Assembly: GCA_030431485.1 (NCBI GenBank)
Contig: JAUIIR010000002.1
Coordinates: 1-64,000, forward strand
Reading direction: 5' to 3'
DNA from: Alphaproteobacteria bacterium
GTDB taxonomy: Bacteria; Pseudomonadota; Alphaproteobacteria; Rhodobacterales; Rhodobacteraceae
Length of the DNA stretch: 64,000 nt
Notes under the pieces: model-generated
What the model was told of the DNA's origin: nothing
Seen by the model: only the letters and a program-made list of their open reading frames with translations
Database searches by the model: none
Shown: positions 1-64,000 of the stretch, piece after piece
Numbering within the stretch: position 1 is the first letter of the stretch
How the letters are laid out: each line of letters begins with the position of its first letter
Translations under genes and position numbers: made by a program

Positions 1-221
1 CCTCTGAATTATCCGCCTTCCGTTCCACCCAGACCTCAGCCCAGCATCCCTTCCAGCGTCCCAACGTGCACCTCAGCGCCGCCGGTGAAGCGCTATTTAG
101 AGATGCTCCCAAACCTCCGCAAGCGCTTTTTTCACCTTTGGCCAACTTTTTTTCGATGCTCGGGATTGCGCCTTTTTTAAGGCGAAATCCGCATCGAACT
201 AGAGACCATCCTGTCTAAGAC

Positions 222-659
222 TTACGCGTTTACCACCTTCTTCATGAGACTCAGCAAAAGCCGCGACTCGTCTTCGCTCAAACCTGGCAGAATGTCGGAC
301 TGCAGATCCCGGACAATCGGCAAGATTTGGGCGTAGGCCGCCTGCCCCGCTTCGGTCATCGTTATCACGCGGGCGCGACGATCTCGGTCGCTGACCGCGC
401 GTTCAATATAGCCCTTTTGCAGGAGCCGTTCGATCACGCCGCCGATTGTGGCACGGTCATAGGCAATCATTGCAGCGATTCCCGCCTGATCCAGACCGGG
501 CGTTGTTCGTATCGCATCGAGAGCCGCGAACTGGACGGGGGTCACGTCAATTCCGGCCGCCTGCATACGCGACGCGAAGACCTGTGTCGACAATTGGTTG
601 AGCCGGCGGATCAGGTGTCCGGGCATATTCAGTGCTTCCACGACGTACGCTCCTTCCAT
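222..659 (-). CDS. MarR-family transcriptional regulator
   Basis: This 145-residue protein has the size and layout of MarR repressors: an N-terminal dimerisation helix, a winged helix-turn-helix at about residues 35-100 (recognition segment AMIAYDRATIGGVIERLLQKG), and a basic wing (SDRDRRARVITMTEAG). It is divergent from the aromatic hydroxylase at 794, with two dyad symmetries in the shared intergenic region. By family precedent it should repress itself and the hydroxylase until an aromatic acid binds. The effector is not visible in the sequence. The first 221 bases of the window, downstream of this gene, show no convincing gene, only a weak 6-bp hairpin near 169-184. Confidence 0.9.
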   Translation of the reverse strand: MEGAYVVEALNMPGHLIRRLNQLSTQVFASRMQAAGIDVTPVQFAALDAIRTTPGLDQAGIAAMIAYDRATIGGVIERLLQKGYIERAVSDRDRRARVITMTEAGQAAYAQILPIVRDLQSDILPGLSEDESRLLLSLMKKVVNA

Positions 660-709
660 GAGGATTCGGCCCCAGTTTGCGAGCGGTGCCGAGCAAGAAC
701 AAGAAATAA

Positions 710-757
710 ATATGTATACATATCAATTTTTCCATGCAATTGATATGTACGCATATC
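710..757. promoter_or_regulatory. Two dyad operators between marR and mobA-like gene
   Basis: Bases 710-723 (ATATGTATACATAT) form a perfect 14-bp palindrome. Bases 742-757 (GATATG-TACG-CATATC) form a second inverted repeat with the same half-site, about 33 bp centre to centre or three helical turns. Both lie between the divergent marR and hydroxylase genes, where a MarR dimer would be expected to bind. The second site ends 36 bp before the hydroxylase start codon. The operator role is inferred from symmetry and position. Confidence 0.6.
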
Positions 758-793
758 GATTTCAGGCATCGGGCCGCGGAGGAGGAAAATCTC

Positions 794-2725
794 ATGCAGT
801 ACTACGTTGACGGGTTCCGCCCCGGTGACCCCGACGTTTCCCCAAAGGCCGCGAATCTGGACATCGGCGATCGTACGGATAGCGCGCTGCCAGACACTGT
901 GGATGTCCTGATCGCCGGTTGCGGGCCTGCTGGGCTTTGCCTCGCCGCGCAGCTGGCGCGCTTTCCGGATATTTCGACACTTATTGTGGAGCCAAAACAG
1001 GGGCCCATGGAGAAAGGCCAGGCAGATGGAATCAGTGTCCGATCGATGGAGATGTTTCAGGCCTTCGGGTTTGCCGACAAGGTAAAACGAGAGGCGTATT
1101 GGGTGAACCAGACCACATTCTGGCGTCCAGACCCGGAAGCGCCGCAGAATATTACGCGCGTCGGAATTGCTCAGGACGTGGCGGACGATCAGTCAGAGAT
1201 GCCGCATACCATCATGAATCAGGCCCGGGTGCATCAGATGTTTCTGGACGTGATGAAGAATGCGCCGACACGGCTGGAGCCTTCCTATGGAGTGCGCGTG
1301 CGGGATCTGACAATCGACACGAATACAGATGATCATCCGGTCACCGTCATCCTCGAACATGTGGCGCCAGACGGCAGCATCGACGGGCTCTCGAAGGTGC
1401 GCGCAAACTATCTTGTTGGCTGTGACGGTGCACGCAGCGCTGTACGCACAGCGATCGGAGGCAAGCTCCATGGCGATGCCGCGCATCAGGCATGGGGTGT
1501 CATGGACATTCTGGCCAACTCGGATTTTCCGGATGTCCGGCGCAAATGTCTGATCCAGTCCGCAAACGAGGGCAACGTCCTGATCATTCCACGCGAAGGC
1601 GGATACCTGTTCCGGATGTACGTCGAGCTTGACAAGCTCAACCCAGACGAACGCGTTGCCAATCGAAACCTCACGTCAGAGCACATCATTGCTGCCGCAA
1701 ACCGGATCATGCGTCCTTACAGCCTCGACGTCAAAGAAGTGGTCTGGTGGTCAATCTATGAGATTGGTCACCGGCTGACCGACAAATTTGATGACGTCCC
1801 TCCCGAGCAGCAGGCCCAGCGAACGCCACGCGTGTTCACCGCGGGCGATGCCTGTCACACCCATAGCCCGAAAGCCGGGCAAGGCATGAATGTATCGATG
1901 GGGGATACGTTTAACCTTGGCTGGAAACTCGCTCATGTGCTCAGGGGGCTTTCGGCTCCAAGCCTGCTGCACAGCTATTCTGCTGAACGTCAGCTTGAGG
2001 CCAAACGTCTGGTTGAGACGGATCACAAATGGGCCCGGATCATGAGCGCGCCGCCGGGCAAGTCTGAGCTCGACGGCAGTGAAATGCCGCGCTTTCAGGC
2101 GCAGTTCATTCAGAACCTCGAATTCACTGGGGGGCTGGCAGTGCAGTACGAGCAATCCTCGATTGTCGGGACGCCTGAACACCAGCATTTGGCGACCGGT
2201 CAGATCCTCGGAAAGCGATTTCACTCGGCCCGCGTTGTGCGGCTTGCAGACGCGAAACCGATGCATCTCGGGCATGTCGCAGAGGCGGATGCCCGTTGGC
2301 GGCTCTATGCATTTGCCGGACGGGATGACAACGGCGAGCGCGACGGCGCCATTGACAGGCTATGCACGTACCTGCTTTCCGATCCCGCGTCACCGATGCG
2401 GCGCAGCCTGCGCGAGGGACAGGACCTCGATGCGGTGATTGATCTGCGCGCCGTATTCCAGCAGGACTTTACCAAACTGCGGTTTGAAATCATGCATGAG
2501 GTCTTGCGCCCTGAGAAAGGTAAATACGGGCTGCGGGATTTCGAAAAGGTCTTTTGCGTCGACCATAAATCCGGCGAGAACATTTTCGAACTGCGCGGTA
2601 TCGACCGGGACCGGGGTTGCATGATTATCGTCCGACCGGACCAATATGTGGCGCATATCCTGCCTTTGGACGCGACGACCGCTCTGTCGGATTTCTTTGA
2701 CCATATCCTTTTACCAAGCGCCTGA
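794..2725 (+). CDS. mobA: 3-hydroxybenzoate 4-monooxygenase / phenol 2-monooxygenase-like flavoprotein
   Basis: This is a class A FAD-dependent aromatic hydroxylase of about 643 residues. It has the dinucleotide-binding motif (VLIAGCGPAGLCLAAQLA, near residue 39), the central FAD/NADPH region (YLVGCDGARSAVRTAIG), and the GDACHTHSPKAGQGMN motif that binds FAD ribityl/pyrophosphate. A C-terminal thioredoxin-like domain is typical of the phenol hydroxylase/MobA subfamily. Length and sequence style closely resemble Comamonas MobA, which makes protocatechuate from 3-hydroxybenzoate; the substrate here is inferred. The ATG at 794 is preferred over an in-frame ATG at 734 because GGAGGA sits just upstream and 734 lies inside the operator region. 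No ring-cleavage genes are adjacent. Confidence 0.85.
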   Translation: MQYYVDGFRPGDPDVSPKAANLDIGDRTDSALPDTVDVLIAGCGPAGLCLAAQLARFPDISTLIVEPKQGPMEKGQADGISVRSMEMFQAFGFADKVKREAYWVNQTTFWRPDPEAPQNITRVGIAQDVADDQSEMPHTIMNQARVHQMFLDVMKNAPTRLEPSYGVRVRDLTIDTNTDDHPVTVILEHVAPDGSIDGLSKVRANYLVGCDGARSAVRTAIGGKLHGDAAHQAWGVMDILANSDFPDVRRKCLIQSANEGNVLIIPREGGYLFRMYVELDKLNPDERVANRNLTSEHIIAAANRIMRPYSLDVKEVVWWSIYEIGHRLTDKFDDVPPEQQAQRTPRVFTAGDACHTHSPKAGQGMNVSMGDTFNLGWKLAHVLRGLSAPSLLHSYSAERQLEAKRLVETDHKWARIMSAPPGKSELDGSEMPRFQAQFIQNLEFTGGLAVQYEQSSIVGTPEHQHLATGQILGKRFHSARVVRLADAKPMHLGHVAEADARWRLYAFAGRDDNGERDGAIDRLCTYLLSDPASPMRRSLREGQDLDAVIDLRAVFQQDFTKLRFEIMHEVLRPEKGKYGLRDFEKVFCVDHKSGENIFELRGIDRDRGCMIIVRPDQYVAHILPLDATTALSDFFDHILLPSA

Positions 2726-2848
2726 CCGGTCGACACACGCCAACACGCTGGATCGGAACGGGGCGATGCAGGTTGCAGAACAAACTCTGAGCAGGGCCTC
2801 GCAGAACATGCGCGACCCAGTCGGACAGTCATTCTATATACGGAGCAC

Positions 2849-2925
2849 TGGCGATCCCTGAAGGACTCGAACCCTCAACCTGCTGATTAGAAGTCAGCTG
2901 CTCTATCCAGTTGAGCTAAGGGACC
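2849..2925 (-). tRNA. tRNA-Arg (anticodon TCT)
   Basis: The minus strand folds as a cloverleaf. The 5' acceptor arm GGTCCCT (2925-2919) pairs with AGGGATC (2859-2853), followed by discriminator G and an encoded CCA at 2851-2849. The anticodon arm is GCTGA-CTTCTAA-TCAGC with anticodon TCT, and the T arm contains GGTTCGAGTCC. It reads AGA codons. Confidence 0.95.
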
Positions 2926-2971
2926 GCTAGGTGTGTATTTGCCGTGTTTGGCGATACGGGGCAAGAGAGGC

Positions 2972-3451
2972 TCAGAGAGTTCTTGTCATAAAAACACTGA
3001 GCGGGTCTTCGGCGTAACCGGCAAATGGCGGGCAGTAGGTAAAGCCGTGACGCTCGTAGAGACGCCGGGCCGGCGCGAAGGGGGCTTCTGATCCTGTCTC
3101 AAGGCTGATGCGTGTCATCCGCAGATCGCGTCCGACAGACAGGATGTGTCGCACCAAAGCGGCACCCACCCCCAATCCGCGAGCCTCTGCCTTGGTGTGC
3201 ATGGACTTCAGTTCGCCGTGTTGAGCGTCCAGCGGCTTGAGCGCTGCAAGTCCCATTGTTTTGTCATCGCTGCGTAAAGCGAACACATGCGCCCCCGCAT
3301 TGAACAGATCATCGGCGGTCATGACATGGCAGCTTTCCGACGGCGTTTGCGCCCGCATCATGTCAAAATGTCGGTTGATCACGTCCGCAACGTCAGACGT
3401 CAGCGAGACGACCGGCTCGATGCGGAAAACAGGATTGGACGATGCAGTCAA
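2972..3451 (-). CDS. GNAT-family N-acetyltransferase
   Basis: A small acetyltransferase of about 159 residues. The acetyl-CoA binding core is visible as ELKSMHTKAEARGLGVGAAL (the R/Q-x-x-G-x-G/A loop), followed by the C-terminal LYERHGFTYCPPF segment typical of YjaB/PhnO-like GNATs. The start is uncertain: the open frame extends to a TTG at 3547, but there is no ATG before residue ~63. A TTG at 3451 preceded by GGAG gives the usual family length and begins just ahead of the first predicted strand (FRIEPVV). The acceptor substrate cannot be inferred. The 302 bases from this start to the dctM stop at 3754 show no further gene. Confidence 0.75.
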   Translation of the reverse strand: MTASSNPVFRIEPVVSLTSDVADVINRHFDMMRAQTPSESCHVMTADDLFNAGAHVFALRSDDKTMGLAALKPLDAQHGELKSMHTKAEARGLGVGAALVRHILSVGRDLRMTRISLETGSEAPFAPARRLYERHGFTYCPPFAGYAEDPLSVFMTRTL

Positions 3452-3753
3452 AACGGTCTCCGCTTCGCAGTTTTTCAAAACGATATGCAGACTGTTGGAT
3501 ATCGGCGGCGGTTCTTCAAGGCAAGGAGCCTCATGGGTCTGTGCCAACCGGCTGTGACGCTGACAGATTAGTGAAGGATGTAAGACACATCTTGGACCAG
3601 CGCAGGTCGAGCCGTCAGGGATTTTGTCCGGATCAACTGCCGCCTTGGCGCTCAGGTCGGCATAACCTTGTCAGACAATCAGGACGACCAATTGGTCTGC
3701 GTCACTGCGTAGCCAAGAGCACGACTGGCGCATGAAATCGATAGATCGCAAAG

Positions 3754-5082
3754 CTAAAGGAAAACCGTTGCCGTGCCCGGCACAAGCGCCACGATGATGA
3801 GCACCACCAGCATTACCGCAATAAACGGCAGCGTTGCCGCGAAAATTTGTTCGACAGACACGTTCGGGTCGTTGAGCGTGTTGTGCACGGTGAAGACCGA
3901 TATCCCGAATGGTGGGGTGAGCAAGCCGATCTCGACCGCGATCACGGTGACAATACCAAAATGCATGAGGTCGATGCCGAGGCCTTGGGCAATGGGTGCC
4001 GCGATGGGCACCATAATGAGCAAGATCGACGTACTGTCGAGGATCATACCCATCAGCAGGATGATCACGGCATAAAAGAAAAGGAACCCGAGCGGCCCAA
4101 AACCCGAATCCGTGACCAAACCTGCGATGGCATTTGGCAGCCCGGCAATCGCCAACATACGAGAATAAAAAGACGCAGCCACAAGCAGCAACAAGATCGA
4201 GACCGAGATCACGCCGGTCTGCTTCATCACTTGCCAAAGTTTGTGCCGATCAAGGCTGCGTCGCGACAGAGCCACGATCAGCGCACCAAACGCGCCAATG
4301 CCGCCCGCCTCAGTCGGGGTAAAAAAGCCGGTGTAGAGCCCCCCAAGCACGAGAATGACAAGAAGGATGATCGGCACCAGCTTGAGGATCAGTGTCCTCA
4401 GCGGCATGGGTGTGAAATCGCGATCCAACCGCCGTTCACGGACCGCGTCCGGGTCGTTCAGGACAAAACTCGGAAACGCGATAGTGATCCCGATCAGCAT
4501 GGCGACAAAGCCAAGTGCTAGCATCAGGCCCGGAATGATCCCGGCAATGAACATGCCACCGATCGAAACCTCGGCGAGAACGCCGTAGATGATCAACAGC
4601 AGCGACGGCGGGATTAACATGCCCAGAACGGACGATCCGGCAACAGTACCGGCAGAAAACGCCGGACGATAGCCATGACGCGTCATCTCGGGCACGGCAA
4701 CCCGGGTAAAGACTGCAGCCGAGGCGATTGACACGCCAGTAACCGCCGCAAAAATCGTGTTTGCGGCAACCGTCGCCACGCCGAGCCCGCAAATCATGCG
4801 GCGCAACAGTTCCTCTGCCACTTCGAACGTATCGCGTCCAACGTTGGAGACGCTGACCAATAAGCCCATCAATACGAACAGCGGGATTGTGGCGAACAGA
4901 TAGTCGGCGATGCCAGAGTACGCAGTCAATTCCAGCATCCGGAATGACAGGTCGATATTTCCTCGGATGACCCAGATGCCCAGAAATGCCACGCCGAACA
5001 ATGCATATGCGATCTGCATTCCAAGAAGCACCAGACCAACCAGCACGGCGATCAGAATGAAACCGATGGTCAGCGTGGTCAT
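3754..5082 (-). CDS. dctM: TRAP transporter large permease (DctM family)
   Basis: This 442-residue, highly hydrophobic protein has about a dozen predicted membrane segments and family motifs such as NTIFAAVTGVSIASAAVFTR and the repeated GMILDSTSILLIMVPIAAPI. It forms the ion-coupled channel of a TRAP importer. Its ATG overlaps the dctQ stop by 4 bp (ATGA), so the two are translationally coupled. It is the last gene of the operon running from the molybdenum hydroxylase genes, which suggests that the transporter brings in a substrate or related acid for that enzyme. Confidence 0.95.
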   Translation of the reverse strand: MTTLTIGFILIAVLVGLVLLGMQIAYALFGVAFLGIWVIRGNIDLSFRMLELTAYSGIADYLFATIPLFVLMGLLVSVSNVGRDTFEVAEELLRRMICGLGVATVAANTIFAAVTGVSIASAAVFTRVAVPEMTRHGYRPAFSAGTVAGSSVLGMLIPPSLLLIIYGVLAEVSIGGMFIAGIIPGLMLALGFVAMLIGITIAFPSFVLNDPDAVRERRLDRDFTPMPLRTLILKLVPIILLVILVLGGLYTGFFTPTEAGGIGAFGALIVALSRRSLDRHKLWQVMKQTGVISVSILLLLVAASFYSRMLAIAGLPNAIAGLVTDSGFGPLGFLFFYAVIILLMGMILDSTSILLIMVPIAAPIAQGLGIDLMHFGIVTVIAVEIGLLTPPFGISVFTVHNTLNDPNVSVEQIFAATLPFIAVMLVVLIIVALVPGTATVFL

Positions 5083-5645
5083 GCTGTGCTCCTCACGCTG
5101 CGAAGCTCTTCACGGGCTCTGTAAAGTGCAGCCAGTGCGGCGACTATACACCCAAGGATGGTGATCCCGCGAAACGGCCAAGTCGGGATGGTCCAGACTC
5201 CCTGAACGCCGAAGAATTCGGCGGTTTGCCAAGCACTCAGGAATTTCGGCCAAGAGGCCCACAGGATGAGCGCAAAAACGATGGCACCTACGAGGCAAAA
5301 CAGCGCCTCCAGCGTCGCGACAAGTCCTGGGCTGACGCTTTGCAGACGGCGCACCAGAAAGTCGGCACGTGTCAGGCGCAGTTGCAGGATCGCAGCAGGG
5401 ACTTGCAAAAAGACAATGGCCACAACGGCACGAGCGGCGATTTCGGACACACCGGTGATCGGGGCGTCCAGAAAATTCCGACCGATCACATCCGCCACAA
5501 TGAGAAGCATCAGCGCTCCGATGCTCGCCGTTCCCACCGCCGACATGGCGGCCGCAAGCGATCCGAGCACCGCACCAAAGGGAGCCTCAGAGAAGGACGG
5601 CACAAAGCGATCCGCTTGCAGCTCTGGTGTGTCTTCATTGCTCAT
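5079..5645 (-). CDS. dctQ: TRAP transporter small permease (DctQ family)
   Basis: A protein of about 188 residues with four predicted membrane helices and the DctQ signature around GADVIGRNFLDAPITGVSEI (here IVADVIGRNF). The start at 5645 (MSNEDTPEL) is chosen because an AGGA lies 9 bases upstream and the extra N-terminal residues of the longer frame are not family-like. It sits between dctP and dctM and overlaps dctM by 4 bp. It anchors the large permease in the inner membrane. Confidence 0.9.
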   Translation of the reverse strand: MSNEDTPELQADRFVPSFSEAPFGAVLGSLAAAMSAVGTASIGALMLLIVADVIGRNFLDAPITGVSEIAARAVVAIVFLQVPAAILQLRLTRADFLVRRLQSVSPGLVATLEALFCLVGAIVFALILWASWPKFLSAWQTAEFFGVQGVWTIPTWPFRGITILGCIVAALAALYRAREELRSVRSTA

Positions 5646-5723
5646 ATCGTGGCGTCCTGCGGTCAACAACACGCCCGCCCGGTCCACTTTGGGCCGGACG
5701 GGCGCAAAATTCAGGTTTTGGCC

Positions 5724-6776
5724 TTAAAGCCCTTCGTCCCAATTCCGAAGCGGTGTCGCGCCCCGCTCGCGCAGAGCCGCGAAATATGCCTTTAGCACAG
5801 TCTTGCCTGCATCGCCGGTCTGTTCAAGCCAAGGCTCGATGATGTTCGGCAGACCGTTGACCCACTTGGCTTTTTCTTCGTCAGGAAGCTGATGAATGGT
5901 CAGGCCTGCGGCCTGCATCTCGTCCAACGCGCGCGCTGCCAGGTCACCAACATAGTCGCCATGCGCAATCGATGTCGCCTGCGCCGCTTCACGGAAAGCG
6001 GTTTGTACCGGCGCTGGCAATCCTTCGAAGAAATCTTTGTTCGCAGCAATACCACCGAAATACATCGAACCGATGCCCACTCGGGTCAGCTCTGGTGCAA
6101 CTTCGTAAACGCGCGTCGGCAGAATGCCTGATGCAAAGGACAAGGTGCCCTCAGTCACACCGGTCTGGATATTGGTGTAGTAGGTGGTCAACGCGCCGTC
6201 GACCGGCGTCGCCCCGGTTTCCCGCAGCCAGTTGGCCGACGTTCCGGGTGCATTCAGCTTGCGGTTCTGCAGATCCGCCATCGAGGACACTGGGAACGTG
6301 CCATAGATGTCATAGCTGTCGGTGATCAGCGAAGACAGGTGCACCATTCCGTTTTCGGCCCAGCTGTTTTTCAGCTCGGGCAGATTTTCTGAAAGGTCAT
6401 CGAAGATTTCGATGATCATGCGGTGATCTTCAGTGGCGAAAGGTGTGAAGTAAGTCACGTTCTGAAGCGGCATGTTGGCCCCTTCCCACACCGTGCCGAC
6501 CATGCCGACATCAACAATTCCGTCCATGACCGCTTCACGCGTATCGGTGAACTTGTAGAGCGTGCCTGCGTAGTTCTCGACCCAGTTGACCTGATATTCG
6601 TTGCCGTTTTCGGCAAGGATACGGTTCACCTCGGGCTGGAAGGTGTTTTTCATCGCGTAGACCCAGATGTTGGCCTCTGGATGCGACGAGCCGATATTGA
6701 CAGTCAGGCTTTGCTGAGAAAGCGCAGCGGTGCCGATGAGCATTGCACCGATTGTTGTAAGCGCCGTGAGTTTCAT
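5724..6776 (-). CDS. dctP: TRAP transporter solute-binding protein (DctP family)
   Basis: This 350-residue periplasmic protein begins with a Sec signal peptide (MKLTALTTIGAMLIGTAALS). The body has DctP-type segments, for example KLNAPGTSANWLRETGATPV, where the conserved arginine-containing region normally contacts a substrate carboxylate. The ATG at 6776 has a strong AGGGAGG just upstream, so it is preferred over the longer frame to 6803. It follows the large hydroxylase subunit by 46 bp. The ligand is probably an organic or aromatic acid; that is inference from the neighbours. Confidence 0.92.
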   Translation of the reverse strand: MKLTALTTIGAMLIGTAALSQQSLTVNIGSSHPEANIWVYAMKNTFQPEVNRILAENGNEYQVNWVENYAGTLYKFTDTREAVMDGIVDVGMVGTVWEGANMPLQNVTYFTPFATEDHRMIIEIFDDLSENLPELKNSWAENGMVHLSSLITDSYDIYGTFPVSSMADLQNRKLNAPGTSANWLRETGATPVDGALTTYYTNIQTGVTEGTLSFASGILPTRVYEVAPELTRVGIGSMYFGGIAANKDFFEGLPAPVQTAFREAAQATSIAHGDYVGDLAARALDEMQAAGLTIHQLPDEEKAKWVNGLPNIIEPWLEQTGDAGKTVLKAYFAALRERGATPLRNWDEGL

Positions 6777-6795
6777 GGTTGTCCTCCCTTTTGAT

Positions 6796-6815
6796 GGGCG
6801 CACTCCCCTGCGCCC
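6796..6815 (-). other. Intercistronic hairpin between hydroxylase and TRAP genes
   Basis: GGGCGCA (6796-6802) and TGCGCCC (6809-6815) form a 7-bp stem with a 6-base loop in the 46-bp gap upstream of dctP. No long T-run follows on the minus strand. It is more likely an mRNA-stabilising or processing element that lets the binding protein be expressed at its own level than a full terminator. Confidence 0.45.
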
Positions 6816-6822
6816 TTTTGGT

Positions 6823-9204
6823 TCAGTCGTTGATCTTGCCCAGCGCCCTCAGGATACGTTCGGGTGTGAAAGGCATTTCCGTCACCTGAGCACCCAGAGG
6901 ACGCAGAGCATCATTGATTGCGTTCATAACAGCGGCTGGCGCTCCGGCGGTTCCCGCCTCACCCGCGCCTTTGGCACCGAGTTCGCTTTCCTTGGTCGGC
7001 GTTTCGACATGGGCGATTTGCATATCAGGCATCTCGGCGGCCATCGGCACCAAGTAATCGGCCATTGAGCCATTCAGAAGCTGACCATCCTCGTCGTAGT
7101 GAATTTCTTCGTAGAGCGCGCCACCAAGACCTTGAACAATCCCCCCTCGGATCTGTTCGTCCACGAGTTGAGGGTTGATCACGCGTCCGCAATCTTCAAC
7201 GCACCAATGTTTGAGAAGGGTCACAACGCCTGTGTCTGGATCGACCTCGAGGTACGAGGCCTGAACGCCATTGGTAAAGGCGAACGGATATTCCATCGTG
7301 ATGAAATGCCGGGTCTGGACCAATTCGCGCGGCAGGTCCTTGGGCAATGTATCGCCCCGAAAATAGACGATCCGGCCCAGTTCCTCGAGTGGCATACGCT
7401 CTTCGCCAGTGTCGGCATCGACCACCTGTCCGTCGCGAATATCAAGCTTGTTCGCATCAGTCTGAAGCATGGCTGCTGCCACTCCGAGGATCGAGTCACG
7501 CAACGCTCGCGCCGCCTGCAATGCCGCCTCGCCTCCGATACCGGCGCCGCGCGAAGCCCATGTGCCGCCGCCATAGGGCGTGACCTGCGTGTCACCCGTG
7601 ATCACGCGTACCTTGGACGGTTTCACGCCAACGCCTTCAGCTACGACCTGGCTCAGCATCGCCTCAGTGCCCTGCCCCTGTTCGGTCACACCCGACAGCG
7701 CCACGACCGACCCATCCGGATCCATCCGAACGGTGCAGCCGTCTTGCGCCGAAATCCGTGCGCCACCGATGCCGTACATGAATGGCGACGGGTTGGTCAG
7801 TTCGATGAAAGACGCAATACCGATCCCGCGATACTTACCATGCTTGCGCGCTTCGGCCTGATCGGCGCGCAGCGCATCGTAATCCATCATCTCGATGAGC
7901 TTGTCCATAGATGCGTGATGCGACAGGCCTTCAAATCTCATCTTTGCAGGCGACGTCACCGGGTAGGCGTCGTCGGCGTACATGTTACGTCGACGGATTT
8001 CGACCGGGTCCATGCCGATCGCCGCCGCGGCCATATCCACCAAGCCTTCGGTGATTGCCACAGCAATGGGGTGCCCCACGGCGCGGTACTGGCAGGTCGG
8101 TGTCTTATTCTGGAAGACCACCGTGGTCTGCGCCCGATAGTTTGCAAAATCATACGGACCGCCACACAGGTTCACGACCTGATTGCCCTCGATCGCTGAG
8201 GTGCGCGGATAGACCGAGTAAGGCCCGATACCGGTCCAGTCATCGACGTCGATCGCAAGGATCTTCCCATCTTCATCAACCGCAATCTTTGCCTCGATCT
8301 CGTGGTCGCGGGCGTGAATGTCAGTGCTGAAGCTTTCCAAACGATCCGCGATGAACTTGATCGGACGGCCCATCACCTTGGCAATCGCGGCGGTTGCAAC
8401 TTCGTCAGGATAGACATGCACCTTGATGCCATAGGAGCCCCCCACGTCACCACAAACCACGCGCACCCGGCTTTCAGGAATATCGAGATGCTTGGCAAAG
8501 ACCGTCTGCATCATGTGCGGCGCTTGGGTCGCGTGATACGCTGTCATTTGCCCTTCGGCTGGATTCCAATCGACAAGGATCGACCGTGGCTCAAGCGTGA
8601 CGCCGGTGTGGCGTGCCGTGCGAAAGCGTGCCGAAACCACTTTGTGGGCGCTCTTGAACGCAGCATCGACGTCCCCCTCCTCATGCAGGCGGCGAAAGGC
8701 CAGGTTGTCCCCCAGCTCGGGGTGAATGACCGGCGTGTCGGCGTCGAGCGCTGTCATTGTATCGGTGACTGCGGGCAGTTCTTCGTAGTCGACAACCACC
8801 AGCGACGCCGCTTCTTCAGCCGCAGCGCGCGAGGTTGCCACAACGGCGACCACCGGCTCGCCAACCCAGCAGGCGCGGTCCACTGCCAACGGATGTTCAG
8901 GCGGCGATTTCAGACCTTTGAGGTGCGCCAGTACCGCGACCCAAGGCGTACAGACCTCGGCCAAATCGGCTCCGGTGAAAATGCGCACAACGCCTTTGAC
9001 GGCTTTGGCCTCTTCAAGATCAAAGGTGCCGATCTTTGCATGCGCCACAGGCGATCGGGAAAACGCCACGTGCAGCATACGCGGGAGCACGATGTCGTCG
9101 ACATACCGGCCCCTTCCCTGCACCAGCTTGGCTGCATTCGGGCGTGGGACAGTCTTGCCAATGTATGAGTTCGGACGGTCGGGATTGTTGAACGGGATCG
9201 TCAT
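6823..9204 (-). CDS. Molybdenum hydroxylase large subunit (CoxL/xanthine dehydrogenase family)
   Basis: This 793-residue catalytic subunit binds the molybdopterin cytosine dinucleotide cofactor. Visible features are the N-terminal substrate-channel domain (LVQGRGRYVDDI), the GGSYGIKVHVYPDE region, and the C-terminal GAKGAGEAG loop carrying the catalytic Glu. The active-site loop reads QYRAVGHP and lacks the AYxCSFR signature of true CO dehydrogenase, so CO is an unlikely substrate. The start at 9204 overlaps the small subunit stop by 4 bp; the longer frame to 9504 is only read-through within the small subunit gene. By family and context it hydroxylates an aromatic or heterocyclic compound. 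Confidence 0.9.
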   Translation of the reverse strand: MTIPFNNPDRPNSYIGKTVPRPNAAKLVQGRGRYVDDIVLPRMLHVAFSRSPVAHAKIGTFDLEEAKAVKGVVRIFTGADLAEVCTPWVAVLAHLKGLKSPPEHPLAVDRACWVGEPVVAVVATSRAAAEEAASLVVVDYEELPAVTDTMTALDADTPVIHPELGDNLAFRRLHEEGDVDAAFKSAHKVVSARFRTARHTGVTLEPRSILVDWNPAEGQMTAYHATQAPHMMQTVFAKHLDIPESRVRVVCGDVGGSYGIKVHVYPDEVATAAIAKVMGRPIKFIADRLESFSTDIHARDHEIEAKIAVDEDGKILAIDVDDWTGIGPYSVYPRTSAIEGNQVVNLCGGPYDFANYRAQTTVVFQNKTPTCQYRAVGHPIAVAITEGLVDMAAAAIGMDPVEIRRRNMYADDAYPVTSPAKMRFEGLSHHASMDKLIEMMDYDALRADQAEARKHGKYRGIGIASFIELTNPSPFMYGIGGARISAQDGCTVRMDPDGSVVALSGVTEQGQGTEAMLSQVVAEGVGVKPSKVRVITGDTQVTPYGGGTWASRGAGIGGEAALQAARALRDSILGVAAAMLQTDANKLDIRDGQVVDADTGEERMPLEELGRIVYFRGDTLPKDLPRELVQTRHFITMEYPFAFTNGVQASYLEVDPDTGVVTLLKHWCVEDCGRVINPQLVDEQIRGGIVQGLGGALYEEIHYDEDGQLLNGSMADYLVPMAAEMPDMQIAHVETPTKESELGAKGAGEAGTAGAPAAVMNAINDALRPLGAQVTEMPFTPERILRALGKIND

Positions 9205-9701
9205 GCTGTGACCTTTCCGGCGCGGTCTTGCGCGACGCTCTCGACGGCATCGATAATGGCCTCGTACCCTGTGCAGCGGCAGTAATTGCCGGATAGGTGT
9301 TCGCGGATCTCGGCCCGGCTCGGAACCCCGCCTTTCGACAGCAATTCCTCTGCTGCGACGAGCATTCCCGGGGTGCAGAAACCGCACTGCAAAGCATTCC
9401 GCGCAATGAAAGCATCTTGCAGATCGTCGATTGTATTGGTGTCGGTCAGGCCCTCGACAGTCCAAACCTCGGCTCCATCGGCCTGCGCGGCAAGCATCAG
9501 GCACCCACGCACTGCGTCGCCATCAACGCGGATGGTACACGCTCCGCAAACGCCGTGTTCACAGCTCGCATGAGCGCCGGTCAGCCCCAGCTCAAGCCGC
9601 AGGAAGTCGATCATGTGTTGCCCTGCCGGGACGCGCGCCTCGACCGGCTCGCCATTCACCGTCATGGACACGTCAACTTTGTCACGGAACGGTTCGGTCA
9701 T
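9201..9701 (-). CDS. Molybdenum hydroxylase 2Fe-2S subunit (CoxS family)
   Basis: A 166-residue iron-sulfur subunit with the plant-ferredoxin cluster motif CEHGVCGACTI plus a downstream Cys (GCLML), and the helical-domain cluster CGFCTPG...CRCTGY. These transfer electrons from molybdenum to FAD. Both ends overlap neighbours by 4 bp (ATGA), typical of stoichiometric three-subunit hydroxylases. No maturation gene of the XdhC/CoxDEF type lies next to it. Confidence 0.95.
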   Translation of the reverse strand: MTEPFRDKVDVSMTVNGEPVEARVPAGQHMIDFLRLELGLTGAHASCEHGVCGACTIRVDGDAVRGCLMLAAQADGAEVWTVEGLTDTNTIDDLQDAFIARNALQCGFCTPGMLVAAEELLSKGGVPSRAEIREHLSGNYCRCTGYEAIIDAVESVAQDRAGKVTA

Positions 9702-10531
9702 GCGACATCTCCTTTGAGGCGGGCAACTGCGCGGCGCAAAAGAACTCCAGCCAAGTGCCGACGATAGGCCGCGCTGGCCTGCGTGTCAGATGGCGGGTCA
9801 ATCTCGGCAGACAGGCTTTCGACTGCGGCATCCAGATCACCGGCGTCGAGAGCCGCCATCGCCCCTTTTGCGAGAATGGGTTTCGGCCCGACCGAGAACA
9901 GCGCGATGCGGTGCCCCGCAGAACGTTTGACGAGGCAAAGCCCCACCAGCGCATAATCGCCAGATCGACGTGCGACCTCTTCTAGGACCTGCACTTCGCC
10001 GTTCTCTGCAACCGGCACAGTTATCGACGTGAGGAGTTCGCCCTCGTTCAGCGCTGTGGTAAAAACATCTTCGAAGAAGTCCTCTGCCGCGACACTGCGC
10101 GCACCGTTTGCTCCATCAACATGCAGAATCGCACCCAGCGCGAGGGCGCAGGCCGGGAATTCCGCAGCTGGATCTGCATGGGCCAGCGCCCCCCCGATTG
10201 TGCCCCGATTGCGAATAGCTGCATGCGCGATATGCGAAACAGCGTCTCTCAAGAGCGGTGTGTGGACATTGACAAGCGGGTCGGAGCCGACCTGCGCGTG
10301 GCGGGTCAGAGCGCCGATCCGAAGCGCGCCATCCCCGACTGCGACGCCAGACAAGTCACTGATCTTCGAGATATCGACCAGCAAGTCCCCAACAGACAAC
10401 CGCATGTTCATTGCAGCGATCAGGCTTTGACCACCAGCCAAAACACGCCCCTGACCCTCCGCTGCAGCCAGCAACTCAAGCGCATGGCCAACGCTCTCGG
10501 CCCGGGCATAGCCTCCCGCTGATGCCTTCAT
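9698..10531 (-). CDS. Molybdenum hydroxylase FAD-binding subunit (CoxM family)
   Basis: A 277-residue FAD subunit. The FAD-binding loops AGGQSLIAAMNMRL (near residues 37-50) and AIRNRGTIGGALAHADPAAE (near residues 105-124) are the two family signatures. It is the first gene of the operon, divergent from a TetR regulator at 10658, and starts a chain of 4-bp overlaps running through the small and large subunits. Confidence 0.93.
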   Translation of the reverse strand: MKASAGGYARAESVGHALELLAAAEGQGRVLAGGQSLIAAMNMRLSVGDLLVDISKISDLSGVAVGDGALRIGALTRHAQVGSDPLVNVHTPLLRDAVSHIAHAAIRNRGTIGGALAHADPAAEFPACALALGAILHVDGANGARSVAAEDFFEDVFTTALNEGELLTSITVPVAENGEVQVLEEVARRSGDYALVGLCLVKRSAGHRIALFSVGPKPILAKGAMAALDAGDLDAAVESLSAEIDPPSDTQASAAYRRHLAGVLLRRAVARLKGDVA

Positions 10532-10573
10532 GGCGTCCTCCCCTCTTTTTTGATCCGCGCCTTATTAAGCACT

Positions 10574-10592
10574 TGATCAATACTATTGAGCA
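10574..10592. promoter_or_regulatory. Candidate TetR operator in divergent promoter region
   Basis: TCAATA-C-TATTGA (10577-10589) is a perfect 13-bp dyad, extended by one mismatch and two more matching pairs to 10574-10592. It lies between the divergent coxM-like and tetR genes, about 43 bp from the former's start codon. The role as the TetR binding site is inferred from symmetry and placement. Confidence 0.5.
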
Positions 10593-10657
10593 GATGATCT
10601 TTAAAGGCGAGTCGTTGCAAGAGAAAAATTTTGGCACTACCAGACATCCGAGAGCGT

Positions 10658-11299
10658 ATGATGGACGGACATTCCAACAACCCCGCCCTGGACGGCGAAG
10701 AAGGCGTCGCGCGCAAGCGTTTGCCGCCCGCAGAGCGCCGCCAGCAGATTGTCGATGAAGCCGTACGTTTTTTCGCCGAGGTCGGTCTCGAAGGAAACAC
10801 GCGTGAATTGGCGCGCCGCCTTGGTGTGACCCAGTCTCTTATCTTCAACTACTTTGGAACGAAAGAAGAGTTGATCGAGGCGGTCTACGAGAAAGTCTAT
10901 ATCGGCCGACTTTCACCGGACTGGCCAGAGCGCCTGACAGACCGCAGCCATCCTCTTCGTGACAGGCTGATCGCGTTCTATAGCGAATACAGCTCGCTGA
11001 TCTTCGAACGCGAATGGATGCGCATCTTCATGTTCTCAGGACTTGCCGGTGCGTCGCTGAACCAACGTTATCTGGAGCATCTGGGCAACGTTATCCTCTT
11101 ACCTCTCCTTGCAGAAACCAAAGCTCTGGCCCGCTCAGACCGGGCACCAAAGATGGAGGATGTTTGGAATCTCCACGGTGGTATCGTCTATATCGGGATA
11201 CGGCAGCACATTTACCGCATGCCGGAACCCAGCACACCACAGGACGAAATTGAACGCGCCATCGAAAAGTACCTTCAGTACTTCGGAATAGAACCCTAA
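10658..11299 (+). CDS. TetR/AcrR-family transcriptional regulator
   Basis: About 213 residues. The N-terminal TetR helix-turn-helix is clear (RRQQIVDEAVRFFAEVGLEG followed by TRELARRLGVTQSLIFNYFGTKEELIEAVY). The ligand-binding domain is variable, as usual. The ATG pair at 10658/10661 is preferred over a TTG at 10631. Divergent from the hydroxylase/TRAP operon, it probably controls that operon in response to the substrate or a product. Confidence 0.88.
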   Translation: MMDGHSNNPALDGEEGVARKRLPPAERRQQIVDEAVRFFAEVGLEGNTRELARRLGVTQSLIFNYFGTKEELIEAVYEKVYIGRLSPDWPERLTDRSHPLRDRLIAFYSEYSSLIFEREWMRIFMFSGLAGASLNQRYLEHLGNVILLPLLAETKALARSDRAPKMEDVWNLHGGIVYIGIRQHIYRMPEPSTPQDEIERAIEKYLQYFGIEP

Positions 11300-11549
11300 A
11301 CTATAGCGGCCCGGCGAAAGCCGCCCTCGGGTCGTTGGAGCGTCCTTTCTGTCGTGAGAAAGGTCGAACCGACATCTTCCACTGAAAATACGGGCAAAGT
11401 TGTCTCCAAGAAGCAAAATTAACCGTTTTAAATCAGATACTTATTTTTCAAATATTCCAACTCGGAGCAAAGATCCCGCGAAAATCAGGGCAAGATCCCA
11501 CGACAAGCGCAAAACTACACCAAAATAGAGACCAACAGAACACGAAAAA

Positions 11550-11565
11550 GCCCGCCGAAGCGGGC
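11550..11565 (-). terminator. Rho-independent terminator of the tniQ remnant
   Basis: GCCCGC-CGAA-GCGGGC forms a 6-bp GC stem with a tetraloop, followed on the minus strand by TTTTTCG. It lies 26 bp past the stop at 11592. The remaining 250 bases between it and the tetR stop hold no gene I can support. Confidence 0.75.
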
Positions 11566-11591
11566 CAGGTCGATATGTATTTATTGAGCGA

Positions 11592-12870
11592 TCAGGCTGA
11601 TCTTCGTAAAGCAACTAAGGCTTCAACCTCCACATGGATTGATCTGATGCCTAGGGTCTTTGGGTCACGGAAAGCAGGGATTTTTCCCTCCAAGATATCC
11701 GCAAAAATGTGCTCAAACCGGCCTGCGCCACGCTGACATGCGTACGAAATCGTGTGAAACCGCTCTCGGCACTTTCCATCAAGAACCGGGAGATCGGAAA
11801 TTTTTGTCAGGACACCATCAAGATGCGCCCGGCCAAAGACCACATTGCGTACAGCGCCACGCTCGTCGCGCGGAACAAGCGGCTTGAGCAGCCCTCCCCT
11901 ATAAAGAATCTCCACCTGTCGCTGACTGGCGCCGAAGTATTCTGCAACCTCATGGAGCCGAATTGCAGTGGTGAACGCTTCGATAATGGGGATGACCTTG
12001 TCGACTTCAAGAACCATATTGCCGCTTTCCACCTCAGTGGCATCCGCAGGGATTCCGCCAAGCTTTTTCAGCAGGCGCGACAACCGAGAGCAATCAATTC
12101 TCACTGCCTCTGAGAGACTGTGGATTGTGTGATACCGCCGTTGATTGATCTCAACTCCGAGAACCTTGGTTCCCGGTTCAATAGCTGAATGCTTCACAAT
12201 ATGATCGCACAAGATGTCGCGGATCTGACCGGGATCGGTGGCATTGCTCCGACGATCCAGCCAGTCAAAGAGCTTACCATAATAGGCCAGCGGACCGGCT
12301 TGCACTGCAGTCGCAGGCGAGGCATTGCGGATGGTGTCCAGAGCTTCCTCGACTGCATCTGGTCTCTCCGAATAAATTGAAAAACCGATATCTTTTGCCT
12401 CTTCCATTGTTGCCGGCGAAAGAGATGTGAGTGCCATTTTGTGCCCAAGCTCAAGGATCGCACCAATCATCTCTGATTCTGCTAAGATCTGATCCATCGT
12501 CTGCCCTGCCAGCTACAGCTCGTCGGCAGCTTGTCCATGTACGCGCTTGCGGAACCACTCTAGTAGGCAGGCGTGGCGTCCTTGACTTTCACAGGCGCTG
12601 CCATCGGCTTGTCATGCAGAGCCCGCCTAAGATTGATCGCCGTGCTACTGCCGGTGATGTCGAGCCAAATGCCGTGCCGATCGCAACGCTGAACGTGACG
12701 AAAGCCCCAGATCAGACGGAACCTCCAATCCAAGCGGCCTCCGTCTTCTGCGAGGCAGAAAGCACAATAACGCTTTGCCTGTGGCAACAAGAAGTTTTTC
12801 GATGTTGCCTCGCCACGGAACTCCACTCCCCGTGGAAATACGCGGATTGCACTGCGCTGCGCATCGTCAA
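11592..12870 (-). pseudogene. tniQ: tniQ-like transposition gene remnant, truncated and frameshifted
   Basis: Read on the minus strand, 12870 to about 12560 codes for a TniQ-like zinc-binding segment: RYCAFCLAEDGG followed by WRFRLIWGFRHVQRCDRHG (CxxC...CxxH). The frame then shifts at about 12563 (reading ATPAY-stop; restoring one base gives AYLEWFRKRVHGQ), hits a second stop near 12519, and continues as a 301-residue open frame from MDQILAESEMIG to 11592. The N-terminus is missing because the insertion element begins at 12871. The identification rests on memory of TniQ sequence style. It implies that a Tn7/Tn5053-type transposon once lay here; no tniA or tniB remains in the window. Confidence 0.7.
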
Positions 12871-12888
12871 GACTCTGTTGCACAAATC
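12871..12888. repeat. Left terminal inverted repeat of the IS
   Basis: GACTCTGTTGCACAAATC, matching the reverse complement of 13903-13920 at 17 of 18 positions. The second base is A here where the other end has G. Confidence 0.85.
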
Positions 12889-12924
12889 GGCTGAACGCCG
12901 AGGTACCCCTTTCCCCGGACGGAC

Positions 12925-13857
12925 TCATCTCACGGCTTCCGTGACAGGTATGCCGAGCGCGGTGTAGCCGTTCGGGACGGCGATACGGACCTGGAGTTCC
13001 GCAACCTGACGGTCGAAGTCTCGCGCCATGAGGCGCTGCCCCAGCAGCTTCACACAATGCATCTTCGTCTCGACGCGGCTCCGGCGGTGGTATCCACTCC
13101 ATCGTCGCCATATGGCGCGACTAAGGTATTTGGAGGCGCGCAGGGCCTCGTTTCGAGCGACCGCGCCGGCGGTGACGGTCTTCCATGGCTTCCCATTCTT
13201 GCGGGGCGGGATGACAGCATATGCGCCGCGGTCTGCGATCGCATCGTGGCATTTGCGGGAGTCATAGGCGCCATCAGCCGTGACGCTGCGGATCTCCTGG
13301 TCCTTCGGGATTTGGTTGAGAAGGTCCGGTAGGATCGGCGCATCGCCGATGTGGCTTCCAGTAATCTCGACGGCTCGGATCTCCAGCGTTTCCCCGTCGA
13401 TCCCGAGGTGGATCTTGCGCCAGACGGGGCGTTTCGGGCCGGCATGCTTACGCGCATGCCACTCGCCTTCACCCTCCACCTTGATCCCGGTGCTGTCGAT
13501 CAGCAGGTGCAGTGGGCCCTTCGACCCACGATAGGGGATGTTGACGGCCAGGGTCTTCTGGCGGCGGGACAGGGTGCTGAAGTCAGGCACCGCCCAGTCG
13601 AGACCAACCAGCCGCAACAGGCTTTCGACGAAGCCTGTCGTCTGCCGAAGCGCCATGCCGAACAAAACCTTCATCGAAAGGCAGGTCTGGATAGCGGCAT
13701 CGCTGTAGGTCTGCTGTCGGCCACGCCTGCCTGTCGGCGCGGAATCCCAGTTCATCTCAGGGTCAAACCAGATCGCCAGCGAGCCCCGGCGCTTGAGCGC
13801 TTCATTGTAGGCTGGCCAGTTCCTGGTCTTGTAGGTCGGGGGTGTGGGTCTGCTCAT
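12925..13857 (-). CDS. IS5-family transposase
   Basis: A 310-residue, apparently intact DDE transposase. It starts MSRPTPPTYKTRNWPAYNEA and contains the IS5/IS903-type blocks LLIDSTGIKVEGEGEW (first Asp), SVTADGAYDSRKCHDAIADR (second Asp) and the YHRRSRVETKMHCVKLLGQR segment carrying the catalytic Glu. No internal stop or frameshift is seen, so it may still be mobile. Confidence 0.93.
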   Translation of the reverse strand: MSRPTPPTYKTRNWPAYNEALKRRGSLAIWFDPEMNWDSAPTGRRGRQQTYSDAAIQTCLSMKVLFGMALRQTTGFVESLLRLVGLDWAVPDFSTLSRRQKTLAVNIPYRGSKGPLHLLIDSTGIKVEGEGEWHARKHAGPKRPVWRKIHLGIDGETLEIRAVEITGSHIGDAPILPDLLNQIPKDQEIRSVTADGAYDSRKCHDAIADRGAYAVIPPRKNGKPWKTVTAGAVARNEALRASKYLSRAIWRRWSGYHRRSRVETKMHCVKLLGQRLMARDFDRQVAELQVRIAVPNGYTALGIPVTEAVR

Positions 13858-13902
13858 GCACCCCGGCTACCACGCTGGATTCACTAGATGAATCCCTCAC
13901 GA

Positions 13903-13920
13903 GATTTGTGCAACAGAGCC
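13903..13920. repeat. Right terminal inverted repeat of the IS
   Basis: The reverse complement reads GGCTCTGTTGCACAAATC, the partner of 12871-12888. It ends 53 bp from the stop codon of the DUF6880-like gene. Confidence 0.85.
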
Positions 13921-13973
13921 CCTCTCCGCCCAACTTTCCAGCCAGCACGCCATGACCAAGGGGTGCAGCTTGC

Positions 13974-15404
13974 TCACCCAAAATCCACGACGCGCTCCCA
14001 GAACGACGCTTTGCGGGCGTGATTTGCCTTCAGTCCGTCGAGATATTCCTCGTGCGTCGGGTGCCCGTCATAGTCTGGTATCGCCATGTCCGCTGTCGCA
14101 CAGGACGCGAGGTGGCGGGCGGCGTGGCCGTAGCGGCCTGAGCGAGACTTGGTAAGGGCGAAGTCGATCATCGACCGCCAGAGGAGGACAGCAGCCAGTG
14201 GGCGGGTTGCAATCAGCGCATCGGCCAGCGGGGTCAGGATGTCATAGGCATCGCCGTCGATCTCGGCGTGGCGCTCAATAACGATTTGGGTGGCCAGTGA
14301 CATGTCCCGGACTTGCAGGCAGTACGCCAAGGCTGTGTCCACCCCTGGAATTGTGAGCACATGCTGGCGGGCGGCGTCTTCGGCTTCGATGTCCTCGAAA
14401 TCCGGCAAGAGCTTGAGGTGTCGGCGCAGGGCATCCGGGCAGAGGCGCTTTTCGAACCGCGCCCATAGGGCATTGCGGAGGTCATCCTTGCGGCCCAAAG
14501 CCTCAAGGCAGGCGAAATGCACTTCATCAAGATCGGGGCTGTCGAACCAATGATCATTCGGCAGGGCACCTTCGACAAGCCGAAGCGCCTCGTCGGCTCG
14601 GCCCACAGCCAGCAGGCGTGTCGCGGCCTCGGGGGCGATGGTGTGGAAGGTGAGTTGCTCGGCTGTGTACCGGGACAGCCATGCGTCTACGTCCCCCTGC
14701 AAATCGGCAACATCCTGCAGGATCATCTCGACAGTCCGGTCGCGGGCGACCCGCGCGCGGTCTTCGCGCTGTGCGGGGTCGGTGATGAACTCGTACAGAA
14801 TCAGATCAGCCTCGGTCAGCGGCGCAGACCGCGCAGCCTCGGCCAGCGCCTTGAGATGTGCCAGACCGGTGTCACCCAACGCCTCTGCCAAGGCATGGAC
14901 GGCGTGATCGAACGCGCCGTATCCGTCGACCGAGGCCGCCTCGAAGACGTCTTCCGCCAGAGCCTTCGGGTCCTTCGTCAGAGATGGCGCAACACGCGAG
15001 ATCGCGTCCATCGCGTCGCGCATCACATCGCCAATTGTGCCCCAACTGTCATCCGTGCGCTCATGGATGCCGGCCGCCAGATGTAACTGCGCCCAAAGCA
15101 AGTCGAACGCCAGGTCCGGCGCGTCAGGCGCGATGCCTGTTTCGATCAGCTGCGTGAGGTCGGACAGTTCCTTGGCCAGCGTCTTCTGCGCCTTGCGAGA
15201 GATGAAGCTGCGCCCCCGCCGGACCTGCTCAAATCGTTTGCGCACATCGGCTGCGATGGTCTCGGGGCCCTGTTCCGCCGCAAGCGCCATGCGCACGCGC
15301 CGTTGGCGGGCCGCGTCGCCCTTGACGCTTTCAAGAAGCAGGTCGGCCAGAACATCTGCGCCCAGGGTCAGCAAGTTCGCCTTGTTCAGAGCTTTTCCCG
15401 CCAT
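13974..15404 (-). CDS. DUF6880-like protein of unknown function
   Basis: A 476-residue, mostly alpha-helical cytoplasmic protein with no signal peptide or membrane segment. The N-terminal part (LADLLLESVKGDAARQRRVR followed by LAAEQGPETIAADV) and the helical-repeat body resemble the DUF6880 family as I recall it. The C-terminal half looks like TPR/HEAT-type helical pairs. An AGGAGGACGGCA segment precedes the ATG. The neighbours (IS scar, NDUFS4-like gene) give no functional clue. Confidence 0.6.
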   Translation of the reverse strand: MAGKALNKANLLTLGADVLADLLLESVKGDAARQRRVRMALAAEQGPETIAADVRKRFEQVRRGRSFISRKAQKTLAKELSDLTQLIETGIAPDAPDLAFDLLWAQLHLAAGIHERTDDSWGTIGDVMRDAMDAISRVAPSLTKDPKALAEDVFEAASVDGYGAFDHAVHALAEALGDTGLAHLKALAEAARSAPLTEADLILYEFITDPAQREDRARVARDRTVEMILQDVADLQGDVDAWLSRYTAEQLTFHTIAPEAATRLLAVGRADEALRLVEGALPNDHWFDSPDLDEVHFACLEALGRKDDLRNALWARFEKRLCPDALRRHLKLLPDFEDIEAEDAARQHVLTIPGVDTALAYCLQVRDMSLATQIVIERHAEIDGDAYDILTPLADALIATRPLAAVLLWRSMIDFALTKSRSGRYGHAARHLASCATADMAIPDYDGHPTHEEYLDGLKANHARKASFWERVVDFG

Positions 15405-15453
15405 TGCCGTCCTCCTGTGCCGCAGCTCTCGACCAAAATCTACATATAGAAAA

Positions 15454-15470
15454 GGCGCCCGTTGGGCGCC
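15454..15470 (-). terminator. Rho-independent terminator of the NDUFS4-like gene
   Basis: GGCGCCC-GTT-GGGCGCC is a perfect 7-bp stem with a 3-base loop, followed on the minus strand by TTTTCTA. It lies 77 bp past the stop at 15547. Confidence 0.75.
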
Positions 15471-15546
15471 CCATATCTAGATCGAACCATCGTCTTCGCG
15501 AAATCTTTGCCCGATTCCGTGCTAACTTTGCCCCGATTTACACCAC

Positions 15547-15858
15547 TCAGTGCGTCCACGCACCTTTGCGGTCCACGGCAAAATTCTCCGCGTATCCACG
15601 GGCGCGGATGTTTGGTTTGCGCTTGTTCGGCGTGAGCTGGATAACTTCGATCCCATGCTCTTTCGCATAGGCCTTGGCCGCATCCAGGGTGTCGAACTTG
15701 AGACGTACCTGAGTTTGCGTGTCCGACGAGGATGTCCACCCCATCAGCGGGTCAATCTCGCGCGGGCTGTCCGGCGCAAACTCAAGCACCCAGTGGCGTG
15801 TCTTTGCCGTGCCGGAGGACATTGCAGTTTTTGACGGCTGATAGATCCGGGCGCGCAT
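15547..15858 (-). CDS. NADH dehydrogenase accessory subunit, ETC complex I conserved region (NDUFS4-like)
   Basis: A 103-residue protein starting [20 protein letters not shown]. It contains the NDUFS4/ETC_C1 core ([20 protein letters not shown], then a tract ending [19 protein letters not shown], then the basic C-terminus [13 protein letters not shown]). In alphaproteobacteria this accessory subunit of respiratory complex I is usually coded apart from the nuo operon, as here. GAGGTGAGACTC precedes the ATG at 15858, whereas the longer frame to 16038 has no family similarity. Confidence 0.9.
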
Positions 15859-16268
15859 GAGTCTCACCTCTATTATTCGTGGGGCTGGTATGCTCAAAAA
15901 CGGGCCCGCGCGCAAGGTTATGATAATGTCGCAGGGCAAGGATGATCGGTGCAAGCAGGGCGTCATCCACCTTCGAGCCGCGGGGAGCGAGGGGTGGGTG
16001 TGTGCAGCCCGAAAACTCGTGATACCAACTGCTTGCAAATTAAAGGTACTTATTTCGTACAGCTTTTAAAGAAAAAAAGGCGCCTTCATTTCCGACACGC
16101 ATCGAAAACGGCTGCAATTTTTTGCGGAATTGGTCCAATAACAAGCCCCTATGCGCAAGCAGGCTCACCTGTGGGGAAGGTTGCATTTCTGTCAGCAGCC
16201 ACCCATTTTGACTTTCCCTGTTGTGGTTGCACCTCATACTGCACATCCTCGAATCCCATTGGTGAGAT
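15859..16268. other. 410-bp intergenic region, divergent promoters
   Basis: This separates the divergent NDUFS4-like gene and uvrB and must hold both promoters. An AT-rich stretch lies at about 16030-16080. I looked for the alphaproteobacterial SOS box (GTTC-N7-GTTC or its complement) ahead of uvrB and did not see one. No RNA gene or open frame with coding character is apparent. Confidence 0.5.
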
Positions 16269-18452
16269 ATGGCTGAGACTGAAATCCTGCACGCTCCTGC
16301 TCCTAATGTGCGTGACCGCGAGAAACTTGAGGGCGGCATTCGTTTTCGGATGAACACCGAATTCGAACCCGCTGGCGACCAACCAAACGCCATTCGTGAA
16401 CTGTCCAGCGGTGTTCTGGGGGGAGAGCGAGATCAGGTGCTTCTTGGTGCCACCGGTACGGGTAAAACATTCACGATGGCAAAGGTGATCGAGGAAACGC
16501 AGCGCCCCGCGATCATTCTTGCCCCCAACAAGACTCTGGCCGCGCAGCTATATGGAGAGTTCAAAGGCTTTTTTCCAGACAATGCCGTCGAGTATTTCGT
16601 CAGCTATTACGATTACTATCAGCCCGAAGCCTATGTGCCGCGCTCGGACACCTATATCGAAAAAGAGTCGCAAATCAACGAACAGATCGACCGGATGCGC
16701 CACTCGGCCACGCGGGCACTTTTGGAGCGGGATGACGTCATTATCGTCGCCTCGGTGTCCTGCATCTACGGCATCGGTTCGGTTGAAACCTATGGGGCGA
16801 TGACGCAAGACCTCCATGTGGGCAAGGACTACGACCAGCGCAAGGTAATGGCCGATCTGGTCGCGCAGCAATATCGTCGCAACGATCAGGCGTTTCAGCG
16901 AGGGTCATTCCGGGTCCGAGGGGACAGTCTTGAGATTTTTCCAGCGCACTTGGAAGACCGCGCGTGGAAGCTGTCTTTTTTTGGCGACGAATTGGAATCG
17001 GTCACCGAGTTCGATCCGCTGACAGGCGAAAAGACAGGCACGTTCGAACGCATTCGCATCTATGCGAACAGCCACTACGTTACGCCGAAACCGACGATGC
17101 AACAGGCTATTGTCGGCATCAAGAAAGAGCTGCGGCAGCGGCTGGATCAGTTGGTGAACGAAGGCAAACTGCTGGAAGCGCAGCGTTTGGAGCAGCGCAC
17201 GAATTTTGATCTGGAGATGCTGGAAGCGACCGGCGTCTGCAACGGGATCGAGAACTATTCCCGTTACCTGACCGGGCGCGCACCAGGCGAGCCGCCACCC
17301 ACCCTGTTTGAATTCATACCCGACCACGCAATTGTTTTTGCCGATGAAAGCCACGTCAGTGTGCCACAGATTGGCGGTATGTATCGGGGCGACTACCGTC
17401 GCAAGTTTACGCTGGCCGAACATGGTTTCCGGTTGCCGTCATGCATGGACAACCGGCCGCTCAAATTCGAGGAGTGGGACGCGATGCGTCCACAATCGGT
17501 GTTCGTTTCGGCGACACCGGCGAAATGGGAAATCGAGCAAACGGGGGGCGTGTTCACGGAACAGGTGATCCGACCAACGGGTCTTTTGGATCCAGAAGTC
17601 GAGATCCGGCCGGTTAATATGCAGGTGGATGATTTACTTGACGAGATCCGCAAAGTGTCTGCCAAAGGCTTCAGGACTCTGGTGACGACTCTGACCAAAC
17701 GAATGGCGGAAGACCTGACCGAATATCTGCACGAACAGGGCATCCGCGTGCGTTATATGCACTCCGATATCGACACGATTGAACGGATCGAAATCCTGCG
17801 CGATCTTCGGCTTGGGGCGTTTGACGTGCTGATCGGCATCAACCTGTTACGTGAAGGGTTGGACATTCCCGAATGCGGGTTGGTGGCTATTCTGGATGCG
17901 GACAAGGAAGGTTTCCTCCGGTCTGAAACCTCACTGATCCAGACCATCGGTCGTGCGGCGCGGAACGCGGATGGGCGTGTCATCATGTATGCCGACCGGA
18001 TCACCGGGTCGATGGAACGGGCTTTGGCCGAAACCAACCGTCGCCGGGCAAAGCAGATTGCCTACAACGAAGAGCACGGCATCACGCCGGAGACCGTCAA
18101 GAAAAATGTCGAGGACATTCTGGCGGGTCTTTACAAGGGTGATGTCGATATGAATCGTGTCACGACGAAGATCGACGATAAGATGCAGGGGTCGAACATG
18201 CAGGCGGTTCTGGAAGGCCTGCGGACCGATATGCGCAAGGCTGCAGAAAACCTTGAATTCGAAGAGGCTGCGCGGCTGCGCGACGAAATCAAGCGGCTGG
18301 AAGCTGTCGATCTGGCGATTGCTGACGATCCCCTGGCGCGTCAATCGGCTGTCGAAGCTGCGGCAGATGCGGCGGTAAAGTCGTCCGGTCGTTCAACCGC
18401 AGGTCGCCCCGGACAACGCGGCGGGAATGTAAAACGGCGGAAGCGGTCCTGA
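16269..18452 (+). CDS. uvrB: Excinuclease ABC subunit B
   Basis: The DNA damage-binding helicase-like subunit of nucleotide excision repair, 727 residues (a typical length for this group). It shows the Walker A motif [16 protein letters not shown], the beta-hairpin region [20 protein letters not shown], the DESH box ([12 protein letters not shown]), helicase motif VI ([14 protein letters not shown]), and a C-terminal UVR domain ([18 protein letters not shown]) that contacts UvrC. The ATG at 16269 follows GGTGAGAT. It is monocistronic here. Confidence 0.98.
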
Positions 18453-18593
18453 GAATTGGTAAATTCGCCCGTTGCGGGACAGTCAGCACCCTGGAACGTT
18501 GTGGCTATTCGAAGCCGAAGAATGCCCGCGATCGAGAACAAAGTGCTGGCTTACTGCCTGAGTTTTGGCCCCTTCGACCACCCGGCACAGCCA

Positions 18594-18668
18594 TCAAATA
18601 AACGGAACGAATGGCACGCCGCATGCGGAGACGGATAGAAGTGCCGCCAGAGCTAACAAGACACGCAT
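18594..18668 (-). CDS. Very small lipoprotein, 24 residues
   Basis: A tiny open frame starting MRVLLALAALLSV followed by the lipobox SVSAC and a short tail GVPFVPFI. The start at 18668 has AAGGA nine bases upstream; an ATG two codons earlier (18674) is too close to that site. The predicted product is a signal peptide plus a nine-residue acylated peptide. Similar micro-lipoproteins ending in VPFVP-type tails occur in Rhodobacteraceae as far as I recall. The function is unknown. Confidence 0.6.
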   Translation of the reverse strand: MRVLLALAALLSVSACGVPFVPFI

Positions 18669-18876
18669 AACCATTGATCCTTTTTTGGCCGGGCAATGCA
18701 TTCCCCCTACCCCGCCGGGATACGAAAGTCGAACGCGACATAAAACGCGGGAGGATTTGTCTGTCTGTGCGTGTTCTCCTGCAAGCGTGAATAGCTGCCC
18801 AAGCGCGTCCCTTGCTATTTATGAAATGGAAAGCTGATTCGCTGGCGCAATCGGAAACCGACGCTACTTTACCATT

Positions 18877-19347
18877 ATGCGATTGGTTACCGTAGCTCTC
18901 ACGCTTTGTTTCGCCCCGCTGTCGTCCTTGGCGTGGGAGTTCACACCCGTACCCATTTGTACGCTGTTCCACCAAGGTGACGATATTGCTGTGATGGTCG
19001 CATATGACCCAAACGGCGGCGAGTATGCGATCCATCTGTCACGGGAAGGTGGCTGGCCGGAAAGCAGTGTATTTTCCATGCGCTTTGAAGGCCCACGCGG
19101 GCTGACAATCTCCACCACGCGGCATGTGATAGAGTCCGAGGACACGCGCACACTCACCGTAAGGGACAGAGGCTTCGGCAACGTTTTGAACGGACTGAAT
19201 TTTAACCAGAAGGCCGTAGCGATCCTTGGTGACCTTGAAGTCCCGGTATCTCTGGACGGCGCGGCGCCTGCTGTCGAAGAGTTCCGCGCCTGCCCGACAG
19301 ACCAGTTCGTGAATGCACCTTTGATCCAAGACAACCGAGCGTCCTGA
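18877..19347 (+). CDS. Secreted hypothetical protein
   Basis: A 156-residue protein with an N-terminal signal peptide (MRLVTVALTLCFAPLSSLA, cleavage before WEF). The mature part is rich in beta-strand-forming sequence and contains two Cys (PICTLF near residue 27 and RACPTD near residue 143) that could form a disulfide in the periplasm. I do not recognise a family. It ends 44 bp before hrpB, on the same strand. Confidence 0.7.
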   Translation: MRLVTVALTLCFAPLSSLAWEFTPVPICTLFHQGDDIAVMVAYDPNGGEYAIHLSREGGWPESSVFSMRFEGPRGLTISTTRHVIESEDTRTLTVRDRGFGNVLNGLNFNQKAVAILGDLEVPVSLDGAAPAVEEFRACPTDQFVNAPLIQDNRAS

Positions 19348-19390
19348 GCCGCCGCTTGCGATTGGCACTGTGACCGGCATAGAACACGCC

Positions 19391-21844
19391 ATGTCCCGGC
19401 TTCCAATTGACTCTGTCCTGCCTGATCTGGTGTCGCATCTGCGCGATCATGGCCGTGCTGTTCTTCAGGCACCGCCCGGTGCGGGCAAGACAACGCGTGT
19501 GCCATTGGCACTTCTCGACGCCGGGTTGACCGATCAGAAGATCGTAATGCTGGAACCCCGGCGGCTGGCCACACGGGCGGCAGCAGAGCGGATGGCGGAA
19601 ACCTTGGGGGAGACTGCCGGCCAGACAGTGGGATATCGGGTGCGCGGCGATATCAGGGTGTCGGAACGGACACGGATTGAAGTTGTGACCGAGGGTATCC
19701 TCACTCGGATGATCCAATCCGACCCCGAACTAGCCGGCATTGGCGCGGTAATCTTTGACGAGTTTCACGAAAGGTCGCTGAACGCCGATCTGGGCCTGGC
19801 TTTGTGTCTGGAGATCACGGGTGCTTTGCGTGACGATCTGATTTTGCTTGCGATGTCGGCCACACTCGACGCGGCTCCGGTTGCGGATTTGATGACTGCT
19901 CCGATTGTCACGTCGGAGGGGCGCAGTTTTTCGGTCGATACCAAATGGCTGGACGCGCCGATCGGAAAAACTGTGCGTTTTGAACATGCAATGGCCGATT
20001 TGATCCTGACTGCTGTGCGCGAAACAGACGGAGGCATTCTGGCATTCCTGCCAGGAGAGGGCGAAATCCGGAGGGTTCAGGCCGTCTTAGACGGACGCCT
20101 TACGAAAGATTCCCATGTCCGCCCCCTTTTCGGCGCGATGCCATTCAAGGCGCAGCAAGACGCTATCCGTCCCGAGACGACTGGCCGAAAAATTGTGTTG
20201 GCCACGTCCATTGCCGAAACCTCGCTCACGATCGAGGATATTCGAGTTGTTGTCGATGGAGGCTTGGCACGCCGTTCAAGGTTTGATCCTGGGTCTGGCA
20301 TGTCGCGCCTGGTCACCGAGAAAGTAACCAAAGCAGAAGCCACACAGCGCGCAGGCCGGTCCGGCCGTATTGCCGAGGGCGTGGCCTATCGGCTTTGGAC
20401 CAAGGGGGAAGAAGGGGCACTGTCGGCCTTTCCGCCTGCCGAGATCGAGGCCGCTGACCTTGCCGGGCTCGCGTTGGAACTTGCGCTCTGGGGGGCACAA
20501 CCCGAAGATCTGCCGTTCCTCACGCCCCCGCCTCAAGGTGCGTATACCGAAGCGCAGGCGTTGCTGCGCATGCTGGGTGCCTTAGATCGCAGCAACCGGA
20601 TCACAGAGCACGGTCGTCTGCTGGCGGGCCTACCCCTACATCCGCGACTGGCGCATATGATAGCGGTCGCCGGACCTGCGGCTGCTCCCTTGGCAGCGCT
20701 ATTGTCGGAACGCGACCCCGTGCAGGGCGCCGGGGTCGATCTCACACGTCGCATCGAAGCGATACGCGACCCCAAGCGCTTTTCGAAAGAGCGGTCGTCC
20801 ACTATCAATCGCGCAGCGGTGGAACGTATCCGGACCGAGGCAAAACGTCTTGAACGGTTGGTTCCAAAGGCATCTGAAGCGGCACTGGAAGCTGCCGAAA
20901 TGGTCGCTCTCGCTTATCCAGACCGCATCGGCCTGCGCCGCAGGGGGGACGCTCCACGATACCAATTGTCCGGTGGCAAAGGTGCCGTCATGGACAACGG
21001 AGATCCGTTGGCCGGTGCCCGTCTCATTGTTGCAAGCGACCTGGACGGAAATCCGCGCGAGGCACGCATCCGTCAGGCAATTCCGATCACGGAAAGCGCC
21101 TTGCGACGCCTGTTTGCGGACCAAATTTCGTGGGCAGAGGTCTGTGAGTGGTCAAGACGTGAGCGCCGCGTTATCGCCCGCCAGCAAGAGAAACTTGGTG
21201 TGATCGCGTTGGACGACCGGGTTTGGAAAGACGTCACATCTGATCGCGTCGCGCTGGCCATGCTAGACGGTGTTCGAGATATCGGGCTTGCGCCAGCAAT
21301 GACAGGTGCGGCTCGGCGGTTTGTGTCTCGGGTCACGTTGGGCCGGGACGCCGGGTTGGATTTGCCCGAACTGTCAGAGGCGGCATTGATGGACTCGCTG
21401 GACATATGGTTGCTGCCGCATCTCAATGGCGTGCGAACGGCTGAGGATTGGAAGCGGTTTGATCTGTTGCCAGCACTACGAGGAATGCTTGATTGGTCGC
21501 AGATGCAAGCACTGGATCGTCAGGTGCCCGGCAAATTCACAACACCTTTGGGGCGCGAGATCCCGATAGACTATTCTGGGGAACATCCTGAAATCTCCTT
21601 GCGCCTGCAGGAATTGTTCGGCCAAACGACACATCCCTGTGTTGGCACAACACCTCTCCGGGTCACGCTCTTGTCGCCCGCGCAACGGCCTGTGCAGACG
21701 ACCTTGGATCTTCCCGGTTTCTGGGCTGGCTCTTACGCAGATGTGCGCAAAGACATGCGCGCCGCGTATCCGAAACATCCGTGGCCTGAGGACCCGACCC
21801 AGGCAGATCCGACGTTGCGCGCCAAGAGAAGACCGTCAGGCTGA
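19391..21844 (+). CDS. hrpB: ATP-dependent helicase HrpB
   Basis: A DExH-box helicase of about 817 residues. Motifs in order: Walker A APPGAGKTTRVPLALL, EPRRLATRAAAERMA (Ia), IFDEFHERSLNADLGLAL (II), LAMSATLDAAPVA (III), ATSIAETSLTIEDI (V), and EATQRAGRSGRIAEGVAYRL (VI), followed by helicase-associated domains and the HrpB C-terminal region (LPALRGMLDWSQMQALD). The ATG at 19391 is preferred over a GTG at 19370. The physiological RNA target of HrpB is not established. Confidence 0.96.
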   Translation: MSRLPIDSVLPDLVSHLRDHGRAVLQAPPGAGKTTRVPLALLDAGLTDQKIVMLEPRRLATRAAAERMAETLGETAGQTVGYRVRGDIRVSERTRIEVVTEGILTRMIQSDPELAGIGAVIFDEFHERSLNADLGLALCLEITGALRDDLILLAMSATLDAAPVADLMTAPIVTSEGRSFSVDTKWLDAPIGKTVRFEHAMADLILTAVRETDGGILAFLPGEGEIRRVQAVLDGRLTKDSHVRPLFGAMPFKAQQDAIRPETTGRKIVLATSIAETSLTIEDIRVVVDGGLARRSRFDPGSGMSRLVTEKVTKAEATQRAGRSGRIAEGVAYRLWTKGEEGALSAFPPAEIEAADLAGLALELALWGAQPEDLPFLTPPPQGAYTEAQALLRMLGALDRSNRITEHGRLLAGLPLHPRLAHMIAVAGPAAAPLAALLSERDPVQGAGVDLTRRIEAIRDPKRFSKERSSTINRAAVERIRTEAKRLERLVPKASEAALEAAEMVALAYPDRIGLRRRGDAPRYQLSGGKGAVMDNGDPLAGARLIVASDLDGNPREARIRQAIPITESALRRLFADQISWAEVCEWSRRERRVIARQQEKLGVIALDDRVWKDVTSDRVALAMLDGVRDIGLAPAMTGAARRFVSRVTLGRDAGLDLPELSEAALMDSLDIWLLPHLNGVRTAEDWKRFDLLPALRGMLDWSQMQALDRQVPGKFTTPLGREIPIDYSGEHPEISLRLQELFGQTTHPCVGTTPLRVTLLSPAQRPVQTTLDLPGFWAGSYADVRKDMRAAYPKHPWPEDPTQADPTLRAKRRPSG

Positions 21845-21910
21845 TCTTTAGACCACACCGCTGTGCTCTCTCGCTTGCCGCGCGCCTGGATCCGCCGTAC
21901 ATGCCACGCC

Positions 21911-22792
21911 ATGTTTGATGATGCAGATGACATACACCCGCTGTTCTACGGTGCGCCCAAAAGCACCGAATTCAAGAAGCTGCGTAAACGCATTGTTCAA
22001 AACGTCCGGGAGGCGATTGAACACTATGGCATGGTGTCCCGGGACACTGACAAAACACCGAAGTGGCTTGTTTGTCTGTCCGGTGGCAAGGACAGCTACA
22101 CGCTCCTTGCTGTTCTGCACGAACTGAAATGGCGCGGACTTCTGCCCGTTGATCTCTTGGCCTGCAATCTGGATCAGGGGCAACCGGGCTTTCCTGCGAC
22201 GGTTCTGCCGGAATTCCTGGAAAAAATGGGCGTCCCACACCGTATTGAATATCAGGACACCTATTCGATCGTCGTCGACAAGGTTCCACAAGGGCGCACC
22301 TATTGCGCTCTGTGTTCGCGTTTGCGGCGTGGCAATCTCTATCGCATTGCCCGCGAAGAAGGCTGCGACGCTGTTGTTTTAGGTCATCATCGAGATGACA
22401 TTCTTGAAACCTTTTTCATGAACCTGTTTCACGGCGGACGGCTGGCAACGATGCCCCCTAAACTGGTGAACGAAGACGGCGATCTGTTTGTCTACCGCCC
22501 CCTTGCACATGTGGCGGAAGCCGATTGCGAGAAATTTGCCAAAGCAATGAATTATCCAATAATTCCCTGCGATTTGTGTGGAAGTCAGGATGGGTTGCAA
22601 CGACAGCAGGTAAAAGCGATTCTTGATGGCTGGGAAAAGAACAGCCCGGGCCGCAGACAGGTGATTTTTCGTGCCCTGACCAATGCAAGACCATCTCATC
22701 TGTTGGACAGTGGTCTGTTTGATTTCAAAGGCTTGGCAACACGACCGCACAACGATACCGAAAATTCTTCGGATATTCCCGACCTGCGTTAA
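21911..22792 (+). CDS. ttcA: tRNA 2-thiocytidine(32) synthetase TtcA
   Basis: A PP-loop ATPase of 293 residues that thiolates C32 of certain tRNAs using a 4Fe-4S cluster. The PP-loop [10 protein letters not shown] lies at about residues 57-66. The cluster-binding pairs are [10 protein letters not shown] and CDLCGSQDG, and [19 protein letters not shown] is the second conserved block. The ATG at 21911 (MFDDADD) gives the family length; the open frame extends upstream to a GTG at 21863 without similarity. Confidence 0.95.
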
Positions 22793-22851
22793 GTCCACAG
22801 TTACCGATCTCGCGAAATGCTTCAGAACACCTGGTTTGAGGCACACTTGCG

Positions 22852-24381
22852 ATGCGACTACACCTAACGGCGACAGGATTGCGGCAAGCAGTACGCTCTG
22901 CGCTTGCTGGGCCTCAGATGATGGCATTTCTTCCTGCGCTCTGTCTTGCCGCATATTGGCTTGGGGGCGAGGCATTGCTCGTTATGTGTGCTTTGACACT
23001 GCCGGTTCTCTACGCTTTGACAGGCAGCTTTGGATTAGGTGCGACGGCTGCGCAGATTGGTGCCAAGCAACGGCCCGACCTTGAAAAGACCGCGCGGGAT
23101 TTTCTGGAAATCGCGCAGCACCATGGACAGACAGCGGCATGTCTGCAGATTGCGATTCCTGAACTGAACGACGTTGCACAGCGTTTTGGTGCGGAGACCG
23201 CACGACAGTCTCGCGATCTGCTTGCGGCGCGGCTCAGGTCATCACTGCGCGATAGTGACCACGTGTTTCAGTCCGGTGAGACACGCTTCACCGTTCTCAT
23301 CGCACCGGGTTTCCGACTTCGCCTGGACAGCCTGATTGATTTGGGAAAACGGCTACGGGCATCGGCGGAAATACCATTGTCGCTTGGTGGTGCATCGCAC
23401 GACCTGACGGTATGCATTGGGATCGCCTCGTCGCTGACGCTTGGCCGCAATGCAACGGCGGAAAAATGGCTGTCCTGCGCAAATGATGCTCTGGACGATG
23501 CACAAGCGGCAGGTGCGGGTAGCACACGGCTATGGTCCGCAAGGCTGGCGCGGCAACATAAGTCGCGCCGGAAACTGCAAGATGAATTCGACGCAGCTTT
23601 GGACACCACTCGAATTCACGCGCACTTTCAGCCGCAAATCCATATCGGAACTGACGCTATCATCGGCGTTGAGGCCTTTGCACGCTGGGAACATCCAACG
23701 CGTGGTTTTCTTACTGCCTCAGATTTCCTGCCTTTTGTACAAAGCAGTGGACACATGATGGACTTGGGCCGTGTCATGTTCCTGCAAGCTGTTTCAGCCC
23801 TGCTTGCATGGGATGACGCAGGGTTGGATATCAGAACGGTAAGCGTCAACCTGTCAGAAACAGAATTGCGCGCCCCCGACCTGCAGAAGCGCATCGCAAC
23901 TGACCTTGAGCGATGTGGCCTGCCTGCACACCGCGTTGTCTTCGATATTCCTGTCACTGTGTTGAGCGACCAGGGCGATGATATCATCCGACACACACTG
24001 GCCGGGCTCTCCGACCTTGGGTGCGGACTGGATCTTCAGGGTCTCGGCTCGGCTGGTTGCGACATCGCCATATTGCAGCACAGCCCGATCACGCGTCTCA
24101 AACTTGAACGCACGCTTCTGTTTGGCATCGGCACATCCGATACGGCGCGGCAAGCTTTGCACACCATTCTTGGCATCGGCGACCGGCTCGACCTGCCAAG
24201 CATTGCGACAGGCGTCGAAACCGTCGCTGAACATGGCATTCTGCGGGACTTGGGGGCTGTCTACGGACAAGGCGCAGTGTTTGCTCTGCCAGCCGACATT
24301 CGAGCCACAACGCGTTGGTTGACCGAGCGGCAAAATCTGAAAAGGACGATCAAGCCCAAACACATCCGCAGCATCAAATAG
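22852..24381 (+). CDS. Degenerate GGDEF-EAL domain protein, membrane-anchored
   Basis: A 509-residue protein with two N-terminal membrane segments (about residues 22-62), then a diguanylate cyclase-like domain whose GGDEF is replaced by SGETR (near residue 142), and an EAL-like domain. In the EAL domain the signature reads EAF, the NLS block is kept (VNLSETEL), but the metal-ligand Glu block has become FDIPVT, DDFG has become LDLQGLG, and EGVE has become TGVE. Most ligands for c-di-GMP hydrolysis are thus lost. It is probably a c-di-GMP-binding or protein-interaction module rather than an enzyme. Confidence 0.8.
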   Translation: MRLHLTATGLRQAVRSALAGPQMMAFLPALCLAAYWLGGEALLVMCALTLPVLYALTGSFGLGATAAQIGAKQRPDLEKTARDFLEIAQHHGQTAACLQIAIPELNDVAQRFGAETARQSRDLLAARLRSSLRDSDHVFQSGETRFTVLIAPGFRLRLDSLIDLGKRLRASAEIPLSLGGASHDLTVCIGIASSLTLGRNATAEKWLSCANDALDDAQAAGAGSTRLWSARLARQHKSRRKLQDEFDAALDTTRIHAHFQPQIHIGTDAIIGVEAFARWEHPTRGFLTASDFLPFVQSSGHMMDLGRVMFLQAVSALLAWDDAGLDIRTVSVNLSETELRAPDLQKRIATDLERCGLPAHRVVFDIPVTVLSDQGDDIIRHTLAGLSDLGCGLDLQGLGSAGCDIAILQHSPITRLKLERTLLFGIGTSDTARQALHTILGIGDRLDLPSIATGVETVAEHGILRDLGAVYGQGAVFALPADIRATTRWLTERQNLKRTIKPKHIRSIK

Positions 24382-24527
24382 TCCCCGCACCTCAACTCAG
24401 CAGCAGTTGTAATCTGCGCAGATCAAATGCCGCACCGCGCCGGACTCTGCTGTGAATCCGCTTGACCTTCGTGCACAGTGCCTGTTGAACGCAGCGATAA
24501 CCCAAAAACCACAGGCGGCGGGCCCCT

Positions 24528-26342
24528 ATGGACGATCAGAACAAGAACCTATTAATCGCGACAGCTCTCAGCTTTGCGGTCATTCTGGTATGGTTTGTGA
24601 TGTTTCCTCCGCCGGAACCAACCGTCAACCCGGACACACCTGTACAGACGGCAGGGGAAGACGCGGCCCCGGCCATTGCGGCCACCCCGGATGCGGCGCC
24701 TGGCGATACTTCTGCGGTCACCCAACAAGGTCCCATAGCGGTCGAAGACGCTCCGCGCGTGCCTATCAAAACCGACCGGGTTGTCGGTTCGATTTCGCTT
24801 ATTGGTGGTCGCATTGATGACCTGTCACTCAAGAATTATCGCGTCAGTCTCGAAGAAGATGCAGACGTCGTACATCTTCTTAATCCCGTCGGGTCTGAAA
24901 GCCCGTACTACGCCCTTTTCGGGTGGGCGCCCGGCGGCGGATTGACGCTTGATGATGTCCCAAGCGTGACGACCGATTGGACCGTTGAGGAAGGCGAGAC
25001 GCTGACCGAAACCAGCCCCGTCACTTTGCGTTGGGACAATCCAAACGGAACAATCTTCCGTCGTATCATCGAAATCGACGAAGACTTTATGTTTACCGTA
25101 ACGCAGTCTGTTGAGAATGCGGGTGGCGACGCCGTGACGATGGCGCCGTACGGCTTAATTGCACGGCATGGCGAGCCTGCCGATCTCAAAAACTTCTTCA
25201 TCCTGCATGAAGGCGTTGTTGCGATGGCCGACGGAACATTAGCCGAAATCGACTATGCCGACATGACAGACTTTGCGGTTGTCCCGTCCGAGGGCGCGCG
25301 TGCCGAGGTGACACAGGTCACAGAAAACGGCTGGATTGGCTTTACCGATCACTACTGGATGACAACGCTTATTCCGGAGAATGGTAGCCCATTCCGTTCC
25401 GTCGCCAAGTACAACGACGCAAGCAATATCTATCAGACCGAAGCCGTCCAACCGACGATCACGATTGCCCCCGGTGAAACGCGCGAAGTCGCAACCCAGC
25501 TGTTTGCGGGCGCCAAAGAATGGGAAACCATTCGTGAGTATCAGGACCGTGGCGTCGACCGCTTTATCGACAGCATTGACTGGGGTTGGTTCTTTTTCCT
25601 GACTAAGCCGATCTTCTGGCTATTGCATAACCTGAACGCGCTAATCGGCAACATGGGCTGGGCCATTATCGGCCTGACACTGATCATCAAAGCGGTGCTC
25701 TTCCCGCTGGCCTACAAATCGTATGTGTCGATGGCCAAAATGAAAGAACTCCAGCCAGAGATGGAAAAGATCAAGGAGCGCGCTGGCGATGACCGTCAGA
25801 AGCTCCAGCAGGAAATGATGGAGCTGTACAAGAAGGAAAAGGTCAATCCGGCGTCTGGCTGTCTGCCGATCCTGCTGCAGATTCCGATCTTCTTCTCACT
25901 CTACAAGGTAATCTTCGTCACTCTTGAACTCCGTCACGCGCCATGGTTGGGACCGTTCCAAGACCTCTCGGCACCTGACCCGACCTCTCTCATGAACTTC
26001 TTTGGTCTTTTGCCTTGGGCAGCGCCGACGCCGGGATCCATTCTGGCCCTGATCTTCATCGGTATCCTGCCACTCTTGCTGGGTATCTCGATGTGGCTGC
26101 AGCAAAAGCTCAACCCAGCCCCCACCGACGCCACACAGGCGATGATCTTTGCCTGGATGCCGTGGGTCTTCATGTTCATGCTGGGTGGTTTTGCCAGCGG
26201 GTTGGTCGTGTACTGGATCGCCAACAACACGATCACCTTTACGCAGCAATATCTCATCATGCGGTCACAAGGCTATAAGCCGGACGTGTTCGGCAACATC
26301 AAATCAAGCCTGAAGCGCAGCCCAAAAACAGGCAGCAAATGA
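24528..26342 (+). CDS. yidC: Membrane protein insertase YidC
   Basis: A 604-residue Oxa1-family insertase: an N-terminal membrane anchor (residues 8-25), a large periplasmic beta-sandwich domain (about 60-340), and a C-terminal core of five helices, beginning FWLLHNLNALIGNMGWAII and including GCLPILLQIPIFFSLYKVI, with the conserved hydrophilic-groove Arg expected near YKSYVSMAKM. Its stop overlaps the MOSC gene start by 4 bp. The yidC-MOSC-engB-argB order is common in Rhodobacteraceae. Confidence 0.97.
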   Translation: MDDQNKNLLIATALSFAVILVWFVMFPPPEPTVNPDTPVQTAGEDAAPAIAATPDAAPGDTSAVTQQGPIAVEDAPRVPIKTDRVVGSISLIGGRIDDLSLKNYRVSLEEDADVVHLLNPVGSESPYYALFGWAPGGGLTLDDVPSVTTDWTVEEGETLTETSPVTLRWDNPNGTIFRRIIEIDEDFMFTVTQSVENAGGDAVTMAPYGLIARHGEPADLKNFFILHEGVVAMADGTLAEIDYADMTDFAVVPSEGARAEVTQVTENGWIGFTDHYWMTTLIPENGSPFRSVAKYNDASNIYQTEAVQPTITIAPGETREVATQLFAGAKEWETIREYQDRGVDRFIDSIDWGWFFFLTKPIFWLLHNLNALIGNMGWAIIGLTLIIKAVLFPLAYKSYVSMAKMKELQPEMEKIKERAGDDRQKLQQEMMELYKKEKVNPASGCLPILLQIPIFFSLYKVIFVTLELRHAPWLGPFQDLSAPDPTSLMNFFGLLPWAAPTPGSILALIFIGILPLLLGISMWLQQKLNPAPTDATQAMIFAWMPWVFMFMLGGFASGLVVYWIANNTITFTQQYLIMRSQGYKPDVFGNIKSSLKRSPKTGSK

Positions 26343-27082
26343 AGGCCAATGTCACCGAAATCTGGCGCCACCCGATCAAAAGCCACGGTCGGGAGCCGCT
26401 GGACGCGGTGACCGTTGAAGCGGGCGGTACGATCCCTTTCGACCGCCTTTGGGCCGTCGCCCACGAGCGCTCAAAAGCGGACGGGGCGGAATGGGCGAGT
26501 TGCGGAAATTTCTGCCGCGTTGCCAAACTGCCTAGCCTCATGGCCATAAGCGCGCAATTTGATGAGAGTCTCGGTCAGATCACATTGAGCCATCCCGATA
26601 TGCCTGATCTGACCTTCAGCCCTGATCGAGACAGCGCCGCCTTTCTGGCCTGGGCTCAAGATCTTGTGCCGGAAGATACGCTCAAACCAGCGCGTCTTGT
26701 CAAAGCAAGAGGCCCTGCCTTTACCGACAGCGACTTCCCGAGCATCACATTGTGCAATTATGCATCCCACCGCGCGGTTGAGCAGCGGGTCGGCCACCCC
26801 CTGTCGCATTTGAGATGGCGCGGCAATATTTGGATCGACGGACTGGCCCCCTGGGAGGAGTTCGACTGGGACAATCGTGAAGTCCGCATCGGAGACGTGA
26901 TCCTTCGCGTCCGCGAACGCACGGACCGGTGCAAATCGACACATAGCAATCCAGAGACTGGCAAGCGCGATGCTGAGGTCCTGCGCGCGTTGGAAAGTTG
27001 GGGACATCAGGATTTTTCCGTGCGCGCTGAAGTGATCCGCGGCGGTGTGATCCAAATCGGTGATGAGGTATCCCGTGTCTGA
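26339..27082 (+). CDS. MOSC domain-containing protein
   Basis: A 247-residue protein with an N-terminal MOSC beta-barrel segment (VTEIWRHPIKSHGREPLDAV) and a C-terminal MOSC domain (LRVRERTDRCKSTHSNPETG) containing the conserved Cys. MOSC proteins carry or transfer sulfur or bind molybdenum cofactor. It is translationally coupled to yidC (ATGA) and overlaps engB. A link to the molybdenum hydroxylase at 6.8-10.5 kb is possible but not shown by linkage. Confidence 0.88.
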   Translation: MKANVTEIWRHPIKSHGREPLDAVTVEAGGTIPFDRLWAVAHERSKADGAEWASCGNFCRVAKLPSLMAISAQFDESLGQITLSHPDMPDLTFSPDRDSAAFLAWAQDLVPEDTLKPARLVKARGPAFTDSDFPSITLCNYASHRAVEQRVGHPLSHLRWRGNIWIDGLAPWEEFDWDNREVRIGDVILRVRERTDRCKSTHSNPETGKRDAEVLRALESWGHQDFSVRAEVIRGGVIQIGDEVSRV

Positions 27083-27734
27083 GATGAAACTCCCGTTTCC
27101 GCTTGCGGAAGAGCCTGACGACATCAGTCGCGAAACCGGACGCAAGCTTTTTGCAGGCGAGATTGATTTCCTCAAAGGCGTCGTGACCATGTCTGGGTTG
27201 CCTGCCGATGACAGAATCGAAGTATGTTTTGCCGGGCGGTCCAACGTGGGTAAGTCCTCGTTGATCAACGCCATCACCGGGCGGAAAGCACTGGCACGCG
27301 CATCGAACACACCCGGGCGCACTCAAGAAATCAACTATTTCACCCTAGGCGATGAACGCTATCTCGTCGACTTGCCCGGATATGGATACGCCAACGCACC
27401 CGTCAAGGTGGTTGAAAAGTGGCAAGCCTTGCTCAAGCAATACTTGTCAGGGCGCGCCAGCCTACGCCGCGCGTTCGTTCTGGTCGACAGCCGCCACGGA
27501 ATTAAACCCGTCGATGAACAGATTATGACCCTTCTCGACCGGAGCGCGGTCACGTTTCAAGTGGTGCTGACCAAAGCCGACAAGATCAAACCCTCTCAGC
27601 ACGACAGTTTGCTCCAACAGGTTCGCAGCAAGCTTTCGAAACACCCTGCAGCCTTTCCTGAACTCGTGATCACCAGCAGCGAGAAGGGCGAAGGCATTGC
27701 CACGCTGCGCAGCATTATTGCAGGCATCACCTAA
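27075..27734 (+). CDS. engB: Ribosome biogenesis GTPase EngB/YihA/YsxC
   Basis: A GTPase of about 219 residues needed for large-subunit assembly. G1 is GRSNVGKSSLINAIT, G2 is NTPGRTQEINYF, G3 is LVDLPGYGYA and G4 is TKADKIKPS. A GTG at 27075 is preceded by GAGG at a good distance; an ATG at 27084 and another at 27063 are alternatives. It overlaps the MOSC gene by 8 bp. Confidence 0.93.
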   Translation: MSEMKLPFPLAEEPDDISRETGRKLFAGEIDFLKGVVTMSGLPADDRIEVCFAGRSNVGKSSLINAITGRKALARASNTPGRTQEINYFTLGDERYLVDLPGYGYANAPVKVVEKWQALLKQYLSGRASLRRAFVLVDSRHGIKPVDEQIMTLLDRSAVTFQVVLTKADKIKPSQHDSLLQQVRSKLSKHPAAFPELVITSSEKGEGIATLRSIIAGIT

Positions 27735-27818
27735 ACGCAAAACAGCTTGCCACTCGGAAAGCGTTGGCGCACACAAGATGAGCGCGGGACACCCACCCGG
27801 CATGAAACGAGAACAAGC

Positions 27819-28688
27819 ATGAAATCCCGAGATATGAACCACGACTGGATCGCCACCGCCCGCACGCTTTCAGAGGCCTTGCCCTACATGCAGCGCTATG
27901 CCGGGGCGATCGTTGTTGTGAAGTTCGGCGGCAATGCTATGGGCGACGACGCGGCGATGGCGGAATTTGCACGAGATATCGTGCTCATGCGTCAGGTTGG
28001 AATCAACCCGGTTGTTGTGCATGGCGGCGGGCCCATGATCAACGACATGCTTAACAAACTTGGGATCAAATCGGAATTTGTGCGCGGCAAACGAGTGACC
28101 AACAAAGCCACGATCGACGTTGTGGAAATGGTTCTGACCGGGTTGGTCAACAAGCGGATTGTCCAAGCCATCATGGACGAAGGCGGACGAGCCGTGGGTT
28201 TGTCCGGCAAGGATGACGATCTGATGGTGTGCGAAGCAGATGATCCGGAATTGGGCTTTGTCGGACGTCCGGTCGAGATGAACCCGCAGGTTCTGCGCGA
28301 CCTGTTCAAAGCAGGCATCATCCCAGTCGTGGCGCCCGTGGCCACTGGCATGCAGCCCAACGAAACGTTCAACGTGAATGGTGACACCGCCGCCGGGGCC
28401 ATTGCCGGCGCTTTGAAAGCAGACCGGCTGCTTCTGCTGACCGATGTCAGCGGCGTCAAGGACGGCAACGGAAATGTCGTGACAGCCATGACACCCGATG
28501 AGGTGACGGCAATGATCGCCGATGGCACCATCGCCGGTGGCATGATTCCGAAAACCGAAACCGCGCTAAAAGCCATTGAGGAGGGTGTCCGCGCGGTTGT
28601 CATCCTTGACGGTCGCGTTCCGAATGCCTGCCTGCTTGAGCTTTTCACCGAGCATGGCGCTGGCTCACTTATTCGCCCCTCCCGATGA
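27819..28688 (+). CDS. argB: Acetylglutamate kinase
   Basis: Second enzyme of arginine biosynthesis, phosphorylating N-acetylglutamate. Family blocks: [13 protein letters not shown] (ATP site), [19 protein letters not shown] (substrate site), [20 protein letters not shown], and [18 protein letters not shown] near the C-terminus. Starting at 27819 gives 289 residues; an ATG five codons later (27834) is also possible. The stop overlaps the ferredoxin gene by 4 bp. Confidence 0.96.
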
Positions 28689-29338
28689 GTTTGGAGGCAC
28701 TTGGCACAGCGGCGCGGTCAGTCGGGCTGGCAGTGCGAGGTGCCCTGCATCCAGAGCCGTCGGACATTTTTCCCGAGAGAACACGAACACTTGTTCTGCT
28801 TGGTCCGGACGAGCCTGATTTCTGGGAGATCTTCACGAGTTCTTCGGAATATGGGGATGGTGAGCAGCATCCTCTGGATCGTTGGTCCAAACGGGTTGTG
28901 GCATCCCTTGCTGAACCGCTGCATGGCACAGCGCTTTTTCCATACGACGGACCGCCCTATGCCCCGTTTTTACAATGGGCGGAGCAGAGCCTCGAAAGCT
29001 GGCCATCGCCGGTTGGATTGTTGGTGCACAAGACCGCCGGCTTGTTCATCAGTTTTCGCACAGCCCTTGCCCTTCCCCAAAGGCTAGAGCTTCCGCCTCT
29101 CGGCGAAAGCCCTTGCAAGACCTGTGAAACACGCCCCTGCGAAACCGCTTGCCCGGTCGGCGCCTTAGCACCTGCTCAGGACTATGATGTCCCAGCATGT
29201 ACCGCGCATCTCAGGTCACCTGACGGTACAAAATGTCGAAATGGATGCCTTGTGCGGCGCGCCTGCCCAATATCAAAGACGTTTGGGCGACTCCCTGAAC
29301 AATCCGCTTTCCACATGCGCGCGTTTTTGGGAGAGTGA
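28685..29338 (+). CDS. Ferredoxin-like 4Fe-4S protein (QueG C-terminal-like)
   Basis: A 217-residue protein with a C-terminal double-cluster motif: [18 protein letters not shown] (about residues 142-159), then later Cys at PACTAH, KCRNGC and RRACPISK. The arrangement resembles the ferredoxin half of epoxyqueuosine reductase, but the N-terminal half lacks its catalytic and cobalamin-binding parts. It is coupled to argB by a 4-bp overlap. The redox partner is unknown. Confidence 0.75.
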
Positions 29339-29365
29339 CGCATAGCCAACGAAAGGTGGGAACCT

Positions 29366-29875
29366 TTGAAACGACTGATCCTAATGCGTCATGCCAAATC
29401 GGATTGGTCAACATCTGGGGATGATCACAGTCGACCGCTGAACACACGGGGCCGACACAGCGCGCCGGCGATGGGTCGTTGGATGAAACGCATTGGTTGG
29501 CTGCCCGACGAAGTGCTGTGTTCCACAGCAGCGCGAACCCGTCAGACGCTGGACCTTCTGGAGCTGCCGCCGACCCCTACCCGGTTTGAGCGTAGCTTGT
29601 ACCTTGCCGATGAAGACCAGATCCTCGACATGCTCCGAACAGCGTCCGCACAAACCGTTCTGCTGTTGGGCCACAATTACGGGATTGCAGAATGCGCCCA
29701 AGAGCTTGTTGAGCGTTGGCCAGAACATCCGCGTTTTGAGGATTATCCCACATGCGCTACAACGCTGATCGAGTTTGATGTGAGCCAATGGGAAGAAATT
29801 GAAAAAAGCCTGGGGCGCTGCGTGGACTTTGCAGTGCCGCGGGAAGTCCTTGCAACAGAGCAGCCGGACCACTGA
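29366..29875 (+). CDS. SixA-like histidine phosphatase
   Basis: A 169-residue member of the histidine phosphatase superfamily. The catalytic RH motif is in LILMRHAKSDWS, a second conserved Arg lies in CSTAARTRQT, and the second His in LLLGHNYGI. The length matches the SixA branch, which removes phosphate from histidine phosphotransfer domains. The start is a TTG at 29366 preceded by AAGGTGGG at proper spacing; the first ATG (seventh codon) would delete the first beta-strand. Confidence 0.88.
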   Translation: MKRLILMRHAKSDWSTSGDDHSRPLNTRGRHSAPAMGRWMKRIGWLPDEVLCSTAARTRQTLDLLELPPTPTRFERSLYLADEDQILDMLRTASAQTVLLLGHNYGIAECAQELVERWPEHPRFEDYPTCATTLIEFDVSQWEEIEKSLGRCVDFAVPREVLATEQPDH

Positions 29876-29895
29876 CCCCTTTCAGTCAAATAAAA

Positions 29896-29919
29896 AACGC
29901 CCCGGATTTCCGGGGCGTT
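29896..29919 (-). terminator. Rho-independent terminator of the aap operon
   Basis: AACGCCCCGG-ATTT-CCGGGGCGTT is a perfect 10-bp stem with a 4-base loop. On the minus strand it is followed by a T-rich run (TTTTTATTT), 22 bp past the aapP stop. It may also slow plus-strand transcription from the SixA-like gene. Confidence 0.88.
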
Positions 29920-29941
29920 CTGACAGGTAATCGCGCTGATA

Positions 29942-30715
29942 TCAGTGTCCGAGGATCTGGCTCAGGAACAGTTTGGTCCGTTCGTTCTGTGGATTGTTAA
30001 AGAACTCTTCGGGTTCGTTCTGTTCCACGATCTGACCGGCGTCCATAAAGATCACGCGGTTCGCGACCTGGCGGGCAAAGCCCATCTCGTGTGTCACGCA
30101 GAGCATGGTCATGCCCTCTTCCGCGAGGCTCACCATCGTATCGAGCACCTCTTTGATCATTTCCGGGTCAAGCGCCGACGTCGGTTCGTCGAACAGCATA
30201 ATGCGTGGACGCATGCACAGCGAGCGGGCAATCGCCACACGTTGCTGCTGACCACCGGAAAGCTGCCCGGGATACTTGTTGGCCTGTTCGGGGATCTTGA
30301 CCTTTTCAAGGAAGTGCATCGCGGTTTCCTCTGCTTCACGCTTGGGAATTTTACGCACCCAGATCGGGGCCAACGTGCAGTTTTCCAGAATGGTCAGATG
30401 CGGGAAAAGGTTGAAGTGCTGGAACACCATGCCAACCTCGGAACGGATGGTGTCGATGTTCTTGATGTCCGACGACAGCAAAGTGCCATCGACGGTAATC
30501 GACCCTTTCTGGTGCTCTTCCAGAGCGTTGATGCAGCGGATCAGCGTCGATTTGCCCGATCCAGAAGGACCGGCGATGACAATGCGTTCGCCGCGGTACA
30601 CCGTCAGATCGATGTCCCTCAAAACATGAAATGACCCATACCACTTGTTCATGCTCTGGATCTGGATTGCCACCTCATCCGAGACAGCCATTTGTGCATT
30701 TGCAGTTTCAGCCAT
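29942..30715 (-). CDS. aapP: General L-amino acid ABC transporter ATP-binding protein
   Basis: A 257-residue ABC ATPase with Walker [10 protein letters not shown], signature [15 protein letters not shown], Walker [16 protein letters not shown] and the switch His in [12 protein letters not shown]. These are typical of the polar amino acid (GlnQ/AapP/BztD) group. It is the last gene of the four-gene operon and energises uptake by the AapQ-AapM channel. Confidence 0.95.
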
Positions 30716-30763
30716 GGATTGGCCTCCTGTTTATGACCCTTGTCGCTTGGGCGATCTAAGGGC

Positions 30764-32059
30764 TTATCGATGATCGGTGGCGAGCTGTCGTTCGAGCCAC
30801 TGTGAATATTTCGAGATGCTGAAGCAGACGATGAAGAACAAGAAGACCGCAAAACCCCAGAGTTCCCAATAAACGCCGTTCCACTCGGTCGATGCGAGAA
30901 TTGGCCCACGGATCATGCCCACAAGGTCAAACATTGAAATCACCGATACCAGCGTCGTGTCTTTGAACAACCCAACCGCCACGTTCACGATTCCGGGAAT
31001 CGAAATCTTAAGAGCTTGCGGCATGATGATCAGGCGGGTCGCCTGTGCGTAATCCAGTCCCAGGCTGTCCGCTGCTTCGTACTGACCGCGCGGAAGCGCC
31101 GCGAGACCACCCCGGATCACCTCAGCGATATATGCAGCCGAGAACATGGTGATCATGATGATCACGCGCAGCACAAGGTCTATATTCGAACCTGGCGGGA
31201 AGAAGTAAGCCAGCACCACGTTTGCCACGAACAGCAATGTAATCAACGGCACGCCCCGGATGAACTCGATGAAGATCACGCAGATCCACTTGATAATCGG
31301 CATGGAGGATTGCCGTCCAAGGGCGAGCAGGATGCCCAGCGGCAAGGACAACGACACGCATACAGTGCCGAGGATCATGTTCAGCATGAAGCCGCCCAGA
31401 TCACGTGACTGAACCGCCTGCAGCGCCAGTGCATCCGGCAAGGACGCCGGGATGATCCCGCCCGCCCAGATTACGACGATGGCCGCAACAAGCCCCGCCA
31501 GCATGCCCATCGCAAAGCTCTGGCGTTCGAACTGCTTGAACGCGAAGTAGCCAGCGATCAATCCGGCGAGGATCATCAGCGGCGCAAGCAGCGTGCCGCC
31601 CCAGATCAGCCAGTAGGCAACGAAAGGGTAAATCCCGGTAAAGACCAACAATTGCCGCGGCGCTTTAGGGTACAGAACCGGGGCAATCGCCACGATCAAC
31701 AGGACAAACGCCAATGTTGGACGCCAGTAGGCTTCTGGCGGATAAGTAAAACCAAACAACAACTGATTCCAGCGTTCCGTCAGAACCGAGAAACACGCCC
31801 CCGTCATACCGTCCAGCATCTCGCGGCATTCCGCCAAAGAACTGGTGGTCCAGATGCCATTGGCGAACCAAGGATATGCTCCGGTCACGATCTTGAAAAT
31901 GAAGTAGAGCGCCACGATAGTCAGGATCGAGTTGAACCAGCCTTTGAACAGGTTCTCCCGCATCCACTTGATAACACCGGCCTCGGAGGCGGGTGGCGGC
32001 TGCTCGGGCAACATGGTGTCGCGGACGAAGGCAACGGTCTGTGCATGTGTATCTGACAT
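30764..32059 (-). CDS. aapM: General L-amino acid ABC transporter permease
   Basis: A 431-residue inner-membrane protein with eight or more predicted helices. The C-terminal ABC-permease domain carries the EAA-type loop QYEAADSLGLDYAQATRLIIMPQAL. The long N-terminal extension is typical of AapM/BztC as opposed to short GlnP-type permeases. It is separated from aapQ by one base, so the two are co-translated. Confidence 0.94.
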   Translation of the reverse strand: MSDTHAQTVAFVRDTMLPEQPPPASEAGVIKWMRENLFKGWFNSILTIVALYFIFKIVTGAYPWFANGIWTTSSLAECREMLDGMTGACFSVLTERWNQLLFGFTYPPEAYWRPTLAFVLLIVAIAPVLYPKAPRQLLVFTGIYPFVAYWLIWGGTLLAPLMILAGLIAGYFAFKQFERQSFAMGMLAGLVAAIVVIWAGGIIPASLPDALALQAVQSRDLGGFMLNMILGTVCVSLSLPLGILLALGRQSSMPIIKWICVIFIEFIRGVPLITLLFVANVVLAYFFPPGSNIDLVLRVIIMITMFSAAYIAEVIRGGLAALPRGQYEAADSLGLDYAQATRLIIMPQALKISIPGIVNVAVGLFKDTTLVSVISMFDLVGMIRGPILASTEWNGVYWELWGFAVFLFFIVCFSISKYSQWLERQLATDHR

Positions 32060-32060
32060 C

Positions 32061-33275
32061 TCAGCGCTCCTTCAGCTTAACAGCATTGTTGTAGACGTTC
32101 ATGATCGCCGAGATCGCGAGCGAGATGGCGAGGTAGAACAGCATGAGCAGAAAGATCGCCTCAATGGCGCGGCCGGTCTGGTTGAGCGTGATGCCGCCCA
32201 GCGTGCCGGTCAGGTCCATGTAGCCGACCGCAATTGCCAGTGAGGAGTTCTTGGTCAGGTTCAGGTACTGAGAAATCAGCGGCGGAATGATCACTCGAAG
32301 TGCTTGGGGAAGGACTACGAGGTTCATGATACGACCCGGACGCAAGCCAAGAGAGGCCGCCGCTTCGGTCTGACCTTTGCTGACAGCAAGAATACCTGCA
32401 CGAACGTTTTCCGCGATAAAGGCGGCAGTGTAGATCGACAGAGCGAACCAGAGCGCAATCAGTGAGTTGCGCATAAAGATCCCGCCCTGGAAATTGAAGC
32501 CTCGGAGTTCAGGGTATTCCAGCGTGATCGGCCGTCCGAAGATAAAATAGGCGATGATCGCTGGAATGAAGAAAATAGCGACCGACGGCCAGAAGGTGGG
32601 GATCAGTTGCCCGCGTTCGTACAACGCTTTCTTCGCATAGTTGCGGAAGGCAAAAATGCCTGCAATCGATGCAAGGAAAACAGCAATGACTGCGCCAGAG
32701 CCCGGTCCAAAGATGGGAGCCGGCGAATAGAAACCACGACCGGTGAACGCAAAGGCATTCAGGAACATCGTCGCTTCGGGATCGTCTCCGCGGAAATCGC
32801 GTGGCTGCGGCAACACGGCGATGAACACCGCCATAATGATCAGGATCCAGATCAGAACCGGGACGTTTCGGAAGATTTCGACGTAGACCGACATCAACTG
32901 GCGGACCAGCCAGTTGTCACTCAAACGAAGCACACCGACGACCACACCAATGACCGTCGCCATCAAACACCCGAGAAATGCGACCAGCAGAGTGTTGAGA
33001 ACACCGACCAGAGACGCCTGCCAATGCGTGGATTGGCTTGTGTATGGAATGAGCGTTTGATTGATGTCGTATCCGGCTGGCTCACCAAGGAACTGGTAAG
33101 AGATGTTCAATCCGGCAGCTTGCAGATTTGCCAGCAGGTTATAACCCAAGTAGGCAAATGCCAGAATGAGCAGGATCAGCGCGATGAATTGAAACGTGTA
33201 GGACCGGTATCGCGTGTCGTTGATCAGCATAGATAGCTGAAACGACCCCGAAGGTGGGTCTGAAATCGTGGACAT
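32061..33275 (-). CDS. aapQ: General L-amino acid ABC transporter permease
   Basis: A 404-residue partner permease. The EAA loop reads TEAAASLGLRPGRIMNLVVL followed by PQALRVIIPP, and the preceding PVLIWILI segment is the usual permease helix. Like AapM it carries extra helices between the first helix and the conserved domain (BztB-like). It forms the heterodimeric channel. Confidence 0.94.
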   Translation of the reverse strand: MSTISDPPSGSFQLSMLINDTRYRSYTFQFIALILLILAFAYLGYNLLANLQAAGLNISYQFLGEPAGYDINQTLIPYTSQSTHWQASLVGVLNTLLVAFLGCLMATVIGVVVGVLRLSDNWLVRQLMSVYVEIFRNVPVLIWILIIMAVFIAVLPQPRDFRGDDPEATMFLNAFAFTGRGFYSPAPIFGPGSGAVIAVFLASIAGIFAFRNYAKKALYERGQLIPTFWPSVAIFFIPAIIAYFIFGRPITLEYPELRGFNFQGGIFMRNSLIALWFALSIYTAAFIAENVRAGILAVSKGQTEAAASLGLRPGRIMNLVVLPQALRVIIPPLISQYLNLTKNSSLAIAVGYMDLTGTLGGITLNQTGRAIEAIFLLMLFYLAISLAISAIMNVYNNAVKLKER

Positions 33276-33360
33276 TTTGTTATCCCTGTTCTTCCGGAGC
33301 CTTGTGGCGGCGCTTGTCGCGCTCTGATGCCGTCTCCGAAGGCTTTTTCTTGAATTTGAA

Positions 33361-33388
33361 AAAGGGCGCGGAGTGATCCGCGCCCTTT
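33361..33388 (-). terminator. Attenuator-type hairpin between aapJ and aapQ
   Basis: AAAGGGCGCGGA and TCCGCGCCCTTT form a perfect 12-bp stem with a GTGA/TCAC loop, and T residues follow on the minus strand. Lying 15 bp after the binding-protein gene, it probably lets most transcripts end there, so that AapJ is made in excess over the membrane parts. That role is inferred from the usual layout of binding-protein operons. Confidence 0.75.
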
Positions 33389-33402
33389 TCCGAGGTCAGG
33401 TT

Positions 33403-34422
33403 TTAGCGGAAGGGCGGGCTGTAGAGCAGGCCGCCTTCGGTCCACTGCGCGTTCAGACCGCGTGCCAGACCGATCGGTGTGTTCTCACCGATGTTCTTTT
33501 CGAACAACTCGCCATAGTTGCCGCCAGCCATGATGGCCTTCTTGGCCCAGTCAGCCTCAAGACCCAGCATTTCGCCCAGCGTACCTTCGGTACCCAGCAG
33601 GCGGTTGATTTCTGGGTTGGACCCTGCGGATGCCGACATTTCAGCAACGTTTGCCGATGTGACACCCAGTTCTTCCGCCGCGATCAGCGCGTTCAGAGTC
33701 CAGCGGACAATGTCGCCCCACTGGTTATCACCGTGGCGCACGAGCGGACCAAGCGGCTCTTTCGAAATGATTTCCGGCAGAACGACGTGCTCGGACGGAT
33801 TTTCGAATGCTGCACGTGTTGCAGCAAGACCGGATGCGTCCGTTGTGTAAACGTCGCACGCGCCTTCAAGATACAGCGGCTGTGCTTCCGCATTGGTTTC
33901 GATCGGAACCGGCTCATAGCTGATGTTGTTGGCACGGAAGAAATCGGCCAGGTTCAGCTCGGTCGTGGTGCCGGTCTGGATGCAGACAGTCGCACCATCA
34001 AGCTCTTTTGCGGAGGACACGCCCAGTTCTTTCGGGACCATGAAGCCCTGACCGTCGTAGTAGTTGATGCCGACGAATTCAAAACCAAGGTCAACGTCGC
34101 GCGAGAACGTCCAAGTGGTGTTCCGTGCGAGCATGTCAATCTCACCGGAGGCGAGTGCTGTGAAGCGTGTCTTACCTGTGGTCGGAACGAACTCGACCGC
34201 GGTCGGGTCGCCAAGAACGGCTGCGGCAACGGCACGGCAGACGCCTACGTCAAAGCCTTCCCATTCGCCATTCGCGTTCGGCGCTGCAAAACCGACGAGA
34301 CCTGTTGTCACGCCGCAGTTCAGCTTGCCGCGTGCTTTCACGTCGTCAAGCGTGGCGGCGGACGCAACACCAGCCGAAAGGCCGGCAACGGTCATCGCGC
34401 CAAGAATTGCAAGTTTTTTCAT
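33403..34422 (-). CDS. aapJ: General L-amino acid ABC transporter substrate-binding protein
   Basis: A 339-residue periplasmic binding protein with a Sec signal peptide (MKKLAILGAMTVAGLSAGVA, cleavage after ASA). It has the SBP family 3 start (LDDVKARGKLNCGVTTGLVG) and the later GATVCIQTGTTTELNLADFF segment. The closest recalled families are AapJ and BztA, which bind a broad set of acidic and neutral L-amino acids. The 179 bp upstream to the ATP12 gene should contain the operon promoter. Confidence 0.94.
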   Translation of the reverse strand: MKKLAILGAMTVAGLSAGVASAATLDDVKARGKLNCGVTTGLVGFAAPNANGEWEGFDVGVCRAVAAAVLGDPTAVEFVPTTGKTRFTALASGEIDMLARNTTWTFSRDVDLGFEFVGINYYDGQGFMVPKELGVSSAKELDGATVCIQTGTTTELNLADFFRANNISYEPVPIETNAEAQPLYLEGACDVYTTDASGLAATRAAFENPSEHVVLPEIISKEPLGPLVRHGDNQWGDIVRWTLNALIAAEELGVTSANVAEMSASAGSNPEINRLLGTEGTLGEMLGLEADWAKKAIMAGGNYGELFEKNIGENTPIGLARGLNAQWTEGGLLYSPPFR

Positions 34423-34601
34423 GTTTACCTCTTCCTGTTTCCCCGCGCGTGTCAGCGCAGTTTTTTGACGAGCTCAAGAATGGCTCATACGACGAAAGTA
34501 GGGAACCCTACCATCAATCGCACCGATTTTGCGGGGATTCATCGCCAGAGGTCAAGGCGCGCAGCCCATTTTTTGATCACAAGCGCGCGGTTTACCCTGC
34601 G

Positions 34602-35324
34602 TCAGGCGTCAGATTGCCCGTTGAGCAATCGCATAAAATCGAAGGCGTGCAAAAAGGCGGCTTCCTTGTGCTTTGCCATCTCGCTCGCTTCTTCGTCCTC
34701 GCCCCACTGTTCCTGTTGCCAGTCTTCATCAACACGGGATGCCGCCCAAAGCTCTTCGATCGGATGAGCACCGGACTTCGCGGCAAAGCCGATGATAAGC
34801 GACCCGCTGATCGCAACAAGATCGTGAAAAGCAGCCAATTCGAAAGCATTCATCGCTCTGACGCGCCCTCGCAATTCCGAGATCGCCATAGGATCCTGCG
34901 GTGCGTGCATAACACCGACACGCGGTTCCAGTTTTACGTTCAGTTCACGCTCAGCCCAATCAAGCAACGGATTCCAAACCAAATTCTGACGTTCAATAAG
35001 CGCATCAGGTGCGTCGGCACGGTAGCAAAGAAGGTCGCTATCACCGTATTCGGCCAGCATGTCGGCAACCTCCAAAAGCTGCAGAGCGACCTTGTCGATG
35101 GCTGCATTCGCAGTTTTGGTAAAGGGCATTGTGCGGGGATCGATTCTGTCCCCTTGAGCAGCAAACTCGGCCGCGATCTTTTCTGCAATCGCCCGGCTTG
35201 GCACCTCAAGCATGGCTTTGGCCGGAGTACGAACAGGACGGCCATCCAGCACCACAGAAAAACCGGTTTCGGTTTCCTCTACATCGGACGATGTCCAAAA
35301 ACGTTTTGGGGCCCATTCATTCAT
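34602..35324 (-). CDS. ATP12-family F1-ATPase assembly chaperone
   Basis: A 240-residue protein of the ATP12 family, found in mitochondria and alphaproteobacteria, which helps assemble the F1 alpha subunit. Recognisable parts are KRFWTSSDVEETETGFSVVL, then GRPVRTPAKAMLEVPS, then DPRTMPFTKTANAAIDKV. Its start overlaps the HAD gene stop by 4 bp in a compact minus-strand run with rluC and crcB. Confidence 0.9.
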   Translation of the reverse strand: MNEWAPKRFWTSSDVEETETGFSVVLDGRPVRTPAKAMLEVPSRAIAEKIAAEFAAQGDRIDPRTMPFTKTANAAIDKVALQLLEVADMLAEYGDSDLLCYRADAPDALIERQNLVWNPLLDWAERELNVKLEPRVGVMHAPQDPMAISELRGRVRAMNAFELAAFHDLVAISGSLIIGFAAKSGAHPIEELWAASRVDEDWQQEQWGEDEEASEMAKHKEAAFLHAFDFMRLLNGQSDA

Positions 35325-36004
35325 GCGAGTTCCTCAATCCAGGCATTCAGCGTGCACATCAATTCATCGGCCGTTTCCACGATCTGGTCCGCACCTGCAA
35401 GATACTCATGCGGATGGTTGCCCCAGGTCACGCCAATAGTTCCAACCCCAGCCGACTTGCCCATCTGAATGTCATAGCTTGTGTCTCCGATCATCACTGT
35501 GTGGGTCGGTAACACTCCAGTTTCAGAAAGGGCCGCATGGACCATGGAAGGATGCGGTTTCGACGGATGTGTGTCGGCAACCTGCGTTGACTCGAAATGG
35601 TGTTCCAACCCGTGCTGCGCGATTATCCGGTCGAGACCACGCCGCGACATGCCGGTCGCCGTTGCCAGAAGTGTGAAATCGTCGCGGTGCAGCGTGTCCA
35701 GAACCTTTCGAATTCCGGGGTAGAGGATCACCTTTGCGTCCGGACCGGCAGCCATATGCTGCGCGAGAGACTTCGATCGGTATTGATCGGCCAGCGCGGC
35801 GTGGACGTCTGACGACTGTTCCGGCACCAACTGGGCCATGTACTCGGGCAAAGACAAGCCAACCCCGTGGAGAACAGCTTCGCGGGTTGGTGCCTCAAGC
35901 CCAAGTTCCAAGAAAGCGCTTTGCATCGCCTCCACGATATGAGCTCGGCTGTCGACCAGCGTTCCATCTACATCAAAAACCACCAGCCGAAGTGGCTCGG
36001 ACAT
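35321..36004 (-). CDS. HAD-superfamily hydrolase, phosphoglycolate phosphatase-like
   Basis: A 227-residue protein starting MSEPLRLVVFDVDGTLVDSR (motif I, with the nucleophile Asp in DVDGT), motif II LLATATGMS, motif III Lys in DTHPSKPHPSMV, and motif IV MIGDTSYDIQMG. A helical cap lies between motifs I and II. The start at 36004 shares one base with the rluC stop (TAATG). The substrate is not determined by sequence alone. Confidence 0.9.
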   Translation of the reverse strand: MSEPLRLVVFDVDGTLVDSRAHIVEAMQSAFLELGLEAPTREAVLHGVGLSLPEYMAQLVPEQSSDVHAALADQYRSKSLAQHMAAGPDAKVILYPGIRKVLDTLHRDDFTLLATATGMSRRGLDRIIAQHGLEHHFESTQVADTHPSKPHPSMVHAALSETGVLPTHTVMIGDTSYDIQMGKSAGVGTIGVTWGNHPHEYLAGADQIVETADELMCTLNAWIEELA

Positions 36005-37047
36005 TATTCCAAATCCTCGAACGGATCGGCCGGTACGTCGCGCGGATCCCACTGCAGAAATTCCCAGGTCCGCTCCATATGTTCTGGCAGGGGCGCGGTC
36101 ACTGTAAGCTTGGAGCCGGTGACCGGATGCCGAAACGAGATAGAGCGCGCGTGCAGGTGCAGTTTCCGACTGATCGCCCCCCCCAGCATAGCGCCCCAAC
36201 CGTCACCTAGGTTTTCCTGACCAGAGCCACCGTATTTTCCATCGCCGATGATCGGGTGTCCGAGTTCCGCCATATGCGCACGCAGCTGATGGGTGCGACC
36301 TGTCACCGGGACCATCGCAACCCAAGCGGCTCGTTTCGCCAGTGCGCTGAGCACCGCATAATCCGTGGTTGCGTGTTTCGCACCTTCGGTAGTCGCCACG
36401 TCGCGCGGGTGCACGGCACGCATCTTTTCGTTTTCACCGCCAGCCCCGTGGCCGGGTGCTTTGACCAAACCGAATTTGATAGTGCCCATTTGCGGCGCAG
36501 GCACACCCGCTACGGCGGCCCAGTAGATCTTGCGCGTTTCGCGGGCCCTGAACGCTTCGGTCAAGGCTCCGGCAACCGCCCGCGTCCGTGCCAACAGCAA
36601 TACGCCAGACGTGTCTTTGTCCAATCGATGCACCAGACGCGGCTTTTCCTCATACCCAAACGTCAATGCTTCCGAGAGCCCATCGACATGACGGATTTGT
36701 TTGCTTCCCCCTTGCGTCGGCAGCCCCGGCGGCTTGTTGAGCGCAATGATGTGATCGTCTTTGTAAAGGACCAGCGATTTCATCATCGCCGCATCCTTGT
36801 CAGAAACATTCGGTTTTGGACGGGATTGAACCTCGCCCGGTGCAGGAAGCGGCGGGATACGCACCTCCTGCCCCGTGGATATCCGCGTGTTCGCTTTGAC
36901 CCGCCCGCCATCGACACGCAGTTCACCCTTGCGGCACATCTTTTCAATGCGCCCTTGGCCAAGATGCGGAAACAGACGTTTCAACCAGCGATCCAGGCGT
37001 TGGTCCGCGTCTCCAGGTCCGACAGTGATGATCTGAACCTGGCTCAT
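36004..37047 (-). CDS. rluC: RluC/RluD-family 23S rRNA pseudouridine synthase
   Basis: A 347-residue enzyme with an N-terminal S4 RNA-binding domain (RLDRWLKRLFPHLGQGRIEK) and the RluA-family catalytic block LVHRLDKDTSGVLLLAR containing the catalytic Asp, then VTGRTHQLRAHMAELGHPII. RluC is the closest match in length and layout, but which uridines it modifies is inferred. It is coupled to crcB (4-bp overlap) and to the HAD gene. Confidence 0.9.
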   Translation of the reverse strand: MSQVQIITVGPGDADQRLDRWLKRLFPHLGQGRIEKMCRKGELRVDGGRVKANTRISTGQEVRIPPLPAPGEVQSRPKPNVSDKDAAMMKSLVLYKDDHIIALNKPPGLPTQGGSKQIRHVDGLSEALTFGYEEKPRLVHRLDKDTSGVLLLARTRAVAGALTEAFRARETRKIYWAAVAGVPAPQMGTIKFGLVKAPGHGAGGENEKMRAVHPRDVATTEGAKHATTDYAVLSALAKRAAWVAMVPVTGRTHQLRAHMAELGHPIIGDGKYGGSGQENLGDGWGAMLGGAISRKLHLHARSISFRHPVTGSKLTVTAPLPEHMERTWEFLQWDPRDVPADPFEDLE

Positions 37048-37424
37048 GCAAACACACTCCGTGCCACGAAAAGGCCCAGTGCCAATCCGGCAACCGATAG
37101 GACCACCGACAGAGTAATATACAGCATCGCCGATCCAATCTGCCCCCGTTCTATCAATGTAACTGTTTCCAGCGAAAACGTCGAAAAGGTTGTGAAACCG
37201 CCCAGCATACCCGTCATCACCAAAGGCGAAAGATGCGTCAGACCGCGATGTGCAGCCGCCACAACGAAGACGCCCATCAGAAACGACCCAAGGATGTTCA
37301 CGGTCATGATGGCGACCGGAAACTCGGTCTGGCCGACAAGGCGCACAATACTGACTCCGGACAAATACCGAAGTGACGCGCCAATAGCACCGCCCACAGC
37401 AACAAGAGACAGGGTGTTCAACAT
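37044..37424 (-). CDS. crcB: Fluoride exporter CrcB/Fluc
   Basis: A 126-residue protein with four membrane helices and the family signatures GGAIGASLRYL, VNILGSFLMGV and GMLGGFTTFSTFSLE (pore phenylalanines and sodium-site region). It forms dual-topology dimeric fluoride channels. The ATG at 37424 is chosen over a GTG at 37445. I looked for the crcB (fluoride) riboswitch upstream and did not recognise one. Confidence 0.93.
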   Translation of the reverse strand: MLNTLSLVAVGGAIGASLRYLSGVSIVRLVGQTEFPVAIMTVNILGSFLMGVFVVAAAHRGLTHLSPLVMTGMLGGFTTFSTFSLETVTLIERGQIGSAMLYITLSVVLSVAGLALGLFVARSVFA

Positions 37425-37525
37425 AACGGCTCTGTCGCGCGGCACCTATGAGATGTCAAGCAAAGCCCATTGCGCTTTGCCACTTCCACTCTACTCTTCA
37501 AGAAAGAGAATTTGAAGGAGCCGAC

Positions 37526-38890
37526 ATGCAGCGTCGTCAGTTTCTGGGCAGCATTGCCGCTGCAAGCCTCTTTCCACGAGGCGGCTTTGCACAATCATCT
37601 CAGCGTCGCCTTACTGCTGCCGCTCATCGGCAGCAAATACTGCCTGAAGACTATCCTGACACGGAAATCTGGAGCTTTGATGCGGCGTTTCCCGGTCCAG
37701 AACTACGCGCACGGCAAGGCGAGACGCTCAGCGTCACTGTCGAAAACGCCTTGCCAGAGTCCACGTCCGTGCATTGGCACGGTTTGCGTCTGGAGAATGA
37801 GATGGATGGGGTGCCTGGCCTCACACAGGACCCGATCGCACCCGGTGAGGCCTTCGACTACCATTTCGCGCTGCCTGATGCTGGGACCTACTGGTATCAC
37901 AGCCACGCCAAAAGCATGGAGCAGGTGGAGCGCGGTCTCTACGGTCCTTTGATCATCGACGAAAATGATCCGCCCGATGTGGATCAGGATATTACACTCG
38001 TCCTTGATGACATTCGCCTTCAGCGCGATGGAACGGTTGCAAGCTTCGACAATTTCCACGACCTGAGCCACGCTGGGCGTATCGGCAACCTCTGGCTTGC
38101 GAACGGTCAGATTGACCCCGCCTACCCGCTGAAACGCGGAGAGCGCGTGAGGCTGAGATTGATCAGCGCAGCGAACGCACGGGTCTTCCGGCTTGGGCTG
38201 CAAGGGTTCGACGGCTGGATTGTCGCGCTGGACGGCATGCCATTGTCCGATCAGCAGCCGATGCCCGATGAACTTGTTCTGGCACCAGCACAGCGCATCG
38301 ACCTGATTGTCGATGTCACAACGGACGACGACGAGGCGTTTCTGATTACATTTGAGCGCGATGGCGGTTATGCAATCGCGCATTTTCCAGTAACAGGTCC
38401 ATCGGCGGCAGCGCGCCAAATCCGCGCCGTGCTGCCCCCAAATCCAGTATTCCCCATCGACCTTCGAAATGCGCGCACAGCCACATTGATGATCGAGGGT
38501 GGCGCGATGGGCGGAATGCGTGCCGCCCGTTTTGAAGGCAAGGAGTTGGGCGCGCGAGACCTTGCCAGTCGGGGTGTGTTCTGGGCTATTAATGGCGAGG
38601 CTGGTCGCCCTGATACGCCCCTGCTCGATCTGTCTTTGGGCGAAAGTGCGCGGATTGGAGTGGCGAACAACACTGCATTTCCGCATGCGATGCATTTGCA
38701 CGGCGTCCACTTTTCAGAGGTCCTTGCCGATGGCCGCCTTGGCCCATTGCGTGACACCATTCTGATCAACCCGCAAGAAACCCGCGAAATCGCTTTTCAG
38801 GCACACAATCCGGGTGATTGGCTCTTCCACTGTCATATGCTGGCACATCATCAGGCTGGAATGGGAACCTGGATCCGGGTTTCTGCCTGA
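37526..38890 (+). CDS. Multicopper oxidase, Tat-exported
   Basis: A 454-residue oxidase with a twin-arginine-type leader (MQRRQFLGSIAAASLFPRGG). All four copper-ligand blocks are present: SVHWHGL, WYHSHA, HAMHLHGVHFSEV and DWLFHCHMLAHHQAGM, where the HCH and final Met fit type 3 and type 1 copper. It is probably a periplasmic cuprous or laccase-like oxidase in the CueO/SufI superfamily. GAAGGAG precedes the ATG at 37526. It is convergent with rarA, 4 bp apart. Confidence 0.92.
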   Translation: MQRRQFLGSIAAASLFPRGGFAQSSQRRLTAAAHRQQILPEDYPDTEIWSFDAAFPGPELRARQGETLSVTVENALPESTSVHWHGLRLENEMDGVPGLTQDPIAPGEAFDYHFALPDAGTYWYHSHAKSMEQVERGLYGPLIIDENDPPDVDQDITLVLDDIRLQRDGTVASFDNFHDLSHAGRIGNLWLANGQIDPAYPLKRGERVRLRLISAANARVFRLGLQGFDGWIVALDGMPLSDQQPMPDELVLAPAQRIDLIVDVTTDDDEAFLITFERDGGYAIAHFPVTGPSAAARQIRAVLPPNPVFPIDLRNARTATLMIEGGAMGGMRAARFEGKELGARDLASRGVFWAINGEAGRPDTPLLDLSLGESARIGVANNTAFPHAMHLHGVHFSEVLADGRLGPLRDTILINPQETREIAFQAHNPGDWLFHCHMLAHHQAGMGTWIRVSA

Positions 38891-38894
38891 CCGG

Positions 38895-40199
38895 TCAACT
38901 GTTCCGTTTCGCGCGCAGCTTTGCAAAATACTCGACACGCTTTTTCAGATCTCTCTCGAATCCGCGTTCGACCGGCGCATAGAACTCGGTCCGCCCCATC
39001 GCCTCCGGAAAGTAGTCCTGCCCGGAAAACCCGTCTTCGGCATCGTGATCATAGGCGTAGCCAAAGCCATACCCTTGCTCTTTCATGAGCTTTGTTGGGG
39101 CGTTCAGGATATGTTTGGGCGGGATCAGAGATCCGGTTTTCTTCGCTGCAGCACGAGCCCCTTTATACGCGGCGTATACCGCGTTCGATTTCGGAGCTAG
39201 TGCAATGTAGACCAAGGCCTGAGCAATCGCCAATTCGCCCTCAGGACTGCCAAGTCGCTCGAAGGTTTCCCAGCTTTGCAGGCAAACAGCCTGCGCCTGC
39301 GGGTCTGCGAGCCCAATGTCTTCCACTGCCATGCGCGTTATACGACGCGCCAGATAGCGCGGATCCTCGCCAGCATCGAGCATCCGTGCAAACCAGTAGA
39401 GAGCGGCATCCGGATCAGAGCCGCGCACTGACTTGTGCAGCGCCGAAATCAGATTGTAGTGCGCATCGCCGGATTTGTCGTATTGTGCCGCGCGCTTCAT
39501 CAGCCGCTGACTCAGCGCCGCACTATCGAGCGGCGTGTCGATATGCCATGCCATCACCTGCTCGATCAGATTCAACAGCGCGCGCCCGTCGCCATCGGCC
39601 ATCTCCAACAGGTTCTCGCGCGCTGGTCCATCAAGCGGCAAGGTTCGGCCTAGCTCCACTTCGGCTCTTTGAGCCAGGCGCTCCAGATCAGCCAGGTCCA
39701 AACGCTCCAGCACCAGCACCTGCGCCCGGCTCAGAAGAGCGGCATTCAACTCGAATGACGGGTTTTCTGTTGTCGCACCAACCAGGAGGATCGTGCCATC
39801 TTCCATATGTGGAAGGAAACCATCCTGCTGCGCCCTATTAAAACGGTGTATCTCATCCACGAAAAGCAAGGTTCCCTGCCCCGCCTTGCGCCGCTGTTTG
39901 GCCGCTTCGAAAACTTTGCGCAGTTCAGGCACGCCAGAGAAAATGGCACTGATCTGAACAAAATGCAGATCGGTCTCATCCGCGAGCAATCGTGCAAGGG
40001 TGGTTTTGCCAACACCCGGCGGCCCCCAGAAAACCACTGAACCAAGACTGCCTGCCTCAAGCATAACAGTGAGCGGTGCATCCGGCCCGATGACCTGTGA
40101 CTGGCCGATCACATCAGCCAGCTTCTGTGGTCGGAGGCGATCCGCAAGCGGTCGCGGCGCATCTCGGGACGCGTCGCCGGTGTCGAAGAGATCCGCCAA
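38895..40199 (-). CDS. rarA: Replication-associated recombination protein A (MgsA/RarA)
   Basis: A 434-residue clamp-loader-like AAA+ ATPase. Walker A is [18 protein letters not shown], Walker B is [16 protein letters not shown], and sensor 1 is [20 protein letters not shown]. The C-terminal helical tetramerisation domain contains [20 protein letters not shown]. It acts at stalled replication forks. Its start lies 3 bp after the upstream protease stop. Confidence 0.96.
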
Positions 40200-40202
40200 C
40201 GG

Positions 40203-41600
40203 TCAGGCCCGGAACCGCAAGAGCAACCGCTGCCCGCCGCGTTCGGCCTCAATGGTGATGTTTGGCGCCGCCCGCCGGAGCGCCGGTCCGACATCACCCG
40301 GGGACCTGATAACGATCCGATCCACCTGGCGAAGCACGTCACCGGTCTGCAAGCCGACCCTACGGCCCAGAGACCCCGGCTTGACCACGACGATGCCTTC
40401 CTTATTCAGCGGCAGCCCCAGTTCAGCCGTGACAGCAGGATTGATCTGCGCGACCGTGAGACCCGTCAACACATCCCGATCCCCCAGCACCCGGAGATCG
40501 CGCGGCGGATCATCTGGCGGTGCAATCAGCGCGATTGTTGTGCGCGAACTGTCCCCATTCCGAAGGTACACCAAATCGACATTCTCGCCGATGCCCTGAA
40601 CCGACATGCGAAACAGCATTTCCGCTGGCGTGTTGACCGGTTGCCCTGCGACCTCAACGATCACATCACCAACCTCAAGGCCTGCCGCAACCAGCGGGCT
40701 GGCAGGATGTAGCGCCGTCAGGACAATACCTTCGGGGCGCAAAAGACCCAGACCATCAGACAGGTCCGCATCAACAGGCTGTCCGGTGGCCCCCGCCCAA
40801 GGACGCTGGAAAGACGTCTGTCCCGCGCGGGCTTGATCCAGAAACTCTGCGACTAAAGCGGCAGGGATGGCAAATCCGATCCCGTTCGACCCGCCAGAGC
40901 GAGTCAGGATGGACGTGTTGATACCAATCATCCGTCCAGCAATGTCGATCAGAGCGCCCCCGGAATTGCCCGGATTGATTGGCGCGTCGGTTTGGATGAA
41001 ATATCCGCGCGCATTGCCTGTCGCAGTTCCGGAGCGGGCCAGCCCCGACACGATACCTGATGACACTGTCTGACCGACGCCAAATGGATTTCCAATGGCC
41101 AGAACAAGCTCTCCAACCTCAACGGTATCGCTGTCACGCAGATTGAGGAAGGGCATGTCTTCTGCGTCAATCTTGAGAATGGCAAGGTCCGCTTCCTCGT
41201 CGCCGATCAGCACCCGCGCCTGAAATTCACGCCGGTCATTCAAGACCACCCGAATATCGTCCGCCTGTCCGACCACATGGTAGTTGGACACCACGAAACC
41301 ATCTGCAGAGACAATGACACCCGAACCCAAAGAGTTCTGGACACGTGGCCGAGGCGCACCGAAATCGCGGAACAATCCGCCAAAAAAAGGGTCATTTTCA
41401 AAAGGACTGCGGCGGGACTGAACAACCCGACGCGCGTAGATGTTCACGACCGCAGGGGCGGCCTCTTTCACCAACGGAGCAAAGGACAGGTTGATCTCTG
41501 CAGCCGATTGCGGCACCCGAGGCACATCGGCTTCCTGCGCAAAAGCCGACACGCCCAGAAGGCCACAAACGAAGATGCAAAACGCGCGGAGTCTGTTCAT
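40203..41600 (-). CDS. Do/DegP-type periplasmic serine endoprotease
   Basis: A 465-residue protease starting [20 protein letters not shown], a signal peptide. The trypsin-like domain has its catalytic His in VVSNYHVVG, Asp in [10 protein letters not shown] and Ser in [12 protein letters not shown]. Two C-terminal PDZ domains follow (about residues 265-355 and 375-460). The start at 41600 (or 41609) is chosen because the longer frame to 41774 runs through the tRNA-Glu gene. The role would be quality control of envelope proteins. Confidence 0.94.
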
Positions 41601-41659
41601 GCCGTGCATATGTCGCTGGCCGACAGCATTTGCAAGTCTGACGATTATGGGAGAACCAG

Positions 41660-41734
41660 TGGCAGCCCGTAGGGGAATCGAACCCCTCTTTCCAGGTTGA
41701 AAACCTGGCGTCCTAACCGATAGACGAACGGGCC
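41660..41734 (-). tRNA. tRNA-Glu (anticodon TTC)
   Basis: On the minus strand, acceptor GGCCCGT pairs with ACGGGCT (first pair a G-T wobble), followed by discriminator G and an encoded CCA at 41662-41660. The anticodon arm is CCAGG-TTTTCAA-CCTGG with anticodon TTC, and the T arm contains GGTTCGATTCC. It is located 59 bp upstream of the Do-type protease start. Confidence 0.95.
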
Positions 41735-41871
41735 ACTCTTGGTGAGCGGTGTTTAGGCAAACCAGCGCGGCCATGCAAGCGGAAATTCAATAGTTTCTGC
41801 GGTTTTTTCAAACTTCACGAGATTATTTTTACCAGTTGGCAAAATCAATATTTTTCAGATAGTTAACAGCT

Positions 41872-43620
41872 TCAAGCCGTTGCTGGCGCCGCGTCTTCCA
41901 AGCGCAATTGCACAGAGCGCCTGCCGCCCCATTCATTGATTTCCAAACGTCCTGCCAAATGGAATCGTGCACCGCCGTGCTGTTCAAGCGCCGCTCCCAA
42001 CGGCCCGTCGAATGCGCCAAATGAAATCGCGTCGATCCGTGCGCCCAGACCGTCCCCAAAACCGATCTTGAGATGGCTGCTGCCGACACGTTTTGCAAAA
42101 CCAATCTGCATATCAGGAAACACGAACCTCGGCGCTGCGGCACCTGCGCCGAACGGCCCTGCCTCGTCCAATTGCTCTACCAGTTCTGGCGTCGCCGCTC
42201 CCGGCATCAATGTGCCATCCAACCTCAGATCCGAAGCACCCAGCTGATCCGCGCCCTGCTTTGCAAGAATCTCCGAAAGGCGCGCCATCGCCGGTTCCAA
42301 CTGTGATCTGGTCAATGAGAGCCCCGCCGCCATCTTGTGGCCACCGCCCTTTTCCAGATGGCCTTCGGATGCCAGCTTTTGGATCGCAGCACCAAGGTCG
42401 ATCCCGCTGACGGAGCGGCCCGATCCCTTGCCCGCATCACCGTCGAAGCCGATGACGATGGAGGGACGATTGGTGCGCTCCTTAAGACGTGATGCCACAA
42501 TCCCAACAACGCCGGGGTGCCAGCCTTCTCCGGCGGCCCACACCAAAGGTGCATCGAAACCGCGCTCTTCCGCCTGCTCCAAAGCCTGAGCCCGTACAGC
42601 TTCTTCTATCTCGCGGCGCTCCGTGTTGAGCGTGTCCAGGCGTTCTGCAAGCGCCTTGGCCTCGTGTGGATCGGTACAAGCCAAAAGCCGCGCGCCAAGA
42701 TCGGCTTTGCCGATCCGGCCACCGGCATTCACGCGCGGGCCCAAGACAAACCCCAGGTGATAGGATTTCGGGGCGGTGTCCAGCCGCCCGACATCACACA
42801 GCGCCACCAGACCGGGACGCGCCCGTTTTGCCATCACGCGCAATCCTTGCCGCACCAAAGCGCGGTTCACGCCCTTCAACGGAGCCACGTCCGCAACCGT
42901 TGCCAACGCCACAAGATCGAGCATTGACAGCAAGTCCGGTCCAGACTCGCCCGCCAGACGCATTTGGCGACCCGCCTCGACGAGGGCAAGAAAGACGACA
43001 CCCGCCGCACAAAGATGCGCCAAAGCACCGTCTTCGTCCTGCCGGTTCGGATTTACAACGGCAAAGGCATCCGGAAGTGTTTCGCCACCGAGATGGTGAT
43101 CAAGGACGACCACGTCCGCACTTTTGGCTGCCGCGATAGGTCCATGTGAAAGCGTGCCGCAATCCACACAGATAATCAGATCGTGGTCTTCCGCCAATGC
43201 TGACATGGCGGCTTCGTTTGGACCATATCCTTCGTCAATCCGGTCCGGAATATAAAGCGTGGCTTGGCGACCCAACTGCCGCAGCCAGTCGATGAGCAAA
43301 GCTGCCGAAGCACCACCATCGACGTCGTAATCTGCAAAGATTGCGATCCGTTCCCGATGTCGCACTGCCTGAAGCAGGCGACCCGCCGCGCGCTCCATAT
43401 CCCGCAACGAACGCGGGTCGGGCAAGAGTGCGCGGAGTGTTGGTTCCAGATAGGTCGGTACATCATCAACAGCGACCCCCAAACGCGACAAAGTCTGGCA
43501 CAGCGCTGGTGGCAGGCCAGTCTGCTGCACCAAAGCTTCCGCATGCCGAGAGATGTCAGCCGCCGGACCGATCCAGCGCCGTCCGGTCAGTGACCTGTCA
43601 ACGCCGAGATACCCGGTCAC
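41872..43620 (-). CDS. recJ: Single-stranded-DNA-specific exonuclease RecJ
   Basis: A 582-residue DHH-family nuclease. Motif I is IFADYDVDGGASAALL, motif III is VVVLDHHLGGE (the DHH), and the DHHA1 domain includes RVNAGGRIGKADLGARLL and GKGSGRSVSGIDLGAAI. A C-terminal OB-fold completes the protein. It degrades 5' single strands in recombination and mismatch repair. Its start is 10 bp after the glpX stop, suggesting co-transcription with glpX and hom. Confidence 0.96.
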   Translation of the reverse strand: MTGYLGVDRSLTGRRWIGPAADISRHAEALVQQTGLPPALCQTLSRLGVAVDDVPTYLEPTLRALLPDPRSLRDMERAAGRLLQAVRHRERIAIFADYDVDGGASAALLIDWLRQLGRQATLYIPDRIDEGYGPNEAAMSALAEDHDLIICVDCGTLSHGPIAAAKSADVVVLDHHLGGETLPDAFAVVNPNRQDEDGALAHLCAAGVVFLALVEAGRQMRLAGESGPDLLSMLDLVALATVADVAPLKGVNRALVRQGLRVMAKRARPGLVALCDVGRLDTAPKSYHLGFVLGPRVNAGGRIGKADLGARLLACTDPHEAKALAERLDTLNTERREIEEAVRAQALEQAEERGFDAPLVWAAGEGWHPGVVGIVASRLKERTNRPSIVIGFDGDAGKGSGRSVSGIDLGAAIQKLASEGHLEKGGGHKMAAGLSLTRSQLEPAMARLSEILAKQGADQLGASDLRLDGTLMPGAATPELVEQLDEAGPFGAGAAAPRFVFPDMQIGFAKRVGSSHLKIGFGDGLGARIDAISFGAFDGPLGAALEQHGGARFHLAGRLEINEWGGRRSVQLRLEDAAPATA

Positions 43621-43630
43621 GCCTGCCTCA

Positions 43631-44596
43631 TCAGTGCATTGGGTTTCGATATGTCATCCGCCGGACCGATCCAGTCTTGGAGCGCATCAACAGTGTTTCG
43701 GTCGTATAGAACCCTACCTCGCGCTTGATGCCCGCCAGTAGCGACCCGCTGGTGACACCTGTTGCCGCAAAGATGACGTCCTCGGTGACCATCTCATCAC
43801 GTGAATAGATCTTGTTGAGATCCGTGATCCCAGCTTTTGCCGCGCGGCCTTTTTCGTCGTCGTTCCGGAACAGTAGTCGGCCCTGAATTTGCCCCCCCAT
43901 ACATTTCAGGGCTGCAGCTGCAAGCACGCCCTCTGGCGCGCCACCAGTGCCCATATACATGTCAATGCCGGTCTGGTTCGGTTCAGCGCAATGCATGACA
44001 CCCGCGACGTCGCCGTCAGTGATCAGGCGAATGGCGGCACCGGTCGAGCGGATCTCGGCGATCATATCTTCGTGGCGCGGACGCTCCAGAACGCAAACGG
44101 TGATATCACGTGGGCTACAGCCCTTCACCTTTGCCAACGCCGCCACACGTTCCCGCGGCGTCATGTCAAGCGTTACAAGCCCTTCTGCGAAGCCCGGCCC
44201 GATGGCGAGCTTTTCCATGTAGACATCTGGTGCGTGCAGCATTGACCCACGCGGCCCCATTGCAATTACCGTCAGCGCATTCGGCATATCTTTGGCCGTC
44301 AGTGTTGTGCCCTCCAAGGGATCAAGCGCAATGTCCACACCTGGCCCGTTCCCTGTACCGACCTCTTCTCCTATGAACAGCATTGGCGCTTCGTCGCGTT
44401 CGCCTTCGCCAATGACAACCACACCGGCGATGTCCAACAGGTTCAGCTGCTGACGCATCGCGTTTACTGCGGCCTGATCTGCTGCTTTCTCGTCCCCCCG
44501 CCCAATCAGATTGACGGTCGCGATTGCGGCCTGCTCCGCCACCCGCGCCAAACCAAGGGACAACATACGGTCATTGAAATCAGCGCGCGCGGTCAT
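43631..44596 (-). CDS. glpX: Class II fructose-1,6-bisphosphatase
   Basis: A 321-residue GlpX-type enzyme. The metal/substrate site is DIALDPLEGTTLTAKDMPNA, preceded by VVIGEGERDEAPMLFIGEEV, with the later block GTGGAPEGVLAAAALKCMGG. It acts in gluconeogenesis. Placement between hom and recJ is usual in Rhodobacteraceae. Confidence 0.96.
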   Translation of the reverse strand: MTARADFNDRMLSLGLARVAEQAAIATVNLIGRGDEKAADQAAVNAMRQQLNLLDIAGVVVIGEGERDEAPMLFIGEEVGTGNGPGVDIALDPLEGTTLTAKDMPNALTVIAMGPRGSMLHAPDVYMEKLAIGPGFAEGLVTLDMTPRERVAALAKVKGCSPRDITVCVLERPRHEDMIAEIRSTGAAIRLITDGDVAGVMHCAEPNQTGIDMYMGTGGAPEGVLAAAALKCMGGQIQGRLLFRNDDEKGRAAKAGITDLNKIYSRDEMVTEDVIFAATGVTSGSLLAGIKREVGFYTTETLLMRSKTGSVRRMTYRNPMH

Positions 44597-44682
44597 GAAA
44601 CTCTCCAGTCACGAAAAAAGTCAGGTCCGTTGCGTGTTACGCGGGTGCCCCCCGGCTGACAAGGTTGATTGCGCTAAAGCAC

Positions 44683-45969
44683 TCAGACCTGTTCGATCCG
44701 CAACGCTACGGGTTCGCCTTCCACGACATTAGTTCCGACCATCGCGGCCAAAGCCTCGTCGAGCGCCGCCCGCGTCGTTTTGTGAGTGACGATGAGGACA
44801 GGTGCCGTGTTCTGATCATGGCTGCGCTGGCGCATCCGGTTTATCGAGACACCAGCATCGCCCAAAACGGCCGCGACTTTCGCCAAAGCACCTGGCTTGT
44901 CCAAAAGCGCAAGGCGCAAATAGTACGGAGCAGGTGTCGCCGTTTGCGCAGGTTTGGTCATCTCAAGACCTGCTGCTGGCTGACCAAAGGTCGAGATCCG
45001 TGTCCCGCGTGCAATGTCAAGCACGTCGCCCATCACGGCGCTGGCCGTTGGGCCTTCGCCCGCACCAGCCCCGCGCATGACAATCTGCCCAACCTGGTCG
45101 CCTTCGATGACGATCATGTTGGTGCCACCATCAAGCTGACCCAGGGGTGATGTAGCTGGGACAAGACAGGGTGACATGCGCTGTTCAAGCCCACGCCCCG
45201 TCATCTGGCAAACACCCAGCAGTTTGACCTTGTACCCCATGTCGGCGGCCTGACGGATGTCTTCGATGCTGACGCGCCCAATGCCTTCAAGCTCAACCGC
45301 GTCGAAAGCCACTTGAGTTCCGAAAGCGATTGAGGCGAGCAGCGACAGCTTGTGCCCAGCATCAATCCCGCCGACATCAAGGTTCGGATCGGCTTCAAGA
45401 TAACCAAGGCCATCCGCTTCGGCAAAAGCCTCGTCGTAGGTCAGACCGGCCGTTTCCATGCGCGTTAGGATGTAATTGCAGGTCCCGTTCATAACACCCA
45501 TTACACGGGTAATGTCATTGCCTGCCAGCCCTTCGGTGAGGGCCTTAACGACCGGGATACCCCCCGCGACCGCGGCCTCGAACCGAAGCACTGCGCCCGC
45601 CGCCTCGGCTGCAATGGCCAGATCCTGACCATGATGTGCCAGCAAAGCCTTGTTGGCCGTGACAACGTCCTTGCCCGCACGCAGTGCCGCCTCGGTTGCG
45701 GCTTTGGCCGGTCCATCACTGCCGCCAACCAATTCGACGAACACATCAATATCATCACGCTGCGCCAGAGCGACCGGATCGTCTTCCCAGTCATAGCTGT
45801 CCAAGGACACACCGCGATCCTTGGCACGATTGCGCGCACTTACCGCGCTGATTGTAATAGAACGCCCGCCCCTGGCTTCGAGCAACGCCGCTTTCTGGCG
45901 AACAATCTTGACGACGCCCGCGCCAACAGTGCCAAGCCCCGCAATTCCAAGGCGCAGAGGTTTAGTCAT
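44683..45969 (-). CDS. hom: Homoserine dehydrogenase
   Basis: A 428-residue enzyme of the threonine/methionine branch. The NAD(P)-binding site is GIAGLGTVGAGVVKIV, the substrate region has VMGVMNGTCNYILTRM and VGGIDAGHKLSLLASIAFG, and a C-terminal ACT domain (residues about 350-425) gives allosteric control, probably by threonine. The 86 bp between it and glpX show no feature. Confidence 0.97.
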   Translation of the reverse strand: MTKPLRLGIAGLGTVGAGVVKIVRQKAALLEARGGRSITISAVSARNRAKDRGVSLDSYDWEDDPVALAQRDDIDVFVELVGGSDGPAKAATEAALRAGKDVVTANKALLAHHGQDLAIAAEAAGAVLRFEAAVAGGIPVVKALTEGLAGNDITRVMGVMNGTCNYILTRMETAGLTYDEAFAEADGLGYLEADPNLDVGGIDAGHKLSLLASIAFGTQVAFDAVELEGIGRVSIEDIRQAADMGYKVKLLGVCQMTGRGLEQRMSPCLVPATSPLGQLDGGTNMIVIEGDQVGQIVMRGAGAGEGPTASAVMGDVLDIARGTRISTFGQPAAGLEMTKPAQTATPAPYYLRLALLDKPGALAKVAAVLGDAGVSINRMRQRSHDQNTAPVLIVTHKTTRAALDEALAAMVGTNVVEGEPVALRIEQV

Positions 45970-46043
45970 TCGGGCAATCCTTTTGCAGTCGGGGTGTTTT
46001 CGCCCGCAATAGCGCCTTGCGATACGGCCTGCAACGCCCCTGA

Positions 46044-46325
46044 TCAGGGCTGCGCCACGCCGTCGTCCATTCGGTCACGTGTGCCACGATCGATGACGGG
46101 TCCGCGCAGGCCATTGGCGCGACTGCGAAGATCTTCGGCGCGACGGATCAGGACATCGTCGTCGGCAGCGGTAAATTCACCATTCTGCTGCGCCACCAAG
46201 TCCTCGAAAGGCAGCAACGCCGGATACTCGGCCTGAGGTTCGCCGGTGGCCAACGCGGCATCGACTTCTGGGAACTCTGCGCATGAGGCCAACAGAAAAA
46301 CAGGAATGAGTACCGCCCGCCACAT
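46044..46325 (-). CDS. Small predicted lipoprotein
   Basis: A 93-residue protein with signal sequence MWRAVLIPVFLLASC, where LASC is the lipobox. The mature part is acidic with a predicted helix (DDDVLIRRAEDLRSRANGL) and no recognised domain. It lies between hom and a divergent tetR gene. The function is unknown. Confidence 0.75.
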   Translation of the reverse strand: MWRAVLIPVFLLASCAEFPEVDAALATGEPQAEYPALLPFEDLVAQQNGEFTAADDDVLIRRAEDLRSRANGLRGPVIDRGTRDRMDDGVAQP

Positions 46326-46392
46326 AGGTCTTGCTCCTTTTGCACGTCATGTCTTGCCGCAGCGCGGGCGTCTTCGCAACCACGGGCTTGAT

Positions 46393-46408
46393 CTGAACAG
46401 GTGTTCAG
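46393..46408. promoter_or_regulatory. Perfect 16-bp palindrome, candidate TetR operator
   Basis: CTGAACA-GG-TGTTCAG is a perfect dyad 13 bp before the tetR start codon. This class of repressor often binds its own promoter in such a place, so autoregulation is likely. It also lies 67 bp from the start of the divergent lipoprotein gene, which may be co-regulated. Confidence 0.65.
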
Positions 46409-46421
46409 TTAATCTGCTGGC

Positions 46422-47006
46422 ATGGCACGCACGGCTGGCTCACATTCGGATATCACAGGGCCACGGGTGCGCGAGGCGGCCCTTTCGCTCTTTGCGCAGC
46501 ATGGCTACGCTGCGGTGTCGATGCGCCAGATTGCAAAAGACGTCGGCGTTCAGGCCGGTGCGCTTTACAATTACACACCAGACAAGCAGTCGTTGCTGTT
46601 TGACTTGTTGCGCGGACATATGGACGAGCTTTTGACGGCGCGCGCGCAGGAACGGGTGCCGGACACGCCCCTGGCGCAGTTGGAAGCCTTCAGCAAATTC
46701 CACATCCGCTTCCATCTGGAACGCCCGCTCGCCGTTTTCATTTCGTATATGGAGCTCAGAAATCTGACACCTGAAAACTTCGCAACGATTGAAGAGCTTC
46801 GGCGCAGGTATGAGGGGCAGCTTGAAACAATCCTGCGGGATGGGCACGAGGCTGGCGCATTCCATGTGGTCGATACAAAGATTACGACGCTTGCCATCAT
46901 TGCGATGCTGAACGGCGTGAATACGTGGTACCGCAGCGGAGGACGGCTGTCGCTTCCCGAGGTGGAAGCGATCTATTGGGATATGGTGCGGAAGGCCGTC
47001 ACGTAG
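46422..47006 (+). CDS. TetR/AcrR-family transcriptional regulator
   Basis: A 194-residue repressor. The N-terminal helix-turn-helix is VREAALSLFAQHGYAAVSMR with recognition segment AKDVGVQAGALYNYTPDKQS, followed by a TetR C-terminal domain (LEQLEAFSKFHIRFHLERP-like region). It is related in style to regulators of fatty-acid or acyl-CoA metabolism, but the target beyond its own promoter is not evident. It is convergent with the AhpD-like gene. Confidence 0.88.
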   Translation: MARTAGSHSDITGPRVREAALSLFAQHGYAAVSMRQIAKDVGVQAGALYNYTPDKQSLLFDLLRGHMDELLTARAQERVPDTPLAQLEAFSKFHIRFHLERPLAVFISYMELRNLTPENFATIEELRRRYEGQLETILRDGHEAGAFHVVDTKITTLAIIAMLNGVNTWYRSGGRLSLPEVEAIYWDMVRKAVT

Positions 47007-47058
47007 AAACGGATTTCAAATCTTCGTCTCTTACGGGGCCTGACACTTCTGTCCTGTC

Positions 47059-47415
47059 TCAGACAGATATACCCGATGCGCCACCCGTAAATTCATCATA
47101 GGCCTCAAGCGCTTTCGCACTGAAGGCAACCGACGGTCCGCCGCCCATATAGGCAATCATAGCCAAGGCTTCGCACAGCTCGTCACGGGTGGTCTTCAGC
47201 CGAACCAAAGACTTGACATGAAACGCGATGCAACTGTCGCAGCGTGTCGAAATCGCGATACCCAACGCGATCAACTCTTTGGTCTTTTCGTCGAGCGCCC
47301 CATTGGTTTTGGCGGCACGGCCCATTTGGTTGAACCCAGCAAAAGTCTCAGGCGTTTCCTTTTGCAAAAGATCGAGACGTCCAACCGTCTCTTTCATAAA
47401 GTTTGACCAGCTCAT
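47059..47415 (-). CDS. Carboxymuconolactone decarboxylase / AhpD-like protein
   Basis: A 118-residue single-domain protein of the CMD superfamily. The redox motif is CDSCIAFHVKSLV (CxxC plus the downstream His), as in AhpD-type alkylhydroperoxidases rather than true carboxymuconolactone decarboxylases. It lies 14 bp past the start side of the amino-acid permease gene on the same strand and may be co-transcribed with that ABC system. Confidence 0.88.
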   Translation of the reverse strand: MSWSNFMKETVGRLDLLQKETPETFAGFNQMGRAAKTNGALDEKTKELIALGIAISTRCDSCIAFHVKSLVRLKTTRDELCEALAMIAYMGGGPSVAFSAKALEAYDEFTGGASGISV

Positions 47416-47429
47416 AAGGGGTCTCCTGG

Positions 47430-48200
47430 TTATCGACTCTCGTCCGCGCCCATCTTGCGTTCAAGCCAACGCACAAAAAAGCTAATGATCAAAACAAGCA
47501 CAAGATATTCGAGGATCAGCAGCGTGTAAATTTCCAGCGGCCGATACTCGGTCACCACCAATTCGTTGGCGCGGCGCGTCAGTTCCTGCATGCCGATCAC
47601 CGAGGCGAAGGCCGACATTTTCACGATGTAAATAAACTGGTTGGCCAGAGGTGGCAGAATGCGCCGGATCGCCTGAGGAAGAATAACGTAGCGCATGGTT
47701 TGACTGTAGGTGAGGCCCACTGTGCGGGCGGCCTCCGTCTGGCCTTTCGGGATCGACTGGATGCCAGAGCGGTAGATTTCGGCCGTGAACGCGCTGTCCG
47801 AAATAGCCAGCGTTATGATCGCGCCCCAGAACGCGTCAATGGTGATCGGAAACCCAAGCGATCGCATGACCACAGGCAATCCGTAAAAAACCCAGAAAAG
47901 CATCGGAAGTAAGGGAATAGCCCGAACGAATTCGATATAAACTCGTGATGGCAACCGCACCCACCGGTTCGAAGACATGCCCGGCAGTGCAACCAACAAC
48001 CCGATCGTCATCGACAACGCAGTGGCGATCAATGACAACTGGATCGTTGCCCAGAACCCACCAATCAAGAAACGCACATTGGATTGCCCCTGAGGCGTTG
48101 TGGGGTCAATCACATACCACCCCCACGTCCCGTCACCTGTACACGCTGCAAGAAAAAGGCATGCCCCCAGCAGCACCGAAAGTTTGAAAAACCGTGTCAT
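47430..48200 (-). CDS. Polar amino acid ABC transporter permease
   Basis: A 256-residue permease with about five membrane helices and the EAA loop GQTEAARTVGLTYSQTMRYV followed by ILPQAIRRI. The start at 48200 (MTRFFKLSVLLGACLFLAAC) follows a short intergenic gap after the ATPase. The N-terminus has an unusual lipobox-like FLAAC before a short periplasmic stretch and then the first normal permease helix. It works with the ATPase at 48211 and the divergent binding protein at 49080. Confidence 0.9.
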   Translation of the reverse strand: MTRFFKLSVLLGACLFLAACTGDGTWGWYVIDPTTPQGQSNVRFLIGGFWATIQLSLIATALSMTIGLLVALPGMSSNRWVRLPSRVYIEFVRAIPLLPMLFWVFYGLPVVMRSLGFPITIDAFWGAIITLAISDSAFTAEIYRSGIQSIPKGQTEAARTVGLTYSQTMRYVILPQAIRRILPPLANQFIYIVKMSAFASVIGMQELTRRANELVVTEYRPLEIYTLLILEYLVLVLIISFFVRWLERKMGADESR

Positions 48201-48210
48201 GCGCGATGCC

Positions 48211-48951
48211 TCAATGATGCAGGATTTTTTCGAGGAAGGACTTGAAGCGCTCGGTTTTTGGCGCTTCGAACACTTCGGCGGGTGTTCCGGTCTCGACGAT
48301 CTCGCCGCTATCCATAAACACCATGCGATCCGCAACCTTGCGCGCAAAGCCCATCTCGTGGGTCACCACAAGCATGGTCATTCCATCGCGCGCCAGTTCG
48401 ACCATGACATCGAGAACCTCGGAAATCATCTCGGGATCAAGCGCCGACGTTGGTTCATCAAACAGCATTATTTTTGGCTTCATGCACAAGGACCGTGCAA
48501 TCGCCACACGCTGCTGTTGGCCTCCTGAAAGATCACGCGGACGTTTTTGCGCCTGCTCGGGGATACGCACGCGATCCAGATATTCCATCGCAAGTGCCTC
48601 GGCCTCCTTGCGTGACATCCCACGCGCTTTCATTGGCCCAAGCGTCAGGTTGTCGATTACGCTCAAATGCGGAAACAGGTTGAACTGCTGGAACACCATG
48701 CCGACTTCCGCACGCACCCGTTCCACACCGCCGGGTGCAGACAGAGACATCCCATCTACAGTGATCTTGCCGGAATCATATTGTTCCAATCCATTCACGC
48801 ATCTGATTAGAGTGGACTTACCCGAACCCGAAGGTCCGCAAATGACGATACGCTCGCCCAGACTGACATTCAGGTCCACATTGGTCAGTACCTGGAAATC
48901 CCCGAAGGATTTGTTCAGCGAACTGATCTCGATGACGCGGTCAGCGTTCAT
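48211..48951 (-). CDS. Polar amino acid ABC transporter ATP-binding protein
   Basis: A 246-residue ABC ATPase: Walker [10 protein letters not shown], signature [15 protein letters not shown], Walker [16 protein letters not shown], switch [12 protein letters not shown]. It is a close relative of AapP but belongs to a separate compact system. Only one permease gene accompanies it, so the channel is presumably a homodimer. Confidence 0.94.
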
Positions 48952-49079
48952 ACTACACTCCGATCCACCAAATTTGCTCTCAAGATAGCGCGCACACTGA
49001 AAAAACAGGGTGTGGTGATGGCCGTCGGAGCTTTCAGCCTATGTAACCCCACGAAGACAGACACGAAAAGGGAAATACC

Positions 49080-49856
49080 ATGCGTTTTCTGAAATCACTG
49101 GGCCTCGCGGCCGCTTTTGCAGCCTCGGTTCTTGCTGCACCTGCATCGGCACAATCGGCGCTACAGGAGATCCTGAGCGAAGGCGTCCTTAAGGTCGGCA
49201 CAACCGGCGACTGGAACCCGATGTCGGTCCGCGACCCCGCAACCAACAGCTACAAAGGGTATGACATCGACGTCATGACCCAACTGGCGACCGACCTTGG
49301 AGTTGAGTTGGAATTCGTCCCGACGGATTGGAAGACTCTGGTGAACGGCGTTGTTGCCGGGAATTACCACATGACAGGGTCCGCCTCGATCAGCCCCGCG
49401 CGGATGAAAGCTGCAGGTTTCTCAGACAGCTATATCTCGGTCGAAATCTACCCTTTCACCACCGAAGACAAAGTCGAACGGTTTTCCGGCTGGGACTCGA
49501 TCAATTCGGGTGACGTCAAGGTGGCAACCACACTGGGCACCACATTCGAGAAACTGGTGAATGAATGGTTCCCCGACGCCGAGATCACCGTCGTTGAAGC
49601 ACCCGCCCGCGGCTATCAGGAAGTGCTGTCCGGACGCTCGGATGTGTTCATCACCTCGAACATCGAAGGGTCCACGCTGGTCAGCAAATTCCCGAATGTG
49701 CGCCAGATTGAAACCGACGGGCCACGTGCTCCCTCGCCGATTGCGATGCTGTTGCCACAGAACGATCAGGTTTGGATCAACTATGTGAACAGCTGGATCG
49801 AGTTGAAGAAAGCACAGGGCTTCTTTGAGCAGACTGCTGAAAAATGGGGCCTTTGA
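49080..49856 (+). CDS. Amino acid ABC transporter substrate-binding protein (SBP family 3)
   Basis: A 258-residue periplasmic protein with a signal peptide (MRFLKSLGLAAAFAASVLAA, cleavage after ASA). The SBP_bac_3 fold is shown by EGVLKVGTTGDWNPMSVRDP and YKGYDIDVMTQLATDLGVEL. Some features recall periplasmic cyclohexadienyl dehydratases, but the adjacent permease and ATPase favour transport. It is divergent from them, with a 128-bp shared promoter region. Confidence 0.92.
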   Translation: MRFLKSLGLAAAFAASVLAAPASAQSALQEILSEGVLKVGTTGDWNPMSVRDPATNSYKGYDIDVMTQLATDLGVELEFVPTDWKTLVNGVVAGNYHMTGSASISPARMKAAGFSDSYISVEIYPFTTEDKVERFSGWDSINSGDVKVATTLGTTFEKLVNEWFPDAEITVVEAPARGYQEVLSGRSDVFITSNIEGSTLVSKFPNVRQIETDGPRAPSPIAMLLPQNDQVWINYVNSWIELKKAQGFFEQTAEKWGL

Positions 49857-49878
49857 GCACCGTTTCATATTCCAGGAA

Positions 49879-49902
49879 AACCGGCCAACGGCCGGTTTTT
49901 TT
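49879..49902 (+). terminator. Rho-independent terminator after the binding-protein gene
   Basis: AACCGGCC-AAC-GGCCGGTT forms an 8-bp stem with a 3-base loop, followed by a run of T to 49902. It lies 23 bp past the stop at 49856. The A run on its left also makes it usable on the minus strand for the small gene that ends at 49914. Confidence 0.9.
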
Positions 49903-49913
49903 ATGCCTAGTGA

Positions 49914-50105
49914 TTATTGTTCGCGTCCGATGTCGTGTGGCCCAACCATATCCACGACCTTAATCATCCAGCGTAGCACTTCCGCATCTTCCTCTGTGAC
50001 GGTCTCCGCCTCGAGCAAGTTTTCGGCGTTCTGACGCAACTGTGGCCATCTCTTATAGAAATCCACCGCGTCGGTGATTTCAAGCGGAGCGTGCTTTTCG
50101 GACAT
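49914..50105 (-). CDS. Small conserved-looking hypothetical protein
   Basis: A 63-residue, acidic, predicted all-helical protein (segment QLRQNAENLLEAETVTEEDA) without signal peptide or membrane segment. AAGGA precedes its ATG at a normal distance. I do not recognise the family. It is divergent from the SARP-type regulator at 50240, with 134 bp between them. Confidence 0.65.
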   Translation of the reverse strand: MSEKHAPLEITDAVDFYKRWPQLRQNAENLLEAETVTEEDAEVLRWMIKVVDMVGPHDIGREQ

Positions 50106-50239
50106 GAAGTGGTCCTTTTCTGTTGCCGTTCCCGAAGGTTAGCAAATGCAAAAACCGACTTACTGTGAAATAAGTGTGAACAGCTTGGTTCCCGCGCTGC
50201 GCGTGGTTAGCATCCCGGCAAGTAATCGAAGAGGCTAAC

Positions 50240-51880
50240 GTGGCCGCAGGGCTTGAGATTTCCTTGTTTGGATCATGCGTGCTGCGGCGTGCGGATGCGC
50301 CCGCGCAAGAGATCACCGGCGCCAAGCACCGCGCATTTTTTGCCTTGTTGGTAACTGCGCCCCTTAACCGGCGGTCGCGCAGTTTCTTGCAGCAAACGCT
50401 CTGGGGATTTGCCGATTACGAAAGCGGGCACCAGAATCTGCGTCGCGCCCTGTCTGATCTTCGCAAGATCCTTGGCGCGGACTTCGATGACATCCTGACC
50501 GTGACCAATAAAGAGATCGAAATCGACATGTCACGCGTCAAGGTCATCGGCCATCCATCGGATGGAACCTTCCTGGACGATCTGAATGTCCGCGAACCGA
50601 CATTCCTGGAATGGCGCGACAGCATTCGTTCTGATCCCAGTTCGGTCAAGGCCCTCTGCTTCATGTCAAACAAGCGTGGTCCGACCCGGATCAGGCCACG
50701 TGTCTGTGCCCTGCCTCTGACGGTACCGCCGGGAGACGCCGAACTGGCCATTGCAGGCGACTGGATTGCCGAGGAAACCAGTCGCATGATGTCGAGATCC
50801 AGCCTGTTGTCAGTGATTTCGCACCTGTCCGGACGTGCCATGTCGCAACGGTTCATCGACATCGTAAATGTGCGGGACACGTTGGATGTCGATTATCTTC
50901 TGACCGGGGCCATGCGGCGCAACGGAGACACTCTTATTGCCGACATCGACTTTACCGATGTGCAAAGCGGCACGCTTCTGTGGAACAGGCACTTGTCCTG
51001 TCCGATGGCCCACTTCTCGCATGATGCCACGCGGTGGTTGGTCAACGTGGTTCAATCCGTTGGACGCGCGATTGCCGAAACTACCCTTCACGCCGGTCGT
51101 CAGACACCCCTGCCGGACTTGCCGGACCACAAGCTTCTCATTGCTGGCGCAACCGCGATGCACCATCCGAAGCTTGGCGATTTCCTGCGGGCACGTGAAT
51201 TCCTGGACGAAGCAGCGGGCCGTGCCCCAGCCAATCCGCATGTCCACGCTTGGCTGGGCAAATGGTATGTGCTCAGCATCTTCAAGAATTACAGCACCAA
51301 TCGGCTTCTGGATACGCAGAAAGCTCTGGACTGTACTGCCCGCGCTTTGGACCTTGATCCACAGTCAAGCTTTGGATTGACCATCGACGGATTTGTAAAC
51401 GGCAATATCCTCAAGAACATGGATGTCGCTGAGCGACGCTACAGCGCAGCGCAAGATATCAATCCCAGCGAAAGCTTGTCCTGGTTGCTGCGTGGGTCGC
51501 TGATGGCGTTCCGCGACGAAGGACAATCCGCGATCCGCGCCACAACGATGGCCCGGGATCTGTCCCCCATCGACCCATTTGGGTACTACTTTGACAGCTT
51601 GGCAAGCTCTGCCCATCTGGCCGGCGGAGACTATGAAAAAGCACTTGAGCTTGCCAACCGGTCGCTTGAATCGAATGATCGCCATATCTCGACGCTCCGC
51701 ACGCGCATCGCAGCCTTGCATGCATTGGATCGGGGCGACGAAGCCCGCGAGACAGCACAAGATCTTTTGCGGCGGTTTCCGCATTTCAACCTGGATGACT
51801 ATCGAAAAACGCACCCCTCTGCTGACAGCAAAACCGGTCAGCTTGTCATGACAGCGCTGGCTGCAGCGGGGCTTTCTTAG
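50240..51880 (+). CDS. SARP-type transcriptional regulator with TolB-like and TPR regions
   Basis: A 546-residue protein. The N-terminal 100 residues fit the OmpR/SARP winged-helix domain (LEISLFGSCVLRRADAPAQE followed by NLRRALSDLRKILG). The middle (about 170-290) resembles the TolB/FlgO-like segment often seen in adenylate-cyclase-type TPR regulators (VDYLLTGAMRRNGDTLIADI). The C-terminal 250 residues are TPR-like helical repeats. There are no membrane segments and no NB-ARC ATPase. The start is a GTG preceded by GAGG. It is the first gene of the seven-gene cluster and sits 26 bp ahead of the next gene, so it is the likely activator of the cluster. Confidence 0.8.
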   Translation: MAAGLEISLFGSCVLRRADAPAQEITGAKHRAFFALLVTAPLNRRSRSFLQQTLWGFADYESGHQNLRRALSDLRKILGADFDDILTVTNKEIEIDMSRVKVIGHPSDGTFLDDLNVREPTFLEWRDSIRSDPSSVKALCFMSNKRGPTRIRPRVCALPLTVPPGDAELAIAGDWIAEETSRMMSRSSLLSVISHLSGRAMSQRFIDIVNVRDTLDVDYLLTGAMRRNGDTLIADIDFTDVQSGTLLWNRHLSCPMAHFSHDATRWLVNVVQSVGRAIAETTLHAGRQTPLPDLPDHKLLIAGATAMHHPKLGDFLRAREFLDEAAGRAPANPHVHAWLGKWYVLSIFKNYSTNRLLDTQKALDCTARALDLDPQSSFGLTIDGFVNGNILKNMDVAERRYSAAQDINPSESLSWLLRGSLMAFRDEGQSAIRATTMARDLSPIDPFGYYFDSLASSAHLAGGDYEKALELANRSLESNDRHISTLRTRIAALHALDRGDEARETAQDLLRRFPHFNLDDYRKTHPSADSKTGQLVMTALAAAGLS

Positions 51881-51906
51881 AACGATTTCAACAAAGGGAT
51901 AATCTC

Positions 51907-53025
51907 ATGTCACAATATGGCGGATTTGGAGGGTTTGGGGGCTTCGGCGGGTTCGGAGGCTTTGGCGGATTTGGAGGGTTCGGCGGATTTGGTGGCGGAA
52001 CGAACTTTACCGGGTTGGGGGGCTTTCTGGGTAGTGAAGACCCCGGCGGATATGACCCCGCGACAACTCTTGGTCTTCAGACCACAGCCGAAGGTTTGCG
52101 GCACCTGACCGAAGACGGCACGACCCCGACCGACAAGGAACTTGGCTTTTCTGATCCCAACAACCTGAGCGGACTCGCCACGTGGGTGCGCGGTTCGCTT
52201 TACGTGAGCGAGTATCTTGCTGGCATTGGCTCTGACGCGATTGTCGACACAGGCGGCGCACCCGATCGTGTCTCGCTGTCTTTCGACGGGACAACCTTCC
52301 TGACGCTTGATCGACCTGCGAACGATCTGCTGCGGTCGCAATGCGCACTTGTGTTAAACTATGCCACCCTACGCGCCGAGCGCAGTGCTGAAATCACATC
52401 ACAGCTTGGCTTTCCGACAGCCTATTTTGCCATGATGCTTGGTCTGCACAGCGCCCAGAACAAGAAGACCTTTGAGTTGATCACAGCCACGCAAGTGGCC
52501 GCGGCGCACACCGCGATGATCGTCAAGAACCATCTGGCCATCCGTCGCCCCGATCAGTTGGACGCGCGGCTGATGCCGATGATCCCGACACCGGGCCACG
52601 GCAGCTTTCCGTCGGCCCATGCGACCGAGGCCTATGCCGTGCTGACCGTGCTTGAAGCGCTGGTGACAGCTTGGGACAGCCATTCGGACGGCGAGCAGGG
52701 CATCAAGGCGCTGCGCGGTCTGGCGGAACGCATTGCGGTCAACCGGACCGTCGCGGGTGTGCATTATCCCATCGACAGCTGGGCAGGTGCCGCGCTTGGC
52801 CGGATCGTTGGTCAGGTTGTGCTGAACCGCGCAGGTGCGGGCGCGCCGGTTGCGGAACTGGCCTACAGCGCGGGCGATCACGACTTTTTCGATGAAGACC
52901 AGCGCGATCCGGCTATCGCAGCGACGAAAGGGCTGACCGCGACTGGGGCCTCTGCAACGCTCTCGGCCAAGCCTGCGTTTTCGTGGCTCTGGTCCGGGGC
53001 CGTGGCCGAAGCGCAGAAGGTCTGA
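51907..53025 (+). CDS. Vanadium haloperoxidase / PAP2-fold protein with glycine-phenylalanine repeat N-terminus
   Basis: A 372-residue protein with all three vanadate/phosphate-binding motifs of the vanadium chloroperoxidase/PAP2 superfamily: K207-NHLAIR-RP (KxxxxxxRP), PSAH at 235-238, and R280-TVAGV-H286-YPI-D290. Soluble character, without the six membrane helices of lipid phosphatases, favours a haloperoxidase or acid phosphatase. Residues 4-31 are a low-complexity (Y/F)GG tract. It lies 26 bp after the regulator and 3 bp before the protease gene. Halide or phosphatase specificity cannot be decided from sequence alone. Confidence 0.85.
   Translation: MSQYGGFGGFGGFGGFGGFGGFGGFGGFGGGTNFTGLGGFLGSEDPGGYDPATTLGLQTTAEGLRHLTEDGTTPTDKELGFSDPNNLSGLATWVRGSLYVSEYLAGIGSDAIVDTGGAPDRVSLSFDGTTFLTLDRPANDLLRSQCALVLNYATLRAERSAEITSQLGFPTAYFAMMLGLHSAQNKKTFELITATQVAAAHTAMIVKNHLAIRRPDQLDARLMPMIPTPGHGSFPSAHATEAYAVLTVLEALVTAWDSHSDGEQGIKALRGLAERIAVNRTVAGVHYPIDSWAGAALGRIVGQVVLNRAGAGAPVAELAYSAGDHDFFDEDQRDPAIAATKGLTATGASATLSAKPAFSWLWSGAVAEAQKV
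51916..51996 (+). repeat. (Y/F)-Gly-Gly tripeptide repeat, nine units
   Basis: One YGG and eight FGG units, coded by 9-bp repeats, lie at residues 4-30 of the haloperoxidase-like protein. Codons vary between units (ttt/ttc; gga, ggc, ggg and ggt), so this is not a fresh DNA-slippage product; the peptide itself seems to be maintained. Confidence 0.9.
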
Positions 53026-53028
53026 GCC

Positions 53029-55095
53029 ATGTTCCCGCACCGACATGATGACGACCGGATCGACAAGTATACCGGTCCCTATGAACGCTGGATCTTCTCC
53101 GAAGACCTCGGACGCCCCTTCGCGTTCCCGTCCATTCGCAAAGGTCCGTCGAGCCACATCACCGCGCTGATGGAAGGTGAGGGTATGCTTGCGAGCACGG
53201 ATGACGTCGAAATCCGCGTTCCGCCGCTCTGGAAGGACAATCCTGACGTCACGCCCTTTGCCATGTGGAACAAGGCGCTGACCCCGGACGCCAACCCGGC
53301 GCAGGACGACGCCGAACTGGCGCGCTGCCTGCATGCGCTGAACGGGACGCGCTACAGGCTCAACATGCCGATTGATCCTGTAACCTGGCCCGCAACCTAC
53401 GACCCAAACGCCACGCCAGAAGGCTGGCAAAAGCCCAAGGTCAAACCCCGCGTCATCATCGGTGTGATCGATGACGGTATTCCATTCCTGCACCGGGCCT
53501 TCCGCGACGCGGCGGGCGACACGCGGATCAACCTGTGTTGGCTGCAGGCCGCGCGGGCGGATACATCAGCCGCCGTTCCTTTCGGCTGCGAAATCACCGG
53601 CACCCGGATCGACCAGTTGCGCACGCAGTTTGGCGATCAGGAGATCCGCGCCTACAAGGCGGCCCATGCCATCGACGCCGATCTGCCTGAAGTGGACACC
53701 GTGCTCATGCACCACGCCACCCATGGCGCACATATCGCCGGGATTGCCGCTGGGAACGACCCCTTTGTGGGGGCAACCGATCTGCCCGACGATGCGGCAG
53801 TGATCGCTGTGCAGTTGCCCAACACCATCGCGTGGGACACGTCGGGTTTTGGCAAGGAAATGATGATGCTCAGCGCAATTGAATACATCTTCAACCGTGC
53901 TCGCATGATCGCAGGCGCCTACAATTGCCCTGAGATTCCGTTGGTGATCAATTTCAGCTACGGCTGGAGCGCCAATCGCCATGACGGGCAATCGAGTTTC
54001 GAACGCGCGGTCGAGGCTCTGATCACGGATCGGCGCAAGGTGCAGCCCTGCACGGAATTGGTCATGCCGACGGGCAACAACTTTGCCAACGACATGCATG
54101 CACGGTTTGCGCCCGGGGATCTGGAGAACGGCGCGGTCAGTTTTGGCTGGCAGCTCAAGCCAGATGACCGCACGTCGAGCTATCTGGAAATCTGGCTGCC
54201 ACCGGACCGCGATCCGCAGGGCTGGACCGTCACCGTCACGCCCCCCTCTGGACAGCCACCCGAGTTGCAGAAAAGCATAGCAGTGCAAGCTGACCCGTTC
54301 CTCCAAGACGGTGACCCGCGTCGCTTTGTCGAGATCGAAAGCGGCGGCAAGAATATCGGCCAGTTGTCTGCAGACAAACATCTGGGCAACCGCTGGCGTG
54401 TGATGCTGGCGATGATCCCGACCGCCGGGAACCTTGGCGCCGTACGGCGCACGCCGGTCGGGCAATGGACCATAACCATCGACACCGGCTCCGATCCGCT
54501 TGGCGAAGGCCAACATCTCGACGTCTGGGTGCAGCGCGACGATGACCCCACGCAGCTCGGAACCGGCGGACAGCAAAGCTATCTGGTCGACCTGTCCCAC
54601 CCGACACCGCCTCGTGTGTTCGAACCGCCGACCCTGACTCCGGTGCGAGGGTTTGGCTGCCTCAATGGCATTGGCACTGCACAGTCTGTGTTCCGCATCG
54701 CGGGCTACATGGAATCCACGCTGAAACCTTCGGGTTACAGCGGCAGCGCGTCGGTAAAGATCGACGTACAGGGTGGCGCTGTTGTCGATGCCAATCTGCC
54801 CGCCGCAACGGCGACGGCGGATCAAGGTTGGTTCAGACCCGGCCTGCCCTCCATCGGAGTGCTGTCGGGATCGGGTGCGCGGATCATCGGGACAAGTGCA
54901 GCCGCTGCCACGGCAACGCGGTTGATCGCGCTGAACTTCATCGCAGGCGAGCCTGCGCGGCAGGGCTTCACAGAGCTGTATACGGACATCACACCAGACG
55001 CCCGAACCCTTGCAAGAACAGGGCCTTACAGGGTGCCACCCGTGTGCGGCACAACCCCGAAACACGCAGAGGAGCAGCCAGTCATCGCGGTGTGA
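53029..55095 (+). CDS. Subtilisin-like (S8) serine protease
   Basis: A 688-residue protein with a complete S8 triad: Asp148 in IIGVIDDGIPF, His232 in ATHGAHIAGIAAG and Ser623 in IIGTSAAAATATRL. About 390 residues separate His and Ser, which is long for the family. The insert includes a predicted beta-rich domain (about 360-560). No signal peptide is seen. It starts 3 bp after the haloperoxidase stop, so the two are translationally linked. It could process products of the same cluster; this is inference from context. Confidence 0.88.
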   Translation: MFPHRHDDDRIDKYTGPYERWIFSEDLGRPFAFPSIRKGPSSHITALMEGEGMLASTDDVEIRVPPLWKDNPDVTPFAMWNKALTPDANPAQDDAELARCLHALNGTRYRLNMPIDPVTWPATYDPNATPEGWQKPKVKPRVIIGVIDDGIPFLHRAFRDAAGDTRINLCWLQAARADTSAAVPFGCEITGTRIDQLRTQFGDQEIRAYKAAHAIDADLPEVDTVLMHHATHGAHIAGIAAGNDPFVGATDLPDDAAVIAVQLPNTIAWDTSGFGKEMMMLSAIEYIFNRARMIAGAYNCPEIPLVINFSYGWSANRHDGQSSFERAVEALITDRRKVQPCTELVMPTGNNFANDMHARFAPGDLENGAVSFGWQLKPDDRTSSYLEIWLPPDRDPQGWTVTVTPPSGQPPELQKSIAVQADPFLQDGDPRRFVEIESGGKNIGQLSADKHLGNRWRVMLAMIPTAGNLGAVRRTPVGQWTITIDTGSDPLGEGQHLDVWVQRDDDPTQLGTGGQQSYLVDLSHPTPPRVFEPPTLTPVRGFGCLNGIGTAQSVFRIAGYMESTLKPSGYSGSASVKIDVQGGAVVDANLPAATATADQGWFRPGLPSIGVLSGSGARIIGTSAAAATATRLIALNFIAGEPARQGFTELYTDITPDARTLARTGPYRVPPVCGTTPKHAEEQPVIAV

Positions 55096-55150
55096 AAAAC
55101 GCGTTCACACCGTCCTCACTCACCTGACGTAAACCATCTCTTTACCCTTT

Positions 55151-55191
55151 GGATCGTGTCGAGCGGCTGCTGCCCCTGCCGCGCACGATCC
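55151..55191 (+). other. Imperfect stem-loop upstream of the haem peroxidase gene
   Basis: GGATCGTG (55151-55158) pairs with CACGATCC (55184-55191), and inside it GCGGC (55163-55167) pairs with GCCGC (55178-55182). No T-run follows. It sits in the 111-bp gap after the S8 protease and ends 15 bp before the next start codon, close to the ribosome-binding site, so it could tune translation or stabilise a processed mRNA end. Confidence 0.5.
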
Positions 55192-55206
55192 TTCGGAGTA
55201 AAGACG

Positions 55207-57000
55207 ATGACGTTCCAAATGCAATCACATGGTGGGGCGCAGAAGAAACGCACTCCCACCGAAAAACCCCAACTTCTCGAAGCATTGCGCCCCGCTGATG
55301 GTGACATTGCCGTAGACGAAGCCGCCGATTTCGGCTTTCTGCTGCCCCCCGGTGGCGATGCCAGCCAATACCTGCCCGCCGTCCCGGATGCCGATCTCGA
55401 CCAGCTTGGCACCCTTATGGTGCCCGACGACAACGACGTGGACGCCACACCAGACGGTGGCATGGCGCCAGTGATGACCTACTGGGGGCAGTTCCTTGAC
55501 CACGAATTGACCGCCCGCACCGACCGCGAAAGCGAACTGACAGGCATCGACGATCCGGCACCCAAAGCCGCAGGCCAAGAAATCGAACGGCAACTCAAGA
55601 ACGCACGCACGCCGCGCTTTGATCTTGACTCGGTTTATGGTGGCCTTCCCGTCGGTACATTCTCAGACCCGTCCATTCAGCACGCCGCATCCGTCCTGCG
55701 CACCGGACTGCGCCACCCGGTCCACACCGCCAAGATGCGCGTCGGGACAGCGGTCGAGCCCGGCCCTCTGCCCGACGACAAGCTCGACCCGCACCGCGAC
55801 CTGCCGCGCTTTCACCAGGTCGAGCAAAAGGTCCGCGACGCCGCGCTCGACATTGCCCGCGCGCAAATGGACGATGACGCATTTGCCAAGTTCGAAGCCG
55901 GTCTGCCTAAACGTGCTCTCATCGGTGACATGCGCAATGACGAGAACATCATCATTGCGCAATTCCACCTGAGCTTTCTGCGGTTCCACAACAAGGTGGT
56001 GGATTTCCTGACCGAGAACGACACTGGTTGGATTGCCGATTTCGACGCGGCCAAATCCCTGACCAAGCTGCATTACCAGTGGCTGGTCGTGCATGGTTAT
56101 CTCAAGGAAATCTGCGACCCGACTGTCGTGAGCCGCATTCTGGACACCCGCAACGCGCATTACGACGCCTTTCGGGCCGACTATGCTGCGCGCAATCCGG
56201 GGCGTGTCGTGGGCAACGTGATTCCGCTGGAATTCTCGGTTGCGGCGTTCCGGTTCGGCCATTCGATGGTGCGCAATATCTACGACTACAACCGTACGTT
56301 TGGCCGCCCAAACGGTACAGCCCCTTTCGATCAGATCTTCGCCTTCACCGGCGGCGGCGGTATCGGGGCGCGGTTCGGGCTTGACCTGAACAGCATCCCC
56401 AAGAACTGGGTGATCGACTGGGCACGCTTCGTGACCCCCGATGCCAGCTTTGCCGATGGCGGCCCGCAGCGCGTGGCGCGTGCAGTGGACACCGTGATCG
56501 CGCCCCCGTTGGGTGACATGGCGAACGAAGGCGCAGATTTCGACACAGACACGCCGGACGGGGCTGCATTGCGTGCCCTCTTCCGGAACCTTGCTCGCCG
56601 CAATCTGCGTCGCGGTAAAAGCCTGCGCCTGCCAACGGGCCAAGCCCTGCACGCCCATCTGCAAAGCATAGGTGCGGTCACAAGCGGTCCGCAGACGGAT
56701 GTTCGGGCATGGCTCGACAACAAGCCCGAGCTTGCAGCCTTCCTCGACGGTCACGCCTTCAACAGCGCCACCCCGCTTTGGTTCTATTGCCTCGCCGAAG
56801 CCGAGGGCACAGCCGGTCCCGGCCTCGGTGAGATGGGCAGCTGGATCGTCGCCGCCACCTTCATCGGGGCACTGATGGACGACGCGGATTCGGCGCTGTC
56901 ACGGGAATTCTCGCCCGACCAAAGCCCCTTGCGCACCCCCGATGGCGACCCGATCGACACGATCGAACGCTGGATGCGCTTTGCGGCGGTCCTCGCCTGA
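55207..57000 (+). CDS. Animal-type haem peroxidase (peroxidase-cyclooxygenase superfamily)
   Basis: A 597-residue protein with the full active-site set of the myeloperoxidase-like family: Q95, D98 and H99 in WGQFLDHEL (distal His and haem-linked Asp), R243 and E246 in GDMRNDENI (catalytic Arg and haem-linked Glu, three residues apart as in myeloperoxidase), HLSFLRFHNKVVDFL after it, and proximal H352 in RFGHSMVRN. No signal peptide is evident. The ATG at 55207 follows GGAGTAAAGACG. It should use hydrogen peroxide to oxidise halides or organic substrates. Its neighbour of unrelated fold at 51907 may do the same. Confidence 0.92.
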   Translation: MTFQMQSHGGAQKKRTPTEKPQLLEALRPADGDIAVDEAADFGFLLPPGGDASQYLPAVPDADLDQLGTLMVPDDNDVDATPDGGMAPVMTYWGQFLDHELTARTDRESELTGIDDPAPKAAGQEIERQLKNARTPRFDLDSVYGGLPVGTFSDPSIQHAASVLRTGLRHPVHTAKMRVGTAVEPGPLPDDKLDPHRDLPRFHQVEQKVRDAALDIARAQMDDDAFAKFEAGLPKRALIGDMRNDENIIIAQFHLSFLRFHNKVVDFLTENDTGWIADFDAAKSLTKLHYQWLVVHGYLKEICDPTVVSRILDTRNAHYDAFRADYAARNPGRVVGNVIPLEFSVAAFRFGHSMVRNIYDYNRTFGRPNGTAPFDQIFAFTGGGGIGARFGLDLNSIPKNWVIDWARFVTPDASFADGGPQRVARAVDTVIAPPLGDMANEGADFDTDTPDGAALRALFRNLARRNLRRGKSLRLPTGQALHAHLQSIGAVTSGPQTDVRAWLDNKPELAAFLDGHAFNSATPLWFYCLAEAEGTAGPGLGEMGSWIVAATFIGALMDDADSALSREFSPDQSPLRTPDGDPIDTIERWMRFAAVLA

Positions 57001-57007
57001 CCGCCCC

Positions 57008-57036
57008 GGCCGGTCCTTTCCTCCCGGGGACCGGCC
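57008..57036 (+). other. Intercistronic hairpin after the haem peroxidase gene
   Basis: GGCCGGTCC and GGACCGGCC form a perfect 9-bp GC-rich stem with an 11-base loop, 7 bp after the peroxidase stop. The following bases are pyrimidine-rich but not a clean T-run. Partial termination or 3'-end stabilisation is likely. Confidence 0.6.
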
Positions 57037-57066
57037 ACCCTTTCCCCTTTGCGACAGGAGCACATC

Positions 57067-59607
57067 ATGCTGCATTTTGACGACTTTCAGGTTGAGACCT
57101 TTCTGCGCACCGGCGAACACGAGGCCACCCTGCGCGCCGAATTCGGAGATGCGCTGTATGATGACCTCGCGCATCTCGCTGAGCAAACAGCACGTGAAGC
57201 ATCGCTGTTCGAAGCCCGTCGTCGAAAGGTTTTCATCCTGCCCGGCATTATGGGATCGCGGCTCAGTGCGATCCGCAACGGACAGGCCGATCTGGTCTGG
57301 ATCGACCCGACCGACCTTGCCGCTGGGGGCATTGCCAAGCTTAAATGGGGTGCGACAGTTGCGGCTACGGGCACGGTTCTGGCTCCCTACCTTCGGATGA
57401 AACTGCGCCTGACGCTGGCCGGATACGATACCGAATTCATGCCCTTTGACTGGCGGCAATCACCTGCGGTCGCCGGAAAGATGCTGATCGACCGGATACG
57501 CAATCGCGGCCTCACCGACGTGTCACTGGTTTGCCATTCGATGGGTGGACTGGTTGCCCGGCAGATGGCGGCAGAGGACGTGGACGGGTCCCTGATCTCG
57601 CGCGTTGTGACCATCGGCACACCAAACCACGGTTCTTACGCGCCGGTGCAAGTGTTTGATCTCAGCCACGACATGCTTGGCCCATTGGGCTTTGCCGATC
57701 TGACCAACGACCGGAAGACGATTATCGACAAGTTTCTGCGTGGCTTTCCCGGTTTGGTCGAGATGATGCCATCCCCCAACAAGCGCCCGGATGAGACCTA
57801 TTTCACGCGCAGTTTCTGGCCCAACGGCGCGGTGCCCCCAACCGCCAATGCCCTGCGTGCCGCCAAACTGGGCCGCGACGATCTTCCGTCACCAGACGCA
57901 CGGTTTCACCAGATCATCGGAACAGGAGAAGAGACCGTGGTCAGAGCGGCCAAAACCGCGGGTGGTTTTGCCTATCACCGCTCGTTTGACGGCGACGGAA
58001 CCGTGCCCCGCGATCTGGCGGAAATGGGCGATGTCGCCCGGTACTATACCGAAGGCGCGCATGGTTGGCTGTGCAACCGTTCGGACGTGATTGCGGGCAC
58101 GATTGATCTGATTGGAACAGGTGCGACCCATGCGCTGGACAGCACGCCACGTCGTAGCACGGTCGAGGCCGCAATGCCGGATGTGACCAGCGCAGATTTG
58201 CGGCTTGAGACCCTGTCGGCGCTGCCCCCCCTGCGCGAAACCGATTTCGCAGGATCGTTCCTGTCCGGACGCGCCGATATTGAACAGCCAGCAGGCGCGA
58301 TCATCTCGGACGCGCCCGCGACCGATCAAAGCGCCTATCCTCGGGCCGTTGTCGATGCGGCAAGCCTGCGCTGGAAAGCATCGGATGCAGAGCGCAAGTC
58401 GGTGCTCCAGTCGCAGCATGAAGCACGGCCGCTCAGCGCGGAAACTCCGGAACGGATCGACGCCTACACGCGTCGTCTGCTGACAATGGTGGACGCCGCG
58501 AGCGCCAATGGACAGGGCCGCAAGCTCAGCCGCGAGCTTGAGACCGCGCTGGAGGGTCTGGAAACCAAAACACCCGGCGTTCTGCCTCCGACCGGAGCAA
58601 CTGCCGCGATCCTCGAAAGGGTGATTGGTGAGGCCGAAGAATTCTTGTCAGTCATGTTCATCAAACGCGCCCTCGTGGCTGCAAAAGCGGTTGGACGGAT
58701 CGTGTCCACGTCGACCGGCCAAGGTTTTGGCACCGGATTCCTAATCGGGCCGGGGGCACTGATGACCAACCACCACGTGCTCCGAAACAGCTTTGCAGCT
58801 AGCCGCGCTTCGGTGCAGCTGCGCTATGAATTGGAAATCGACAGCCGCCAAACCACCGGGCACTGTTTCGCACTCGAGCCTCAACGACTGTTCTATGCAG
58901 ACGAACGAATGGACATGGCCATTGTCGCAGTCGCGCCGACCAGTGAGGACGGCGTCGATCTGTCAGATTTCGGGTATTTGCCACTTATCGGCGTCGAGGG
59001 CAAAATTCGCAAAGGCCAGCCCGTTAATATCGTGCAGCACCCGCTTGCAGGCCGAAAACAGGTTGTGTTCCGTGAAAGCCTTCTGACCGCCCTGCCCCCA
59101 GAAAACGACCATGTCGCGCATTACACTGGTGACACGCAGCCCGGTTCCTCTGGGGCGCCCGTGTTCAGCGATCTGTGGGAGGTGGTGGCGTTGCATCACT
59201 CTGGCGTGCCCGACCAGACTGAGTCCGGGCATTACGTGACCGTCGATGGCGGCATCTGGAACCCTTCTGCCGATCCCGAAATGAAGACAGTCAAGTGGAT
59301 CGCCAACGAAGGCATCCGTGTATCGCGCCTTGTGGCGCATCTCAAAACGGTGGCGGACCGAATGTCACGCGAGGGCACAGGAGGGTCCGATCTGCTGGAA
59401 GGCGTCTTGGCCGTCGGCCGCGATGCCGCGCACACCGGCGGTTTTCAGATGCCGCCCTCAACTCAGCAGGAACGAAGACCCGCACCGAGTACGGCAGTTG
59501 TGCCAATGGCGTCGAACGCGGGCCAATCCGCGAGTCTCACGATTCCGCTGCGACTGGACATTTCCATAGGAGCTTCAGACCGCCCCCCTTTTTCAACCTC
59601 GTCCTAG
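57067..59607 (+). CDS. LCAT-like alpha/beta hydrolase fused to a V8-like serine protease
   Basis: An 846-residue, two-enzyme protein. The N-terminal half (about 45-370) is a lecithin:cholesterol acyltransferase-like hydrolase: oxyanion region VFILPGIMGSRLSAI and nucleophile S158 in VCHSMGGLVARQM, with DGDGTVP and EGAHGWL probably holding the acid and His. The C-terminal half (about 555-790) is a trypsin-like V8/HtrA-type protease: H570 in LMTNHHVL, D616 in RMDMAIVAV and S695 in QPGSSGAPVF. No signal peptide is seen. The ATG at 57067 has CAGGAG upstream. The combination suggests an acyl-transfer or lipase activity tied to proteolysis. Confidence 0.87.
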   Translation: MLHFDDFQVETFLRTGEHEATLRAEFGDALYDDLAHLAEQTAREASLFEARRRKVFILPGIMGSRLSAIRNGQADLVWIDPTDLAAGGIAKLKWGATVAATGTVLAPYLRMKLRLTLAGYDTEFMPFDWRQSPAVAGKMLIDRIRNRGLTDVSLVCHSMGGLVARQMAAEDVDGSLISRVVTIGTPNHGSYAPVQVFDLSHDMLGPLGFADLTNDRKTIIDKFLRGFPGLVEMMPSPNKRPDETYFTRSFWPNGAVPPTANALRAAKLGRDDLPSPDARFHQIIGTGEETVVRAAKTAGGFAYHRSFDGDGTVPRDLAEMGDVARYYTEGAHGWLCNRSDVIAGTIDLIGTGATHALDSTPRRSTVEAAMPDVTSADLRLETLSALPPLRETDFAGSFLSGRADIEQPAGAIISDAPATDQSAYPRAVVDAASLRWKASDAERKSVLQSQHEARPLSAETPERIDAYTRRLLTMVDAASANGQGRKLSRELETALEGLETKTPGVLPPTGATAAILERVIGEAEEFLSVMFIKRALVAAKAVGRIVSTSTGQGFGTGFLIGPGALMTNHHVLRNSFAASRASVQLRYELEIDSRQTTGHCFALEPQRLFYADERMDMAIVAVAPTSEDGVDLSDFGYLPLIGVEGKIRKGQPVNIVQHPLAGRKQVVFRESLLTALPPENDHVAHYTGDTQPGSSGAPVFSDLWEVVALHHSGVPDQTESGHYVTVDGGIWNPSADPEMKTVKWIANEGIRVSRLVAHLKTVADRMSREGTGGSDLLEGVLAVGRDAAHTGGFQMPPSTQQERRPAPSTAVVPMASNAGQSASLTIPLRLDISIGASDRPPFSTSS

Positions 59608-59642
59608 GGGCGGCGCCTCTGGCTGGCCAGCAACTGGGCCAG

Positions 59643-59663
59643 GTTGATCCCTTCGGGACCAAC
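59643..59663 (+). other. Intercistronic hairpin before the repeat-protease gene
   Basis: GTTGATCCC and GGGACCAAC form a 9-bp stem with one mismatch and a TTC loop, in the 101-bp gap between the fusion protease and the next gene. A separate 10-bp palindrome (GCTGGCCAGC) lies just upstream. There is no T-run. Confidence 0.4.
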
Positions 59664-59708
59664 GAACCGGCTGCAATTTCCGACTATATTTCAACAAGGA
59701 CTTTAGAC

Positions 59709-61295
59709 ATGGCTAAATCAAAGAAAGAGGGCGTCGGCCACGTGCAGGAGAGCCCAAGCGATCCGATTTTCGTTCCTAATTTTGAGGACATCGAAAGCCT
59801 CAAGAAAAAGATGCTGCAGGAATCGCTGACCCCGGATCGGCTTGAATATGGCGACATACGCGAAACGATATGCGGCACGACCGACGACAGTCAGCCGGTT
59901 GAACAATATGACGGTAGTCTTGGTGTTACCCGCGCGTTCGTCGATGCGCATCAGGCGCCTGTCGGGGTGCTGCGCTGGCATACCAATCTCGCCAGCATCT
60001 ACACCAACCCGGGCAACGTCGCGGGGCAGCGGTGGTGCACCGGCACGCTGATCTCGAACAATCTGTTCCTGACAGCAGGCCATTGCTTTGACCAGACAGG
60101 TGGCGGCTGGAGCCGTCCACGCATCAATGGCACGACCAACATCATCTCTTCGCAGGAAATCGCGACACGGATGAATGTGGAGTTCAATTTCCAGGTCGAC
60201 AGCAACGGTGTGCAGCAAAGCCCGGTCTCCTTTGCCGTGGAAGAGCTGATCGAATACCGGCTGGATGGTCTCGACTTTGCGATCGTGCGCCTGTCCGGCA
60301 ATCCGGGCCAGCAGTTCGGCGTCACCCGTCTGGCCGAAGACGATGGCAATACAGGCGACATGATCTGTATCATCGGCCACCCCGCCGGTCAGCCCAAGCG
60401 GATCGAAGCCGGTCCCATCACCAGCTTTGAGGACTTCCGCGTTCGGTACAACGACATCGACACGCTGGGGGGCAATTCCGGGTCCGGCATCCTGCGCGCC
60501 AGCGATGGCTGCATCGTCGGCATCCACACCAATGGCGGCTGCAACGCGGCGATGACAGGGTCGAACTTTGGTGTGCGGATCACGCGCGTTCGTGCAGCGT
60601 CTCCGACCATTCAAGCGATCGGAGCGCATACCAATACGATCCGCGATATCCTGACCAACACAGTCGCGGATCGGCTCACCACCGTGCAATCGGATCGCCT
60701 GACCACTATCCGCGATGATCAGATCCATTCGCTGCCGCACCTCGACCGTCCGCCAACGAATGTCATTCTGGACAAACGCCCGACCAGCATCCTCGACGAC
60801 CGGGGTCCCACCAACGTCCTGCGCGATTTGCGTCCGACGTCGATCATTGACGACCGGGTGCCCACCAGCGTTGTTCTGGACCGGGGGCCGACGAGCATCC
60901 TTGATGATCGCGGGCCGACCAATGTGCTGATGGACCAAGGCACCAACATCATCGCTGATCGCGGCACCAGCGCCATTCTGGACCAAGGCACAGACCCCAT
61001 CGGCGACCGCAAGGTCAGCGGTCTCGACAAGCAGTTCTCGGACCGCATCCCGGATCGGTTTGGCGGCTTGCGCGGTGGGCGCCTGGGCGAAGCAGGGGCG
61101 ATGCCATTCGTCATGGCAACGCCACATCACGCATCGGGAGCGATGGCGGGTCTCCAGCAGACCTATACAGGCGATGCAGAAGCGCAGCAAATCGAAGAAC
61201 TCGTGATCTACTACGAAGGGCTTTCGGCGATGCTCGAAGAGATCATGGCCGAGATGGCCGAGATCGAAGCGCTGTTCGATGATACCGAAAATTGA
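59709..61295 (+). CDS. Trypsin-like protease with Thr/Ser-Asp repeat tail, putative graspetide precursor
   Basis: A 528-residue protein in three parts. Residues about 70-290 are a trypsin/V8-like protease with an intact triad: H125 in LTAGHCF, D189 in LDFAIVRL and S257 in GGNSGSGIL. Residues about 308-436 are tandem 8-9-residue repeats of the form P-T-(S/N)-(I/V)-x-x-D-(R/Q/K)-G. The final 90 residues include an acidic helix (LEEIMAEMAEIEALFDD). The ATG at 59709 follows AAGGA; the frame runs upstream to 59295 only as read-through. The next gene is an ATP-grasp ligase, which in graspetide pathways joins Thr/Ser or Lys side chains to Asp/Glu. The repeat tail is therefore a plausible substrate, but this remains a hypothesis. 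Confidence 0.8.
   Translation: MAKSKKEGVGHVQESPSDPIFVPNFEDIESLKKKMLQESLTPDRLEYGDIRETICGTTDDSQPVEQYDGSLGVTRAFVDAHQAPVGVLRWHTNLASIYTNPGNVAGQRWCTGTLISNNLFLTAGHCFDQTGGGWSRPRINGTTNIISSQEIATRMNVEFNFQVDSNGVQQSPVSFAVEELIEYRLDGLDFAIVRLSGNPGQQFGVTRLAEDDGNTGDMICIIGHPAGQPKRIEAGPITSFEDFRVRYNDIDTLGGNSGSGILRASDGCIVGIHTNGGCNAAMTGSNFGVRITRVRAASPTIQAIGAHTNTIRDILTNTVADRLTTVQSDRLTTIRDDQIHSLPHLDRPPTNVILDKRPTSILDDRGPTNVLRDLRPTSIIDDRVPTSVVLDRGPTSILDDRGPTNVLMDQGTNIIADRGTSAILDQGTDPIGDRKVSGLDKQFSDRIPDRFGGLRGGRLGEAGAMPFVMATPHHASGAMAGLQQTYTGDAEAQQIEELVIYYEGLSAMLEEIMAEMAEIEALFDDTEN
60630..61016 (+). repeat. Tandem peptide repeat region, about 13 units
   Basis: Degenerate units (LTNTVADR, LTTVQSDR, LTTIRDDQ) lead into seven regular 9-residue units at 60753-60941 (PTNVILDKR, PTSILDDRG, PTNVLRDLR, PTSIIDDRV, PTSVVLDRG, PTSILDDRG, PTNVLMDQG), then three 8-residue units to 61013. 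Each holds a Thr or Ser pair followed three to five residues later by Asp. The two identical PTSILDDRG units (60780-60806 and 60888-60914) differ at six of nine codons, all synonymous, so selection is keeping the peptide. Confidence 0.9.
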
Positions 61296-61303
61296 AGACA
61301 GAC

Positions 61304-61327
61304 GGAAAGGGCCAGCTGGCCCTTTCC
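61304..61327 (+). other. Perfect 24-bp inverted repeat between precursor-like gene and ligase
   Basis: GGAAAGGGCCAG (61304-61315) is directly followed by its exact complement CTGGCCCTTTCC (61316-61327). As RNA it forms a 10-bp stem with a 4-base loop, 8 bp after the stop of the repeat protease and 25 bp before the ligase start. No T-run follows. Its position fits an element that lowers ligase expression relative to an abundant precursor. Confidence 0.7.
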
Positions 61328-61352
61328 AACATTCCCCGACAGGAGATTTCCC

Positions 61353-62393
61353 ATGATCCTCATTCTTTCCAGTGACGACGACGTCCACGCCCAGCACGTT
61401 TTGCACCACATCGCAGAACGCGGTCACAGCGCTACGCTCCTCAACCTCGCTGATTTCCCAAAGGACGCCCATTTGATCTTTGAGGCCGGCCAGTCCAAAT
61501 CCCGTCGCCAGATGCAGTACCGGGGCCAGACGATCGACCTTTCCAAAGTGTCCTCCGTCTGGTGGCGCCGTCCGCAGCCCTATGGGATGCACCCCGACGT
61601 GACCGATCCCGTGCTCGACCATTTCGCCATCCGCGAGGTCGACGAGGCCATCCAAGGCCTCTGGCTGACCCTGGACGCGGAATGGATCAACGTGCCGCAT
61701 CGCGACGAGAACGCCAGCCGCAAGGCGTGGCAGCTTGACGTGGCGCGCTCGGTTGGCCTGACGGTGCCACGCACGCTCATCACCACCGATCCCGACGCCG
61801 CCCGTGCGTTCATCGACTATGAAGGAGTCGACCGCACGATCTACAAACCGTTTCAGGGCAGCGAAGATGCCTGGCGCGAGACCCGGCTTCTCAAGGCGGA
61901 AGAGTTGGACAAGATCGACGCGGTAAAATACGCGCCGGTGATCTTTCAGGAATATATCGAGGCCACCTGCGATCTGCGTGTGACCGTTGTAGGCGATCAG
62001 ATCTTTGCCGCCGCCATTGATAGCCAGAAAGCCAGCTATCGTGTCGATTTCCGCATGGACATGAACGTGGCCATCACACCGACGACGCTGGCCCCTGAAA
62101 CCGAGGCCAGCATCCGCAAACTGATGAGCGCGCTAGGCCTCACGTATGGAGCCCTCGACTTCCGGCGTCGCCCGAATGGCGAAGAGGTGTTCCTCGAAAT
62201 CAACCCGGCAGGCCAATGGCTATTCGTAGAAGACCAGACCGGCCAACCGATCAGTAAAGCCGTGGCGGATTGCCTGATCGACCGGGCCAGAACGGGCACT
62301 ATCCCAAAACGAACGCATCCTTTGATGGACACCGTTCTGGCAACGAACGCTCCTTCTCTGGTCAGATCAGACCAGACCGTCGCCGCGAGATGA
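61353..62393 (+). CDS. ATP-grasp ligase, MvdD/RimK-like (graspetide synthetase type)
   Basis: A 346-residue ATP-grasp protein. The N-terminal preATP-grasp part starts MILILSSDDDVHAQHVLHHI and contains W70-W71-R72-R73-P74, the WRRP-type motif seen in microviridin-type peptide ligases. The central ATP-grasp domain has YKPFQGSEDAWRETRLL (phosphate/adenine contacts) and VIFQEYIEATCDLRVTVVGD. The metal site is E282-x-N284 in VFLEINPAGQW. Such enzymes phosphorylate Asp/Glu side chains and close esters or amides. Family and domain are well supported; the substrate is inferred to be the preceding repeat protein. AGGAG precedes the ATG. The last 32 bp overlap the convergent permease gene. Confidence 0.88.
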   Translation: MILILSSDDDVHAQHVLHHIAERGHSATLLNLADFPKDAHLIFEAGQSKSRRQMQYRGQTIDLSKVSSVWWRRPQPYGMHPDVTDPVLDHFAIREVDEAIQGLWLTLDAEWINVPHRDENASRKAWQLDVARSVGLTVPRTLITTDPDAARAFIDYEGVDRTIYKPFQGSEDAWRETRLLKAEELDKIDAVKYAPVIFQEYIEATCDLRVTVVGDQIFAAAIDSQKASYRVDFRMDMNVAITPTTLAPETEASIRKLMSALGLTYGALDFRRRPNGEEVFLEINPAGQWLFVEDQTGQPISKAVADCLIDRARTGTIPKRTHPLMDTVLATNAPSLVRSDQTVAAR

Positions 62394-63237
62394 CAACCAG
62401 CATCAGAATGGTGACAAGATACGGCAGGCTCGACAGCATTTGCGATGGCAGACCCACGCCCATCGCCTGGGCTGTCAGCTCGCCCAAGGACAGGATACCG
62501 AAGAGCAGCGCGCCGAACGCAACCCGTCCAGTCTGCCACGTGCCAAACACCACCAGCGCAAGCGCGATCCAGCCCCGCCCGGCGATCATACCGTCGGCCC
62601 AAAGTGGCGTGTAGACGGTTGAGGCATAGGCCCCCGCCAGCCCGCACATCGCTCCGCCGAACGCCACGGCGCAGAGCCGGATCAGAACGACCGGGTAGCC
62701 GATGGACCTTGCCGCATCCGCGTTTTCGCCGACCGCCGCAATGATGAGGCCCAGCTTTGTCCGGTTCAGCACCCACCACAGCACAATGGTGCCAAGGACC
62801 GCCAGCCAGACCACAATGTCCTGCGTCAGCAGCGTCGGCCCTATCAGCGGGATGTCGGATAGAATGGGAATGTCGATTTTGGGCAATCCGCTGATGGTCC
62901 GGCTTTCGTACGACTTCCCGAAGAGTGCGGACAGTCCAAGCCCCAGCACCCCGATTGCGAGCCCAGCCGCAACCTCGTTGGCCTTCACACCGATTACCAG
63001 GATCGCAAAGAGCATTGCGACAACCGTGCTGATCAGCGCTGCAGCCGCAAAACCCAGCATATGGGAACCCGTATGGAAGACGCAGATGAACGCTATCGCC
63101 GCCCCGATGGCCATCATGCCTTCAAGTCCAAGGTTCAGAAGCCCTGTCTTTTCCACAACCATCTCACCTAATGCCGCCAACAGAAGCGGCAGGGAGGCGG
63201 CGAGCGTGCCCGCAAGCAGAAACTCCAGCCCGCTCAT
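62362..63237 (-). CDS. BmpA-type nucleoside/purine ABC transporter permease (YufQ-like)
   Basis: A 291-residue integral membrane protein of the BPD_transp_2 (branched-chain/simple sugar/nucleoside) family with eight or more helices, including LNLGLEGMMAIGAAIAFICV (the conserved NLGLEGMM segment). It overlaps the upstream permease gene by 4 bp. Its 3' end overlaps the convergent ATP-grasp gene by 32 bp, so the two transcripts share antisense ends. Confidence 0.9.
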   Translation of the reverse strand: MSGLEFLLAGTLAASLPLLLAALGEMVVEKTGLLNLGLEGMMAIGAAIAFICVFHTGSHMLGFAAAALISTVVAMLFAILVIGVKANEVAAGLAIGVLGLGLSALFGKSYESRTISGLPKIDIPILSDIPLIGPTLLTQDIVVWLAVLGTIVLWWVLNRTKLGLIIAAVGENADAARSIGYPVVLIRLCAVAFGGAMCGLAGAYASTVYTPLWADGMIAGRGWIALALVVFGTWQTGRVAFGALLFGILSLGELTAQAMGVGLPSQMLSSLPYLVTILMLVVISRRRSGLI

Positions 63238-64000
63238 GCCGGCACCTTGCGGTCAAATTCGATGCGGAACCGGATCAGGGTAAAGGTCAGCAGGTAGAAG
63301 AACAAAAGCAGCCCTTGAAAGACCTCGACTGCCGCGACCGGAAGCCCAGCGGACACGGTGGCACTGTCGCCGCCGATATAGATCACCGAAATCAGAAAGC
63401 TCGACGCGATGATCCCGAGCGGGTTCAGCCCGCCAACATAAGCGACGATGATCGCCGCATAGCCGTAGCCGGACGTTACAGAACGCTGGAGCTGACCAAG
63501 CGGCCCGGCAACTTCGCTCGCCCCGGCGATGCCTGCGGCCAAACCGCCCAAGCCAAGACCCAGCCACACCATTCGAGGGGCAGAAAACCCGGCATAAAGC
63601 GCCGCACGCGGCGCAAGGCCCGCCGTGCGCAACTGATAACCCCGAAAGTGATGCTGCATCATCAGGTAGGCAAAGACGCTCGCCAGAAGTGCGAAGATCA
63701 GCGAAATGTTTGTGCGCGTCCCGTCGAACAGGATCGGCAGCAGCGCATTGTCGGGGAACATCACCGTCTGCGGGAAATTGAACCCGCGCGGGTCTTTCCA
63801 CGGACCGAGCAGCAGGTAGTTCAGGATCTGCACTGCAATCAGCGCCATCATCAGCGTGACAAGGATCTCGGAGGCACCAAAGCGCGTGCGCAAGGCCGCA
63901 GCGATCAGCGCATAGACAGTGCCGCCCAAAGCGCCGAACGCGATCATCGCGGGCAGCATCATCGGGAAATCGCCATCCGGGAAATAGACCGGCAGTGCAG
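63234..64000 (-). CDS. BmpA-type nucleoside/purine ABC transporter permease (YufP-like), partial
   Basis: The 3' portion of a permease gene that continues past the right edge of the window. The frame stays open upstream of the internal ATG at 63962 (reading ALPVYFPDGDFP in frame), which also matches the family. Helical segments include MMLPAMIAFGALGGTVYALI and GYGYAAIIVAYVGGLNPLG. It pairs with the permease at 62362. The ATPase and BmpA binding protein are expected beyond the window. Confidence 0.9.
   Translation of the reverse strand, partial: ALPVYFPDGDFPMMLPAMIAFGALGGTVYALIAAALRTRFGASEILVTLMMALIAVQILNYLLLGPWKDPRGFNFPQTVMFPDNALLPILFDGTRTNISLIFALLASVFAYLMMQHHFRGYQLRTAGLAPRAALYAGFSAPRMVWLGLGLGGLAAGIAGASEVAGPLGQLQRSVTSGYGYAAIIVAYVGGLNPLGIIASSFLISVIYIGGDSATVSAGLPVAAVEVFQGLLLFFYLLTFTLIRFRIEFDRKVPA

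What the first reader, a model, noticed from the sequence alone, without database searches (positions are those of the whole stretch)
59709..62393. Putative new graspetide-type system: protease-fused multi-repeat precursor plus ATP-grasp ligase
The ATP-grasp ligase (61353-62393) has WRRP and ExN motifs of peptide-modifying ligases and directly follows a 528-residue protein whose C-terminal third is about 13 repeats, each with Thr/Ser followed by Asp (PTSILDDRG type; also LTTIRDD). Graspetide ligases join hydroxyl side chains to Asp/Glu carboxyls, and known multi-core precursors have repeated Thr-rich/acidic units. Here the leader would be an active-looking trypsin-like protease, which is unusual: known precursors are mostly short. 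The protease may cut the modified tail from itself or from a partner. Seen: repeats, triad, ligase motifs, adjacency. Inference: substrate relation and chemistry.
Basis: partly seen in the sequence, partly recalled or inferred. Interest (0 to 1): 0.88.

Follow-up and report, generated by a model that had tools for sequence, protein, structure and literature searches.

The report
Proteases with enzymatically laced tails
Beside a gene for a ring-forming enzyme, this marine bacterium has a protease whose tail repeats a "linkable residue, four spacers, acid" pattern sixteen times, and similar tails recur on quite different enzymes in other bacteria and an archaeon, which suggests that cells stitch chemical rings into the tails of whole enzymes and not only into small peptides.

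Summary
Observation confirmed, reading changed. The 528-aa protease (59709-61295) carries 16 units of [Thr/Ser/Lys]-x4-Asp (maximum 13 in 100,000 shuffles) beside a ligase related to graspetide synthetases. In six Marivita-group sequences 14/14 acceptors and 13/14 donors are invariant (the exception is Ser/Thr), against 55/97 other tail residues. In 40 of 51 ligase relatives from one genome scan the gene directly upstream ends in a PF-x-x-TPHH-like module, nearly always behind a repeat tail. Its front part differs: S1, S8, M12A or M43 peptidase, tyrosinase, or a small beta domain. So the enzyme looks like cargo and the recognition element C-terminal; the protease is not the leader. Makarova 2022 found no precursors for ligase branches linked to diverse peptidases; our astacin loci resemble their branch 7 (YscW-like neighbour, 4 loci scanned). 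I propose that the peptidase is itself the precursor. Ring chemistry is inferred; Lys replacing Thr at the same spacing favours it. Whether the tail stays on is open. New variant of graspetide biosynthesis.

The parts
59709..61295 (+). CDS of the tailed protease, 528 aa: N-terminal region, S1 domain, repeat tail, recognition-like module
60015..60593 (+). S1 (trypsin-like) domain, about residues 103-295; H125, D189, S257 taken as the triad; nearest solved relatives are glutamyl endopeptidases
   Evidence: acid specificity is inference
60630..61028 (+). Repeat tail, residues 308-440: 16 units of [TSK]-x4-D; low model confidence (disordered-looking)
61104..61130 (+). PFVMATPHH motif, residues 466-474, proposed C-terminal recognition element; P466 and F467 invariant in 16 S1-type relatives
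   Evidence: recognition role is inference
61173..61277 (+). Predicted C-terminal helix, residues 489-523
61353..62393 (+). ATP-grasp ligase, 346 aa, graspetide-synthetase-like; R72, R73, K124, K165, Q199, D207, R209 unchanged in 42 of 42 tail-linked ligases; D269, E282, N284 in 41 of 42

Best explanation
The ligase is a graspetide-type synthetase that works on a whole enzyme. It docks on the C-terminal PFVMATPHH module of the protease encoded just upstream (inferred), uses ATP to activate the Asp of each [Thr/Ser/Lys]-x4-Asp unit and joins it to the side chain five residues before, closing a six-residue ester (Thr, Ser) or amide (Lys) ring (inferred). The product is a protease with up to about 16 rings in its tail. 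The tail-plus-module is portable: elsewhere it sits on astacin, M43 and S8 peptidases, on a tyrosinase and on a small beta domain (shown by sequence). I think the tail mainly stays on the enzyme as a stiffened, degradation-resistant stalk or tether; masking of tail Asp from an acid-specific protease may be a benefit (both speculative). The confidence given is for substrate plus ring closure; for the tail also staying on I would say about 0.45.
For: Sixteen units against a shuffle maximum of 13. Donors 13/14 (exception Ser/Thr) and acceptors 14/14 invariant in six relatives against 55/97 other positions, Fisher p 3e-5. 40 of 51 scan relatives have the module directly upstream of the ligase. In 20 pooled S1 tails Thr to Asp/Glu at i+5 is 227 against 42 expected; in M43 tails and in a mixed set of five, Thr and Lys both peak at i+5 (z 5.7 to 7.5), while Arg as donor and Asn/Gln as acceptor do not. 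Thr, Ser, Lys and Asp, Glu are the donors and acceptors of graspetide synthetases (PMC13097080 introduction). Ligase residues kept in the tail-linked set. In eight genomes chosen for their tailed loci, 9 of 10 module hits adjoin a ligase and the tenth is a partial hit to a simple repeat. None of 32 loci with S1 homologues but no such ligase has the module. Precedents: five Lys-x3-Asp isopeptides in corallotide; a leader moved to the C-terminus works for ThfB; ThfB can modify protein-sized substrates.
Against: No chemistry was tested. i+5 is not universal: astacin tails peak at i+3 and i+7 for Thr and at i+1, i+5, i+9 for Lys and are too periodic to assign; L158 looks like Lys-x3-Asp; L180 has units at i+6; the tyrosinase tail scores higher at i+6 than at i+5; L046 and L085 show little Thr peak. 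In S1 tails Ser to Asp/Glu also peaks at i+4 (z +11.6), so Ser next to Thr is another possible donor. 11 of 51 scan ligases lack the module, as do all 12 further relatives checked from a 398-genome sample and 7 of 10 ligases from a 296-genome sample. Held-out models recover only 9/21 S1, 7/11 astacin and 1/3 small-domain modules at E<0.01. Most of the 32 protease controls are weak homologues. Many loci are close kin, so counts are not independent.
Confidence: 0.75

Rival explanations
1. Self-maturing precursor: the tail is ring-modified as above, but the protease, or a neighbour, then cuts it off into free ring peptides, which are the active product, for example protease inhibitors.
For: The cargo is most often a peptidase (36 of 40). 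Microviridins and plesiocin are protease inhibitors. In the window, other peptidase genes lie upstream.
Against: A tyrosinase (L042) and a domain without Pfam match (L047, L060, L080) hold the same place. The recognition-like module lies after the repeats in most loci. I saw no common cleavage signal between units, by eye only.
Confidence: 0.3
2. Same ligase and tail, but the links are between chains: the ligase cross-links tails of several enzyme molecules, or links the tail to another partner, to build an assembly.
For: Predicted C-terminal helix; ThfB can cross-link two chains held by a coiled coil.
Against: The fixed i+5 spacing within each unit fits a local ring better.
Confidence: 0.08
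3. Published view: the neighbouring peptidases mature or resist a separate peptide, and the true precursor is encoded elsewhere.
For: Proposed for branches 7 and 8 (PMC8939145) and for group 32 (PMC13097080).
Against: It leaves unexplained why peptidases, a tyrosinase and a non-enzyme share one tail module next to the ligase and why the donor and acceptor places are kept.
Confidence: 0.06
4. The repeats are ion-binding or merely disordered linkers, and the ligase does something else, such as adding amino acids.
For: Asp-rich repeats can bind ions (recalled); the ligase also matches RimK-like models weakly.
Against: Graspetide-type models and structures score far better than RimK; Thr/Lys exchange at the donor place.
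Confidence: 0.04

Closest known systems
Corallotide (graspetide group 15; CorA/CorB, PMC13097080)
   Same: Large precursor with repeated single links, Lys-x3-Asp, five of them; ligase CorB assigned to TIGR04187, the window ligase's best model
   Different: CorA has an N-terminal helical domain and no enzyme part; spacing i+4, Lys only, with an oxygenase that the window lacks beside its ligase
Peptidase-linked ATP-grasp branches 7 and 8 (Makarova 2022, PMC8939145)
   Same: Ligase loci with peptidases of several families; YscW-like gene beside our astacin loci, as in branch 7
   Different: The authors predicted no precursor and thought the peptidases cut other proteins; here the peptidase is read as the precursor. 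Identity of the branches was not tested on a shared tree
Graspetide group 32 (Carter 2026, PMC13097080)
   Same: Diverse families of neighbouring proteases
   Different: Proteases thought to mature peptides or give resistance; membership of our ligases was not tested (supplement not seen)
Microviridin system (MvdC/MvdD)
   Same: Homologous ligases; a PFFARFL leader motif that recalls PFVMATP
   Different: Separate peptide precursor; the microviridin ligases lie on long branches apart from the tailed set
Fuscimiditide with engineered C-terminal leader (ThfA/ThfB, PMC13003496)
   Same: Leader placed C-terminal to the core still guides the ligase, about two-fold slower
   Different: Engineered, not natural; no enzyme cargo of this kind

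Membership tests
Graspetide biosynthesis | ATP-grasp ligase with MvdD-type pre-ATP-grasp domain, homologous to known synthetases | tested here: met
   PF21068 over cut-off; 5ig8, 7m4s, 5ig9, 7mgv, 7drm. TIGR04187 only below its curated cut-off
Graspetide biosynthesis | Ligase residues for ATP, metal and substrate kept (roles recalled) | tested here: met
   42/42 or 41/42 in tail-linked ligases
Graspetide biosynthesis | Substrate encoded beside the ligase with patterned Thr/Ser/Lys and Asp/Glu | tested here: met
Graspetide biosynthesis | Ester or amide links between side chains (loss of 18 Da each) | not testable with these tools
   needs mass spectrometry
Graspetide biosynthesis | Small precursor peptide with leader before the core (usual, not strictly defining) | tested here: not met
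   528-aa enzyme; the only shared module is C-terminal
Makarova 2022 branch 7 | YscW homologue and peptidases of several families near the ligase | tested here: inconclusive
   YscW over cut-off in L045, below it in L048, L063, L068; 4 of 12 astacin loci scanned; no YscW sought beside the window ligase; no shared tree
Carter 2026 group 32 | Place in the published similarity network | not tested
   supplement not available here
S1 glutamyl endopeptidase-like protease (cargo) | S1 fold, triad, nearest relatives | tested here: met
   specificity itself not tested

The most novel reading that the evidence does not exclude
Graspetide chemistry is also a protein-level modification: one ligase lineage, seen here in four bacterial phyla and one haloarchaeon, laces the tails of whole enzymes (S1, S8, the metzincins M12A and M43, tyrosinase) guided by a natural C-terminal leader, and the missing precursors of the peptidase-linked ligase branches are the peptidases themselves.
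Probability: 0.6. Interest if true: 0.93.

Novelty: new variant of a known kind. Interest (0 to 1): 0.86.

Why it matters
It offers a direct and testable answer to a stated gap: ligase branches with peptidases but no predicted precursor (PMC8939145). It would give a natural counterpart to the C-terminal leader that was recently engineered (PMC13003496, abstract). If true, it is a way in which cells finish enzymes by stitching rings into a disordered tail, and a portable tag for covalently stiffened protein tails.

Tried and rejected
Escherichia albertii plasmid hits to the repeat region (H9, H10): H9 was looked at and is a different simple repeat, rejected as chance. Distant plasmid ligases H13, H28, H31, H32 (L087-L090): no module, no repeat-rich ORF by the test. 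Nocardia ligases (L073-L077, L079): a small separate protein upstream, no module. Nitrosomonas L081, L083, L084: no precursor seen nearby; ligases with K124R and N284H in all three and D207Y in two, so perhaps decayed orphans. L069 and L078: no module. Autoinhibition by the tail: not favoured, since cargos include a tyrosinase and the astacins carry an N-terminal FEGD stretch like an astacin pro-segment (sequence; its role is recalled). Neighbour survey: across phyla the tailed protein is the main shared neighbour; other shared ORF clusters were not annotated, so a transporter is not excluded. Small beta domain: model confidence low, no PDB match at E<=0.001. Anti-phage library: only weak protease-domain hits.

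Errors of mine: the first held-out test had L039 and L072 outside their classes; it was repeated and only those numbers are used. The L003 ligase lies on the other strand, so its row in the ligase alignment behind searches is a wrong-strand translation; its residues mean nothing, and it is in neither the 51 nor the tree. In the astacin group, L158 (astacin cargo) was labelled unknown and lies apart from the other astacin ligases. Dropped before counts: L081 and L084 (false motif hits); L063 has too little sequence for a tail.

Papers, what I saw: PMC8939145 abstract and sections 5, 6, 7 and a term search; PMC13097080 abstract, sections 5, 7, 10, 12, 13 and passages; PMC13003496 abstract and passages; PMC12291112 abstract and section 12; PMC10885120 passages. 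All others in listings only. I found no paper that reads the peptidase as the precursor, in searches; Lee 2020 (recalled), Ramesh 2021, Choi and Link 2023 and all supplements were not seen.

Full report
What is there. The window comes from a Marivita-like alphaproteobacterium (its six nearest ligases, 84-88% identical, are four from Marivita and two from unnamed relatives). Gene 59709-61295 encodes an S1 protease domain, a tail of low model confidence, a PFVMATPHH motif and a predicted C-terminal helix (the model as a whole is weak, mean pLDDT 53.5). After 57 bases follows an ATP-grasp ligase, 61353-62393, related to graspetide synthetases by family models and solved structures. In the own genome one such ligase was found and one such tail (the second place listed there is the opposite strand of the same tail).

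More than chance. Sixteen units of [Thr/Ser/Lys]-x4-Asp lie in residues 308-440; 100,000 shuffles reach at most 13, mean 4.4; for Thr alone 14 against a maximum of 9. In six Marivita-group sequences (mean dS in the tail 0.95) all 14 acceptors and 13 of 14 donors in residues 301-425 are unchanged, and the one change is Ser to Thr; 42 of 97 other positions vary (gaps ignored; Fisher p 3e-5). L041 differs by 16 residues, two units, in frame. Mean dN/dS is 0.12 for the tail, 0.037 for the S1 domain, 0.060 for the ligase.

The module travels with the ligase. One scan of the species-genome collection with an alignment of the window and Burkholderia stagnalis ligases found 51 relatives; its peptide patterns favour close relatives, so this is not a census. 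In 40 of 51 the gene directly upstream on the same strand ends in the PF-type module: 20 S1 (one a fragment), 12 astacin (one only the end of the module), 3 M43, 1 S8, 1 tyrosinase, 3 with a small beta domain. The 11 without are L069, L073-L079, L081, L083, L084. Classes were set by catalytic motifs and kinship; Pfam confirmed the ten cargos scanned singly (L042-L046, L048, L055, L067, L072, L085), 15 of 16 S1 rows and 11 of 11 astacin rows. M12A and M43 are both metzincins (recalled), so the peptidases stand for three unrelated folds and the tyrosinase for a fourth. Outside the scan the module was seen in the window, in Burkholderia stagnalis L031, in a second Cellulomonas locus L158 and in L180.

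Controls. In eight genomes chosen for their tailed loci the module model gave ten hits: nine adjoin a ligase, the tenth is a partial hit in a simple repeat; one of these genomes also has a ligase relative at a contig end without a module (L162). None of 32 loci with S1 homologues but no such ligase has the module; only L033-L035 among them are close homologues, and plasmid hits H2 and H5 were not fetched. Among more distant ligases the module is rare: 0 of 12 checked from a 398-genome sample, 0 of 2 from the window's family (L003, L004) and 0 of 6 plasmid loci, and beside 3 of 10 ligases from a 296-genome sample around a Cellulomonas genome, two of the three being that genome's own.

The spacing points to chemistry. 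In 20 S1 tails Thr to Asp/Glu peaks at i+5 (227 against 42; next best z +2.7). In M43 tails, and in a mixed set of five (L039, L047, L060, L072, L080), Lys has the same i+5 peak as Thr (z 6.3 and 7.5), whereas Arg as donor or Asn/Gln as acceptor has none at i+5. Thr, Ser, Lys and Asp, Glu are the donors and acceptors of graspetide synthetases. Repeated single links are known from corallotide, Lys-x3-Asp, and ThfB was seen to make a non-native six-residue Ser-Asp ring. Against a single rule: astacin tails ([DE]T-x-K-E) are too periodic to assign; L158 looks like Lys-x3-Asp; L180 has units at i+6; the tyrosinase tail scores higher at i+6; Ser in S1 tails peaks at i+4.

C-terminal recognition. 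The P and F of the motif are invariant over 13 modules from five enzyme families. Models trained without a cargo family still find its module at E<0.01 in 4/4 M43, 1/1 S8, 1/1 tyrosinase, 7/11 astacin, 9/21 S1 and 1/3 small-domain proteins; no other of the 6610 ORFs scores below 0.01. [quoted passage not shown] A leader moved to the C-terminus still works for ThfB, about two-fold slower. In L060 and L047 repeat-like units lie on both sides of the motif.

Tree. In a tree of 62 ligases the 12 astacin-linked rows form one group (99/99) and the 4 M43-linked rows one (97/92), S1 needs four changes, and the tyrosinase row pairs with the haloarchaeal S1 row (96/85), which fits exchange of cargo. L158, a further astacin cargo, lies apart. 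The rows without module need four changes; the deep order is unresolved and long branches meet, so one origin of the tailed set is neither shown nor excluded.

What is known. Makarova and others predicted no precursors for branches 7 and 8, whose loci hold peptidases of several unrelated families, and suggested that these cut other proteins. They note a YscW homologue in branch 7; beside four astacin loci scanned I find a convergent gene that matches YscW over the cut-off in L045 and below it in L048, L063, L068. Carter and others note a group 32 with diverse neighbouring proteases, thought to mature peptides or give resistance. The reading here differs: the peptidase is the substrate.

How it may work. 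Shown by sequence: adjacency, modularity, spacing, conservation, kept ligase residues. Inferred: docking on the C-terminal module, ring closure at i+5, and the fate of the tail. The S1 domain is nearest to glutamyl endopeptidases, so an acid-specific protease whose tail Asp are masked by rings is a neat but untested idea. The N-termini show no evident signal peptide in S1 and M43 proteins by eye, but the starts there are mechanical.

Noticed in passing
window 50240-59607: Upstream on the same strand: a TPR protein that looks like a SARP-type regulator, a PAP2 protein, an S8 protease, an animal-type haem peroxidase and an LCAT-like hydrolase fused to a trypsin-like domain. Peroxidase and hydrolase positions recur in the Marivita-group loci.
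   Followed up: partly
window 51907-52000: The PAP2 protein starts with a long GGF repeat (MSQYGGFGGFGGF...), seen; no role known to me.
   Followed up: no
L045, L048, L063, L068, just downstream of the ligase, opposite strand: A YscW-like protein converges on the ligase in astacin loci.
   Followed up: partly
L081, L083, L084: Nitrosomonas ligases without a precursor nearby and with changed ligase residues, close to L060, which has one.
   Followed up: partly
L047, L060, L080: Tail module on a small beta domain without Pfam or PDB match; in L047 Lys-x4-Asp units replace Thr.
   Followed up: partly
L085: A Halorubrum (archaeal) contig with S1 protease, tail module and ligase.
   Followed up: partly
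L158 and L161: One Cellulomonas fimi genome has two such pairs, an astacin with a Lys-rich tail and an S1 protease with a Thr tail, each beside its own ligase.
   Followed up: partly
L073-L077, L079: Nocardia ligases follow a small protein that ends in a CQT-x-S-x(2)-GSDDG-x(2)-CDSLD-like stretch, perhaps a conventional precursor.
   Followed up: no
window 62362-63962, minus strand: Two membrane proteins that look by eye like ABC permeases converge on the ligase gene; not scanned.
   Followed up: no
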